A DNA stretch of 64,000 bases, taken from Lotus japonicus. Taxonomy: Eukaryota > Streptophyta > Magnoliopsida > Fabales > Fabaceae. The position numbers and the translations under genes were made by a program. The stretch spans positions 59,387,507-59,451,506 of the forward strand of contig NC_080044.1 of assembly GCF_012489685.1 (NCBI RefSeq). The letters are read 5' to 3'. Positions 1 to 64,000 of the stretch are shown here, one piece after another. The notes beneath the pieces are model-generated. The model was not told the origin of the DNA, made no database searches, and saw nothing but the letters and a program-made list of their open reading frames with translations. Position 1 is the first letter of the stretch, and the number at the start of each line of letters is the position of its first letter.

Positions 1-1418
1 TGTTTATGGTGCATCCAAAGGAGAGAAAGTGTCTTGGTATTTGTGTTTTCTTTCCCTTGGCAATCTTTTCACTCCCCTTCCGTCAAGACCCTATTTTCAT
101 CTGTCTCCTTTATGTCAGCCATCATATGTCATAGTTAATGTCATAAGCTTTCTGTCACACAAACACGAAATCGAATAGTTAGATATGGAAGAAGATATAT
201 AAGAACAAATCATAGAGAAAATAAAGATTTAATAAATAAATTGATATATAAAAGAAATATAAATAGATGGAAAATGAGTGTGGAAAAACGTCGGAGGTGT
301 TTATATTTTTCAATACTCACCTTTTCACATTTAAATCACTTTTATGTTCTATATATTCCTTTATTTTTTTATCAGTAAGATTATCTATCTAATCTTAAAT
401 TTCTTTTTTTTGTGGGAGATCTCTCCTCCTCCAGCACTTCTTTGAGATGTTTACTAAAATTATTCCTTGAGTTGTGATATATATATACATCTCCACCTCT
501 TTTCTATCTTCGTTTTCAATTATTTCTCTATTCTCTACCAATTAAATTGTCTATCATATCTTTACTTTCTATATTTTTTCTTCCTATATCTCTTTTTCTC
601 CGTCTCTCCACACCTTAAGATATAATAATTCTTATTCCTTGGTGGTTGTAATTGGCCTTCTCTTTCCATCTAGAGGGTTATTTACCCCCCTTTTATCTTT
701 CACTCCTTGACCTAATTTTTTCCCGATTTGGAGAATAGCCGCCACTCATCTCTCCTCAACGTTCTCACTCTGGCAACCACATTCACAAATCCATCTCCAC
801 AACACTGACTGTACCGACTCCACTAATCCCATCAACAAGTTATATATCTTCAGCTCAGGTTTGCACGACATTCCCCCTTCATATAAGGGATAGGTCCTGT
901 TCTTCGTTCGCCAGGTTTCATTAACACTTTGAGTCACTCTGACCACACATGCGTTCATTTGCATATCATTTTTCTCCCTGGTTTTATCATTATTTCATAT
1001 TCTCTATAGATCTTTGCATTCTGAATTATCTGCCCACTATTTTCTGAAACTTCCTATAGCAATGAAATTATTTGTTTTCCATTTTCAATACATTTGAACA
1101 AGTTCTTAAGCTTTCTTTCGTTCATCCAAGTGCTATACTTACAGGTACCTTTATTTCCAACGTAAAATTTAACTTAATTAATTATATAATGGTAGTTTAC
1201 ATGTTAGCAACATCTTATTATGCATGTTTCACTTGTAAAGGACATACTCTAATGCGGAAGTTTTTCTAAGCCAATAGTATATCAGAGGAAGTAGTAGGAG
1301 TGATTCAATACATGTACAAAACAAACAAAAAAACAAAAGACATTCGTATGATGAATCCTAATTCATATTACCAATTATTTTTTTTTTCATCACCATTTTT
1401 TACCAATGTGCAGTGGCA
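1..1418. other. Non-coding DNA upstream of the B3 gene
   Basis: AT-rich, T-rich DNA with no convincing coding region on either strand. The only open frames are short (about 65-72 codons) and show no recognisable domain. The last part contains TTTTTTTTCATC...GTGCAG just before the ATG of the B3 gene, which could be the end of a 5' UTR intron. I see no transposon ends here. Confidence 0.5.
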
Positions 1419-2403
1419 ATGGATCCAATCTCGTTGAGATCACTTCACTCCAACGGAAGAGTCTTCATTAAATCACTACACGCGGGAGTGGTAATTTTAC
1501 AGATTTTTTCATAAGCTCGTAAACCATTTTTTCACATTTAGTACTGAATTAAACTATTTGTTCCATTTTACTATTTGTTCAATATACAACCATGTGTTTT
1601 TGTCCCGGAAAGGTTTGATCACCGTTTTGGCCATGAAATCAATGATACGGTTGAGTTAAAAGACCCTGTTGGAAATATTTTCGTAGTTCGTTATATTCAC
1701 GGTCCAGGAGATGCTCGCCTATCCGATGGGATTTTGGAGTTGCGATCTCTCCACAAAATCGAAACAACACTGCATATTCAATTTGTCTACTGTGGCCAAG
1801 CAAGATTTACCATCAACATTTACAAGTTATGGCCTTCAGAGATTGACTACAAGATTGAGTATCAAATGAATTCATCTACTGTTGATGCGGAATCTTCCAC
1901 CCCGAACAAGAACTACAACTATCTGGATCAGTACCGAGGCAGTGATCTGATGTGGTCTGCTGATATAACTATTAAACACATTTATGGCGAGCAACCAATG
2001 GTTGGTCGTATGTTTCTTTAAAAATTGCCACAATGTTAATATTCATCTTACTAAATTCAAATGTTAAATGCTTTGTTATCTTTATTTGCAGCTCATTCCT
2101 CTTAGTGTGCAACAAAGAGCTTTCCAGCACTTGCCTACGGAGATAGAGGTTCTCCTTCCTGACGAGAATATTACGCAATGGCGTATAACATGGTATTACA
2201 AGAATGATGCCAGTACAACTTCCTCTACGGACTCCGAAGACTCAGAGAAGCCCGAGTCTATAGGTGAGTTGGCTGCTGGATGGTGTGATTACTTTAGACA
2301 AAAATTTATAAGAGATGAGAATAGGTACCAGGTTTTTGAGATGACTTTGTATGAGGTACCTTGGGGGGGTTTGTACATTTTGTTGGTTGATCCAGTAGTG
2401 TAA
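1419..2403 (+). CDS. B3-domain protein (REM-like), two B3 domains, three exons, possibly a pseudogene
   Basis: Plant-specific B3 DNA-binding protein, expected to act in the nucleus. Proposed exon 1 is 1419-1490 (starts MDPISLRSLHS, ends FIKSLHAGV, the usual first strand of a B3 fold; donor GTAATT). Exon 2 is about 1575-2000 (VPERFDHRFGHEI, then DPVGN and FVYCGQARFTINIYK, the rest of B3 domain 1). Exon 3 is 2092-2403 after TTTGCAG (HLPTEIEVLLPD, GWCDYF, FEMTLYE, a second B3 domain). Donor 2001 GTTGGT and acceptor 2091 keep frame; the stronger-looking GTATGT at 2008 would create a stop. Total about 270 aa. Oddity: I find no in-frame AG acceptor between the TGA at 1545 and VPERF, so intron 1 cannot be closed by a standard GT-AG splice. 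Either exon 1 is wrong or the gene is decaying. DNA target unknown. Confidence 0.6.
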
Positions 2404-2579
2404 GTAGCTAGCAGTGTAAGTGGCTTACTAGCGTACTCTTTTCTGGAACTGTGTTGCCTTGTCTTGTGGATAGCTTGGCGTTAAATTAAGAACTTATTAT
2501 CTTATGTAATTGAGATAATCTTTTTTTATTTTGAACTATTTGTAGTTTTATTAGAGTAGTCTTCGTAATTAAGTGCAAA

Positions 2580-2925
2580 TAACTCGAGTGTGAGGACAAT
2601 CATATTAGTGTGTGATATTCCAAACTCCAAAGGAACTATAGTCAATTGACCATGAGAATCCTAACACGAGAGGAACTTTAGTCAATCGTGTTTGAGAACC
2701 CTACTCGAGTGTGCCAACAATCATATTATTCAATATATTAATCACTTGTTGTAAAATATTTCAATATTGCATATTTAAAAGTTAAATTTAATACTTAAAA
2801 TGTAAATATTAATAATATATTGTGTAAGTATTTTAAATAACATAAAGAATTATAAAGAATGTACTTATAAAAAAAAACGTAAGAAGCATGTTAAAATTTA
2901 AGAAATTGTTAGAAAAAATGGAAAA
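2580..2925. repeat. Composite degenerate repeat, copy 1
   Basis: The first half holds degenerate units built on ACTCGAGTGTG, CAATCATATTAGTG and AACTTTAGTCAATCGTG. The second half (from about 2735) is an AT-rich block starting AATATATTAATCACT and ending in a run of A, CGTAAGAAGCATGTTA. The same two blocks recur in the same order at 3541-4250, so this is a direct repeat some 1.3 kb apart. No coding potential. Confidence 0.65.
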
Positions 2926-3069
2926 ATAAGGGATTGAAGTCATTCCATCATGTACTTTAGCAAGATAAAATCCCACTACGATGAGGAGTCATATTGAAAA
3001 AAAGTTGCACCGTTTTATATACATTAATTATGTTTAAAATAAACGCAACACTGAAATTAATCAAAAAAT

Positions 3070-3160
3070 AAATGTAGCAACGGATCGAACCCAGGACCTC
3101 TAACATTAATAATAAGTTCTTAACCACTAGTACAAGTCAAGGTAATGTGATTCATAGCAC
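3070..3160 (-). mobile_element. tRNA-derived SINE-like fragment
   Basis: Read on the reverse strand there is a pol III A-box-like TAGTGGTTAAGA (3118-3129) and a B-box-like GGTTCGATCC (3082-3091), about 30 bases apart as in tRNA-derived SINEs. It does not fold into a complete tRNA, so I do not call a tRNA gene. Ends and target duplication are not visible. Confidence 0.45.
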
Positions 3161-3211
3161 TCTGTATATATATATAAATGGAAAAAACAATTTAATTATA
3201 GTTTCATCAAA

Positions 3212-3500
3212 TCTATCTATCTTCTATATATATTATATATATGTAAAGCACACTTGAGTTTTTTTCATTTAATTTATAAAATAAATGAGTTATTAAAATA
3301 TAATTCAATGCTAATTATGAAATTAAATTATTAAATTTAAGTATGTATTTATTCACACAAAAAACTCTAAATTGTCTCAAGATTTTTATATTACTTCTAA
3401 TTAAAAGATACTTTTGAAATTCCTTTAAAGTATTTTAATTTTTTTTAAGGTTAAAAAAGATTGTAAATAAACCCGTGCATCGCACAGGTATTATATCTAG
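3212..3500 (+). mobile_element. Short non-autonomous Helitron-like element
   Basis: Starts with TC after an A (A|TCTATCTATCTTC, followed by an AT-rich stretch) and ends with CTAG before a T (3501). About 11 bases before the end is the short inverted repeat CCxGTGC-ATC-GCACxGG (about 3476-3489). A TC start, a subterminal hairpin, a CTRR end and A/T flanks are the Helitron signature. No coding capacity; only 289 bp. Confidence 0.5.
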
Positions 3501-3540
3501 TATAACGTAATTGAAAATGAACTAACATGATTATATTTTA

Positions 3541-4250
3541 GTTACTCGTGTGTGAGAACAGTATTTCGAGGGTGACACCGAAATTATTTGTGCGTGAGAA
3601 TCCTAACTAGAGTGTGCCAACAGTCATATTAGTGCGTGCGAGCTCTAACTCGAGTGTGCCAACAATCAGATTAGTGCGGAGGTACTCTAACTCGAGTGTG
3701 CCGACAATCATATAAGTGCGGGCGAACCCTAACTTGAGAGTAGCCACAATCATACAAGGGCATGAGATCCCAAACTCCAAAGGAACTTTAATCAAATGTG
3801 CGTGAGAACCCTAACTCGAGAGTGACCACAATCATATTAGTGCGTGATATCACTTACTCCAAAGGAAGTATAGTCAATCGAGTGTGAGAACTCTAACACA
3901 GGAGGAGCGAGAGGAACTTTAGTCAATCGTGTGTGAGAACCCTAACTCAAGAGTGACCACAATCATATAAGTTCGTGATATCACTTACTCTAACACGAGA
4001 GGAGCGAGAGGAACTTTAGTCAATCGTGCGTGAGAACCCTAACTCGAGTGTGACCACAATCATACTAGGGCATGAGATCCCTTAACTCCAAAATATATTA
4101 ATTACTAGTTGTAAAATATTTCAAATTCATATATCTAAAATTAATATATTGTGAAAATATTTTAAATAACATAAATAATTATAAAGAATGTGCTTATAAC
4201 AAAAAAAAAACGCAAGAAACATGTTAAAAATTAAGAAATTGTTGGAAAAA
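3541..4250. repeat. Tandem repeat array plus AT block, composite repeat copy 2
   Basis: About seven units carrying CAATCATATTAGTGCG (with variants) followed by ACTCGAGTGTG. The first few are spaced about 48 bp apart; later units are longer and mixed with GAGAGGAACTTTAGTCAATCG blocks. From about 4086 the AT-rich block seen at 2735-2925 returns. Reverse-strand open frames here only reflect the repeat periodicity. Confidence 0.7.
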
Positions 4251-4446
4251 AATATGAGTATATGGAGCTATTGCCCAAATAACCAAGAGACAATTTAGTA
4301 TATTTTTTTCAACTTTTAATACAAATATTATAAAGCAATATATTTCCAGCTGTAGCACACTATTCCCCAACCTATCTTCATTGTGAGAACCCACTCTTAG
4401 TTCTTCATATTCCCCAACCCATACTCTATACGGTCTCATCAAGCCC

Positions 4447-5779
4447 TGATGACCCTATTTTAGTAGTGTTTTTAGGGTCATTTCTTTGTATGTTTTGAGT
4501 CTTTTTGTTGAGTCTCATGTAGTGTTTCATGCATTCTCATGCATTTTTATTCTTTTCTTTAGTTTTTATTTCGTTTTGGTAATTTAGTAGTTTTATAAGT
4601 AGTTTTCTTGCATTTTAAGTAAAGTTTAGGACTTGCATGGTTTTGTTGTGTTTTATGAGGGACTTCTTGTGCTAATGAGCTCTTGGAGCTTCTAGAATCT
4701 TCCTTGTCTTGTTGGTTAGGTTTGGAGTGCAGAAAATGAAGGAGAAAGAAGGCTAAGAAGCATGGAATTGATGAAGAACTTAAAGAGAATTGAAAAGAGA
4801 AGTTTCAGAAGCCAAAAAGTCTTTTTCAGGCGAGCTTGAGCGCCTAGGCGCTGGGAGTGGGCGCCTAGGCGCCAATAGGGTCAGAGAGCATGTTTTTCAA
4901 CATGCAATTGGCGCTCAGGCGCTCTGAATTGGCGCCTGAGCGCCCAGTTTCGTTTGTTTTGCCTATAAATAAGGCTTAGGCCAATTTCCTTGATAATTTT
5001 TGGACATTTTACTCATTTTTGATCAAGTTTGAGAGCTGAGGAGAACTTTGGGGCCAAGGGAGGCTTCCAACTTGTATTTCTTCTCAGGTTTTCTTTACAT
5101 TTCCTTTATGAATTCACTAGCCATGAGTGGCTAGTTTACCTTTTGCTTTGGGTTAAGAGATTCTATGAAATTCTAGTTTGTTAATTCCTATCTCTATGCA
5201 TGAGTCTTGATTTAATCTTGTAATCCAATTCCTTATTGCATGCTTAGCTTTGGTGCACCTTTGCTATAGGCTAGATTATAATTGAATGGAAATTTGTTAT
5301 GATCTAGGGATATGAATTGGAATAGATCCTTCTATACTTGCTTCTAGGAATAGAGTGAGGGTAGGGTTTTGTTGGCCTGAACATACATGCTCTTTTACCT
5401 CTTATGAATGTTTAAGTACACAAGGAATTGGGCTTATCTTTCAGTTTGAGAGAATTACTTTTGTGAGGAATCAACTAGTAAGTACATAGGCTATAACAAC
5501 AAGAGAGAAATCAAGATATCACATGCATAGGATAGGTGAACTAAAATGGATTAGATGATCAAAAACCCAAGGCAATTTTTCCATCATTTGTTATTTACAT
5601 CATTTTCAACATTGCTCTTTTGCAAATCTTTTGTCACAATCAACCAAAACCAATTTTTGAATTTTACTGCTTTAAGAACTTGCAAACTTTAGACTTAAAT
5701 CAACAATTCTCACTCACAATCCCTGTGGTTCGATATTTTAAAACCCGGAGGTATTCGTACACTTGCGAATTGACCAACA
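4447..5779 (+). repeat. 5' LTR of the Athila-type element
   Basis: 1333 bp, matched base for base in length by 11896-13228. Holds the TATA box at 4964-4971 and, just upstream, clustered GC-rich palindromes. The open frame at 5620-5871 across the LTR end is not a gene. Confidence 0.95.
4839..4971 (+). promoter_or_regulatory. LTR core promoter with GC palindromes
   Basis: TATAAATA at 4964-4971 is preceded by two perfect 14-bp palindromes, AGCGCCTAGGCGCT (4839-4852) and GGCGCCTAGGCGCC (4860-4873). A 13-bp inverted repeat follows, GGCGCTCAGGCGC (4910-4922) with GCGCCTGAGCGCC (4932-4944). These stand out in otherwise AT-rich DNA and are conserved in the 3' LTR. They are probable binding sites for a dimeric factor; which one is unknown. 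Confidence 0.7.
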
Positions 5780-5785
5780 AGTTTT

Positions 5786-5803
5786 TGGCGCCGTTGCCGG
5801 GGA
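5786..5803 (+). other. Primer binding site, tRNA-Asp
   Basis: TGGCGCCGTTGCCGGGGA starts 6 bases after the 5' LTR. It is complementary over 18 bases to the 3' end (with CCA) of plant tRNA-Asp as I recall it, the primer known for Athila/Calypso elements. Confidence 0.88.
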
Positions 5804-5910
5804 TCGTTTGTGGTTTTCGGTTTAAGTTAAAGAGTTTGTTTGTTTGTTTTACTAAGCATTGCATTGAATAGGTGTTACTAACCTTTTCTCTGTTTTTGTG
5901 ATTTCAGTTT

Positions 5911-8205
5911 ATGCACAGTAGGCTTGGCACGGATCCATTGCTGTTTGATCCGGAGCCTGAACGTACTCTTCGCCGTCGTCGAGCCCAACAAAGGCTTGAA
6001 GCCATGGCTGCTCAAATAACGGAAGAGGAGATGCAAGCCCACATAGAAGAAAGAGTGAATGAGGCTCTTGCTCAAAGACTTAAAGAGCAAGATTTGGAGA
6101 ATGCCAATCGTTCTCTCAGAGACCTCACCTCGGCTGCCATGAGCTACGATTATCCGGGCAGCATAGTTTCCCCCGATGGCACGGGAAATTTTGAGCTGAG
6201 GCCGGCATTCATTAATTTGGTGAGCCAAAATCAGTATGGTGGAGGTGCTCTCGAAGATCCTCATGCACACATGGAGCGGTTTATCCGCAATTGCAACACC
6301 TACAGAGTTCAGAATGTTTCAGCGGACACCATCCGCTTGAGTTTATTCCCTTTTTCATTAAGGGATACTGCTGAAGAGTGGTTGAATTCACAGCTCCAAG
6401 GTAGCATTACATCTTGGGAAGACTTGGCTGAGAAGTTCACCACAAGGTTTGTTTCAAGAGCCCTCTTGAGAAAGCTCAAGAATGACATCATGACTTTTAC
6501 TCAATCCACCGACGAGAATCTCTATGAAGCTTGGGAGAGGTTCAAGAAGCTCTTGAGGAGGTGTCCTCAACATAACCTTACTCAAGCTGAGCAAGTAGCA
6601 AAGTTCTATGATGGTCTCCAATATTCTTCGAGGTTTGGTTTAGATGCGGCTTCAAGTGGAGAGTTCGATGCCTTACTTCCACAAGTGGGGTATGAGCTGA
6701 TTGAAAAGATGGCTATAAGAGCCATGAACTCTAGTAATGATCGCCAAGCCCGAAGAGGAGTCCTTGAGGTTGAAGCTTATGATCAACTTATGGCCTCCAA
6801 CAAGCAACTCTCCAAGCAAATGAATGAGATTCAAAATCAAATGAAGACTACCAAGATTGGTGGTCGAGTTGCCAAGGTGGAGTGTGTGACTTGTGGAGGG
6901 CCACATGACAGCGAAGAATGCACAGAGACTAGACCGGAGGAGGAAGTGAAGGCTATGGGTCAAGCTCGGAATGACCCATTTTCAAATACTTACAATCCAG
7001 GATGGAGGAATCACCCTAATTTTTCTTGGAGGCAAGGTAATAATGGGCAAGGAAATGGCTTTCAAAGACAATTTCCTAGCCAAGGATTTCAAGGCCAAAG
7101 CTCAAGACAACCTCAAGAGCGAGGAGAAGGTGAAGGTAGTGGTTCCAAGAAGAGCTTAGAAGAGTTGGTGGAAACTTTCATCAACCGGACGGAGAACAAT
7201 TACAAGAATCAAGAGGCGGCTATCAAGAATCTTGAGAATCAATTTGGCCAGCTGGCCAAGCAAATAGCCGAGAGACCTCAAGGTAAATTTCCTTCCGACA
7301 CTATCCCCAATCCTAAGCAAGAAAATGCCTCTGTTGTAGCCACTAGAAGTGGGAGAGTGATGAGTGAATTGAAGAAAAAAACAGAGGGAGAAAAGAGAGA
7401 GGAGATAGTGGGAGGAGAGGTAGTTGTGCCTATTAAGGTGAGAGAGGAAGTTGATCTTACTCCTGGAACTAGCAAGGTTCCATTTCCTAAAGCATTGGCT
7501 AAGAAGAGCTTAGATAAAAAGTTTTCAAAATTTGTTGATGTTTTCAAAAAGCTCCACATTAGTATTCCTTTTGCCGATGCTTTGGAACAAATGCCTATAT
7601 ATGCTAAGTTTATGAAGGATATTCTGCATAAGAGAAGAAGATTGAAGGGAGTAGATGAGACGGTGTTGATGACGGAGGAATGTAGTGCCATTTTGCAGCG
7701 GAAGATGCCTAAGAAAAGAAGGGACCCCGGAAGTTTCACTATTCCGGTAGAAATTGAAGGCATGGCGGATGTGGAAGCCTTGTGTGATCTTGGAGCGAGC
7801 ATCAATTTGATGCCGCTCACCATGTTTGAGAGGCTTAACCTAGGAGAGGTTACCCCAACCATGCTCTCCTTGCAAATGGCGGATCGATCCCTCAAGACTC
7901 CATATGGGATTGTGGAGGATGTAATGGTGCGGGTGGACAAGTATGTGTTCCCCGTGGACTTTGTTGTGTTTGATATGGAGGAGGATGAGAAGATTCCTCT
8001 CATTCTTGGACGACCTTTCTTAGCTACTGGTAGAGCTAAGATTGACGTTGACAAGGGTCACCTCATTCTCCGTGTTGGTAAGGAAAAGGTACGCTTTTCT
8101 GTTTTTAATCCTATGATTGAGACTAACCATGACAATGACTTTGTCTGTGATGTGATTAGAAGCAGGTCGAAGGTTTCGGAAGAGATCCCCAAAGTTAATG
8201 CCTAA
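5911..8205 (+). CDS. gag-pro: Retrotransposon Gag-protease polyprotein
   Basis: 764 aa. Gag forms the particle that packages element RNA; the aspartic protease cuts the polyprotein. The gag region lies at about residues 100-235 (YGGGALEDPHAHMERF, LFPFSLRDTAEEW, SWEDLAEKF). A zinc knuckle of the variant C-X2-C-X3-H-X4-C form uses Cys325, Cys328, His332 and Cys337. A Q/G/N-rich linker follows. The retropepsin-like active site is D-L-G-A-S at residue 626, with ILGRPFLATG downstream. The start is the first ATG after the primer site and leader. The frame ends in TAA at 8203-8205 immediately after protease, where RT would follow in a complete element. The frame is intact, consistent with the low LTR divergence. 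Confidence 0.9.
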   Translation: MHSRLGTDPLLFDPEPERTLRRRRAQQRLEAMAAQITEEEMQAHIEERVNEALAQRLKEQDLENANRSLRDLTSAAMSYDYPGSIVSPDGTGNFELRPAFINLVSQNQYGGGALEDPHAHMERFIRNCNTYRVQNVSADTIRLSLFPFSLRDTAEEWLNSQLQGSITSWEDLAEKFTTRFVSRALLRKLKNDIMTFTQSTDENLYEAWERFKKLLRRCPQHNLTQAEQVAKFYDGLQYSSRFGLDAASSGEFDALLPQVGYELIEKMAIRAMNSSNDRQARRGVLEVEAYDQLMASNKQLSKQMNEIQNQMKTTKIGGRVAKVECVTCGGPHDSEECTETRPEEEVKAMGQARNDPFSNTYNPGWRNHPNFSWRQGNNGQGNGFQRQFPSQGFQGQSSRQPQERGEGEGSGSKKSLEELVETFINRTENNYKNQEAAIKNLENQFGQLAKQIAERPQGKFPSDTIPNPKQENASVVATRSGRVMSELKKKTEGEKREEIVGGEVVVPIKVREEVDLTPGTSKVPFPKALAKKSLDKKFSKFVDVFKKLHISIPFADALEQMPIYAKFMKDILHKRRRLKGVDETVLMTEECSAILQRKMPKKRRDPGSFTIPVEIEGMADVEALCDLGASINLMPLTMFERLNLGEVTPTMLSLQMADRSLKTPYGIVEDVMVRVDKYVFPVDFVVFDMEEDEKIPLILGRPFLATGRAKIDVDKGHLILRVGKEKVRFSVFNPMIETNHDNDFVCDVIRSRSKVSEEIPKVNA

Positions 8206-8514
8206 ATTGATGAGTTCCATCCGGCTCTCATCAAGCTTGTTAATGGTAACAAGTATGGGGGATCCAAGTACGAGAACTTGCATGCTCATATGGTGAAGTT
8301 TACCCAAGCTAGCACCCTTGCTAAGATTGAGGGCGTTTCAAGTGATGAAGTGAAGATTAAACTCTTCCCTCATTCTTTGACAAGGGAGGCTAGAGCTTGG
8401 TTTGATGAGCAAGAGGACATTGCCTCATGGGAGGATTTACTCCAGAGGTTTTGTGCAAGGTTTCTTCCTTGCACTTGTGGTAAGTTAATCAATGGAAAGG
8501 AATTTCCTTCCTAA
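8206..8514 (+). pseudogene. Second, divergent gag fragment in frame behind the gag-pro stop
   Basis: About 100 codons continuing in the same frame after the single TAA at 8203-8205. It reads like the central gag region again (YGGSKYENLHAHMVKF, LFPHSLTREARAWF, SWEDLLQRF) but clearly diverges from the copy at residues 100-200 of the main ORF. It therefore came from a different Athila-like gag. It ends in unrelated sequence with a donor-like GTAAGT at 8480. It occupies the place of the lost pol genes and may mark the recombination that deleted them. Confidence 0.75.
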
Positions 8515-8683
8515 CACCATCGGAAGGAGAGTCCACCTAGGACTATAACCTAGGGCTAAATGGGAGAAACCCATTCTTTTAATTTTGTTATTTACTATCT
8601 TTTAATTTTGTAGTATTTTAGGTGTTTAATTTCAAAAAAAAAAAGAAAAAAAAGTAAAAAAATTTTGTGAAAAAACTGGGTTG

Positions 8684-9443
8684 AGCGCCTAGGCGCCAAT
8701 TCAGGAGCGCCTAGGCACCAATTAGTGGCAGAGGCACTGCCTCTGTATCTGGCACGAGCGCCTGAGCGTTCCCCTCGAGCGCTCCTGTACGTTGTTTCTG
8801 CCAGATTTTGGGTTTTAAAACCCCAACCTTTCATTTTCCCACTCTTAACTCTCATTCTCCCATAAAAAACGCACCCCACTCTCTCCATACCCCATTTCTA
8901 CTTCTCATTTCTCACTTGCACACACATTAGCTCTTCCTTTTGCTTCAAAGTTCTGCATTGCATCAAGTCTATTTCACTTGCACCCACTCACTCTCAAGTC
9001 AAGGTAAGTTCCATTTTCCACTTCCCTTCATCATAGTCATGAGTTTTGCAATGCATGCTTCTTTTGGAGAGTGATGAGTGAATTTGTGCTAGTGCAAGTT
9101 GGGTTTGGGATGTGTATGTTCATATTGGGTTGATTTTGTGCTTAATTAGAAAGGGGTTGTGAGTTTGTGAGGAATGGGTAGTTAGGATTTTGTGGATTAG
9201 TTTAGTTTAGCTTTTGCTTATAAGGTGTTTAATAGAATGCCTCAATGGGTTCTCTTAGTCGATTTTTGGCAAGTGCTTGTGGTAGTTTATCTTCCTTTGC
9301 CAAAATCACTAAGAAACTTGTTGGGTGCTCTTAGGTTGTTCTTTATTTTTGCTTTTGTACAAAGTTTCTTTTTTTTTTTCTTTTTTTTTTTGAACTAACA
9401 TTTCTAACATTTGTGGCTTGTGTATGGGCTAACAACTTTGCAG
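8684..9443 (+). promoter_or_regulatory. Probable internal promoter and 5' leader intron of the env-position ORF
   Basis: Four GC-rich palindromic sites resemble those in the LTR promoter: AGCGCCTAGGCGCC (8684), AGCGCCTAGGCACC (8706), GAGCGCCTGAGCG (8756) and GAGCGCTC (8777). A CT-rich stretch typical of a plant 5' UTR follows. AAG|GTAAGT (intron start 9004) and a T-rich tract with CTAAC and TTTGCAG (intron end 9443) define a 440-bp intron that ends directly before the ATG. The TATA element is uncertain (TTTTAAAA about 8813 or CATAAAAAAC 8861). Confidence 0.6.
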
Positions 9444-10697
9444 ATGCCTGTGAAAAAAGCAAGAACCAACACAAGAGCTGCAGCTTCTTCCTCCACCTCC
9501 CGGAGTTTTGATCGCTCCCGCTTCCTATCAGCGATTAAGGAGGAGTTTTACCGAGCTCACCTAGCACACAAGGAGTGTGTGAAGGAGCGGGGAGTTTTGT
9601 ATCGGGAGGGAAGAAGAGACCTCTTGGGCATGCAAGAAGCCATGGAGATTAGGAGGTGGAAGAATTGGGTCAACCCCATTCCGTTTGCTTGTGAAGTCAT
9701 GGTTAGGGAGTTCTACGCGAACACCTACTGTGACAATCAAGAGGACAGGTCCAGGCCACCGGTGAATTCATCTTGGTTCAGGGGAGATGTGATTGACTAC
9801 AATCCAGCAGTCATTCGCAGGCATCTTGGTCTCCTCACGGAGGACCAAGAGAAGGAGCTTTTCCCCGAGAAGGCCACTTATCATGAGCTCTTAGAGGAGA
9901 AGTCACCGGAGATTTTAGAAGACATGAAGGCAGTGATTGTTAGGCCTGGGCGGGACTGGGAAGCAGTTGAAGATGAAATTATTTTTGTGAGAAGGAAGGA
10001 TATGACACCGCTGGCTAGAGTTTGGGCTGAATTTTTGCAGGATTCCCTCATTCCTAGCTCTAACAAATCTGAAGTTAGAGAGGTTACATTGGTTGCTATC
10101 TATTGCATCGTGAGAGGCCATCCTATGGACGTGGCCACCATCATTGCTGGTCGGATTTATTCCCTCTACAACAGGAGTAAAGACAAGCATCGGCCCATCT
10201 TTCCTCACTTGATTTGCTCTTTGATTCATGCGGTGAGGGACAGAGCTAGGAGGCCAGTCCATGTTATTGAGAAGAGGTTGCCTGTGGCACCTCTGCTCAG
10301 TAAGGAGAGGATCGCTCAACTTTATAAGGAATGGACAGCAAGGATGCCTCAAGAGGATGAAGAGGAAGAGGATCCTGAGGAGCCAGCGGGAGAAGATGAA
10401 GAAGAAGAGGAAGAAGAAGATGTTGAGGTGGTGAATGAGGTGGTTACTCCACCACGTGCTGACCCTTCTCCTGCTTGGATGGAGGCCGTTTTCGGGCGGA
10501 TGTTTTTTAGGCAAGATCGCCTACACAGGGATCTTGACCTCCATTGGAGGGGAGGTAGCACATCAGACCCCGGGTACAATGGGCCCTTGGATTTTAATAC
10601 CTTGGAGCAGGGGATGATAGATTTGAGCTTGATGCATGATGCCGGTGTTCATCCGGATTATGGCGATGGAAGGGGTGACCATGACCCCATGGAGTGA
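9444..10697 (+). CDS. Env-position ORF, plant transposon-protein family (REFYAN motif)
   Basis: 417 aa from the ATG right after the splice acceptor at 9443; the frame is open a little further upstream but an upstream start would lie in the intron. Function unknown. Basic, Ser/Thr-rich N-terminus, then a folded region with WVNPIPFACEVMVREFYAN (about residues 75-95), WFRGDVIDYNP, TPLARVWAEF and IFPHLICSL, the pattern of a family often labelled putative plant transposon protein. A long acidic run of E/D (about residues 303-330) follows, then a short tail. No signal peptide, transmembrane segment or fusion peptide, so it is not an envelope protein by sequence. It lies where Athila elements keep their env-like ORF. 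Intact frame. Confidence 0.75.
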   Translation: MPVKKARTNTRAAASSSTSRSFDRSRFLSAIKEEFYRAHLAHKECVKERGVLYREGRRDLLGMQEAMEIRRWKNWVNPIPFACEVMVREFYANTYCDNQEDRSRPPVNSSWFRGDVIDYNPAVIRRHLGLLTEDQEKELFPEKATYHELLEEKSPEILEDMKAVIVRPGRDWEAVEDEIIFVRRKDMTPLARVWAEFLQDSLIPSSNKSEVREVTLVAIYCIVRGHPMDVATIIAGRIYSLYNRSKDKHRPIFPHLICSLIHAVRDRARRPVHVIEKRLPVAPLLSKERIAQLYKEWTARMPQEDEEEEDPEEPAGEDEEEEEEEDVEVVNEVVTPPRADPSPAWMEAVFGRMFFRQDRLHRDLDLHWRGGSTSDPGYNGPLDFNTLEQGMIDLSLMHDAGVHPDYGDGRGDHDPME

Positions 10698-11895
10698 CTT
10701 TGTTGAGGTAATTCTACTCTTAGTTTAGGTCATGCATCTTTGGCATATTTTTCAATTTGTAGTTTTTCTTTTTCTTTTCGTCATGCATTGTTAATTAGCT
10801 TGTTGTTTTTGGGTCTTTTACTTGCCTATACTCACATGCTTTTAGCTATAGTTTTGCTTCCCTACTAGTGCTGTTTTTGAAAATGCTTTTGTGAATACTT
10901 GTTGTTGTTTTTGGGGATGAGTGATTGCATGTTGGGGAAGAGAGGAGGAGACTTCGGTCTTCCGAGTGTCTCTTGAGAAAGGAGTCGGTGTGAGTCCATT
11001 AAGGGTCTATCTTTGACCCTTCACCATAAAAATTCTCTGGAGGATCCTGACTCACTTGCAATTCTTGGTTCTGTGTTAATTTCACTCATAGCATGCTTAG
11101 TGATTTCTGTTTTATTCTTGAGACTTATAAGACTTCTTGAGATTCTGAGTTTGTGGTTGAACATTGTCCTTAGTTGCCCCATTTGAGCTTAATTGGAGAA
11201 TCTTGTTGTAGCCAAGTTTGGGATGGTTGTTTTGGTTGGAATATTAGGGAGTGTTGGTCCTTGTTTCATTTGAGTGGAGCTGAAAATTGAGAAATAGTTT
11301 CTTGCCCCAAAAAGAAAAAAAAACAGTAAAAAAAAAGAAGAAAGAAAAAGAACTCCTAAACAAAAGTTGGAGTTGGAAAAAAAAAGAAGAGTTTGAAAAG
11401 GGGGTGCAAGAGACTTGTGTAAAAAAAAAAAAGTGCTGTAAGCTCCGGGGTTATTAGAAGAGGACCACACTCATTGTGCTTGAAAGCCTAGTTTTCCTTA
11501 GGGACCAACCACCATCATGCTTTACCTAGCCAATGTTTCAACCCTTATGGAAGTCTCTTTGAATATTTGCATGCTTGATCTTTGTTGCTATAGAGTGAAT
11601 GACATTCAGGACCTATGAACTTGCTTGTGTGCTCAGTGCACTAAATTAACATCTCATCCTAGGATTTTTAGTTCTAAATGCTTCTCATGAATGGACTCTA
11701 CACTCTTCTCTTTTCAAAAGATGCATGAAGTAGGTTGTCGGGTCTTTCTCTTGGAACTAGCTGTAATTACTTTGTCCCCCCTGTTTTTGTGAAGTATTCC
11801 TTGTTGAGAGCACTTATGTGGGAGTATTTCTTGCGCTTGAGGGCAAGCGAGTGTGATTTACGCTCGAGGACGAGCTGTCGTTGAGTATAGTGGTG
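10698..11895 (+). other. 3' untranslated part of the Athila-type element
   Basis: Non-coding. Includes a long A-rich stretch (about 11303-11435, mainly A with G) and, just before the 3' LTR, CTCGAGGACGAGC, a common pre-LTR sequence in Ty3/gypsy elements. I cannot fix the polypurine tract with certainty. No other ORF. Confidence 0.6.
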
Positions 11896-13228
11896 TGATG
11901 ACCCTATTTTAGTAGTGTTTTTAGGGTCATTTCTTTGTATGTTTTGAGTCTTTTGGTTGAGTCTCATGTAGTGTTTCATGCATTCTCATGCATTTTTACT
12001 CTTTTCTTTAGTTTTTATTTCGTTTTGGTAATTTAGTAGTTTTATAAGTAGTTTTCTTGCATTTTAAGTAAAGTTTAGGACTTGCATGGTTTTGTTGTGT
12101 TTTATGAGGGACTTCTTGTGCTAATGAGCTCTTGGAGCTTCTAGAATCTTCCTTGTCTTGTTGGTTAGGTTTGGAGTGCAGAAACTGAAGGAGAAAGAAG
12201 GCCAAGAAGCATGGAATTGATGAAGAACTTAAAGAGAATTGAAAAGAGGAGTTTCAGAAGCCAAAAAGTCTTTTTCAGGCGAGCTTGAGCGCCTAGGCGC
12301 TGGGAGTGGGCGCCTAGGCGCCAATAGGGTCAGAGAGCATGTTTTTCAACATGCAATTGGCGCTCAGGCGCTCTGAATTGGCGCCTGAGCGCCCAGTTTC
12401 GTTTGTTTTGCCTATAAATAAGGCTTAGGCCAATTTCCTTGATAATTTTTGGACATTTTACTCATTTTTGATCAAGTTTGAGAGCTGAGGAGAACTTTGG
12501 GGCCAAAGGAGGCTTCCAACTTGTATTTCTTCTCAGGTTTTCTTTACATTTCCTTTATGAATTCACTAGCCATGAGTGGCTAGTTTACCTTTTGCTTTGG
12601 GTTAAGAGATTCTATGAAATTCTAGTTTGTTAATTCATATCTCTATGCATGAGTCTTGATTTAATCTTGTAATCCAATTCCTTATTGCATGCTTAGCTTT
12701 GGTGCACCTTTGCTATAGGCTAGATTATAATTGAATGGAAATTTGTTATGATCTAGGGACATGAATTGGAATAGATCCTTCTATACTTGCTTCTAGGAAT
12801 AGAGTGAGGGTAGGGTTTTGTTGGCCTGAACATACATGCTCTTTTACCTCTTATGAATGTTTAAGTACACAAGGAATTGAGCTTATCTTTCAGTTTGAGA
12901 GAATTACTTTTGTGAGGAATCAACTAGTAAGTACATAGGCTATAACAACAAGAGAGAAATCAAGATATCACATGCATAGGATAGGTGAACTAAAATGGAT
13001 TAGATGATCAAAAACCCAAGGCAATTTTTCCATCATTTGTTATTTACATCATTTTCAACATTGCTCTTTTGCAAATCTTTTGTCACAATCAACCAAAACC
13101 AATTTCTGAATTTTACTGCTTTAAGAACTTGCAAACTTTAGACTTAAATCAACAATTCTCACTCACAATCCCTGTGGTTCGATATTTTAAAACCCGGAGG
13201 TATTCGTACACTTGCGAATTGACCAACA
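11896..13228 (+). repeat. 3' LTR of the Athila-type element
   Basis: 1333 bp, differs from the 5' LTR at 10 positions that I could find and has no length change. TATA box at 12413-12420. Followed by the target duplication AGCCC. Confidence 0.95.
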
Positions 13229-13414
13229 AGCCCCAATATAGGGAAGAGAGACATAGACATAATCATTGTAGGCCTTGGTATGCTACAAAGTTGAGTTGAT
13301 TGAATTGAGAAGCTCATCCGAACGTCAATCACCATTGAATACACACCCACTCCTGAAACTCAACCGGTGCGAGAAATCGAATCGCCAATGGGAAGAGTGC
13401 TCTTTTCAGCCCGA

Positions 13415-14325
13415 TATAAATACCCCTCAATTCCCATTGCAAAAACTTTACACTTCCATCTGCTGAAGCTCAAGAGGTTAGTCCCTTCTCGATTTTTTAG
13501 GGTTTCTTCATCTCTGGCTACACGATCCTGCTTAATTTCCTTTCTATTTAGAGTTTGTTTGCTTTTGGGGCTTTTTCGTTCATTACTTCTCTTATCTGAC
13601 CATGATTCTGCTTAATTTCTATTTAGGGTTTGTTTGTTTTTAGGGCTTTTTCGTTCAGTACTTCTCTTAATTGACCATGATTCTGCTTAATTTCTATTTT
13701 GGGTTTGTTTGTTTTTGGGGCTTTTTCGTTCAGTACTTCTCTTAATTGACCATGATTCTGCTTAATTTCTACTTAGGGTTTGTTTGATTCTGGGGCTTTT
13801 TCGTTCATTACTTCTCTTATTTGACCATGATCCTGCTTAATTTCAATTTAGGGTTTGTTTGGGGCTTTTTTCGTTCATTACTTCTCTGATCTGAACATGA
13901 TTATGCTCAATTTCTATTTAGGATTTTAATTTCTATTTAGGGTTTGTTTGATTTTGGCGCTTTTTCGTTCATTACTTATCTTATTTGAAACGTGGCAGTT
14001 TTTTTCAATTTCAATTTCAAATACGTTTCTAACTTCCTTCGTTATCTGATTTAGATTAAGTGTTTGAATGTTCTGTTTGATTACACTTGGCCACTAACTT
14101 GCAAAAAGAAGCGTGTAAATTCAGGCAGTTACAGAAAAGTAACACTCTTCATAACCGTTTGAATACACTTGGACACTAACCCTCTTTACACATACTTACA
14201 CGTTGTTTAACTTCCCCCATTAATTATCAATTATCTCCATGTTGTGTAACTGCTCCTTTATTGTCTATATATATTTACATATGTTCTTAGTTTTGTTAAC
14301 TTATTTTCTGAATTGTTTCTTGTAG
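13415..14325 (+). promoter_or_regulatory. TATA box, leader exon and 849-bp 5' UTR intron of the gene at 14347
   Basis: TATAAATA at 13415-13422 is followed by a short leader, a donor GTTAGT at 13477 and an acceptor TTGTAG ending at 14325, 21 bases before the ATG. The layout (TATA, short leader, long T-rich intron, ATG) is that of a normal transcribed plant gene. The intron is T-rich throughout. Confidence 0.6.
13528..13989 (+). repeat. Minisatellite, about six units of ~75 bp, inside the leader intron
   Basis: Each unit reads roughly CTGCTTAATTTCTATTTAGG, then GTTTGTTTG, GGGGCTTTTTCGTTCA and TACTTCTCTTA, then TGACCATGATT. Most units carry TTTAGGGTTTG, a telobox-like word known from plant gene leaders. 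The last units are more diverged. Confidence 0.85.
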
Positions 14326-14346
14326 ACCAATCAAAGAACTCCTCAA

Positions 14347-15108
14347 ATGGCTTCGAGGACTATTTGCAATCCCATGACCTACAGTTCTGAGGACTTATTG
14401 GAATGGAATGTTCCTGGTGCAGACCAAATTTTTAACTCCCCACTTCAGTGCATCAACAATGCAGCATTTTCTCAAATTTACCCTGAACTTGTTGAGGAGT
14501 TTTGGGGTTCTGCTACTTTGAATGAAGAGGATGGTATAGTGGCAGACGTCTTTGATTTTGCTGTTAATTTGAACATGGCTAGGATTTCTCAATTGCTGGG
14601 TGCTCCAAGCCAAGGAGCACAATATAAACGGGCATGGAACCTTGAGGTCGGAAACAGGGTCATCCACCGTGCTGTTTATGGAAGAAATTTCATCTCCCCT
14701 GAAGAAGCCACCGAAGTGAAAAATCTGACCCCTGCTGCAAGGATGATTCACACCCTGGTTGTCAACGTGTACTGCCCAAGGCTTAAGTTCCAGGACTACG
14801 TCCTGGATAAGGATGTCTTCATAATATACCACACCCTCAAGGATCAGGATCTGAGTATAGATCCTGTCCACCTTGTTTATGATCATATCAAGCGCGTGTT
14901 CAGGAACAAAACTCATGCAATCCCTTATGGATTTCTTATCACACATGCCCTGAATGACATGATGGCTCATCCCTTTCCAGGGTGGAGCCATTTCTGTCCA
15001 GTGCATTCTGATGTGATCACAAAGGAGATCCTTCAGTGGAAAGGCCTTATTGCTCGTGAACAGGTGGATGAGGGTGCATCAATGGACGTTGCTGGGGGTG
15101 AAGCTTAG
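14347..15108 (+). CDS. Stand-alone member of the plant transposon-protein family
   Basis: 253 aa, unbroken. Same architecture as the reverse-strand pseudogene at 37548-38773 and the Sirevirus env-position ORF. It has LVEEFWGSA (about residue 49), then a region ending ISQLLGAP, LTPAARMIHTLVVNVYCPR (about residue 132), DVFIIYHTL, and IPYGFLITHAL (about residue 197). Only short acidic sequence follows, so the C-terminal coiled coil of other members is missing. No catalytic motif is recognisable and the biochemical role is unknown. It has its own TATA box, leader and intron and is not inside any LTR element I can define. It may therefore be a host gene from which element copies were captured, or a captured element gene now used by the host. 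Confidence 0.75.
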   Translation: MASRTICNPMTYSSEDLLEWNVPGADQIFNSPLQCINNAAFSQIYPELVEEFWGSATLNEEDGIVADVFDFAVNLNMARISQLLGAPSQGAQYKRAWNLEVGNRVIHRAVYGRNFISPEEATEVKNLTPAARMIHTLVVNVYCPRLKFQDYVLDKDVFIIYHTLKDQDLSIDPVHLVYDHIKRVFRNKTHAIPYGFLITHALNDMMAHPFPGWSHFCPVHSDVITKEILQWKGLIAREQVDEGASMDVAGGEA

Positions 15109-16203
15109 GGGAGTTGTTGCTTTGTTGCTGTGTTACAGTGTTGCTGTGTTGCTGGTCTTTGATTAAATTCTGTTTTAATGTATTCTGTTTTTAAATATTT
15201 TAACTATTTTGATTTCCAATTGGTGGGGCATAAGCCACCCAGATGGAAATGGTATAATTTGTGATGACAATGTTGACTATTTTTATATATTTTATGCAAT
15301 GTGTTGTGTCCAATTGCATATCTGTGTTTTATGGTTTAATGCTTATATTTTTCAGTGTTGTGACATGCATTTTTGTGAAAGTTGTTTCATTTTTGACTTG
15401 ATTTCAACTACACTTGCACACCTTGCTTCACTAACAGGTTGTTTAAATATCTTCTTTTTGTGCATCAATACATGTGTGCCTCTTGCCGAGATTGAATGTT
15501 CATGTTACTAAGATTGAATCATTTGGAAAAATAGTCCCTTAGGCTTTAAATCTGAAAATTAGATCCTTAGTAAATTTAAGTTTATTCAACTTTTGTTGTC
15601 ATTATTTTTCTCTGTCATGTTTCCTCAAGTTATTTTTGCTTCTATATAATAGATCAAAAATTGTATTTAAAGATTTTTTTTTCAAATAATATATACTTTT
15701 GATATAGTAATAATTGTATCTTATAGAGACATTTTTTTTTTTAATTTTCAACTATTTCTGCGACATTATTTATCAATAAATGTTTTTTATAAGTAAAAAA
15801 ATAGTAATAAATTTTATTTTTTATTTTTGTTCTAAATTTATCAACTTATGATTAATAAATAATAATATTTATAATTATTATAAAAAATTATTAAATAATA
15901 TAAACTAATTGTTATGAACAATGTATTATTGTCAATTTCAATTATAATTATTATTTTTAAAAAATTCACTCAATTTTTAACGAATAATTAAAATTTAAAT
16001 ATTTCATTTTAAATAAGATAATTTTAGTAATGATTATAATGAATAATAAAGAGATGAGTTTTTTCAGATTAAAAATAAAATTAATAACTGAAGATGATGA
16101 CGAAAAAGTGAAGCGGGTGAGGAGAGAGATAATGTGTGTTTCATATTAAAAAAGAAATTAACAGCCAATTTACCTTCTTCTCTAGAAGTTTGAGTTAATT
16201 TAA
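15109..16203. other. Intergenic AT-rich DNA
   Basis: 3' flank of the gene at 14347, then very AT-rich sequence with poly-T and poly-A runs. A 100-codon open frame at 15209-15511 shows no domain and I do not call it. No repeat ends seen. Confidence 0.5.
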
Positions 16204-16886
16204 AATGAGGTATTCGCTTCTTTCTCAACCTCTGAACTGAAACATGCTTTGTCTGATATCATGGATAAGTATAACTCTTTATTGTCTAAGCATAAAAAGT
16301 TGAAAAAGGACTTATCTGCTGCTTCTAAGACTCCTTCTGAACATGAGAAAATTATTTCTGAGTTGAAAAATGATAATCATGCTTTGGTAAATTCTAACTC
16401 TGTGCTTAAGAACCAGATTGCTAAGTTAGAAGAAGTAGTTGCTTGTGATGCCTCTGATTGTAAAAATGAATCCAAGTATGAAAAGTCTTTTCAAAGATTC
16501 CTAGCTAAAAGCGTAGATAGAAGCTTAATGGCTTCAATGATCTATGGCGTAAGCAGAAATGGAATGCATGACATTGGCTATTCTAGACCTGATAGAAATG
16601 AGCCTACTGTGTCTAAAGCTAAATCCTTATATGAATGCTTTGTTCCCTCTGGTACCAAATTGCCTGAATCTGTACCTACTAAAGTTGCTAAAACCCCTCT
16701 CAAAAAGGGAACTTTCTCCATGTCTAAATATCATGCTAAAATTCCATTACATTATCATGTTGAGAAACCCAAGGTGATCAGAACCTCTGGGGTAACTAAC
16801 AAGAAAGGACCCAGAAAGTGGGTACCTAAGGACAAGATAATCTATGTTGCAGATATCCTTGATAGCTCCACTGAAACACCAATCAT
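16204..16886 (+). pseudogene. Sirevirus gag fragment, C-terminal part
   Basis: About 227 codons in one frame, from NEVFASFSTSELKHAL to DSSTETPI, closely similar to the C-terminal third of the gag of the Sirevirus at 46788-58889. Zinc knuckle, N-terminal gag and all of pol are missing. The left edge is abrupt in AT-rich DNA. The right edge is joined at 16887 to the duplicated segment 16891-18023, with the gag frame running on into that foreign DNA to 17088. No ATG of its own with a promoter. Confidence 0.85.
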
Positions 16887-16890
16887 CGAG

Positions 16891-17273
16891 TTTTGGGCGG
16901 TTGACCAAAACTCGATGACGAAATCTCTGGAAATCCTTTTATTGTCTTTGTATGGAATGTCAAAGAAATCCGTCCACCCGACACAATACAACATCGAGAC
17001 AACATATATTCCGAATTGTTGCATATCCTTTAGACTAACCACAGTGTTTGGAAAGACAACAACATCCAAAGTAGTTTTTGACATATGAATGACCTCCGAA
17101 GCACACGTTTGGTTACTCATTTGATTCTTTAGCCAGAATTGGTAAATATGATGAACATGTGACATGCGATATATAGGGTGAGTTTCAGTATTTATGTGGA
17201 TGTAAACAAGAACTACGGAAGGGAAATAAACAATTAAATAGTTCAAATCAAGAGTTTTGAGATCCGTGGACAT
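16891..17273 (-). pseudogene. Truncated N-terminus of a plant transposon-protein family gene
   Basis: Reverse-strand ORF beginning MSTDLKTLDLNYL at 17273. It includes MQQFGIYVVSMLYCVGWTDF and RDFVIEFWSTAQ, then stops matching its partner at 16891, where the duplicated segment ends in the Sirevirus gag scrap. It corresponds to the first ~128 codons of the pseudogene at 37548-38773. It keeps a Tyr codon where that copy has a stop. Confidence 0.75.
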
Positions 17274-18023
17274 GTTCTCGAGACATGCGGCCTCGTGAAG
17301 GAAGTAAGAAGAAGTGATGTAAAGAATATCAATAAAAAAACTTTATATCTTCAACCCGTTTTCAGATGACCGCTGTTTTTCTATTAAAGGTGATGCTACC
17401 CACTTGTGTTTTCTTGCTGAAAAGGACAGTACACAGACATTATTTTTGGAGACTTTCTGTATGGAGATCTCCGCACCGGATACGGATCCTCTCCATTTGG
17501 ATTTTGTCTACAGCCTCTCCAGCAGAAATTTTAACCCTTGGATTGATCTAACACCATCCAATAAATATACACACCTTATATGTGATGCCTAGGGAAAAAA
17601 AATTAAAACAACGTTAATTATTTGAAATGTCAGTTACAAAATCTAGTATTTGAAATGTCACAATAATCCTTTATAATTTTTGCAAAACCTTTTATTTTTC
17701 AATGTTACATTTTTTAAAAGATAAAAATAATTTTTTATGTTTGTTCAATTTTCTTTTTTGTCACAAAGGTTAGAATAATAAAAACAATTTTTTTTTGACA
17801 TTGAATGAATATTTGTTAAAGAGTAACTAATTAAATGCTTTTTTAATAGAATAAATAACAAAATTTTAAAAAATAGGATATTTGTATATAAACAAAGATA
17901 ATTAAATGTTAATTTTTTAAAGATAATTTTTTTTTATTAATTTTTTAAGAGGCTTTAAATTTTAAGTTATTCATATAAAAATTTATTTATGAAGTTAAAA
18001 AATAAAGCTTGGTTGACTAATTA
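16891..18023. repeat. Duplicated segment, copy 1 (partner 38391-39523)
   Basis: 1133 bp, about 98% identical to 38391-39523 by eye (roughly 20 differences and small indels). It contains the start of a reverse-strand gene (16891-17273) and about 750 bp of its upstream DNA. Both copies abut Sirevirus gag DNA, but different parts of gag and on opposite ends. Confidence 0.9.
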
Positions 18024-18558
18024 AACAAATATTTTTTTGGTAATTTCATTTCATTTCCAATTTTCAGCAAAAAATATTAAAAAAAATGAATGCGTGCACA
18101 GAAACAAATATTGCATATCATTTGTATTGCTATAATTTTCATCGTAATGGCCTAATGGGGCAAAACAAAATTGAAAAGTGAAGGTGTGGACAACATTGCA
18201 TTTTAAATCAAACATAATTCAATTATAGCAATACATATAACATATATTGTTGGTTTTTTTCTTCTTGTAGCAGGTGATAAGGTGTGCCTCTTTTTTGTTA
18301 AGATCATATCAATCGAACGGTCAGATTTCCTGCTGGAGAGGCTGCAGACAGTACGCTGCAGGGGACGATCCAGATCCCTTTGCACTGGTAGTTGGTTCTA
18401 AGTGCCCGCACATGGATGGATTTTGCGTATTTTTGGTTGAACCCGAAAAGGTATGTCACATTCGAACGACAACAGACGTACTCAACATACGAGTTGTGAA
18501 CTGCTTGACATGATCCCGTACGTATCTCGCTGTTAGTACAAGTAGTACGAGTAAATAG
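18024..18558. other. Unexplained region with a diverged inverted copy of part of the duplicated segment
   Basis: Sequence at about 18315-18350 (CTGCTGGAGAGGCTGCAGAC) is a reverse complement, with changes, of about 17500-17530 in the duplicated segment (CTACAGCCTCTCCAGCAG). The similarity extends weakly to either side. The pair forms an imperfect inverted repeat some 800 bp apart. No frame is clearly coding. Confidence 0.4.
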
Positions 18559-18560
18559 TA

Positions 18561-18937
18561 CTCCCTCCATTCCTTTTGAAGAGTCGTGTTAGAACAATTT
18601 TGTTGTTCCTATTTAACTGTCGTTTTGATGTTTTAGGTTTCATCTTGTTAATTATACCCTTACTTTTTCAATAACTCCACTTCACATTTTCCATAAGATT
18701 CTTCTTTCTTAATAACTATGAAGACCTTTTTGACTTTATGATTGAGAGAGAGTGGTAGGTGGTTTGATGATATGAGAGAGTGGAAAAAAAACTAACAATC
18801 CACTATCTTGGTTGGAGAGATTTATGACTTTATGATTGAGATGTGAGATGGTATAATGGGAAAAACAACTCTAATAACCAACTATTTTGGTTGGAGAGCT
18901 TTACGATAAAACGACACTTAAAAAGGAACAGAGGGAG
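18561..18937. mobile_element. Stowaway-type MITE
   Basis: 377 bp with terminal inverted repeats CTCCCTCCATTCCTTTT and AAAAGGAACAGAGGGAG, flanked by TA on both sides. This is the Tc1/mariner-related Stowaway signature. Non-coding. Confidence 0.85.
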
Positions 18938-19351
18938 TAGGACCTAAAATATTGACCATTTACAATGGTGTGTTGAAAGGAGAAGAATTTCTTGTTGAAA
19001 GGGGAAGAATTTGGTCTTGAATGGGTGGAATGATTTGTTGAAGAGTATTGAAAGATGACGTGGTGGGGAGAGGTGATTAAAAATCTCAACGTATTGAATC
19101 TACCAAGGATGGGACACGTGGCGCTTCTTAGTGGTATCGCGCAGAGAGAAAGTTTTTCATTGCACTCAATTATTTTAACCAAAATTCAATTTGAACTCAT
19201 TTTTTTCTCTATAAATAAAGACTTGTTTCGTTTGATTTGGAAAAAAAAACTAAGTTTTTCACTATTATCATTATCTTTCTATTAGCTTATGTTTTGAAAT
19301 AAATCCCAACAATTAGCCATTTTCCAACTAATAACTCTCTCTTCTAACTTA

Positions 19352-20124
19352 CCTCATCTGTTCCAAAATGTAAGAACTAAACCACCAACGCACACCCCTT
19401 AAGAAAGTTTGGTAATCTAGTTTTTACATTTAATTAGTTCTAAAATTTTATGAAATTTCCACAATTGTCCTCCACATATTTTTTTTAATCTCGTTCTATC
19501 ATTAATGTATTTTCAGTTTGCGACAACTCTTTAGTTATGTTTTGTTGGATACCACATCTCTTTATTTCAATGTAATACCTATGCATTTTTTTAATGAATT
19601 GGGAAACAAACCTAGGGATTTATACCACTAGAAGGTGAAATGCGTATAAAAAAAATAAATTTTTTTTTGTAGATTCACTTGATTGTATTCAGCAGTAGAA
19701 GAATTGAGAGTTTCTCAAAAAATTTGGAATTCAAATTTGCCCGAAAAAATAATTCACATGACATATTTGGCGAACAATATTGCAAAAAAATATATATATG
19801 CACTCCCAAAATTGGCTTTTGGCACATAAATATTTCTTTTTTTAACGTAATTGCCTTTGAAAATGCAAATCAGAATTAATCTTCCAATTAGTTTGCAATG
19901 AATATTGAAAATGCGAATTTGAGTCAATTGTAATTATGTGTAGTGTATGTTCTTCAAAATGTGGAAAAAGAGAGATTTCAATTTATGTGATGCATTTAAA
20001 AAAATAAAATTAAATAAGGGTAAAATTGTGAAAAAATTATTAATAAGTTACAAAATTATATCTGGTTCTTATAAAACAAATCAAATATCACCTCATACTT
20101 GGCCTTTACATATAGGAACGGAGG
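19352..20124. mobile_element. Probable large degenerate Stowaway-like element
   Basis: The left end TA|CCTCATCTGTTCC and right end GGAACGGAGG|TA are imperfect inverted repeats with TA flanks. The inner sequence continues weakly complementary (ATGTAAGAAC against CCTTTACAT). About 773 bp, AT-rich, non-coding, older than the neighbouring MITE. Confidence 0.45.
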
Positions 20125-20258
20125 TAGTACCAAATATATATATATTTCCTCCTTCCTCCCCTAACTCTATCTTCCCCGTATCTCTTTACCCAAATCTCTC
20201 TCTACCAAACAATGCATTAATGCTACCCCGCAAATATTTTTTGTTTTTATTTACGTCT

Positions 20259-20269
20259 ATATATAAATA
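20259..20269 (+). promoter_or_regulatory. TATA box of the second B3 gene
   Basis: TATATATAAAT about 205 bases before the ATG at 20475, followed by a leader rich in A, C and T. No competing TATA box is closer. Confidence 0.5.
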
Positions 20270-20474
20270 CACGCATGCCACTAACAAACCCATAACAACA
20301 CAAGACGAGCCATTATCACCAACCAACTTCGATGAGAACTAAGTTCTGCATTTGAGGTAGACGTTAACCTCTCAAGCTCCTTTTTTTTTCTTCCTATTAT
20401 TGTGCATTTCTCTAAATGGATTCTTTAAACCTTTATTGCTTAAAACTTTTATTTAAGGGTATCCAAATTTAATT

Positions 20475-21089
20475 ATGGCGGATTTCGTCTCTCTTGGTGA
20501 ACGTCGGCGACACCGGAAGAGCTCCAACCAATATACTCCAGATGATTCCGAGTACGAGGAGTGGGACATAAAGGATGACAACTGCTGGAGTGTTACTCTG
20601 ACAACCTGCAAGCATCTGGCAATCAGGTCCTGGTGCGTGTTAATGCTTTGAAACCAAACTATTTAAATTTGTCAATCCCCCTGTTTGCATGCTTTGGTCT
20701 TCTAATATTTATATTATCTATAGAATATCCCGGCATCCATAGTGGAGGCACATTTTCAAAACAAGCCTGAACAGATCGATGTCTATGCTGATGTGCAAAA
20801 TCTTTCCGGATTTTCACCCGTTGAAATTACAATTAGACAATGGTCGCTGGTTTTCGACTCCAAAAATCACAGAAAAGCAATGTTGGGGACAGGTTGGTAC
20901 GAGTTCTGCAGGGACAACAGGTTAACCAAAGGGGACGAAGTCACTTTCGTTGTAAATGGTCTGAGAAAGGCTGTTGTTGTTTTTCTTGAGAGAAAGCATA
21001 AAGGGAAGAAAAAGGGTCTTGGATGTCCAAAATTCCAGATATGCAAAAAATTGTTTCTATTTGGGCCTTGTTTAAGGGAAGTTGTTTAA
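20475..21089 (+). CDS. B3-domain protein (REM-like), single domain, two exons
   Basis: About 175 aa. Exon 1 is 20475-20636 (MADFVSLGERRRHRKSS, an acidic DDSEYEEWD stretch, then CWSVTLTTCKHLAI, the first B3 strands). Exon 2 is 20724-21089 after CTATAG (NIPASIVEAHF, ITIRQWSLVF, GTGWYEFCRDN, LTKGDEVTF), completing one B3 domain. Phase-0 joining uses donor GTGTTA at 20637; the better consensus GTGCGT at 20633 would break the frame. The C-terminus is basic (KHKGKKKG). The protein is expected to be nuclear and DNA-binding; target unknown. It is not a close copy of the B3 gene at 1419-2403. Confidence 0.72.
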
Positions 21090-21471
21090 GTTTATATTTA
21101 TGTTTTGTTTTACGGGTTTGTTTGCTGTTACGGCAAAACACGGAGTTGTGTGAATGTCTACAGTCATTCTATTTTATGAAATGTTCAAGTAATTTGCTTT
21201 ATCCCTATTCAATTTATGCTATTGTTTGTTCATCAAGATGGAGAAGTCGTTATTTTCGCGTGTTAAACGCTATTTAGGCGACCAGATGAAAAACCGGATG
21301 CAGAGGTAGGCCAATGGGTTGCTTGCAAGGCTGGGAGAAGATGCTTAATGTGGTAATAGCGGAGAATGGATAAGAGAAAATAAATGATATTATTGTAAGA
21401 GGCTATTGTAAGGTGGCTTATTGTAATGTCATCTTTTTATATTTTTAATCGTAAGCTCAACTTAATTATTA

Positions 21472-21657
21472 TTGGTCGCCTTATTATTGAAAGTAACTTT
21501 TTCTTACAATAATATTTTGCTTTCACGACACAATCTTTTTCCATTGCATGGTTCAAGACCAATGCACTTTGGTCGCCTTATTATTGAAAGCAACTTTTAG
21601 TTTCAATGAACTTTACCTTTCACAACACAATATTTTGCTATTGCATGGTGCAAGACC
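21472..21657. repeat. Imperfect tandem duplication of ~97 bp
   Basis: Two units begin TTGGTCGCCTTATTATTGAA and end GCATGGTxCAAGACC (21472-21560 and 21569-21657). Middle parts diverge more than the ends. Non-coding, downstream of the B3 gene. Confidence 0.75.
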
Positions 21658-23260
21658 TAGACCTAGTTGCCACCGTATTTAATTCCAGGGATGAATGAAA
21701 CATATCGAACCAAAAATTAAGTTTCATTAACCGACAAATATGATAAAAGAGAGAGGGCGCCAAGAGTCAAATAAAACAGTCTAAATGCATAGATCATCTA
21801 ACATCTAATCCTAATCCAATTAATAAATAAATAAGTTGTGTGTAAATACTTAACTTTCTCAACTCTTCTACTGAATCCCGAAGTTTGTCAGAATTGTTTA
21901 GAAATCTATGTAAATGCTGAAGCTAGATTCCGCTCTCATGGAATTATTTTCCAGTACACTGCGCTCCCTGCCTCCTCCGCTCGAGACTCCAGTACGGAGC
22001 CACCATGGCTAAATAATCTCCCTCTTTTTCTCTAGGAACGCAATCTGTGATCTAAGGCGGCTACAGACCATGAAAGAGCTGCTCATATCTACCGCAGAAT
22101 CGCGCATAATCCACCCAATATGTGCCCGTTTGGCATCCCGTTAGAAACGTGGTGTTAGAATTAACGTGATTTTGTTAGAATGATTTTGAATAAAATTGTG
22201 TTTGAGTAAAAGTGATTTATGTTTGGATGATTCGTAAAAAACGTGATTTAAAAAAAATGAATACCCTTTTGGATGATATTAATTAACTCATGTTTGGAAC
22301 TATAATTAAATTTTTTAATGTTTTATCCTTGTTTTGTTGTGAGTATAAAAGTATAAAATAAAACTAAAAAAAAGGAAAGAAGATAAAGTGATAGAGACCG
22401 AATTTTAATTCAATTTGGCTTTAGACTTACATCTTCTTCTTTACCTCTTCGTTGGCTTTTAGTTAGTGAGTGAAAAATCAAAGAAACACCACCAGGTACC
22501 AGTCCAAAATGAAATCCCCTGTTCTTCAATGTATTCATCCCCTGTTCTTCAACGCTTCAACCCTCTCCACCAACTTAAGAATTAAAAAAAACAGAGACAA
22601 AAACCCACATATCTGCAACCTCACACGGGATAGGGGCCGCCACCCCCACCTAGCCATGACCCACCCAGCAGTGAACCTCATTAAGCAAGAGCGGATCTGA
22701 AGAGAAGAAAGCAAGAGTTGGAAATAACAAAGTAAAGAATGGATCTGGAATAGCAGAGCGTGAATATCATCCACATCCATATGGTAAAATTTTCAATCCT
22801 TCTCATTCTACCTCTCATTCGACGCTTGCTCAATTTTTCTAGATCCATCAACTTTTCCAACAATTAAACATCACTGAACAATTTAACTGGCTTAAAAATA
22901 TATTGTAGGGTATTGTGCCAAATTTTATGCGCACGAAAGGTGACACTACCTTTGTACAATTTTACCCTTCAGAAATGGCGCCTTCATAAATTAATTGTAG
23001 TCTCGCTATGATAATTATCAAGTATAGGCGCGCTTAAGTTTATACTCGGTCTCAGGGTTTGGTTTTATGTCAATTGCTCCATCAAGGATTTGAAATAGTA
23101 GACAATTTATAAGAGAGGAACTTTATAGCTAGGGAACGAAATTAATCAGTGCATGATAAATAAGATTGAAATATTGCAATGTGCACAACTTAAAATAAAG
23201 GTACTGGAAAAGGACTTGAACATCAAACGGAAATTAACAAGCATTAAGCAAGGCGTTACG
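21658..23260. other. Intergenic, no supported gene
   Basis: Short open frames at 21838-22035, 22470-22700 and 22535-22780 show no domain. The block about 22115-22300 (CCCGTTTGGCATCCCG, GTTTGGATGATTCGT) has the look of a dispersed repeat, but I cannot define its ends. Confidence 0.4.
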
Positions 23261-23581
23261 TTATTTCTTGTAAACATAGGTCAACAAGGCTCTCATATCT
23301 GCGACGTCAGAACTTATTTGACGTTGCGAGACATTGAAATAAGTCATAAATGACCATAATTGTGCTTCAGTTTCGTTGATTCTTGCTATCATGGCGTTGT
23401 GTTGCACAACTTGCTCTTTCCTCACGGAGATCAAATTATCTTCAATGCGCGAAATGAGGCTGTTTGAGTACTCAGCACAATCATTCGGAGTGATAGTGGA
23501 AGAGATTTTTCCCTCTACGCATTGTTTGTACATAATTATTTCGTGTGGCATAAGCACACGGAATTTGCTGGGACTAGTCAT
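23261..23581 (-). CDS. Small protein like the C-terminal tail of the plant transposon-protein family
   Basis: 106 aa, ATG at 23581. The last ~55 residues have the same layout as the tail of the pseudogene at 37548-37733: VVQHNAMIARINETEAQL here against VHHNTLVVKYNHMESNL there. Each is followed by a Q-x-x-I-x-x-D-(V/L)-x-D-(M/I) stretch, a predicted coiled coil, and ends in Lys. TATAAATA on the reverse strand (23645-23652) lies about 65 bases upstream of the ATG. It may be a 3' fragment of a larger family member or a short stand-alone gene. Function unknown. Confidence 0.5.
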   Translation of the reverse strand: MTSPSKFRVLMPHEIIMYKQCVEGKISSTITPNDCAEYSNSLISRIEDNLISVRKEQVVQHNAMIARINETEAQLWSFMTYFNVSQRQISSDVADMRALLTYVYKK

Positions 23582-23644
23582 TCTAGTTTTTCAAGTATGA
23601 ATAATCGAAACACTACAAAGGATATGGATTACAACCAAACTATT

Positions 23645-23652
23645 TATTTATA
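23645..23652 (-). promoter_or_regulatory. TATA box upstream of the small reverse-strand gene
   Basis: TATAAATA on the reverse strand, about 65 bases before the ATG at 23581. This spacing is normal for a plant promoter with a short leader. Confidence 0.45.
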
Positions 23653-24484
23653 GGAGGCCTAGCAGATCGTATATCTAGGTAAAAAAGTAAAGTTATATAT
23701 TCTTACTCCCGATTTAGGGTATACCCAGATGGCCAGATGTATTGATAAGCAGTGATGGTATTATATTTAAAAAAAAAAACCAGTGATGGTATTTGTAAGA
23801 CCTGGATTTTCAGAACAAGCTAGTTTCCGACTCACGCGTAGAATCAGTGTAAGCGTGACAGGAGTTTGACATTTGAGGAAGATTAATGAAGAAGAAAGTT
23901 CAGGAATTGCTTGAGGAATGTTGCGTAGTTGTTTTCGGAGTTAGTGCGAGTCGTCTGCACACTTGCCTTAGGGCGAGCGTGTCCAGAATAGACTATTTCG
24001 CTCTTAAAGCAACGTTTTGAGTGAGATTTCGAACTCTCGGAAAATTTAAAGATTCTCTTTATTTTTCCATCGACCAGCGTTTCATTTCGGAACTCTGGAC
24101 TGTACGCACGATAGGTTTCACTTTTCGGATGTCCGCCGACGCTAATTTCTTTGCTTCGAAACCCTATTTTCGAGCAATGGATGAAGACTTTTTCTATTCG
24201 GGACTTCTAAAGAAGATTCCGTCCGCGTTGCCAGACTTGTTTCGACGTTTCCAATCTTTCTTCAGTTGGAAGTTTTGTCGTTTGAGCATCACAGCAAAAA
24301 GTAGTTTTTCGGGGCAGATTAACCGACACCGCTTTTGAGTTTTTCGATATCGTTTTTCCCAAATCCTAGATATTTGTTTTGAGTTCTGGAATTCCGACGC
24401 CAGAATCTCTCTTAGAATTTCTCGGTGATCGTGCTGCAAAAATCGGAATCGCGAAATTTTCATTTTCCCGCGATTTCACCCGCC

Positions 24485-24492
24485 TATAAATA
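24485..24492 (+). promoter_or_regulatory. TATA box of the chromovirus LTR
   Basis: CCTATAAATAGCGCG, about 690 bp into the LTR. Everything downstream in the LTR, including the hairpin array, should therefore be transcribed. The same box is at 32210-32217 in the 3' LTR. Confidence 0.7.
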
Positions 24493-25940
24493 GCGCGAAA
24501 AAGCAAAATCCTCTCATTTTCTTTCCATTTGTGGCTGATTTCGTGGGGAGCAAGGGGGGAGGGGATTTCCGCGAAAACTTGACCAATCTTCGTGCAGTTC
24601 GTCCCTACTTCTAGGTATCGAGGTAACTATCATGAATCCTGCCTCTGATTTCTGTTTCTGCTGAGTTTCTGAAGTCGTTTCTGTGCTCTAAGTTTTGAGC
24701 TTTTTCTAAAATTGTCCGATTTCTCTGATTTCTCGCTTGGGTTATGTTCCTTATGTTCCCCTGAGTCTAAAACCTCTGTCAGTAAACTCTGATTGCGATT
24801 CAGTTGTCCAGGATCTGAAAAATTGACTCAAAACTCTTTTTGTCTCACATTTCGAAACTTTATTGTCGAAAAGACTTAATCTGACTTCGTGCCTTTAGGA
24901 TTTGTTGTCACGGATATCATGAGGATCGTTGCTGTCAAATTTGTTTTCAGAACTGATAACTTTGAAGTTTTGAGCCTTTATTTTGGACCAAAATGCCCCT
25001 GCGTAGTCGTATTTCGGCCCGATTGTCCGAAAATTGTTCTGACAGTTTCTTTGCCTTAGTTTTACCCTAAAACTACCTTGTAAACTGATTTGATCGAAGA
25101 AAAAGAGCCGAAGCCCTTTTCTCCTTATGGCCGTGGGGTTTTCCTAAGGGGAGGGGAGTTTTTCGTTTTCGAAAACTTGTCCTTTCGTACCCGTTTGTCG
25201 TATTCTGAAGCTTTGATGCTTTGTCTATCGTTTATGTATTGTATTGCGATCGAACTAATCGATTTTGTGTGGATTCTGCTTTGTTTTTCCTCCGAGGTTC
25301 AGTTGAAGGAACTTTGGAAGTTTCAAGGCATTCCTGTGAAGGAGATTTGATTTGCGAAGCTGGATCAGCTCGAGGTTAGGGCAACTTACATATATATTAG
25401 CTATGAATGCATGATAGGCGTCGATCAATTCGACTTATGCTTTACTTTGATGTTGATTATGTTGATGAACTGATGTTGTGATGTTGTGCTTTGTTGGATT
25501 GTGCGTTTTGACGCAATTTCGGAGTGGAGATTCATTGATCTGGTGATCTTTGATATTTCGGGTTGGATGAACAACCCTAGGCAAGTCCAAATGTGGGGTT
25601 TGAGACTTAGCCATATGTTGGAATTCTTAGACTTTCCCCGGGAAATGTATTTTGGGTGGTTGATCTTTGAAAACTTAGAATGATAGAGCTTTGAAAATCT
25701 AAAGACTTGGGAAACTTAGACTTTGAGAAATAAACTCATAACTTGACTAATTCGAATTGAAACAATTTTTATTAACGTTTAAGCATAGGAGAACTGAAGG
25801 GGAAAATATTTACGAAAGACGGGGAAAAGTCGACTTTGTTGTGGGTTTGGAGAGTTATCGGAATTGGGGGAAGCCACTAAGGTGAGCTATGGTGATGATT
25901 GAAAGTCACCGAGTACTCTAGTACTCTTGGGGAGTGTTGT

Positions 25941-26416
25941 GGAGCCGTGTTGTATTGACCGACACCTAGTGCTCTTGTTGTTTGGGCTGTGTTGTATTGA
26001 CCGACACTAGACCCTTGTGTATTCTGTGGGTGGAGTTGTGTTGTATTGACCGACACTTACTCCGAGTTGTGTTGTATTGACCGACACTAACTCATGGGTT
26101 TGTTGAGATTGGGTTGTGAGCTAAACACTTTCGTGGTAAGGACGATTCGTTGTTTGGCTAACCACGTTGCATTCAATCGGGTGAATAACGGGAATGGTTC
26201 ACCTGTGCATATCATGGTGAATAACGGGAATGGTTCACCTTGCATTAATGATGAATAACGGGAATGGTTCATCATTCGGTGAATAACGGGAATGGTTCAC
26301 CAAGGATGAATAACGGGAATGGTTCATCCAGGATGGATTTCATCCAGGATGGATAACGGGAATGGTCCATCCATAGTGAAAATGCTTCACTTGTGGCGAA
26401 CGGGAACGCGTCACAA
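25941..26416 (+). repeat. Array of small hairpins with conserved loops and covarying stems (5' LTR copy)
   Basis: Set A: four units with GTGTTGTATTGACCGACAC (from about 25946, 25988, 26037 and 26069), each with extra flanking pairs such as GGAGT/ACTCC or GAGTT/AACTC. Set B: six units with the loop TAACGGGAATGG between complementary arms. The arms are GGTGAA/TTCACC (26180, 26216, 26278), ATGATGAA/TTCATCAT (26248), GGATGAA/TTCATCC (26304) and GGATGGA/TCCATCC (26347). Two shorter relatives are AGTGAA/TTCACT (26375) and TTGTG/CACAA (26391-26416). A further stem, CGTGGT/ACCACG (26132/26161), lies between the sets. The array lies downstream of the TATA box, so it is probably in RNA. Confidence 0.88.
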
Positions 26417-27349
26417 ATCCGGATACATATTGTGCATTTCACGCATACATTCATGCTGACTGAGATTGTGTGCTGTTTGTTTATTGAAGCAATGTTAGAG
26501 CCATAACATGCTAGGATTGTTTATATGTATATATATCAACATATATCTATACCCCATATCACATGTTGAGTGTATATCTACTTATTGCTGTGAGTTGACC
26601 CTAGCGCCTTGGCTTTGTTTGTATGTTTGTGTTTGGGCGGTCGGCCTGCTGCCAGATGTCGATGGCCGACTGGTGTTCGATGGTCTCTCCCTCGGGGGGG
26701 ATCAGATATGAGCTTGTGGATCGGGATGCCCCCACCGCTTGGGTGATCGATGTTGTGGGTCATCGAGCGACGTACCGGGGAAGGGTCATGGAGGACCGGA
26801 CTGACGAGTGTGAACATCTGACGAAAGAAGTTCTACGACGCATGGAGCTGAGCTTCAACTTGCCGTCTTCAGTTCGCCGAGGACTCGGATGTGTGAGCAG
26901 TTATGGGTTGGTAGAGTTAGGCAGGCGTCATATTTGTGTAGAGCTCTGATTCGTTTTGCTTTTGGGACGGGGTAGGTTCCCGACGCATGGCTTTTGTGTG
27001 GTTCTCTTATTGAGGGATCACAGTGAGTCAGTCGGACTATAGGGGTCTTTGCTTAGGCCATTTTGAGGCCGACTTTCTCCCAGTGGATTGTAATTATAAC
27101 CTTTTCACTCACACTTCTGGATCTGTAACTATTTGCCTACGGGCACACTACTTTGGAGTCACTGCGAGTGCGCGTGACATGGGAGTGCAGCTGAGGCTGT
27201 ACATGTGTAAATATTTGTGTGTTGGTTGGGTTTTGTCTTTATTTTCTATTGCTTGATTTAAAAGGTATCAAACGAAAAAATTACCTGTTTTCAGCGTAAA
27301 GTCTATTTTTGGTTACTAAAGTGACACCTGGAAATCGGGGTGTTACATT

Positions 27350-28139
27350 GTGGTATCAGAGCTTAGTCGAGTCTTTTGGGAGTCTTTGGGGAATAGGTCT
27401 TCTGTGCTAGGTTGTTTGACTCTGCAAAGAGTGAAAATTGATTGTCTGCAGAGCGATTTTCGCTCTAATTGCTTGCGTTACTACTCAATCGGATTGAGTG
27501 GTTTGTCTAGTGCTACCGTATGGTTAGTACTAATCGGACGTTCGATGGGATATAGGATGGTGGATCTTAACCGGATGGCGGAGGCTACACGTGAGCATCA
27601 TCAACGACTGATGGCGACAGCAATGTATCAACAAAGAGGAATGAACCGAACTGGAGCTGGGGGACCAATGAGGTCAGGTTCCCAAGGCTACAACGGAAGG
27701 AAGAGTTACCATAAGTGGGGACCATATCAGCGTTCCGAGGGAAGAAATCTTATCTCAAGAGAGTACAAACCGACGACTGCTGATACTGGGGGGGAAGCCA
27801 GTTGGTGACAAAGGAGTGACATCTACTCGTTGCAGAAAGTTTGGGCATTTTGCTAACAAATGCTCAGTGATTGGACGGAGATGCTTCAAGTGTAACCGAG
27901 AGGGGCATCTAGCTGTGAACTGCAAGATCAAAGAAAGTCTATGCTTCAATTGCAACCAACCGGGACATTTCTCCCAAGATTGCAAGGCACTCAGGGGCGA
28001 ATCATCAGGGAATGTTGGGAAAGGAAAACAACTTACTACAGAGGAAAGGATTCATATCAAGGGAGGAGCAAGAGTTGAGGAGTCGAACGAGGAAGAACGT
28101 GGGAACGATGGTAATATTTTAACTGTTCTCGTATTCTAG
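27350..28139 (+). pseudogene. gag: Chromovirus gag remnant with zinc knuckles
   Basis: Two overlapping frames. The first ends in a gag-like Gly/Arg/Tyr-rich stretch (27541-27808). The second (27816-28139) has zinc knuckles CFKCNREGHLAVNC and CFNCNQPGHFSQDC (both C-X2-C-X4-H-X4-C), plus a damaged first one, CRKFGHFANKC. The capsid part of gag is missing and a frameshift separates the two frames, so no functional Gag is made. Confidence 0.8.
27351..27362 (+). other. Primer binding site, initiator tRNA-Met
   Basis: TGGTATCAGAGC, three bases after the 5' LTR, complementary to the 3' end of plant initiator tRNA-Met. Confidence 0.88.
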
Positions 28140-28468
28140 AATAACTTACTCTTTTATATTCAAGCGAGTGTGACGCGCCTAACTTGTATTTACTACTTAG
28201 ACTATGATCCTATGATTATTATCCCTAGTAGGACCTTATTCGAAGTTGCTCGTGATTTAACTATAGAGGTTACACGAGATCTAGAATAGCACGCGGAGCT
28301 AGGGAGTTGTTTTACCGAGGCGTTGATAAGGAAGCTAGGATCTCAGGGAAATTCCTTATGGGTACGAATCGTAGGATTTTAGGGCGTTTAGTTTTGAAGC
28401 GGAGTCGTTAGAGGATCTTTCGGCAAAAGGGATTCATTCGACCGAGTGTTTCACCATGGGGAGCGCCA

Positions 28469-29137
28469 GTGCTTTTAGTCAAGAAGAAGGACGGAAGGTC
28501 GAGATCGTGGGTGGATTATCGACAATTGAACAAGGCAACGATCAAGAACAGATACCCGTTGCCGAGGATAGATGATTTGATGGACCAACTACGAGGGGCT
28601 ACCGTATTTTCCAAGATAGATTTGAGGTCAGGCTATCGTCGGATCAGAGTGAAGATTGAGGATATACCGAAGACTGCTTTCAGGACACGTTAAGGACACT
28701 ACGAGTACCTAGTGATGCCGTTTGGAGTGACGAATGTACCTGCTGTTTTCATGGATTACATGAACCGCATCTTTCAGGAGTTCTTAGATCGGCGTGTGGT
28801 GGTGTTTATTGAGGACATATTGATCTATTCGAAGGACGCGAATAAACATGAAGGACATTTGCGCCAAGTTTTACAATTGTTGAGAGAGAAAAAGCTGTAT
28901 GAGAACCCTTCCAAGTGTGAATTCTGGCTGGAGGAAGTCAATTTCTTAGGCCATGCTATCTCGAAGGAGGGCATAGCTGTGGATCCGGCGAAAGTGGAGA
29001 CTGTTTTGGCTTGGGAGCAACCGAAGATGGTGACAGAGATCAGAAGTTCTGTGGATTTAGCTGGATATTATAGACGCTTCATTGAGGGATTTGCCAAGAT
29101 TGTTGGACCTTTGACTCAATTGACGAGGAAGGATTAA
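28469..29137 (+). pseudogene. pol: Chromovirus reverse transcriptase remnant
   Basis: Begins [20 protein letters not shown] and continues through [43 protein letters not shown] and [14 protein letters not shown], the order of RT motifs. Two faults: an in-frame TAA at 28691-28693 just after AFRTR, and Glu for the first Asp of the catalytic F-x-D-D box (GAG at 28811-28813). The frame ends at TRKD* (29137) before RNase H. Protease, just upstream in a complete element, is not recognisable. Confidence 0.88.
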
Positions 29138-31518
29138 TCTTTTACATGGATTGAGGGTGTGTGGTTCCGTAGCGGAATCGTTAGGAACTTGATATCAGGA
29201 TAATTGTGGTTACTGGATGTTAGGATCTCATTGTCTGTTCCAGTGGGTTTTTCTAAATTTCCACCTTCGATGTATTAGGCCTGATCAACCTAATATTGAG
29301 GGGGTGATATTCGGAATCACAGCTGGTTATGGACTTTGATAGAAGGACGGGTAAGATGAATTTGAATTGATTGAGGATTAGTCGGATTTGGGAGGAAAGT
29401 TCGTGTTAAGCATTTGATTGTACAAGATTAAGATTTGAACCTTTGGAAGTTGATGATTTTCGTATAGACATTGATTGGTTAGTTCGTGTGATTACTCCAA
29501 GTAGAGGTAGACTAAGCCAATAGAATTGATGTTGGAAAATCTTTAAGTATTTTCTCGGAAGTTATGAAGTCATAGGTTATGTGATTTCTGACGTGGGATT
29601 ATTAGAGATTAGATAGGTTGGATTTAATATCCGGTTATAGATGATTGTTTGATGGTAGCGAGATTGAGAAGAATTAACTCTGAACTAGATTGTTATAGTC
29701 GAGTTCGAGGAATAAGTTTTGCTAAGCGTTGGATTAATATGTGGAGACATTATAGTCTTAAGAGATGAATTTTCGCTTGAAAAGTGTTGAATTAATGATT
29801 AAGTTGGAGAAAGAAAGTTTTAGCATAAGTTGAATACTTGAGGTTGGTGATATGGATTCCAAGGAAATATGCTGAGATTACTAAGTGAGATTTACTAAGT
29901 TGGATTGAAATCTTAGGGTTAAGATTGAATCTTGAGAGCCGAGAATCACGTACGAGTAGGAGATCTTATGGTTGTAGGTGTGACAATAGGAGTTGAATCT
30001 TAGAAGATTGAAGACCTGAAGGTGAGTTTCGGGTTAAGACCATTGAGGTGTAGTATAAGAGAGATCTTGAAGTAAGGGAATTCTGGGTTGTGTGGAATGT
30101 TAAGGTTGGTGATCGATTGATGTTGATTATGAGGTTGCGGACATCATGACCATGTGATAAGATTTGAATGATGTTAGCATAATAAGTTATGATTATGGAT
30201 AGCAGGATCAAGTGGTGAGTGTGGAAGCATGACGACACTTATCAGGTCGTTTGGGTAAGTGAAGGAGTTATAGTTTTAAGGAACGGATATTCATTTAAGA
30301 AGTATTGAAGAATTAAATGTTATTAGAGGACCAAACTTGGTGAAGGTGTAGGTTTTAAATCTATGAATGTCTGTCTAAGGTGTAGGACTCGAAGTTTGTC
30401 AGAATTTGATTGAGAGATTAAGAAGTTGATTGACGAGATGGTGATTGAGTCACAGAAAGGAAGGTGTTAGTATTAAGATGAATACCTGAGGTTGTTATAT
30501 TTTGACGAGTTTCGTAGAGTATAAGAGTCAATGGGACTTTTTTATGGATTTTGATAATGCATATTACGAGTAACAAGTGAATTTTACTAAAGTTGAATGA
30601 GAATCCTAGGGCTAAGGTTGACCTAGTGAGCTGAGATTCATGTACACATAAGAGATTTAGTGGTGTTAGCGGTTACGATAAGAGTTAAATCTCAGAATGT
30701 TGAAGGATCGGAAGATGTAATGGCTAGTTAAGTCCCTTGAGGTATAGTTATGATTTAATCTTCTAGAGGATAAGTCTCGATTCGTGCGAAGTGTTAGGGA
30801 TTTCAGTAAGTGTAAATAGGTTTGAGTGAGGGAAGTTCTAAGGAAGAAGACGATAATAATGGATTGTTAGATATTAAGAAGAGGATTATCTTATAAGTTG
30901 TTGATAACTTGATGTTGAAGGGGATAAGATTAGTGAAGGACAAGAAATAAGGACATAAGTCGATTTTTAATTCGAATGGTGACTAAGTAGGAGATTGATT
31001 TCATTGTGCGAGTGATGATAGTTACGAAGTTGGATGTGACGTTAATGGACTATTAGATTCCAACACAATGTTTCGTCTAAGAGTTATCGAACGAACAAGT
31101 GATGGACTGTAGATGAAGATCACGAGGACAAGTTGAGTATCTACTTTATGATGACAGAGAGGCACTGAGTTTAAGAAGAATTCCGGACGACCGAAAGTAA
31201 AGAAGTAAGTGGCTAAGGTTGTGCGACTGCACGGAATGCCAACCGGTATCATTTCAAGCAGAGGTCCGACGCAAGTAATCGAGTCAGACGACATGAGGTT
31301 GAATGATGTTTTGTCTTTTGAGACGCCGATAGTTAGCAGTGGGGATAGAAGAGTGAAACAGTTAAGGGGAAGGCAGATTGCTTAAGTAAAGATTTTGAGG
31401 AACAATGACACAGGCACTACTACATGGGAATTGGAAGATAAGATCAAGGAACTGTATTCCGAACTTTTTGCAGAACTCTGAGTTTCGAGGACGAAACTTT
31501 CTTTTTGGAGGGGAGTAT
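29138..31518 (+). pseudogene. Degenerate pol 3' part: integrase scrap, chromodomain tail, polypurine tract
   Basis: About 2.4 kb with almost no open frame on the + strand. Near 31210-31290 a stretch reads AKVVRLHGMPTGIISSRGP, a decayed form of the integrase core around its second acidic residue. At 31392-31481 TTWELEDKIKELYSELF followed by TGA is the end of a chromodomain. GGAGGGGAGTAT directly before the 3' LTR is the polypurine tract. Confidence 0.7.
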
Positions 31519-34500
31519 TGTAAGACCTGGATTTTCAGAACAAGCTAGTTTCCGACTCACGCGTAGAATCAGTGTAAGCGTGACAGGAGTTTGACATTTG
31601 AGGAAGATTAATGAAGAAGAAAGTTCAGGAATTGCTTGAGGAATGTTGCGTAGTTGTTTTCGGAGTTAGTGCGAGTCGTCTGCACACTTGCCTTAGGGCG
31701 AGCGTGTCCAGAATAGACTATTTCGCTCTTAAAGCAACGTTTTGAGTGAGATTTCGAACTCTCGGAAAATTTAAAGATTCTCTTTATTTTTCCATCGACC
31801 AGCGTTTCATTTCGGAACTCTGGACTGTACGCACGATAGGTTTCACTTTTCGGATGTCCGCCGACGCTAATTTCTTTGCTTCGAAACCCTATTTTCGAGC
31901 AATGGATGAAGACTTTTTCTATTCGGGACTTCTAAAGAAGATTCCGTCCGCGTTGCCAGACTTGTTTCGACGTTTCCAATCTTTCTTCAGTTGGAAGTTT
32001 TGTCGTTTGAGCATCACAGCAAAAAGTAGTTTTTCGGGGCAGATTAACCGACACCGCTTTTGAGTTTTTCGATATCGTTTTTCCCAAATCCTAGATATTT
32101 GTTTTGAGTTCTGGAATTCCGACGCCAGAATCTCTCTTAGAATTTCTCGGTGATCGTGCTGCAAAAATCGGAATCGCGAAATTTTCATTTTCCCGCGATT
32201 TCACCCGCCTATAAATAGCGCGAAAAAGCAAAATCCTCTCATTTTCTTTCCATTTGTGGCTGATTTCGTGGGGAGCAAGGGGGGAGGGGATTTCCGCGAA
32301 AACTTGACCAATCTTCGTGCAGTTCGTCCCTACTTCTAGGTATCGAGGTAACTATCATGAATCCTGCCTCTGATTTCTGTTTCTGCTGAGTTTCTGAAGT
32401 CGTTTCTGTGCTCTAAGTTTTGAGCTTTTTCTAAAATTGTCCGATTTCTCTGATTTCTCGCTTGGGTTATGTTCCTTATGTTCCCCTGAGTCTAAAACCT
32501 CTGTCAGTAAACTCTGATTGCGATTCAGTTGTCCAGGATCTGAAAAATTGACTCAAAACTCTTTTTGTCTCACATTTCGAAACTTTATTGTCGAAAAGAC
32601 TTAATCTGACTTCGTGCCTTTAGGATTTGTTGTCACGGATATCATGAGGATCGTTGCTGTCAAATTTGTTTTCAGAACTGATAACTTTGAAGTTTTGAGC
32701 CTTTATTTTGGACCAAAATGCCCCTGCGTAGTCGTATTTCGGCCCGATTGTCCGAAAATTGTTCTGACAGTTTCTTTGCCTTAGTTTTACCCTAAAACTA
32801 CCTTGTAAACTGATTTGATCGAAGAAAAAGAGCCGAAGCCCTTTTCTCCTTATGGCCGTGGGGTTTTCCTAAGGGGAGGGGAGTTTTTCGTTTTCGAAAA
32901 CTTGTCCTTTCGTACCCGTTTGTCGTATTCTGAAGCTTTGATGCTTTGTCTATCGTTTATGTATTGTATTGCGATCGAACTAATCGATTTTGTGTGGATT
33001 CTGCTTTGTTTTTCCTCCGAGGTTCAGTTGAAGGAACTTTGGAAGTTTCAAGGCATTCCTGTGAAGGAGATTTGATTTGCGAAGCTGGATCAGCTCGAGG
33101 TTAGGGCAACTTACATATATATTAGCTATGAATGCATGATAGGCGTCGATCAATTCGACTTATGCTTTACTTTGATGTTGATTATGTTGATGAACTGATG
33201 TTGTGATGTTGTGCTTTGTTGGATTGTGCGTTTTGACGCAATTTCGGAGTGGAGATTCATTGATCTGGTGATCTTTGATATTTCGGGTTGGATGAACAAC
33301 CCTAGGCAAGTCCAAATGTGGGGTTTGAGACTTAGCCATATGTTGGAATTCTTAGACTTTCCCCGGGAAATGTATTTTGGGTGGTTGATCTTTGAAAACT
33401 TAGAATGATAGAGCTTTGAAAATCTAAAGACTTGGGAAACTTAGACTTTGAGAAATAAACTCATAACTTGACTAATTCGAATTGAAACAATTTTTATTAA
33501 CGTTTAAGCATAGGAGAACTGAAGGGGAAAATATTTACGAAAGACGGGGAAAAGTCGACTTTGTTGTGGGTTTGGAGAGTTATCGGAATTGGGGGAAGCC
33601 ACTAAGGTGAGCTATGGTGATGATTGAAAGTCACCGAGTACTCTAGTACTCTTGGGGAGTGTTGTGGAGCCGTGTTGTATTGACCGACACCTAGTGCTCT
33701 TGTTGTTTGGGCTGTGTTGTATTGACCGACACTAGACCCTTGTGTATTCTGTGGGTGGAGTTGTGTTGTATTGACCGACACTTACTCCGAGTTGTGTTGT
33801 ATTGACCGACACTAACTCATGGGTTTGTTGAGATTGGGTTGTGAGCTAAACACTTTCGTGGTAAGGACGATTCGTTGTTTGGCTAACCACGTTGCATTCA
33901 ATCGGGTGAATAACGGGAATGGTTCACCTGTGCATATCATGGTGAATAACGGGAATGGTTCACCTTGCATTAATGATGAATAACGGGAATGGTTCATCAT
34001 TCGGTGAATAACGGGAATGGTTCACCAAGGATGAATAACGGGAATGGTTCATCCAGGATGGATTTCATCCAGGATGGATAACGGGAATGGTCCATCCATA
34101 GTGAAAATGCTTCACTTGTGGCGAACGGGAACGCGTCACAAATCCGGATACATATTGTGCATTTCACGCATACATTCATGCTGACTGAGATTGTGTGCTG
34201 TTTGTTTATTGAAGCAATGTTAGAGCCATAACATGCTAGGATTGTTTATATGTATATATATCAACATATATCTATACCCCATATCACATGTTGAGTGTAT
34301 ATCTACTTATTGCTGTGAGTTGACCCTAGCGCCTTGGCTTTGTTTGTATGTTTGTGTTTGGGCGGTCGGCCTGCTGCCAGATGTCGATGGCCGACTGGTG
34401 TTCGATGGTCTCTCCCTCGGGGGGGATCAGATATGAGCTTGTGGATCGGGATGCCCCCACCGCTTGGGTGATCGATGTTGTGGGTCATCGAGCGACGTAC

Positions 34501-35072
34501 CGGGGAAGGGTCATGGAGGACCGGACTGACGAGTGTGAACATCTGACGAAAGAAGTTCTACGACGCATGGAGCTGAGCTTCAACTTGCCGTCTTCAGTTC
34601 GCCGAGGACTCGGATGTGTGAGCAGTTATGGGTTGGTAGAGTTAGGCAGGCGTCATATTTGTGTAGAGCTCTGATTCGTTTTGCTTTTGGGACGGGGTAG
34701 GTTCCCGACGCATGGCTTTTGTGTGGTTCTCTTATTGAGGGATCACAGTGAGTCAGTCGGACTATAGGGGTCTTTGCTTAGGCCATTTTGAGGCCGACTT
34801 TCTCCCAGTGGATTGTAATTATAACCTTTTCACTCACACTTCTGGATCTGTAACTATTTGCCTACGGGCACACTACTTTGGAGTCACTGCGAGTGCGCGT
34901 GACATGGGAGTGCAGCTGAGGCTGTACATGTGTAAATATTTGTGTGTTGGTTGGGTTTTGTCTTTATTTTCTATTGCTTGATTTAAAAGGTATCAAACGA
35001 AAAAATTACCTGTTTTCAGCGTAAAGTCTATTTTTGGTTACTAAAGTGACACCTGGAAATCGGGGTGTTACA
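31519..35072 (+). repeat. 3' LTR of the chromovirus
   Basis: 3554 bp, offset 7725 from the 5' LTR. I found no difference from the 5' copy. Followed by the target duplication GTATT. Confidence 0.95.
33666..34141 (+). repeat. Hairpin array, 3' LTR copy
   Basis: Same units as at 25941-26416, shifted by 7725 bases, with no change seen. Confidence 0.88.
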
Positions 35073-37547
35073 GTATTATCGTATCATGTCAACTTAAAAA
35101 GACCGTGAGACCCCTGCGTGCCTGGCACGATTCCCTACCTGTGCTTGTGAAGCACTACTATTGTAATGGGTCGCGTGATACATTTCCCACTCACATCACA
35201 TCACATGACGTGACAACACAATGGCATAGCCGTCACTGACAAGCAGCATCGTTTCATGTGCTTCGACGTTTCCATCACGCTTACAAGGCCTTCGGATGCA
35301 ATAAGTGACAACTGATTTGAGACGAAATTGCTCTTTGCATGTGACGTGATACAACAAGTGATAAGCCGATAAGTGTGAATGATTTCATACGTCTTTTCGT
35401 TTTGTAATAATTACCCGTGCTTTGTTTCAGTTGATGGGACTTCCATAAGTGTTTGATTGGCTAAAGACTCATACACAACCTTTATATGGGGCAATCAACG
35501 CCTTTAAAAGAACGCATATCAACGGATTACGAAGCGAATCGTTCGACGCGCTACCCCGTCATTCTATGTCGGTGAAATAGCGTGAGGACACGGTTTTCAT
35601 TGCGTCTAAAACTAGCGGGGACACGACCTTCTATGGACCTCAATAAAAGCGCCAACACATCATTCGAAGGGGTCTCATTCCACGAGGAGACACGACCCTC
35701 TGTTGATATCCACGAAACATTACCATTTAAACAATATTTACAATGGTTTTAAACCTCAGCACTATTCATCTTTCCAAAAATCAACGTTATTCTCGCTCTC
35801 CAATTTAATATTCATTTAACTTTTACCCACTCAAATGGTTTTTCTTTCAAAACCCTACCCCACCCATTTTTCAATGAAACATAACCATTTAAACAATATT
35901 TACAATGGTTTTAAACCTTTAACAGCACTTTTCATCTTTCAAAAACTCAACATTATTCTCACTTTCTCTCCAATTTAACACTCAATTAACTTTAACCCCC
36001 TACAATGGTTTTTCATTCCAAACCTACCCCATCCCTTTTTGGATTGCACCTGACAAAAGAAGGAAAGATTACTTTTATGCTGTGTTTGTTTCTCGTGAAA
36101 ATGGCTGGAAGGAAGTGAAGTGGATGGATTATGGCAGGAAAATGGTGTTGCTATGTGTTTGGATGAGCGTGGAAAAGGTGGAAATGGATAAAACACATGT
36201 GGGCCCCATGATTTCAGAAATCTTCTCCAAGAAGGAGAGAAAATAGAAATCCGATTCTTGAAGAGTACAAAATACAAATCCTATTCAGATTTTTTGTCAT
36301 TACCCACCACAGATGGCTTGAAGAGTACAAAATACAAATCAGAGTCGGATTTTTGGCCCGTTCTCAACTCAAACGAGTAATGATATATACACACCTCACT
36401 TTCTTTTCCATCTAATTTTCACTTATTTTTCTTCCTATATTTCTCAGCATTTCTTATAACAACAAAAATCATATCATTAATTTCTTTCTCATTTCTACCT
36501 AATCTTAAAAAGTACAGGTAGAATTGATTTGCCAACTAAACATTATTCCATTCCAATTCAAACATTGGAGAAATGTGATGTGATGCATTGTGAATAACCA
36601 TTCAATTTTTATAGCGGATAATTATAACTAAGGTGATAATATGTTGTTTTGGCTAATACTTTATTTAAGTGAATACTCACCCCGATGATCGAAAGTGATA
36701 GAGCTCTCATTGGTGGATGTCGAGAATCATTTCATAGGGTAAGGTGTATGGTAGATCTAGTTGTGAAAGCAATTGGAGCCGAAACGAATCTATTTGCGTC
36801 ATGAGGTATATGCTTTGTTTAAGAGCGAAGAGAGAGATAGAGAAGATATAGTAGATAAGAGAGAAAGTGTAGTAGATAGAAATAATTAAGAAATAAAGTA
36901 GATTTAGAGATTGTTTGGTATCATAAAAAGTGAGGAAAGTTAGAAGAGAAAGAATGAGGAAAATAATACAAAAGAAAAAAAAGTAAATATTCCACTAACA
37001 CTTTTATCAACAAAAGACAAAATTTCATTCAACTTTTTAATGGTGAGAATAAGGGTACAATAGGAATCAAAATAAAATAACACCATCACCAGCACTTTCT
37101 TCGCAAAAGGAAGGGAGGAAAAAAAGCTGTTAGGCCCTACATTCGTTTAGGCTCTTTATCCTTCCATATTCGTTTCCCAGGTGATTTACTTTGATCTTTT
37201 ATGGCCTCTTGGGCTATGTATTATTTCCCAAACCGTTATGAAATTGTTCTCAACTTATTACGAGACCATAATATCCGAGGCTTTGAAGTTTGTTAACATG
37301 CGAGACGCAAACACATTATAGGACGATTAACATATTGTACACTATTATTACCATGAACACATAAAACACACTGGAGTGAACTTTGTCTTAAATACGTAAA
37401 TGAAAAGGGATAAACAAGAAAGTACATTCCACTAAACACGTTAAACATAGACAGAACCCAGTGAACTTGTGAAGCTGCATTGCACTGAACATGCATATAA
37501 AACTGATTTTGTTATGAACATAAATGCGCTTACACATAAGAAAAGCT
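35073..37547. other. Intergenic, with an internal tandem repeat
   Basis: No gene supported; the reverse-strand frame 35975-36277 has no domain. A ~160-bp unit containing CCATTTAAACAATATTTACA and TTCATCTTTC is repeated in tandem (about 35714-35874 and 35875-36003). TTGAAGAGTACAAAATACAA occurs twice near 36258 and 36314. Confidence 0.5.
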
Positions 37548-38773
37548 TTATTTTCGGCCGATTCCTCTAAGGGTTTCCTTGATGTCAATTAAATCATTAC
37601 ATATTTCATCCTGAGCCATCGTTAACTTTGACATAAGTACCTTGAGGTTAGATTCCATGTGATTGTATTTTACAACCAAGGTATTATGGTGGACATCTTG
37701 GCTGCGCCTCAAAGTATCTACTTCTGCTTGCAAACGATCAAGGGCGGCATGGGAGGATCAGCTTGCAAACGATGAATGGCGGCAAAAGATGTATCACCAT
37801 TAGCTTTCCCTCTACTGTTAACCTTGGTTTGAATCGTGAGATCTGGAACTTTAGGAACCCATTTCTTTGTTGTTTTCAGTTTTAAAGCTTGAAGAGTTGC
37901 TACTGTGATCTTCCTGTGATTATAGTCCCAAGTAGCTTTTGAATAATCAATTTCTTCCACGTATTTGCACATCTCAGTTATCATGTAACCATAGGGCAGT
38001 AACCCTTTTTTGCTGCTCTTTAAAAACTTTTCAAACTCAGTATAGATAAGGTGTGGAAGATTGATTGGGGTATTGGACAACAAGTGATATAGGAGGAAGA
38101 TATCTTGGTCATTCAGTACATCAAGGTTATTGGTTCTTGGCGTAACAATGTTGGTAAGAAGATGGAATAGGAATCGGCCCTCCGGAACAAGGTTCGACGC
38201 CAGAGGTGCATCAACAACTGGAGCTTTCTTTCCGAAGAGGACACGAAAAATATCTTCAGTATCATAGCTATTTGTCCAGTGGGGATGGTAGACAACACCC
38301 TCCTCCAAACACTTGGTGGAGGCAGAAATGGTGAAAGGAGTGACAAATAAACGCTTCCCTTGGACAAGACCAATAATACCACCGTCCTCCTTTTGGGCGG
38401 TTGACCAAAACTCGATGACGAAATCTCTGGAAATCCTTTTATTGTCTTTTTATGGAATGTCAAAGAAATCCGTCCACCCGACACAATACAACATCGAGAC
38501 AACATCTATTCCGAATTGTTGCATATCCCTTAGACTCACCACAGTGTTTGGAAAGACAACAACATCCAAAGTAGTTTTTGACATATGAATGACCTCCGAA
38601 GCACAAGTTTGGTTACTCATTTGATTGTTTAGCCAGAATTGGTAAATATGATGAACACGTGACATGCGATATATAGGGTGAGTTTCTGTATTTATGTGGA
38701 TGTAAACAAGAACTACGGAAGGGAAATAAACAATTAAATAGTTCAAATCAAGAGTTTTGAGATCCGTGGACAT
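37548..38773 (-). pseudogene. Broken member of the plant transposon-protein family
   Basis: ATG at 38773. In order: an N-terminal region shared with 16891-17273, MQQFGIDVVSMLYCVGWTDF, RDFVIEFWSTAQ, GRFLFHLLTNIVTPR, DIFLLYHLLSN, LLPYGYMITEM, and a coiled-coil tail ending ETLRGIGRK (37548-37733). This is the LVxEFW / PYGxxIT layout of the gene at 14347, with the extra tail. Two breaks: TAA at 38450-38452, where the duplicated copy has a Tyr codon, and a 35-bp tandem duplication near 37726-37773 (GCTTGCAAACGAT twice) that shifts the frame before the tail. Function of the family unknown. The first 1133 bp (38391-39523, including upstream DNA) are duplicated at 16891-18023. Confidence 0.8.
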
Positions 38774-39523
38774 GTTCTCGAGACATGCGGCCTCGTGAAG
38801 GAAGTAAGAAGAAGTGACGTAAAGAATATCAATAAAAAAACTTTATATCTTTAACCCGTTTTCAGATGACCGCTGTTTTTCTATTAAAGGTGATGCTACC
38901 CACTTGTGTTTTCTTGCTGAAAAGGACAGTACACAGACATTACTTTTGGAGACATTCTGTATGGAGATCTCCGCACCGGATACGGATCCTCTCCATCTGG
39001 ATTTTGTCTACAGCCTCTCCAGCAGAAATTTTAACCCTTGGATTGATCTAACACCATCCAATAAATATACACACCTTATATGTGATGCCTAGGGAAAAAA
39101 AATTAAAACAACGTTAATTATTTGAAATGTCAGTTACAAAATCTAGTATTTGAAATGTCACAATAATCCTTTATAATTTTTGCAAAACCTTTTATTTTTC
39201 AATGTTACATTTTTTAAAAGATAAAAATAATTTTTTATGTTTGTTCAATTTTCTTTTTTGTCGAAAAGGTTAAAATAATAAAAACAATTTTTTTTTGACA
39301 TTGAATGAATATTTGTTAAAGAGTAACTAATTAAATGCTTTTTTAATAGAACAAATAACAAAATTTTAAAAAATAGGATATTTGTATATAAACAAAGATA
39401 ATTAAATGTTAAGTTTTTAAAGATAATTTTTTTTATTAATTTTTTAAGAGGCTTTAAATTTTAAGTTATTCATATAAAAATTTTATTTATGAAGTTAAAA
39501 AATAAAGCTTGGTTGACTAATTA
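38391..39523. repeat. Duplicated segment, copy 2 (partner 16891-18023)
   Basis: 1133 bp. On its left the family pseudogene continues normally, so this copy is nearer the original context on that side. On its right it is joined to the 5' part of a Sirevirus. Confidence 0.9.
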
Positions 39524-41317
39524 TGACATGATCTTTTGTAGTGTAGCTTTTGTTGAGAGGTCTTATTCCAGCTACAAGCAACTGAAATCTGGAAAACATA
39601 TCCTCAATGGACTCGTTAGGTTCCATGATGAAGGATTCATATTTCTGGATCAAAGACAGCGCCTTTGATTCTTTCACTTTCTTGTTTCCTTCATGAGACA
39701 TCTTCAAGGATTCAAAGATGCCCTTGGCAAACTCACGATCTGTAATCTTCTGGTACTCTTCATAGGAAATAGCACTTAGAAGAATAGCTCTAGCTTTGTG
39801 GTGCTGTGAGTAAAGCTTCTTTTGCTCAGCAGTCATCTCTGATCTGGAGATCTTCTTGACATCTGCATCAACTAGACGCTCATAGCCATCCACAATGATA
39901 TCCCAGAGATCTGCATCGAAGCCTAGAAAGAAACTTTCAATTCTATCTTTCCAATATTCGAACCTTTGACCGTCGAACATGGGAGGCTTTGCATTGTATC
40001 CATCTTTCTGTGTTTCACTGGTGGTAGCCATTTGTTTTTCACACCGGCCCGGATCACTGAACACTGTTAGGTGTGGTAATCAGAACTTGCGCTCTGATAC
40101 CAATTGAAGGTATGAAAAACGGTAGAAAGGGGGGGTTTGAATAGCGTTTTCAGAATAAAACTTCCACCTTAAAGATTTTAACAAATCTTTTGAGACACAA
40201 GTAAAGTGCTTAAGATAAGAGATAAGAAAAGCACACAAGGATTTTATCCTGGTTCACTTGATGAATCACTCAAGCTAGTCCAGTCCACCCGTGAAGGTGA
40301 TTTCTTCCTTCTTAGAATGAAGGCAATCCACTAATCAGATAATTGTTACAACTGCACTTGAAACCTACAAGTGACTAACAATACACTGACTTAGCTCACA
40401 CTAAGATTCACTCTCTTAGTCTTTTCTAGGATCCGATCAACCTTGATCTCCTAAAGGTAAACTAAACAACTGTTTAAGAAATCTTGTTTACAAAGAGATT
40501 GCTTCTAAAAAGCTTGTAGTAAACACAATGAATTCAATGAATAAAGAATGCTTAGAAGATTTGAATATAGCTTGCGCGTATGAGTTTCTTCCAACCGCAT
40601 CCTTCAGTCTTCAGCCTCTATTTATACTCCAAGGATTAGGTTTGAACGTTGCATGGGGATGCTACAGTTTGAGGGCAGATCTAGAATTTTCAGCTTCTCC
40701 TGTGGCTGAGAAAGTTAGGTTAGGTCGTCAGGATAGTACAATTGCTTTTGTACTTTGGATAGTGACTTGACCTTTAACCTCGTTTGACTTCTTATCAGAG
40801 GAGTGCTTCGTGTTGGAACTTGTGAAGCTTGTTGATCAGAGTCAGAGGGAAGCATGGATCCTCTGACTATTGTACCTTCTGATTTTGAACTCAGAGGAGA
40901 AGTACTTGGTCTTCACAACCATTTTGCTTCTAGACTTCAGAGTCTTCACTCTTCAGCTTCTGGATCTTCAGAGTCTTCTACACCATCAGAACTTCTGAGC
41001 CTTCAGAGTGTCTGGGTTGTCAGAACGTCTGGATCTTCAGAACTTCGAGTGAGCTGAGTCCTTATCAGAGCTTGAATAACTTCAGATCTTCTGAAGCTTT
41101 TCTACTGTTCAGATTGAATATAGAGACTGCGAAAGCGTTGCTAGGGTGACTCTATACGCACAGTGCTTCTGATTGGTGTGAGATCATGTTGAGGTCAGAG
41201 CCTGTTACAAGCACACTTAGAAAACACGTTAGAGTACCATAATTGTTCATACTAAAATGTTAACTTGTAATCATCAAAACATAGAGTTGTACTACTAGAT
41301 CAAAACTTGATCTTACA
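39524..41317 (-). mobile_element. Truncated Sirevirus: 5' LTR, primer site and start of gag
   Basis: Reverse-strand fragment matching 57085-58889 of the complete Sirevirus. The LTR is 40105-41317 (1213 bp), the primer site TGGTATCAGAGC (reverse strand) is at 40091-40102, and gag codons 1 to about 170 run from 40031 to 39524 (PPMFDGQRFEYWKDRIESFF, SYTTKDHVI). Beyond that it joins the duplicated segment. It differs from the complete element by several percent in the LTR, so it is an older or separate lineage. Confidence 0.88.
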
Positions 41318-42838
41318 ACCTATGCTTTAGGGACTATATTAGTGCATAGTGGTAAACTGTAATCGTGATTATGGGTGAGTTATACACCTCAAAAATGCTA
41401 ACTCTTTGGTCATGATAGCAATAAACCATCGGATGTTGGTTCACTAAAGACCTTGATTAGGGTTTGGTTGCTCATGACCGATAGGAGAGACATAACTTAT
41501 TAAATTGATTTAGGGTTCATCACTAAACTGCTTAACTAAATCGTAATTATCTCCGATGTTATTTGTCTATATCAATATCATGATCATATGTGAAGACTTT
41601 GAACATTACTATGAGCTTAGGAAAACGTGTATTTCTAATAGATTTCGGTAGCCACAATTACCTTTATTAAATTGGATTAAATATCTCATCTTTGTTGAAA
41701 TGTTGACTATTCATGATACTAATGGTAATTATTTATTCTAATGTTTAGGGTTTAGGGATATATTACTTATAGGACACATCTCATGTTGTTGAATTATTAG
41801 TTTTTATGTCATGCAAATACAATCATTGTTCATTCCCCAAACCGGATACCAATACATTCGATAGTTTAGTGTGGTATATTAAAGAATAACTAGGTTATGA
41901 GATTTTTCACTTACAATAATAGGCTAACTTTACAGTGATTTGTTTTCAAACTTAGCCAAAGGGGTTAAGATTAATTATGCATGTGATTAGACAAAAAATA
42001 ACCTTGACCCTAAAATTTATTACACATTAGTTTATCCTTCCTATGATTTTATCCCAAGTCGTAAACTCAACCAAGTTATTTTATCTTTTCATCCATTTAT
42101 TATTACCTTAACACTGTAGCCTTGCCGCTAAGGAATCGTAGCCGTGCCGTTGCAATAACGTTACCGTGGCTACGATCTCAAGCGTTAAATTTTAAATTAT
42201 TATATTTAATGATATACTATAACTGCACCACCAAAAAAGTCAGTTCAAAAGTGAAACACTGCAGATGAAACTACAATACTGCAAACGTGCATCATGAAAA
42301 CACGTGCCGCTTGCTGTTGTGTATTTCGAAGGGTGCCGGGAAAGGTTATGTATGTCGTAGTAAGCGCGCGACCATATAGATGTAACTCGCTCACAATACC
42401 TGACGCAAGTAGACCTCGATAACTGCGTCTGACGTACCGCAAGAAATTAATTACCGTGAAGAACAATACGTGACTACGTGTGATACGATTAGCTTGCCCC
42501 CGTCGGCTGAAGTAAATCTGAATTGGATTAGCTTGCAAAGTTAAAGTTGATTTTGACCCATGAAGGAGATGGGTGCAGTGATGTAAAACTGATTTGTTGA
42601 CATAAAGGAGATTGGTTGAAAGCTTCGTGTGACATAAAGCCAAAGATCATGATTAGTTACGGCTACCTATGTCACTTGATCATCACTCTATTTACGTGTT
42701 TCATTCTATTCAAGCTATACAAAAAAAAATCAGATGTTAAAATATAATTATTTTTCGTTGTCGCTCACCTTTTATAACTTGTCTCCCTCACAGCACTACA
42801 CCTCACCACAACATGATAGACCTAATGTGGACGACTTT
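41318..42838. other. Intergenic, no supported gene
   Basis: AT-rich. The 132-codon reverse frame at 42245-42643 has no recognisable domain. GTGACATAAAGCC near 42629 also occurs in the repeat at 60745-60920. Confidence 0.45.
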
Positions 42839-42984
42839 TAAAGTGGTCTAATTTTAGACCACTTTTTTTAACCTGCTATAATAGGTTAACACATTGTTTT
42901 TAAAGAAATTAATATATATGACAAACTTTTAATGATATTTTTTTTTAAATAAAAGAATGTGTTGACCTACTATACCCGGTTAAA
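42839..42984. mobile_element. Foldback-type small element with adjacent perfect palindrome
   Basis: AAAGTGGTCTAA-TT-TTAGACCACTTT (42839-42864) is a perfect 12-bp stem. Next to it, TTTAACCTGCTATAATAGGT (42867-42895) is complementary with few changes to 42956-42984, giving 29-bp arms round a 60-bp AT-rich centre. This looks like a short MITE or foldback element; no clear target duplication. Confidence 0.6.
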
Positions 42985-43525
42985 GTAGGAGGTATAAAAT
43001 TACACTACCTAAAAATGGTGAATATTAGAAATAAAGGTTTTGTATGGAGGATATGTTTCCCACGTTATACATAAAGTGTAAGAGTTTATCAATTAATGTC
43101 ATAAATTAAGTTAAACACAATTATTATAAATGAGTTATATGAAAAAAAATATATAAGTCATTGGTCAGCTATTTGAATACAATATGAAATGAGGCATAAT
43201 TGAGAAATAATGAGAAAAAAATGCTTAGAATGTATTAAAAACAATAAATAGGGAACCAAAAAAAAGTTAAAACTAGAAGTGCTTTGAAACGGATGTAGCA
43301 GGTGTTTACGTTGTCAAAACATGACCTTGTTTCAAGTAGTCGCATAGATATGGCACAAGAAAGTAATTTTAACCCATTGGGAGTCCCTTTTCCGATCCGG
43401 TTTTATAGTTATTGGATAAATCAAATCTTATGAGGTGACAAGTTGGTAGATGCAGGTCAATCACGTTCATGTCATTGGCTTAATTTAGGAAAGTCTCCTT
43501 CTGCTCATGCAGTGTGTAAATTATT

Positions 43526-43713
43526 ACTCACTCTGTTTAAAAAGTTTATTAATTAATAAATATTTGATTGAAATACATGTATTTAAGATGTTTATACAAA
43601 GAAGAAAAGAAATCTTATTATTGGTTAAGTAGATAGTGAGAGTTGGATAGACTTTGTTAATAAGAGTGATATTTACAACTTTAATTTATAATTAAGGACC
43701 GAGGAAATATGAT
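43526..43713. mobile_element. Degenerate Stowaway-like MITE
   Basis: Starts TACTCACTCTGTTT and ends GGACCGAGGAAATA, a worn version of the CTCCCTCCGT ends. The inside contains ATTGGTTAAGTAGATAGTGA, which matches the inside of the MITE at 59874-60185 with few changes. Confidence 0.55.
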
Positions 43714-44104
43714 ATTAAATAATGATATATAATGATGAAAGAGAGAAAATGATCATTGTTTTTACAAACCAACTTATGTTTTTGAAATATAGTACAAATT
43801 ATAGTATTATCTACTTATAGTATGAAACTGAGTATTTTGGTATTATGACATTAGGCAGAGAAGTGGAAGTCACCAAAGTAAACCAAGAACGATAGAACAA
43901 GAGCAAAGTGTCCTTTATGGAAGGCAAAAGAAGCTCCTCCTCCAACATAGACAAGGAGGATATCACAGTGTAAGCACATTCACTACCATTTATTACTTTC
44001 ACATGAAAATGGGTTGTGTATATGAAATGATAGTATGTTGTCTGTGGTGAGGGACGGGTAAGACAAATGTTCTTGAGCTTTTAAGACAAATTGCTTTGAT
44101 GCAG

Positions 44105-46605
44105 GTCAACACCTCAATCTGAGCCCGAATCTTCTTGCGGGGATGTAGCTCTGATTTACTCCGCACCAATGTCTGCATTTTTGGACTTCAAAAGGGACCA
44201 ATGGAATCAGTTGGAATTGCTAAGGTTAAAAGTGTCATCTCTATCTAACGATGTGGTCCACATGTCTGGGCGCGTAAAAGTAATATAACCGTATTATTTA
44301 ATATATTTATTACTTAGGTCTTTCCATTTACTAATTTCCAAATGGATTCTTTTTCAATCAGGAAATTGTTGATGGAGTAGAAAAACTCTCAACACGGTTC
44401 GCTAGGTTAGAGGCAAAGATTGAAGCCACGTGCAAGAATTTTGATGGTATGATGACTTCAGTGTCCAGACAGCGAAGTGCTCCTATATCTGGCAACCCTT
44501 CGTCATCTACCTCTCCAGGGTCTACGGCTACTCCGTGTGCGAGACCACCCAGACCACATTCGAAAGTTTCTCATGCAGCTATTATGCATAATAAGCGACT
44601 TAGAGGTTACTACGGTAGTTCTCCCCTTGCACCCATAGGTGCCACTCAAATGTTTGGCCGCTATGACTCTTTTAGGACAACTCAACCTTCAGACGATGGC
44701 GCCGCCGTGGACAGTACTCCCCGAACTAGCCCCACACCCAAAAAGAGTTGCATTGAAATTGTTACTCCCACCAAGACGGTCGGTGTACCTATTGGTCTGG
44801 GAATAAAGATGAAAATAATTCGCACAGACCACCCCATAGCTTTGACGAATAAAATGAATAGCTTCCCGCACAGTGTGACAACTTCAACCCTGTCCAACAC
44901 AGAATCTATATCAACGGGTAGGCCAACAACCGGTCCACCAAAAGTTCCATCAAATCATGGTGGTGTCCAAATGCGTGCTGGGAAAAAAACATTACAACTA
45001 AGGGAAAACGAAGAGGCGCTCCAATGTGGACCACTATCTGTGGTTGTTATGCCAAATGTGAGTGCAGCATCGCTATCCCATTTTTCCTGATATTATCCAG
45101 AATATTGTGCAAATGTTTGACGTTCATTGTTCGTTTTCAGTCAATCAAATATAAATTTAGACCTACAAGTGATCTGGGTGTCTTGATCGCAGATGCACCC
45201 TTTGTTGCTTACCTTTTTCACACCAATCTAACTGATAGGTAAGTTTGTAATACACAATAGATGTAGTTTTTATATTGTTGGTGACGTAAATGTTGTACCA
45301 CCGAATCACCTGACATTTTTCACCGACTTCCGCAGCGAGGAGCTCTTGAGGATGAGAAATCTTGTTGCCACCCGAAAAGATTTTGAATTTTTTATCCCGT
45401 TCAGCAGAATTTCTTCCAATGTACGTCTTGTTGTTACGTGTCTCATTAGATTTTTCGTATTGTTGTTAAAATTATATGTGTATTTATTGTTGTCTCTGTT
45501 ACAGGTAATTGAATGGAGTGCTACAAAGCCAACACTTAATCAACAACTAGCCTCGGAACAAACCATTTGGTCATTGCCACCGTCGTTTGCAGTTTAGTCT
45601 CTGTCTCGACTATTTGATATCACATATATAGTACTATGGTCGGCAAATTTTTATTTTAAAATTTCATTTGTTTTTCAAACAGATAGACGTAAACGAAAGC
45701 ATGACAATCTCAAACCTGAAGGACAAATACAAATTTTGGATGCCTACTACCCCCTCTATCAAATATGTTAGATGCAAAAACTTAATTAACATCTTTACAA
45801 AAGTCCTTTCTAATGTGTTAAAAGTTGATGCTTAGTTTTGCTTCCTGCTGTAGATATACATTTCAATAGAGGAACGGTCGACGGATCACTGGTACTTAAT
45901 GATTGTATCCGTTACTGATCGAGTCATTCACCATTTCGATTCAAATCTTCAAAAGCACAAGATAGAGCCCAGGAATGAGATGATGAGGAACTTGGTATTC
46001 TTTACGACTATTTCAGTGAAAATTTACCCAATAACGTCTGAATTTACATCTTGTTTGCACTTTGCAGTGTTTGGTCGTTGGCCAACTTCTTCCCACGTAG
46101 GATTCTGCAGTCAATTGTTTAGAAAACACATTTAAAAAGGACGATTGGAAAGTAATTTGTGGTAGTCCGATTCCCCCATCCGGAGAATTTTTTTTTTTGA
46201 CTTGTTTTGTTTGCCTGACCTTCTCAGTGTTCATCATCTAATTATCGTTTGAATTTATGCTCATATTTCCAGTTATGACTCCGCGCTTCGCGTGTTGGAT
46301 TGGATGGGTATGGAACATAACTTTAGATCCAATATCCCTGCCGAGGTTAGCAACATCATACATGATTGGTTGCTTGCCAATCAAAATAGCTATTTTGCTT
46401 TAACTTTTCCTGACCGCTTTGTTTTGCATTAGTAGATTAATGAAAGTGCTATCCGGATGGAAATCGCAATTGAAATGTTTAGGGGTAATCACAACGAGCT
46501 TTGGACTACAAAGATGATAGAAAAAGCTAATATATTCTGGGCGAAACAATCTGCTTTGGACTACAAAGATGATACACAAAGTTAATATATTCTAGGCGAA
46601 ACAAT
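44105..46605 (+). pseudogene. Ulp1-like (C48) cysteine protease-family gene, decayed
   Basis: Multi-exon gene, probably transposon-derived. Exons read by eye: 44105-44279, 44362-45057, 45141-45238, 45336-45420, 45505-45591, 45683-45766, 45854-45994, about 46068-46190, 46273-46345, 46438-46605. The first introns have good GT-AG ends and keep frame. Exon 2 is a Ser/Pro/Thr-rich linker. The protease core shows TDHWYLMIVSV and HHFDS, carrying the catalytic His and Asp of Ulp1-type enzymes, then YDSALRVLDWM where the family has the catalytic Cys of a D-C-G box: here Ser. Breaks: TAG at 46097-46099 in frame, and a ~57-bp tandem duplication at about 46494-46605 that ends the frame. The 5' start was not found, so a first exon may lie before 44105. 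The family normally cuts SUMO-like tags; this copy almost surely does not. Confidence 0.72.
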
Positions 46606-46787
46606 CTGCCCCCTAACTAAATTTCCTTCAACTACAATATTGGTTTGCTGCGTGCATCTCTTGGAAAATGTGGTCATTTTCGTTTTGTAGACAATACTTA
46701 GATTACTTAGACATGGATGTCATACTTAAGTGGTCATTTTCATTTTGTGGGATAGAGAGTATGTAGCATAAAGATACCTGGACATTT

Positions 46788-48007
46788 TGAAGGTATGAAA
46801 AACGGTAGAAAGGGGGGGTTTGAATAACGTTTTCAGAACAAAACTTCCACCTTAAAGATTTTGACAAATCTTTCGAGAACTTAAGTGCTAAAGATAAGAG
46901 ATAGAAAAGCACACAAGGATTTTATCCTGGTTCACTTGATAAATCACTCAAGCTACTCCAGTCCACCCGTTAAGGTGATTTCTTCCTTCTTAGAATGAAG
47001 GCAATCCACTAATCAGGTAAGAGTTACAACTGCACTTGAAACCTACAAGTGACTAACAATTACACTGACTTAGCTCACACTAAGATTCACTCTCTTAGTC
47101 TTCTCTAGGATCCGATCAACCTTGATCTCCTAAAGGAACTAAACAAACTGTTTATCAAAGAATTGTTTACAAGAGATTTGCTTCTAAAAAGCTAATAGTA
47201 AACACAATGAATTTCAGATGAAAGAAGGCTTAGAATATTTTGAATATGTCTTGCGCGTATATGTGTTTCTTTTCTTAGTTTCTTAGCCGCTTCTTTCAAT
47301 CTTCAGCCTCTATATATACTCCAAGGATTAGGGTTGAGCGTTGCATGGGAAATGCTACCGTTGGAGGGCAGTTCTGGAAAATCCAGCTTCTGCTGTGGCT
47401 GAGAACGTTAGGTAGGTCGTCAGGAAGGTACACTTGCTTTTGTACTTGGATAGCGACTTGACCTTTTAACCTAGGAGACTTCTGATCAGGGGAATACTTC
47501 ATATTGGAACTTGTGAAGCCGGTTGATCAGAGTCAGAGGGAAGGCACAGATCCTCTGACCATTGTATCTTCTGATTCTGAACTCAGAGGGAAGAACATGG
47601 CCTTCAGAGTTTCTTGCTTCTGGACTTCAGAGTTTCCACTATTCAGCTTCTGGATCTTCAGAGTCTTCTACACCATCAGAACATCTGAACCTTCAGTGTT
47701 TCTTGGTTATCAGAACTTCTGGATCTTCAGAGCTTCTAGCGACTGAGTCCACATCAGAGTTTGTATAGCTTCAGAACTTCTGAAGCTTTTCCACTGTTCA
47801 TACTGAACATGGTGAATGCGAAAGCGTTGCTTGGGTTACCCTTTATACACAGTGCTTCTGATTTGTGTGAGATTAAGTTGAGGTCAGAGCCTGTAAATAG
47901 CACACTCAGAAAAACACGTTAGAGTACCACAATTGTTCATATCAAAAGGATAACTTGTAATCATCAAAACATAGAGTTGTACTACTAGATCAAAACTTGA
48001 TCTTACA
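46788..48007 (-). repeat. 3' LTR of the Sirevirus
   Basis: 1220 bp. Rich in the words TCAGAG and CTTCAGA, repeated many times between about 47520 and 47790. Two differences from the right-hand LTR. Confidence 0.95.
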
Positions 48008-48008
48008 A

Positions 48009-48560
48009 TCTCCCCCTTTTTGATGATGACAAAACTAAGATTTTTGATGAACAATTCTTAAACATTAAACTGAATTCACTCAGAGTTTAGAGATATAGAA
48101 TAAGACTTATCCTGATGTGAATAGTTTATCTTGCTCATTCTGAATTCAAGTCACTGCTTGATTCTGAGCTTAGCTCCCCCTGAATCTAATACTTGATGAA
48201 AACGTTAGTAAAGTCTAGATTCTGAGCTAAAACATATAAGAGTTCAGAGTGAAAAGCTTATGACATAGATGAAAAACGAATAATCAGAGCGCATAAGTGA
48301 TCAGAGTCAGGGACAAGGTATCAGAGTCTTGGGTATCAGAGTCAACTTAGAATCACTTCAGAAGAAGTGAAATGTATTCCTTGTATTTTCCCAGTGACAC
48401 ATCTATGGTCATGAAGATGGAACTCTTAAAATCTCCAAAAGAAAAATAAGTCACACTAACACATCTTACAAATCAAAAACTGGGTTTACTCCCCCTTTTT
48501 GTCATAAGCAAAAAGCTTGGGGTGTGAAAAACTTAGCTTGAAGTACAAGGTACTCCCCCT
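48009..48560 (-). repeat. Multiple polypurine tracts
   Basis: On the + strand, CTCCCCCT occurs at 48010, 48174, 48489 and 48553, twice as CTCCCCCTTTTTG. On the element strand these are AAGGGGGAG tracts; the one at 48009-48022 abuts the 3' LTR and is the priming polypurine tract. Several such copies upstream of the 3' LTR are, as I recall, a hallmark of Sireviruses. The stretch also holds TCAGAGTC repeats (48290-48345). Confidence 0.8.
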
Positions 48561-48750
48561 TAGAGAAGGTCTAAGTTTAAAAGAAAATGAAAACGATGTA
48601 AGAATCAGAGTTAGGCGAAAATAAATAGAAGAGTTAATGCAAGGGATGAACGTTTACCACCGGTCAAGTGAGTAAATAGAAGGGTCAGTTACCAAGAACT
48701 TAACCTCGAGAAACTGTAATAGCATTAACTTTCAGAGAGAAAGTGAAGCC

Positions 48751-48758
48751 TATAAAAA
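48751..48758 (+). promoter_or_regulatory. TATA box of the antisense ORF
   Basis: CCTATAAAAAGCG, 60 bases before the ATG at 48811 and on the strand opposite to the element. The spacing fits a plant promoter with a short leader. Confidence 0.6.
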
Positions 48759-48810
48759 GCGTTGGAGAGAAAGGTAAGCTTCACACCTCGAATAATTTTC
48801 AGTAAAAAAA

Positions 48811-49203
48811 ATGGCATCATACAACGTAGCACTAGAAGAGCTGAGGAAGAAGGCCTTTGAAGAGGACTTGTTCCTGAACATCAGGCATCCAGAGGGTGAA
48901 ACTACTATCGCGGAGCTGACACGGACACTGCTGGAAGAGGACCTGCGTCCAGAGTTGGAGAGAGACCTGAAGGAATTTCTTGCCTTCGTGGAGGAGGTGC
49001 AAGAACTCAGCCGGCTTGAACTCAAGCTGCTGGAAGAAAAAGAAATCTTGGAAGAGAAGCTCAGGACTTCAGAAGAGATTCTGGAGAAAGATGAGCTAAA
49101 GGTCAGACTCAACAACATCCAGCATGTACTGGAGCGTCTGGAGAAGAATAGGTCAGAGCAGCGCCAGGAGTGCAGAAGAATGAGGAGGGATCCTCCATTC
49201 TAG
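48811..49203 (+). CDS. Antisense ORF of the Sirevirus, charged coiled-coil protein
   Basis: 130 aa, starts MASYNVALEELRKKAFEEDL and ends RRMRRDPPF. Very rich in Glu, Leu, Lys and Arg with heptad-like spacing over residues ~40-115, so most of it should form a coiled coil. No domain recognised. It lies on the strand opposite to gag-pol, between the env-position ORF and the 3' LTR, has a TATA box 60 bp upstream, and is followed by AATAAA at 49250-49255. The complementary frame is also open (48750-49118 reverse) but is low-complexity Ser and less credible. It faces the env-position ORF tail to tail with a 198-bp gap. Antisense ORFs are known from some other plant retrotransposons; I do not know a described equivalent of this one. 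Confidence 0.6.
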   Translation: MASYNVALEELRKKAFEEDLFLNIRHPEGETTIAELTRTLLEEDLRPELERDLKEFLAFVEEVQELSRLELKLLEEKEILEEKLRTSEEILEKDELKVRLNNIQHVLERLEKNRSEQRQECRRMRRDPPF

Positions 49204-49401
49204 ATTTATATGATGTAAAGAAATATGATGTAAACATAGAACAATTATGAATAAAACAAGTTTGGCAAACATATGTGACATAAGTATATAGTTATGCATA
49301 TATAATCACAAACGAACAAAAGAGAATAAATAAATAAAAAGAAACAGAGTTTAAATAAAGCAACGGTAGATAAAAAGAAAGAAAAAGAAGAGATCCTAAA
49401 A

Positions 49402-52251
49402 CTAAGGTTTGTCAGTGCGGCGCAGAAGTTCCATCATCATTTGCTTCATCTCAATCAGCATGGATTCATGAGTGTCAAGACGTTGTTCCATGATGTCGAG
49501 TCTGGATGAGCTTGTCTGAGTAGAGCTGGAAGGAACATTCTGAGCAGCTTGAGGTTCTGGAATGGAAGCAGAAGCAGCAGGAGTAAACACAACTGGTGCA
49601 AGTCGCTCTGCCTCAGCCTCAGCTTCAAGACGCTCTGCCTCAAGTCTGGCTTGTTCAGCCTGAGCTGCTGCTTGACGTGCAGCTTCTTCTGCTTGTTCTT
49701 TCTTTCTCTTGGCTTCTTCAATAGCTTCAAGAAGCTTATTTCTCTGTTCTAGTTCATGAAGAGCCACCCTTCTAGCAAACCTTTGCTTTGCAGCCTCAAT
49801 GCTCTGACTGCCCTCTGCATGCAGGAGCTGCATCATAATCGGAACTTGAGCCACTAGCCAAGTGCTCAGATTGTTCCACTCATCAGCCACATTTTCAGCA
49901 TTCTCACTGAGATCAGTCTGACCGTGCACATTGCGGAGCCTCAAGGAGGCTTCATGATAGAAGATATTGATGCACTCAGAGAGAGATGTGGGTTGAAGGT
50001 GAGTATAGGGAATGATGGAGAGGTTGGGTGCAGGAGAGGCTGGGTGATTGCTGCTATGAGCTTCAGAGGCACCTTGTGGAGAACCAATGTTAATCATGGG
50101 AGCATTGGGTTCAGAGGTTCCAAGGTGAGGGTCTGAAGTTTCAACCAGAGGGTGAGGTGATCTAACCGAGGATTGGTTAGACACTGATTGTTCGGGTTCA
50201 GGGTCTTGTTGAATGGGCTCTTGTTGGTCAGGGACAGGGTGAGCTTGTTGATCTAAGGGGTCTGCCTCTTGGATAGGATTGGCCAAGATAGGTTCATCTG
50301 GGTCAACTAGACGTTCAGGTCTAGGGCCAGGATATCTCCTAGGGCTTGGACAGGTAAGGTAATACTCTTCCAAGGCAGACACCTTCTCTTTTCTAACCTC
50401 CATGAATTTTCTAATTGATTCAGAGGTATTGGAGGGAGGAGAGTCAATAACATTGGTTGGGAAGGATACAGGTGTAAAGGCGGTTGAAGAGTCTGTATCC
50501 GTGGTTCTGACAGCAGGACGTGCTGATGCTCTGGGAGCAGAGTGATCAGACGTTCTGGGTTGTGGTTCTGTTTGGTTGGGCTCGGGTTGGTCATGGATGA
50601 TGGGTTCAGAAGATAATGGGTCGTACGGAATGGTAAGGAGAGAGGTTGGATCTTCTGACCTAGAGGTTGGGTTCTGAAGCAAATTCCAGAGAGGTGCTTC
50701 GGTAGGAGAAGGTTGAAAGAAGGAGGATCGTGGGGAATGTGGTGGAGAGGTGGTTTGTGCGGCTGGCTGGGATTCAGGAATAGGAGTGAGGGGATTTGAG
50801 GAGTGTTGAAGCAAGGCAGAAATAGGAAGTGCATCAAATAAATTCAAATCATCATCAGAAGCAAGTGCAGGCTTACTTGAATGTGCTGATGATCGAGTCA
50901 CTCTGGCAGGAGGTTCAGTCCTTCTGACCACTGCAGCAGCTGGTTCCACCCGAGTAGGCTTCACCACGATTCTGACCTTCTTCTGCTTCTTCTTTGGAGG
51001 ACCATCCTCACTATCACTATCATCACCATCATCAGGCTTGCTCTTCGTCTTCTTGACCAGAGGGACATCAGATTCCTCTGAGGATTCTTCCAGAACCATC
51101 TTCCTCTTGGTTTTCTTCTTGGGAGGAGAAGGAAACTCTGGAGCTGGTGGAAGTCTGCTGACGAAATCATCAAGGTCAATCTCGAATCCTTGAGCCCTGA
51201 GGTCTTCAACATAGCATCTGATGGCGTCAGGATGGTCTGCTTGAGTCCACAGAGGGTAGTCATTCAGAGGCATTCTTCTTCCTCTGATCTCAGAAGATGT
51301 GTCTTCATGAGCAGGAGCAATCTTCTTCTGGACCAAACCCATCTTCTTCAGAGAATTTGCAGTGAAGACATCACTGACAATGGTGCTCAAATCCTCTGTG
51401 CAACCAGCATTGATCAAATCTTGCACCAAGTTGCTTTCAATGAGAAAGTCTGAGAGCAGCCTCCCAAAATGGATATATTTGATTGCAGACTTGATGGAGG
51501 CGGTGGTGCGAGACTTCCGGATGCATTCCTTCAAGTAGGAGAACAGGAAGTAGGGAAGGCAGATCTTCTCCTGATTTTGGATGAAGAACAACATCGCCTT
51601 CTGGTTGAAGTTGATGTAGTCTGGGGAACTGCCCTTCGGTCTCTGGTTTATGCAGTTGAGCAGGATCTTGTGCCAGATCCTTAGTTTGGGATGAAGATCC
51701 ATCACCTTGTAACTCGTCTTGCCCGGTTTGAAGGTGGTGTACAGAGCCTGGTTGACTATGTCCTTGGTGCTGGGTTTCAGCTTCGATTCCGTCAGTTGGA
51801 ACCGATACCCATAAGCAGTTTCTGCTCCTAGCAGATTCACGAATGACTTCTCAGTGATGATGATCTTCCTGCCAAGAATGTGAGAGACCACTTGAGTATC
51901 ATCGCAGTCTGCGTGCTTCCAGAATTCCTTTACCAGTTTCTCATACACCGGTCCTCGAAGTCGATTGAACTAGTTTCCCCAACCTTGAGCTTGGACTTCA
52001 GGACGAAGATCAAACCCATTTGCAGCCAGGTTGTCGAGGTCGAATCTCCATTCTGCCAGGACTTGGAGTTCCTCAGGAGCAAATACGCAGTGAACGGCAC
52101 AGCCCCGTTCTGCAATTGGAACAATCTGCTCTTGAACTTGAACTTGTTCTTGTGCCGGGTTCTCAGAGCCCCTTTGACCCGTTGCCAAACCAACTTCCAT
52201 GTGAGGGAACTGAGGTGCATCTGCAGTAGATCTTCTGGTTTGTTTCACCAT
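49402..52251 (-). pseudogene. Sirevirus env-position ORF, plant transposon-protein family, one internal stop
   Basis: 950 codons from ATG 52251 (MVKQTRRSTADAP) to 49402, interrupted by one TAG at 51970-51972 (codon 94), with the frame unchanged on both sides. Residues about 55-300 follow the family layout: EVQAQGWG, LVKEFWKHAD, HILGRKIIITEKSFVNLLGA, LPYFLFSYLKE. Two basic stretches (KKKTKRK, PPKKKQKK) could be nuclear signals. A long Pro/Ser/Thr-rich part follows, then an Ala/Glu/Gln/Arg coiled coil near residues 865-905 and an LDTHESMLIEMKQMMMELL tail. No signal peptide or transmembrane helix. It sits about 440 bp after pol behind a CT-rich leader, so it may have its own promoter. The bases after the TAG do not match the CARYYA leaky-stop context. 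Confidence 0.78.
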
Positions 52252-52694
52252 TTTGAAGAGGTTGAAGGTTTGAGGTAGAAGATGAAGTTTGAAGGATGAA
52301 GAGAGATCAAGAGAGAAATCAAGAAAGAGGCGGTTTTGAAAAGCAGAGAGTGCGAGAGTGAAAACCGGAAGTGAACGAGAACGTGTGTGTATAGTGGGTT
52401 TTATCAAATAACCGTTGTTGATTCAAAAAGCACTTTAAGATCAACGGTTGAAAATTAAAGATAGATAGTAACAGTAAAATACACAATCACACACAGGAGA
52501 TAAGCATATCTACACGCAATCATAACAGACTGTCACACGGGCACAAGGAATTATGCATCAGAAATTCTGACACACGTGTTGTTGTCTCAGCTTCAGAGTC
52601 AGTACCAGTGGGCACACACACTCTGATTGAGTTACCTTCTGGACTAGACATCTTCTGATCAAGAAGTATCATAGTCAGAGGTTCTGATCCATCT

Positions 52695-55600
52695 TCACTC
52701 TGGACAAAAGTTCATGTTTAGATTTTTCAGAATAAAATTAAATCTATCCTCTGCTAAGGGCTTTGTAAAGATATCTGCCCATTGATGGTCAGTATCAACA
52801 AACTTCAGAAGAAGTACGCCCTTCTGTACATAATCTCTAATAAAGTGATACTTTACCTCAATGTGCTTTGCCCTTGAATGCAAGATAGGATTCTTACTCA
52901 ATGAGATTGCAGCAGTGTTATCACAATAGATTGGGATATTGCTCTCAAGGATCTGATAATCCTCCAGCTGATGTTTCATCCAGAGCATCTGAGTGCTGCA
53001 TATTGCTGCTGAGATATATTCTGCCTCTGCAGTTGATAGTGCAATGGTTGATTGCCTCTTGCTTGCCCATGAGACTAGATTGCTTCCCAGAAATTGACAA
53101 TTTCCAGAAGTACTTTTTCTCTCTGTTCTATCTCCAGCATAATCAGCATCACAATAACCTGAAAGCTTATACTCTGATGTTTTCTTATACATCAAGCCAA
53201 GGTTAGTGGTGCCTTTCAGATACCTTAGGATCCTCTTAACAGCAGTTAAGTGGGTTTCCCTTGGATCTGATTGGAAACGAGCACATAAGTGAACACTAAA
53301 TAATATGTCTGGCCTAGATGCAGTTAAGTATAGAAGTGAACCTATCATTCCACGATAGAGCTTCTGACATACTTTACCACTTTTATCTTCTTTCTCCAAA
53401 ATGCATGTAGGATGCATTGGAGTCTTGGCCACTGTAGATTCCAGCATATTGAACTTCTTCAGGAGTTCTTTAGTGTACTTGCTCTGATGGATATATGTTC
53501 CTTCTGGTGTTTGATCAACTTGTATTCCCAGAAAGTACTTTAATTCTCCCATCATACTCATCTCAAATTCAGCCTGCATCATCTCAGAAAATTCTTTGCA
53601 TAGAGATTGATTAGCAGAACCAAATATAATATCATCAACATAAATTTGCACAATTAAGATATCATCTTTATAAGTCTTGCAAAAAAGAGTTGTATCTACT
53701 TTACCCCTTACAAACTCATTCTCCAGAAGGAATGAGCTAAGTCTCTCATACCATGCTCTGGGAGCTTAATTCAGACCGTAGAGTGATTTCTTCAATTTGA
53801 ACACATGGTCTGGTTTCTTTTCATCTTCAAAACCTGGGGGTTGATGAACATAGACTTCCTCTGAGATATAACCATTTAGGAAGGCACTCTTTACGTCCAT
53901 CTGATGTAGAACTATGTTGTGATTTACTGAGAAGGAGATCAACAGTCTAATTGCCTCCAGTCTTGCTACCGGAGCAAATGTTTCAGTGTAGTCTATTCCT
54001 TCCTGCTGGCTGTAGCCTTGAGCAACTAGCCTTGCCTTGTTTCTGACTACATCTCCTTTCTCATTCAGCTTGTTTCTGAATACCCACTTCGTTCCAATAA
54101 CATGGACACTCTCAGGCTTCTTCACTAAGCTCCAAACATCGTTCTTGGAAAATTGATTCAGTTCTTCTTCCATGGCCAGAATCCAATCCTTGTCCTGAAG
54201 AGCTTCATCTATGGACTTGGGTTCAATTAAGGACACCAATCCTTTCAGACTGAGCAAGGTCTCTTCAGAGGGTCTGAAGGTAGATCTGGTTCTGACTGGT
54301 TCGTCTTTGTTGCCCAGAATCAATTCCTTAGGGTGAGCTGCAGTGATTCTGCTCTTCTTCAGAGTTTGTGAGTTAGAGGGACCAGCTTCTTCCTCTGGTT
54401 CATCTTCCTCTGGCTCAACTTCCTCTGGAGCTTTGCCTTTGTCAGAAACATTAATGCTTAAATCTGCAAACTTTTCAACTAGCTTTGACTGGTCAGAGTC
54501 AAGCTTATCATCAAATCTAACATGAATAGATTCTTCAATAGTCTTAGCATCAGTATTATAAAATCTAAAACCTTTAGATCTATCAGAATAACCAAGTAAT
54601 AGACACTTAGAAGACTTAGCATCAAATTTATGCAATCTATCCTTAGTATTGAGAACATAACAAACACAGCCAAAAGGATGAAAATAAGAAATGTTGGGTT
54701 TTATGTTCTTCCACAATTCATAAGGAGTCTTATTCAGAATTGGTCTCACAGAGATTCTGTTCTGAATGTAACATGCTGTATTTACTGCCTCTGCCCAAAA
54801 GTGCTTAGCCATGCCAGTTTCTTGGAGCATGGTTCTAGCCATCTCCTGAAGAGTTCTGTTCTTCCTCTCAACAACACCATTTTGTTGAGGAGTTCTGGGA
54901 CAAGAGAAATCATGTGCAATTCCATAGGAATCAAACAGACTCTCAAACTTGTCATTCTCAAACTCTCCACCATGGTCACTTCTGACACGCACAATCCGAC
55001 AAGCCTTCTCGTTTTGCACTTGAGCAATGAAGGTAGAGAACACAGCATGAGACTCATCCTTGCGGGTTAGAAACTTTACCCATGTCCAGCGGCTATAGTC
55101 ATCAACGATAACCATCCCATATCTCTTGCCACCTATAGACTCAGTTTTCACTGGTCCAAACAGGTCGATATGCAGAAGTTCTAACGGCCTTGAGGTTGAG
55201 ACAACATTCTTTTCCTTGAAAGGGACTTTTGTGAATTTGCCTTTCTGACATGCTTCACAAAGAGCGTCTGAAGCGAACTTCAGATTGGGTAAGCCCCTGA
55301 CAAGGTTTAGCTTGCTCAGCTGAGAAATCTTTCTCATACTGGCATGCCCTAACCGTCTATGCCATACCCACTGCTCTTCATTAACAGACAGAAGGCACTT
55401 CACATTCTGAGCCTCCAACTCAGATAATCTGATCTTATAAATGTTGTTCTTCCTCTTGCTGTTAAACAGAACAGAGCCATCGATCTGACTTACAGCCCGG
55501 CAGGACTTTTGATTGAATATAACATCATAACCCTTGTCAGCTAATTGACTTATAGACAATAAGTTATGTGTTAAGCCGTCTACCAATAAAACATTATCAA

Positions 55601-55799
55601 TGCATGGACTACTATCTACACAAATAGTACCAGTACCAACAATTTTACCCTTTTCATTTCCTCCGAAGCCAACTTCGCCTCCAGGCTTAAGTTTCAGCTC
55701 TCGGAACATACGCTTTTCTCCCGTCATGTGACGCGAGCATCCACTGTCCAGATACCATGATTGGTGTTTCAGTGGAGCTATCAAGGATATCTGCAACAT
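52695..55799 (-). pseudogene. pol: Sirevirus Pol polyprotein with one nonsense codon
   Basis: One frame from 55799 to 52695. In order: protease WYLDSGCSRHMTG (active site D-S-G, near residue 19); integrase zinc-binding part (HRRLGHASMRK, CEACQKGKF) and core (HIDLFGPV, VRSDHGGEFEND, NGVVERKNRT); RT (TKWVFRNKLNEKGDVVRNKA, MDVKSAFLNG, IYVDDIIFGS with an intact Y-V-D-D); and RNase H (CDADYAGD, STAEAEY, IYCDNTAAI). It ends NLNMNFCPE then TGA. A TAA at 53766-53768 falls within RT, just before APRAWYE, and is the only stop. The frame is +1 relative to gag and overlaps its end. The upstream limit at 55799 is an ATG but not necessarily a true start. Confidence 0.9.
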
Positions 55800-57597
55800 A
55801 GATAATCTTGTCCTTAGGTACCCACTTTCTGGGTCCTCTTTTGTTAGTTACCCCAGAGGTTCTGATCACCTTGGGTGTCTCAACATAATATTTTAAAGGA
55901 ATATTTGCATGATATTTAGTCATAGAGAAAGATCCCTTTTTAAGAGGGTTTTTAGCAATTCTAGCAGGTACAGGATCAGGCAATATGGTACCAGAGGGAA
56001 CAAAGCATTCATACAAGGATTTAGCTTTAGACACAGAAGGCTCATTTCTAATTGGTTTAGAATAGCCAATGCCATGCATTCCATTTCTGCTTACGCCATA
56101 GATCATTGAAGCCATTAAGCTTCTATCCACGCTTTTAGCTAGGAATCTTTGAAAAGACTTTTCATACTTAGATTCATTTCTACAATCAGAGGCATCACAG
56201 GCAACAATTTCTTCTAACTTAGCAATCTGGTTCTTAAGCACAGAGTTAGAATTTACCAAAGCATGATTTTCATTTTTCAAATCAGAAATAATTTTCTCAT
56301 GTTCAGAAGGAGTCTTGGAGACAGCAGATAAGTTCTTTTTCAACTTTTTATGCTTAGACAATAAAGAGTTATACTTATCCATGATATCAGACAAAGCATG
56401 TTTCAGTTCAGAGGTAGAGAAAGAAGCAAATACCTCATTTTCATCGTCTGAGTTAGGATCTCCTTCTAATTCTGAGTCAGAGTCAACAGCTTCCTTTGAC
56501 TCTGCTTCCTTGTCTTTGACAATTGCCATGAGTCCTTGGACTTCACCATCAGAGTCAACATCCTCTGACTCTGATTCATCAAATGTCACCATCAGACTCT
56601 TCTTCGTCTTGAAGTGCTTCTTTGGCTTCTTGTCTTTCTTCAACTTTGGACAATCACTTTTGTAGTGCCCAGATTCTTTGCACTCAAAACATGTGACTTC
56701 CTTGATTGAAGACTTCTTCTGGCCTGAGGACTCATACTTTCCTTTTGCCTTTCCAGAGCCTTTGAACTTGCTCTGCCTGTGCTTCCAGATGCGGTTGAGT
56801 CTCTTGGAGATCAGAGTCAGCTCATCTTCATCAGAATCTTCTGATGCTTCTTCAGATTCTTCTTCTTCAGCTTGAAGAGCCTTTGACTTCTCAACCTTAG
56901 CCTTTTCAGATTTGGATTTCAAGGCTATGGACTTTTTCCTCAGATCTTGCATCTCTGAGCGTTTCAGCTCATGGCATTTCAAAATGCTGATGAGTTCTTC
57001 TAAACTCATATTCTCAACGTCTCTCGTGAGCTCTATTGAAGTCACCAAAGGCATCCAACTTTCAGGAAGACACCTGATGACCCTTATGACATGATCTTTT
57101 GTTGTGTAGCTCTTGTTGAGAGGTCGTATGCCAGCTACAAGTAATTGAAATCTGGAGAACATTTCTTCAATGGACTCATTTGGCTCCATGATGAAGGATT
57201 CATACTTTTGGATCAAAGACAATGCCTTTGATTCTTTGACTTTCTTGTTTCCTTCATGAGACATCTTCAGAGAATCAAAAATGCCTTTAGCAAACTCACG
57301 ATCTGTAATCTTCTGGTACTCCTCATAGGAAATAGCACTTAGAAGAATTGCTCTTGCTTTGTGATGTTGTGAGTACAGCTTCTTTTGATCTGCAGTCATC
57401 TCTGACCTTGGGATCTTCTTGCCATCTGCATCAACTGGACGCTCATAGCCATCCATAATAATATCCCAGAGATCTGCATCGAAACCCAGAAAGAAACTTT
57501 CCAGTCTATCTTTCCAATATTCGAACCTTTGACCATCGAACATAGGAGGCTTTGCGTTGTAACCATCTCTTTGAGTTTCACTGGTGGTGGCAGCCAT
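55687..57597 (-). CDS. gag: Sirevirus Gag
   Basis: 636 aa from ATG 57597 (MAATTSETQRDGYNAKPP). The N-terminal copia-type gag region (FDGQRFEYWKDRLESFF to VIRCLPESWMPLVTSI) is followed by a Glu/Lys-rich helical stretch and a zinc knuckle CFECKESGHYKSDC (C-X2-C-X4-H-X4-C, near residue 300). An acidic Ser-rich part and a coiled coil (SDIMDKYNSLLSKHKKLKK) come next. It packages element RNA into particles. The last ~37 codons overlap pol in another frame. The nearly identical fragment at 16204-16886 corresponds to its C-terminal third, and that at 39524-40031 to its N-terminus. Confidence 0.9.
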   Translation of the reverse strand: MAATTSETQRDGYNAKPPMFDGQRFEYWKDRLESFFLGFDADLWDIIMDGYERPVDADGKKIPRSEMTADQKKLYSQHHKARAILLSAISYEEYQKITDREFAKGIFDSLKMSHEGNKKVKESKALSLIQKYESFIMEPNESIEEMFSRFQLLVAGIRPLNKSYTTKDHVIRVIRCLPESWMPLVTSIELTRDVENMSLEELISILKCHELKRSEMQDLRKKSIALKSKSEKAKVEKSKALQAEEEESEEASEDSDEDELTLISKRLNRIWKHRQSKFKGSGKAKGKYESSGQKKSSIKEVTCFECKESGHYKSDCPKLKKDKKPKKHFKTKKSLMVTFDESESEDVDSDGEVQGLMAIVKDKEAESKEAVDSDSELEGDPNSDDENEVFASFSTSELKHALSDIMDKYNSLLSKHKKLKKNLSAVSKTPSEHEKIISDLKNENHALVNSNSVLKNQIAKLEEIVACDASDCRNESKYEKSFQRFLAKSVDRSLMASMIYGVSRNGMHGIGYSKPIRNEPSVSKAKSLYECFVPSGTILPDPVPARIAKNPLKKGSFSMTKYHANIPLKYYVETPKVIRTSGVTNKRGPRKWVPKDKIIYVADILDSSTETPIMVSGQWMLASHDGRKAYVPRAET

Positions 57598-57655
57598 TGT
57601 TTTTCACACCGGCCCGGATCACTGAACACTGTTAGGTGTGGTAATCAGAACTTGC

Positions 57656-57667
57656 GCTCTGATACCA
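57656..57667 (-). other. Sirevirus primer binding site, initiator tRNA-Met
   Basis: TGGTATCAGAGC on the reverse strand, two bases inside the 5' LTR boundary at 57670. Confidence 0.88.
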
Positions 57668-57669
57668 AT

Positions 57670-58889
57670 TGAAGGTATGAAAAACGGTAGAAAGGGGGGG
57701 TTTGAATAACGTTTTCAGAACAAAACTTCCACCTTAAAGATTTTGACAAATCTTTCGAGAACTTAAGTGCTAAAGATAAGAGATAGAAAAGCACACAAGG
57801 ATTTTATCCTGGTTCACTTGATAAATCACTCAAGCTACTCCAGTCCACCCGTTAAGGTGATTTCTTCCTTCTTAGAATGAAGGCAATCCACTAATCAGGT
57901 AAGAGTTACAACTGCACTTGAAACCTACAAGTGACTAACAATTACACTGACTTAGCTCACACTAAGATTCACTCTCTTAGTCTTCTCTAGGATCCGATCA
58001 ACCTTGATCTCCTAAAGGAACTAAACAAACTGTTTATCAAAGAATTGTTTACAAGAGATTTGCTTCTAAAAAGCTAATAGTAAACACAATGAATTTCAGA
58101 TGAAAGAAGGCTTAGAATATTTTGAATATGTCTTGCGCGTATATGTGTTTCTTTTCTTAGTTTCTTAGCCGCTTCTTTCAATCTTCAGCCTCTATATATA
58201 CTCCAAGGATTAGGGTTGAGCGTTGCATGGGAAATGCTACCGTTGGAGGGCAGTTCTGGAAAATCCAGCTTCTGCTGTGGCTGAGAACGTTAGGTAGGTC
58301 GTCAGGAAGGTACACTTGCTTTTGTACTTGGATAGCGACTTGACCTTTTAACCTAGGAGACTTCTGATCAGGGGAATACTTCATATTGGAACTTGTGAAG
58401 CCGGTTGATCAGAGTCAGAGGGAAGGCACAGATCCTCTTACCATTGTATCTTCTGATTCTGAACTCAGAGGGAAGAACATGGCCTTCAGAGTTTCTTGCT
58501 TCTGGACTTCAGAGTTTCCACTATTCAGCTTCTGGATCTTCAGAGTCTTCTACACCATCAGAACATCTGAACCTTCAGTGTTTCTTGGTTATCATAACTT
58601 CTGGATCTTCAGAGCTTCTAGCGACTGAGTCCACATCAGAGTTTGTATAGCTTCAGAACTTCTGAAGCTTTTCCACTGTTCATACTGAACATGGTGAATG
58701 CGAAAGCGTTGCTTGGGTTACCCTTTATACACAGTGCTTCTGATTTGTGTGAGATTAAGTTGAGGTCAGAGCCTGTAAATAGCACACTCAGAAAAACACG
58801 TTAGAGTACCACAATTGTTCATATCAAAAGGATAACTTGTAATCATCAAAACATAGAGTTGTACTACTAGATCAAAACTTGATCTTACA
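57670..58889 (-). repeat. 5' LTR of the Sirevirus
   Basis: 1220 bp. Differs from the left LTR at two positions that I found, 58439 (T for G) and about 58595 (T for G). Followed on the right by the target duplication CATTT. Confidence 0.95.
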
Positions 58890-58895
58890 CATTTT

Positions 58896-59322
58896 ATGGC
58901 TGAAGTGGAAATTTTTGGTGTCTTTCACATATTTAGGGCAGCTTATACTATCGCCGATAATCTTGCAAAACAAGGCTATGAACGCACTCTGCCTCAGCCT
59001 ATGTCAGAAGTTCTCCCTCCCCCTTCCTTGAAGGGTCTCATCTTATTATGCTCCTGCAAATACGGTTCTGGTGTATTAGTAGTGGAATCAAGATGCTGGC
59101 GTTGTTTTCCCTATGGATGCGCTCTTAAAGTTGTTCTGTTACTTTTTTATTTTCCTATGCTCTGGCGTGATGTATATCTGTAGTTGTAGTTTCTGTTTTT
59201 CTTTCCCTTATGTCTTCTATATTTTTATCCTTTCTGCATTGGATTTTATCATGTTAGTCCCTTTGCTTGCTTGTATCTTCTTTTTCAGGTGGACTAGAAT
59301 TCACCTTTCTTAAAAAAAAAAG
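58896..59322 (+). pseudogene. RNase H-like remnant, probably the 3' end of a LINE
   Basis: The frame from 58896 contains VFHIFRAAYTIADNLAKQGY, the usual last motif of plant LINE or RNase H-like domains (HxxREAN-x-x-AD-x-LA), followed by a short tail. A run of ten A ends the block at 59310-59321, as expected for a LINE 3' end. The Sirevirus target site lies right at its start, so the upstream part would be left of 46783; I do not recognise it there. Confidence 0.55.
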
Positions 59323-59873
59323 GGCTTTGACATGGATTTAATGTTTAGTGTGGCATGTATGATCCTCTCAACTGTAATGTGACAAAAAAAAATGATCGCA
59401 ACTGGTTTAGCTTTGTCTGTTACTCTTCCTTTATTTTTTAAGTGTCATCCTATATAGTGGGTTATTGGAGTCTTTTTTCCAATTCTATCGTCTCACGTCA
59501 TAATCATGAAGTTATAAAGCTTTCTAAACAAGATAGTGGATAATTAATTTTTTCTATTCTCTCATATGATTAAGCCATTTATCATTCTTCCCTCCCTATT
59601 AGAATAAAAAAATTATAAACTCCCTCCAATTCCATCTATTTCTTCTTTAACATAATTTAATATTAACACCTTTTTCTATATAACTTTGGAATATCTTTTC
59701 GGTACTTTCATGGAATTTAATTTACAGTTACTACCCAAGACTTTGAATTGATGTAATGAGAATTTAATTTTCATTTACTAGTAAGGGTATATAATAGATA
59801 AAAAAGGATCAAAAAAATTCTTCTAAGGATACAGTTAAAAAAACAAAGAGTATGTTTTTTCCAATAAATACTA
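59323..59873. other. Intergenic AT-rich DNA
   Basis: No open frame with a recognisable product and no clear repeat. Confidence 0.45.
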
Positions 59874-60185
59874 CTCCCTCCGTTCCAAAATGTAGGTTGT
59901 TTTAGGTTGTGCACATTGTTTAAGAGCTCATTAATTGATAATTTTTTTGATTAAAATACCCATTTAAAGTTGTGTTATATTCAGGAGAGAGAAATGTTAT
60001 TATTGATTAAGTGGATAGTGAGAGTTGTGATAGGTGAAAGTTGAAGGTGGTAATTAAGAGATATAATACTAAATGAGGGTATATAAGGAAGAAAGAGAGA
60101 AAAAGTGCATTGGTTTTGCAAAACAACTTATATTTTGGAATATGATATAAATTCTAAAACAACTTACATTTTGGAACGGAGGGAG
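59874..60185. mobile_element. Stowaway-type MITE
   Basis: 312 bp, TA flanks, ends CTCCCTCCGTTCCAAAATGT and ACATTTTGGAACGGAGGGAG, perfect over 20 bases. Non-coding and well preserved. Confidence 0.9.
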
Positions 60186-61041
60186 TAATGTTGTGTGAAC
60201 AAGCCATTATTCTTTTTTTGGCCATCATCACATATTTTTAACCATAAACGGTTAGTAGTAAATTTAATGTGATATTGGCTTGTTAATACCATCGTATATG
60301 AATGTGTGGTTAGTTGTTACCATAAACGGTACCTAGTTTTTAATATCTAAAGGAAATATAAGACATTTTACATTAAACTATTAAAACAATATACAAAATA
60401 CCCCTCTATAGTTTTGTTCACTCTATCATTAATTATACTTCCGATGTATAAAAAAATATCATTAATTATAAAGAGAAAATGTGAAAACTTAAATATAATG
60501 GAAAGTATGCTATTTTCGTAATGTAATACATTAATCATATTTATTGCTTATCCAAAAACAACTAATCATAGTTATTGTTTTCTAAATATGTGATCTTTGT
60601 TGTAAGGAATGGTAGTAAGTAAGCCACGATTATTGACAGTATTTGGGCATGAAACCCGTGTTGTTCTTATTAGGATAAAGACGAATTCCATGAAGCTTCC
60701 TTATGGAAGAACGTGCCTGACATCATAAGGTGACCTGGATAATTGTGAGACATAAAGCTAATGAAGGACCAACAGTTAAGAACATCTCAGAGTGTGTGCT
60801 ATCGTGCCGAAGGACACAATGAAGCGTGACATAAAGCTGAAACATCTCGTAAGTGTGTGACATAAAGCCGAAACCTCTCGATAATTGCATGACATAAAGT
60901 TGGCACCTCGATTTTTGCGAGACAACTCCTTTTAGCTGGCACGCCGAGTTCCAAGAACTACACGGGAGCGAGCCAGAGTCACTATTGTATCTTTGGTGTG
61001 ATACAGCAAATTTGAGACGACTGCGAAGTCATAGTCGAATA
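60186..61041. repeat. Intergenic DNA with GACATAAAGC repeats
   Basis: Mostly AT-rich without genes. Between about 60745 and 60920 a degenerate ~30-bp unit repeats four times (GACATAAAGCTxA, GTGACATAAAGCTGAAACAT, GTGACATAAAGCCGAAACCT, GACATAAAGTTGGCACCTCG). One related word also occurs near 42629. Confidence 0.5.
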
Positions 61042-61326
61042 CTCCCTCCGTCCTCGTTTATAAGTCACTTTTACCTAATTCTCTAGGATTAAGAAAAGAA
61101 GTTACTAGTATTAAATTTGTAAAAAGTTTTATTGAGTTTCCTAGATTACACATCAACTTCTCTCTTCAAATTAATTTCTTTTCAAAATTACATTATCTCT
61201 TTCATATTAAATATAAGGGTAAGTTTGGAAAAAGGCATTAAATACTACATTGGTAATATAAATTAACTTATATTTTGGGATTAAAAAAATCTCAAAAAGT
61301 GACTTATATATGGGGACGGAGGGGAG
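61042..61326. mobile_element. Stowaway-type MITE
   Basis: 285 bp, TA flanks, ends CTCCCTCCGTCCTCGTTTAT and ATATGGGGACGGAGGGGAG (imperfect), followed inward by AAGTCACTTTT / AAAAAGTGACTT. Different subfamily from the MITE at 59874. Confidence 0.85.
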
Positions 61327-61619
61327 TAATATCCATAAGTTATGATGGGATATTCAGTAAAGACTTTGTGCTAATGCAACTGAAACTCCTTAATAATGCA
61401 TTACAATAATACAAAGGCAACAAATAACGGATTAAAACATTACATCACGTTAAACAGTTTCCATAGCACTTAGTCTCAGACATCCAACGATACCGAATGC
61501 GAAAGACATGCAACATATGGCCATACCCGTCCGTGGCGTCCTAGTAGGCTGCAACATGAAACAAATTAAGTTAGATTTATACGGTTTTTTTGTTTTTTTG
61601 TTAATCATGGAAATGATCA

Positions 61620-64000
61620 CTAAAAATCATAAGTATTAAAAAAAATAACACCTTCAAGGTCATCAAATTCATGATCCCCTCCCGTGGAGGATCCCTCGGT
61701 GGACGTTCCTTTAACCAATGGGCAAGTTAAGCGATTGTGTCCAATCACTTTGCATGTGCTACACTTCAAGGGTCGCTTGGCCCTCAATCGAGAAGTTGAC
61801 GGTCCACGGGGACGACCCCTGCGCCGGTGAGTCGTTAGACCTGCGATAGCAGATGGAGTTCCAGTGACACCTTCTGGAACTGAGGGATTGTTTTTATTCT
61901 CTAAGTGTTGAGTGTGACCTCCAACAATCTCCCATGTCTGGCGAAAGTCATCAATAAGCGGACAAGCAAGTGTACACATTTTCCTACAGGCTTCGAGCAT
62001 ACAAACATACCTGGCAAGGACCGCAGAATCTCAAAAAAGCGACGGGGATGACCCCGGCGTTTCACATAAATGATCCTTTGCACCTTGACTCCACCTTTCA
62101 AGCACAAGTGACTTGGGAATGTTATGTATATTGAGATCAACCAAGACAGCAATGATGTGGGCACAAGCTAAGCCAATGCTTTCCATTCTCATGCATGAGC
62201 ATCGGAATTCATATGTAGCCGTATAGTATGAAACAAGCCACTCCCTACTAGATTCTTGGGACCATTTGACCGTGTACATGGACATGCCAAGGGTATCTTT
62301 GCAATTAGTAATTATCATGTCAGCGGCAGATACAATGGTGGGACGGAATCGGAAGAATAATTATCGGGTCAAAATACGTGAGGCTGAAAGCTCAATACTT
62401 TGAAAAAGGGGTGGAGCTTTCAAACCCGGGTCTCCATAGCCTGAACGAAAATCAGCTTCAACTTCTCTATGTCGCATGTATTCGAGACAACGATGAAAGT
62501 GCTGTAGAAACTCTTTCAAGTTGTATCTTCTCTTGACAAACTTCCCAAGTTGGGCGTTGAACCCTTCACACCGAGATGTAGTCCTAAATCCGGCAAAAAA
62601 CTTACCACGAAAGTAGGCCGCAGCCCACGTATGTCTTCTGGCATACATGTCAATAATCCACGGATGTTCATGTAAATTAAATTCTTCAACCGATGATTCC
62701 CACTTTCTTTTAAAATCACCTATTTGAAAATCACTGAACATACAAGTCTTGAACTTAGGGAGGAAGTCAGGAATTTTGATATTATCGGTTGCATTACACA
62801 TCAAGTGCCACGCACAGAGTCGGTGACTGGCATTGGGAAAGACCCTCCGAATGGCATTCCTCATTGCCTTATCTCCATCTGTGATAACTGCTGTTGGACT
62901 CTTCTTGTCCATTGCCTCCAACAACTGCTCTAGCAACCACACATATGTTTCTTCTTTCTCGTTGCCAATTACAGCATCACCAACAACGGTTGTTTGATTA
63001 TGGTGATTGACACATGAAAATATGACGAGGGGACGCCGATACTTGTTTTTTTTTATATGTGGCATCGAATGCTAAAACATCCCCAAACACGTTGTAGTTC
63101 ATCCGACCTATCCCGTCACACCAAAACAAATGTTCCAGATTTTTATCAGCGTCCTCCGTGTGCTGCACAAACATAGATGGGTCTTTGGTACCTAACGAGG
63201 CTAGATAATATAATGCATTGCGTCTATCTGAAACATGTGCTCATCGTTGCTTCCCAACTTGGTTCTGCAGATCTTTCAAGCTGTATTGCGTGTTGTTATA
63301 CCCCCCAACATGTGCAGCATGGGAATTGTAGACGTCGGCAGTTGTTAGACCCGAACTCAAATGAGTTGTCAAACTCAAGATATCTGCTTCGTGCATTTGC
63401 CGGTGTGCAACCAACATTGCTGCATGACTTCTTTGGAGCACGTCGTGGTTATGAGCGTGTACAAACAAGGTGATGTACCACCGTTTTGAGTAACCATGAA
63501 TATGGACCCGTAATTTAGCTTTGCATCCACACCTATAATTACTCCTAGCCTGAGCTGTCCGCTTCACATCACTGTTCTTGCGAAAGCCTTCCCTATGACA
63601 CACAAAAGTTTGTTGGCGTACCTCTCCTTTCTTTTTCCAGCGTTTGGTGTCTTTACGAATAGAGAATCCGGACAATCTTCCAAACCAACAGTAGAACTCG
63701 AACGCCAGCTCCAAGCTCACAAATGAAAACCTCATGATTTCCTCCAGTCTCATGGTCATTAGATCCAGAAAGAGAAAGTCATCCTTTAAATCAATTCTGA
63801 CAGGATTGACGGGTATACTGCCATGCATTTCATTATAATTTACCCCCGCTACATCATCTGTATTGTCAGCTGGGTTAGCTGTGCAGGCGAACCTTCGTCC
63901 TCATCACAAAAAGAGATTTTTTCTTCGCCATCGAGATCACTTGTCGACCTTTCACCAGAGTCAAGCTCATCCTCATGAAGATCATAATCGCCGTGGTCAC
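61620..64000 (-). pseudogene. FAR1-related (FRS/MULE transposase-derived) pseudogene, cut by the window edge
   Basis: Reverse strand, entering from the right. In order: an acidic N-terminal part (63880-64000), a FAR1 DNA-binding domain (FEFYCWFGRLSGFSIRKD ... CGCKAKLRV), a MULE-type transposase core (DGDKAMRNAIRRVFPNASHR, CAWHL, CEGFNAQLGKF), a SWIM zinc finger (FRCSCMRMESIGLACAHI) and a C-terminal zinc knuckle CSTCKVIGHNRLTC, ending NTYDF at 61620. Breaks: a frameshift near 63880, TGA at 63241-63243, a run of nine A (63046-63054) where the flanking motifs require a frame one base shorter, TAA at 62361-62363 and TGA at 62031-62033. The family gives light-signalling transcription factors tamed from Mutator transposases; whether this copy was a gene or a transposon cannot be told without the right end. 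Confidence 0.85.

Follow-up and report, generated by a model that had tools for sequence, protein, structure and literature searches.

Tandem hairpins within the long terminal repeats (LTRs) of a Lotus japonicus Ty3/gypsy retrotransposon appear to form a structured RNA element under selection: their arms co-vary beyond a tree-based null. The array may serve as an RNA platform that unspliced genomic RNA alone carries and that Gag probably recognises, in the manner of a packaging signal; this is the explanation we rank first, tentatively and with somewhat less than even confidence.

The stretch of DNA analysed (the window) comprises 64,000 nucleotides of contig NC_080044.1. The element found in it has the following parts:

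23794 to 27347, + strand: 5′ LTR, 3554 bp, with TG...CA ends and the target-site duplication GTATT on both sides
31519 to 35072, + strand: 3′ LTR, in which every LTR feature is repeated at +7725
24484 to 24492, + strand: TATA box CTATAAATA, at LTR position 691-692 in four copies (that of the window, L032, L042 and L035)
27351 to 27362, + strand: primer binding site (PBS) TGGTATCAGAGC, directly after the 5′ LTR
27816 to 28139, + strand: gag remnant with zinc knuckles (PF00098, E 1.2e-15)
28694 to 29137, + strand: reverse-transcriptase (RT) remnant (PF00078, E 1.6e-17), its frame broken upstream of 28694

Paired LTRs with TG..CA ends, a target-site duplication, a PBS (which we take to be that for the initiator tRNA-Met), a gag zinc knuckle and an RT of Ty3/gypsy type were thus all present. 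Several RT relatives carry the name transposon 17.6-like Pol, transposon 17.6 being a Ty3/gypsy element. A reading of the window made earlier from the letters alone (the sequence-only reading) had called the element a chromovirus. The RT relatives make a chromovirus, of the Tekay/Del type, plausible, but inspection by eye of the frames of at least 45 aa in the window copy revealed neither integrase nor chromodomain, and the Pfam scan covered three internal frames. The two LTRs differ at 0 of 3554 bp. An intact gag-pol was absent from the window copy, whose frames are short and broken; within 29140-31400 no complete sense frame reaches 60 aa. This copy is a recent, apparently non-autonomous insertion. 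The family is abundant, with 2413 candidate places in the genome, and the 40 places scored (including the two LTRs of the window) were all identical to the 491-bp query, which points to recent amplification of the family. In the RT remnant, FIED stands in place of the FIDD that forms the majority line in an alignment of 28 sequences.

The hairpin array was found at 25941-26416, where the sequence-only reading had placed it, 1.4 kb 3′ of the TATA box, and again 7725 bp downstream; as claimed, each of the two identical LTRs holds a copy. At least ten units sharing two loops had been reported, and four type-1 plus six or seven type-2 hairpins were counted per LTR. All four arm pairs that had been quoted (GGTGAA/TTCACC, GGATGAA/TTCATCC, GGATGGA/TCCATCC and AATGATGAA/TTCATCATT) were correct. 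In order along the 5′ LTR, the hairpins are:

25891 to 25926, + strand: two short hairpins 5′ of the main array, GGTGA..TCACC (25891-25910) and GAGTAC-TCTA-GTACTC (25911-25926)
25942 to 25974, + strand: type-1 hairpin, outer arms GAGC/GCTC, loop region TGTATTGACCG
25984 to 26014, + strand: type-1 hairpin, outer arms GGG/CCC
26032 to 26063, + strand: type-1 hairpin, outer arms GGAGT/ACTCC
26064 to 26093, + strand: type-1 hairpin, outer arms GAGTT/AACTC
26107 to 26163, + strand: long imperfect hairpin separating the two arrays, read by eye (L032 has a second similar copy, also by eye)
26180 to 26203, + strand: type-2 hairpin, GGTGAA/TTCACC, loop TAACGGGAATGG
26216 to 26239, + strand: type-2 hairpin, GGTGAA/TTCACC
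26247 to 26276, + strand: type-2 hairpin, AATGATGAA/TTCATCATT
26278 to 26301, + strand: type-2 hairpin, GGTGAA/TTCACC
26304 to 26329, + strand: type-2 hairpin, GGATGAA/TTCATCC
26331 to 26345, + strand: short hairpin without the common loop, GGATG/CATCC
26347 to 26372, + strand: type-2 hairpin, GGATGGA/TCCATCC
26375 to 26391, + strand: hairpin AGTGAA/TTCACT, whose arms flank the AACGGGAA core in L030 and L032
26391 to 26416, + strand: type-2-like hairpin, TTGTGGCG/CGTCACAA, core AACGGGAA

The type-1 core TGTATTGACCG occurs four times per LTR and eight times in the window (mean 0.00 in 100 shuffles), and the type-2 core AACGGGAA seven times per LTR and 14 times in the window (mean 1.54, maximum 5 in 100 shuffles). 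The complete loop TAACGGGAATGG is enclosed by perfect arms of 6-9 bp in six units, the seventh (26391-26416) having the shorter common core. The outer arms of the type-1 units differ yet pair, via bulges as read by eye. When folded as RNA, pairing ran into the 'loop', leaving unpaired approximately TATTGAC and AACGGGAATG. Hairpins resembling GAGTA..TACTC were also seen in L045 and L072. Within the window alone the covariation of type 2 is suggestive, its observed value being reached by two of 720 arm permutations; for type 1 the same permutation was uninformative (22 of 24 reached the observed value). The folding energy of the array is moderate and not exceptional: z was −2.25 to −2.86 at the best array windows (−1.94 to −2.34 on the antisense strand) and −2.4 to −3.2 for windows outside the array in the same LTR. 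Rfam covariance models gave no match up to E 1 in 23700-27500.

Relatives of the LTR in the Lotus genome are 85-95% identical to that of the window (L056, 93%) and retain the type-1 and type-2 arrays, with varying unit number and arms. L032 and L042 bear a third array (type 3), not present in the window, of about ten units with the loop CGTGAGA and arms such as TTCAC-T-GAAG/CTTC-GTGAA; among these, GAAG/CTTC is exchanged for GAGG/CCTC, and TTCAC/GTGAA for TTCGC/GCGGA. Units of this type were also found in L063, L039 and another stretch of L036/L037. Collecting copies and testing them for covariation, as the sequence-only reading had proposed, showed the arms to co-vary beyond the null in all three types, which were those covered by the formal test. 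Its input was the distinct units with the exact loop core, identical ones being collapsed and, for type 3, two off-register rows being left out. The null was obtained from a tree of the units, the inferred substitutions being redistributed over the variable columns in 2000 simulations; it is approximate, because tandem units duplicate and can convert one another. For type 2 (18 units), 105 of 144 cells were Watson-Crick pairs compared with 67.8 under the null, and double changes numbered 169 against 44.6 expected; none of the 2000 simulations reached either value. For type 3 (20 units) the corresponding figures were 148 of 180 cells versus 118.0 (reached by 7 of 2000) and 168 double changes versus 37.5 (0 of 2000), and for type 1 (10 units) 93 of 110 cells versus 79.7 (0 of 2000) and 38 double changes versus 12.0 (23 of 2000). 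The excess of additional Watson-Crick pair types was less extreme (reached by 60, 80 and 24 of 2000 for types 2, 3 and 1, respectively). In a second run of 1000 simulations, the observed cells and double changes were reached by 0 and 0 (type 2), 1 and 2 (type 3) and 1 and 6 (type 1). When the partner was slid by −3 to +3 positions the excess was lost, type 3 at +1 being borderline (68 and 75 of 1000 for cells and double changes).

A neutral process acting on DNA could also produce matching arms, if palindromic repeats spread by slippage and strand transfer and hairpin-templated correction restored pairing without selection. Arrays such as these are quick to expand, contract and alter their sequence, and the genome has palindromic tandem repeats at other places as well. 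However, the palindromic array that another element has in L044 showed no double change (in seven distinct units only), and the loops are better conserved than the arms: among distinct units the arms differ by 0.38-0.48 per site and the loops by 0.05-0.07, a contrast that is inflated because the units were located by their loops, and that comes from an incomplete survey in which three chance matches were counted as type 1 and at least one type-2 unit of L032 was missed. The mate LTRs of a single element, which can differ only by changes arising after insertion, also speak against such correction. In L032 and L036 they showed five stem changes (three arm deletions and two substitutions), none of which was compensated, together with two substitutions in loops and a deletion next to a stem. 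On balance we consider a neutral origin improbable. Arms changing without compensation had been named beforehand as the observation that would count against selection for folding; between lineages the stem changes are mostly compensated, while those between mate LTRs are not. The proposal of selection for folding, with the loop as the recognised part, agrees with covariation above the null and with loops less variable than arms.

The pattern of conservation bears as well on the possibility that transcription factors bind the hairpins as palindromic DNA sites. In the U3 region of retroviruses, tandem repeats can have a role in transcription, and repeats of this kind are present in tobacco Tnt1, according to passages of one report (PMC3601003). 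A palindromic DNA site would keep its arms, though, whereas here the arms vary and the loops are fixed, and the array lies far 3′ of the TATA box; we regard this explanation as extremely unlikely. The strand that folds was sought in the ratio of GU to AC combinations in the stems, which was 22:4 for type 2, 21:6 for type 3 and 10:1 for type 1. As a mark of the sense strand this excess was not significant, being reached by 484, 795 and 1844 of 2000 null simulations, respectively, and strand assignment by this route was dropped, the null itself showing an excess. Conservation of the loops rather than the arms is a better argument that a strand folds.

Tandem repeats at the corresponding place in related LTRs are common. 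A search for the LTR end plus PBS gave 924 sites without the family-typical base, and 20 LTR tails were picked among the first 100 listed, for variety around the PBS and with their arrays unseen beforehand. Tandem repeats were present 0.9-2.1 kb 5′ of the PBS in 19 of these 20 tails, the exception being L059; the tails are not independent, 16 of the 20 resembling one another. A 26-nt unit with GCTG..CAGC was found in 13 of the 20, type 3 in L063 and a form resembling it in L052. L057 bears 28 tandem CTTCGG hairpins (the CUUCGG tetraloop in RNA) from −1565 to −1001 relative to the PBS end. The repeats of L058 and L070 are not clear hairpins, and this, with the likeness of 16 tails, weakened the proposition that every family has a hairpin array. 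Upstream of position 4474 on the minus strand of L046, a 61-nt double hairpin shows pair exchanges in both stems; its pairing table, read without a null, fits six of eight distinct units, two being misfits in that register. L072 (565-781) holds three 82-nt units with four hairpins each, as judged by eye. A general argument from folding stability of the units was dropped: the median was −0.37 in 37 LTR arrays and −0.04 in 53 other tandem arrays (P = 0.098; several of the 53 are LTR-derived, so that the control set is not clean), and z fell below −2 in 5 of 37 and 7 of 53, respectively.

Beyond the Lotus genome, viral contigs yielded 11 single matches to the type-2 core, which is about the chance level for the collection size assumed, no match to the type-1 core and no confirmed RT; genome contigs searched for paired type-1 cores gave none. 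A further search of genome contigs returned nine loci in bacterial records encoding RT relatives, several of them apparently plant contaminants. Two loci from bacterial records, L018 and L015, bear other hairpin sets, and in L018 GGAGTC/GACTCC stands beside GAAGTC/GACTTC with a nearly identical loop. The records L012-L018 (Mycobacterium, Streptomyces, Geminicoccus, Solirubrobacter and others) contain plant-like retrotransposon sequence, apparently as contamination.

The array of the window lies between two splice-like junctions, 25374/25375 and 26655/26656, the second of which opens a reading frame (hyphens below mark the junctions):

25375 to 26655, + strand: predicted leader intron holding the array, donor GAG-GTTAGGG and acceptor CTGCCAG-ATG, from homology to the exon-intron structure of P0124
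26656 to 26949, + strand, and again 34381-34674: LTR frame from the predicted exon 2 (MSMADW..., 97 aa; about 159 aa in relatives)

P0124 is one of five annotated Lotus proteins (with P0122, P0123, P0126 and P0128) that, together with three unannotated database proteins, are homologous to the LTR frame. Its first 20 residues are not encoded beside the remainder: exon 1 is at C5:23366270-23366329, followed by GTGAGGG, and exon 2 runs from C5:23367904, preceded by CAG. The hairpin array of its LTR starts at C5:23366962, between the two exons, and the intron of this gene model would span that array. At their N-termini, P0123 and P0126 resemble the corresponding exon in L059 and L045 (reached by 0 of 1000 shuffles in each case), the match of the upstream exon of P0126 being in another reading phase; the join to exon 1 was missing in two of the five annotated proteins, P0122 (25-28 of 1000 shuffles) and P0128 (which starts MSMADW). 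The acceptor CAG was present in all 26 Lotus LTRs read, of which 21 have the ATG and five keep the CAG without it. A donor (C/G)AG-GT(G/T)AGGGC was recovered from nine copies by a pattern search in which most of the 2127-base tails probably stop short. In the family of the window the array region would be transcribed and then spliced out. The sequence-only reading had expected the array in the transcript: its position 3′ of the TATA box agrees, but since it lies between splice-like sites matching the gene-model intron of a related LTR, the spliced RNA would be without it.

The frame itself is apparently under purifying selection, five comparisons giving dN/dS values of 0.24 (window-L045), 0.24 (window-L055), 0.28, 0.12 and 0.34; the pairs that include the window have dS above 1. 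It is 159 aa long in L038, L055, L062, L066, L067, L070 and L071 and of similar length in L045 (7714-8193); in the remaining tails it was broken or not found, and that of the window departs from its relatives after about 79 residues. Genome matches without an internal stop numbered 136 among the best 150 of 7373 candidates, a selection that favours intact copies.

The main rival to a packaging role, which we rank second and think unlikely, is that the array controls RNA processing, either as an intronic structure that slows splicing or as an export element bound by the LTR protein made from spliced mRNA. Rev/RRE of lentiviruses and Rem/RmRE of MMTV are pairs of this kind, an intronic RNA element and a small protein from spliced RNA, and the LTR of MMTV also encodes a protein. 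The Lotus element would be similar in having an intronic array and an LTR protein from spliced RNA; unlike in those systems, an export role is here purely hypothetical. For it speak the position of the array inside the predicted intron of a related LTR's gene model and the conserved protein that the spliced RNA would encode, its first exon being rich in Lys and Arg in P0123, P0124 and L059. Against it, L032 and L042 have lost the ATG and keep both arrays and acceptor, so that the array is independent of the protein in cis (an action in trans being possible). The protein, moreover, had no match in Pfam, and the AlphaFold model of P0124 was of low confidence (mean pLDDT 56), with no PDB match at E 0.001.

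Control of translation or polyadenylation is a further possibility, in which a very long structured leader would act by shunting, as an IRES-like element or by occluding the 5′ poly(A) site. The distance from the TATA box to the PBS, about 2.86 kb, would suit it. An mRNA without the array, if spliced, would not, and conserved loops suggest a binding partner rather than bulk structure; we hold this role to be very unlikely. Still less probable is that the hairpins feed small-RNA silencing by the host or arise as its by-product. At 6-9 bp, the stems are short as substrates for Dicer, and the element would not be expected to maintain such pairing. On the other side, predicted miRNA-like structures in maize genes and transposable elements correlate with small RNAs, in the part of that study consulted (PMC10760457).

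In retroviruses, packaging signals and export elements are two kinds of element that act in unspliced RNA alone, and a loop-conserved, arm-covarying array in an intron would fit an RNA element meant for unspliced genomic RNA only. Packaging or dimerisation was ranked first because gag-pol is broken, the amplification recent and a tag for helper Gag would be needed, as is argued for BARE2: with gag and pol broken and LTRs identical, the window copy presumably owes its movement to proteins supplied in trans, for which it would have to carry a tag of this sort. Under this packaging explanation, the array would be a cis-acting RNA element of repeated stem-loops in which the stems must pair but are free in sequence and the loops are recognised. 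Being housed in the leader intron of the LTR transcript, it would be present in full-length unspliced RNA, in the 5′ leader and perhaps at the 3′ end too, and missing from spliced RNA. A protein, with the Gag zinc knuckles encoded by the element itself or by a helper as the first candidate, may bind the exposed loops cooperatively and so mark the genomic RNA for packaging, dimerisation or both, as Psi does in retroviruses.

Retroviral Psi consists of hairpins with exposed purines 3′ of the major splice donor. The Lotus array resembles it in its leader stem-loops with conserved loops and in its probable confinement to unspliced RNA by the predicted intron; it differs in consisting of many near-copies in tandem inside the LTR of a plant Ty3/gypsy element, and Gag binding is putative. 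In MMTV a purine loop is the Gag site, according to the passages available (PMC8096270). The 5′ end of the genomic RNA of Ty3, which belongs to the same superfamily as the Lotus element, is structured and has a dimerisation palindrome, its cis packaging sequences not being precisely defined; a tandem hairpin array does not appear in the passages on Ty3 in that source (PMC11381356). BARE2 is unable to produce Gag, yet a relative packages it, and its signals for dimerisation and packaging are said to be retained; BARE1 and BARE2 have distinct RNA pools and splicing; unlike the Lotus element, they belong to the Copia superfamily, with the splice junction at the gag end and not around a hairpin array, as far as the excerpts of that paper go (PMC3735527). 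The structural modules of enod40 are likewise stem-loops in a legume RNA related to tandem repeats of mobile elements, but enod40 is a cellular non-coding RNA, and the sections consulted do not describe those repeats as LTR arrays (PMC10578108). In the literature searched (titles and abstract openings, with subscription papers mostly outside) no description of tandem covarying hairpins in an LTR was recognised.

A wider reading, which we consider slightly more unlikely than RNA-processing control, is that of a retrovirus-like RNA switch in the LTRs of plant Ty3/gypsy elements: a fast-evolving intronic array of hairpins with conserved loops would tag unspliced RNA for packaging or export, and the LTR-encoded protein of the spliced RNA may bind that array. 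Were this true, loop and partner would co-evolve, giving a family-specific recognition code, as is suggested by loops that differ in sequence from one family to another. Little is known of the cis signals that set the genomic RNA of plant LTR retrotransposons apart from their mRNA and that allow intact copies to mobilise defective ones. With a hairpin array that is repeated, covaries and is apparently limited to an intron, in an LTR family of high copy number, this question would be open to direct testing.

Other arrays were noticed in passing. Another LTR family of the window has a tandem array of palindromic 17-nt units (TTCTGGATCTTCAGAA) at 40926-41043, 47614-47742 and 58496-58624, and a tandem array with 42-nt and longer periods lies at 3585-4064, near another LTR element of the window. 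Outside the LTRs studied, L048 holds strongly palindromic tandem arrays (TTCACATCGGTT...AACCGATGTGAA) at 1529-1689 and 6377-6603, with z values of −5.8 to −8.7 on either strand.
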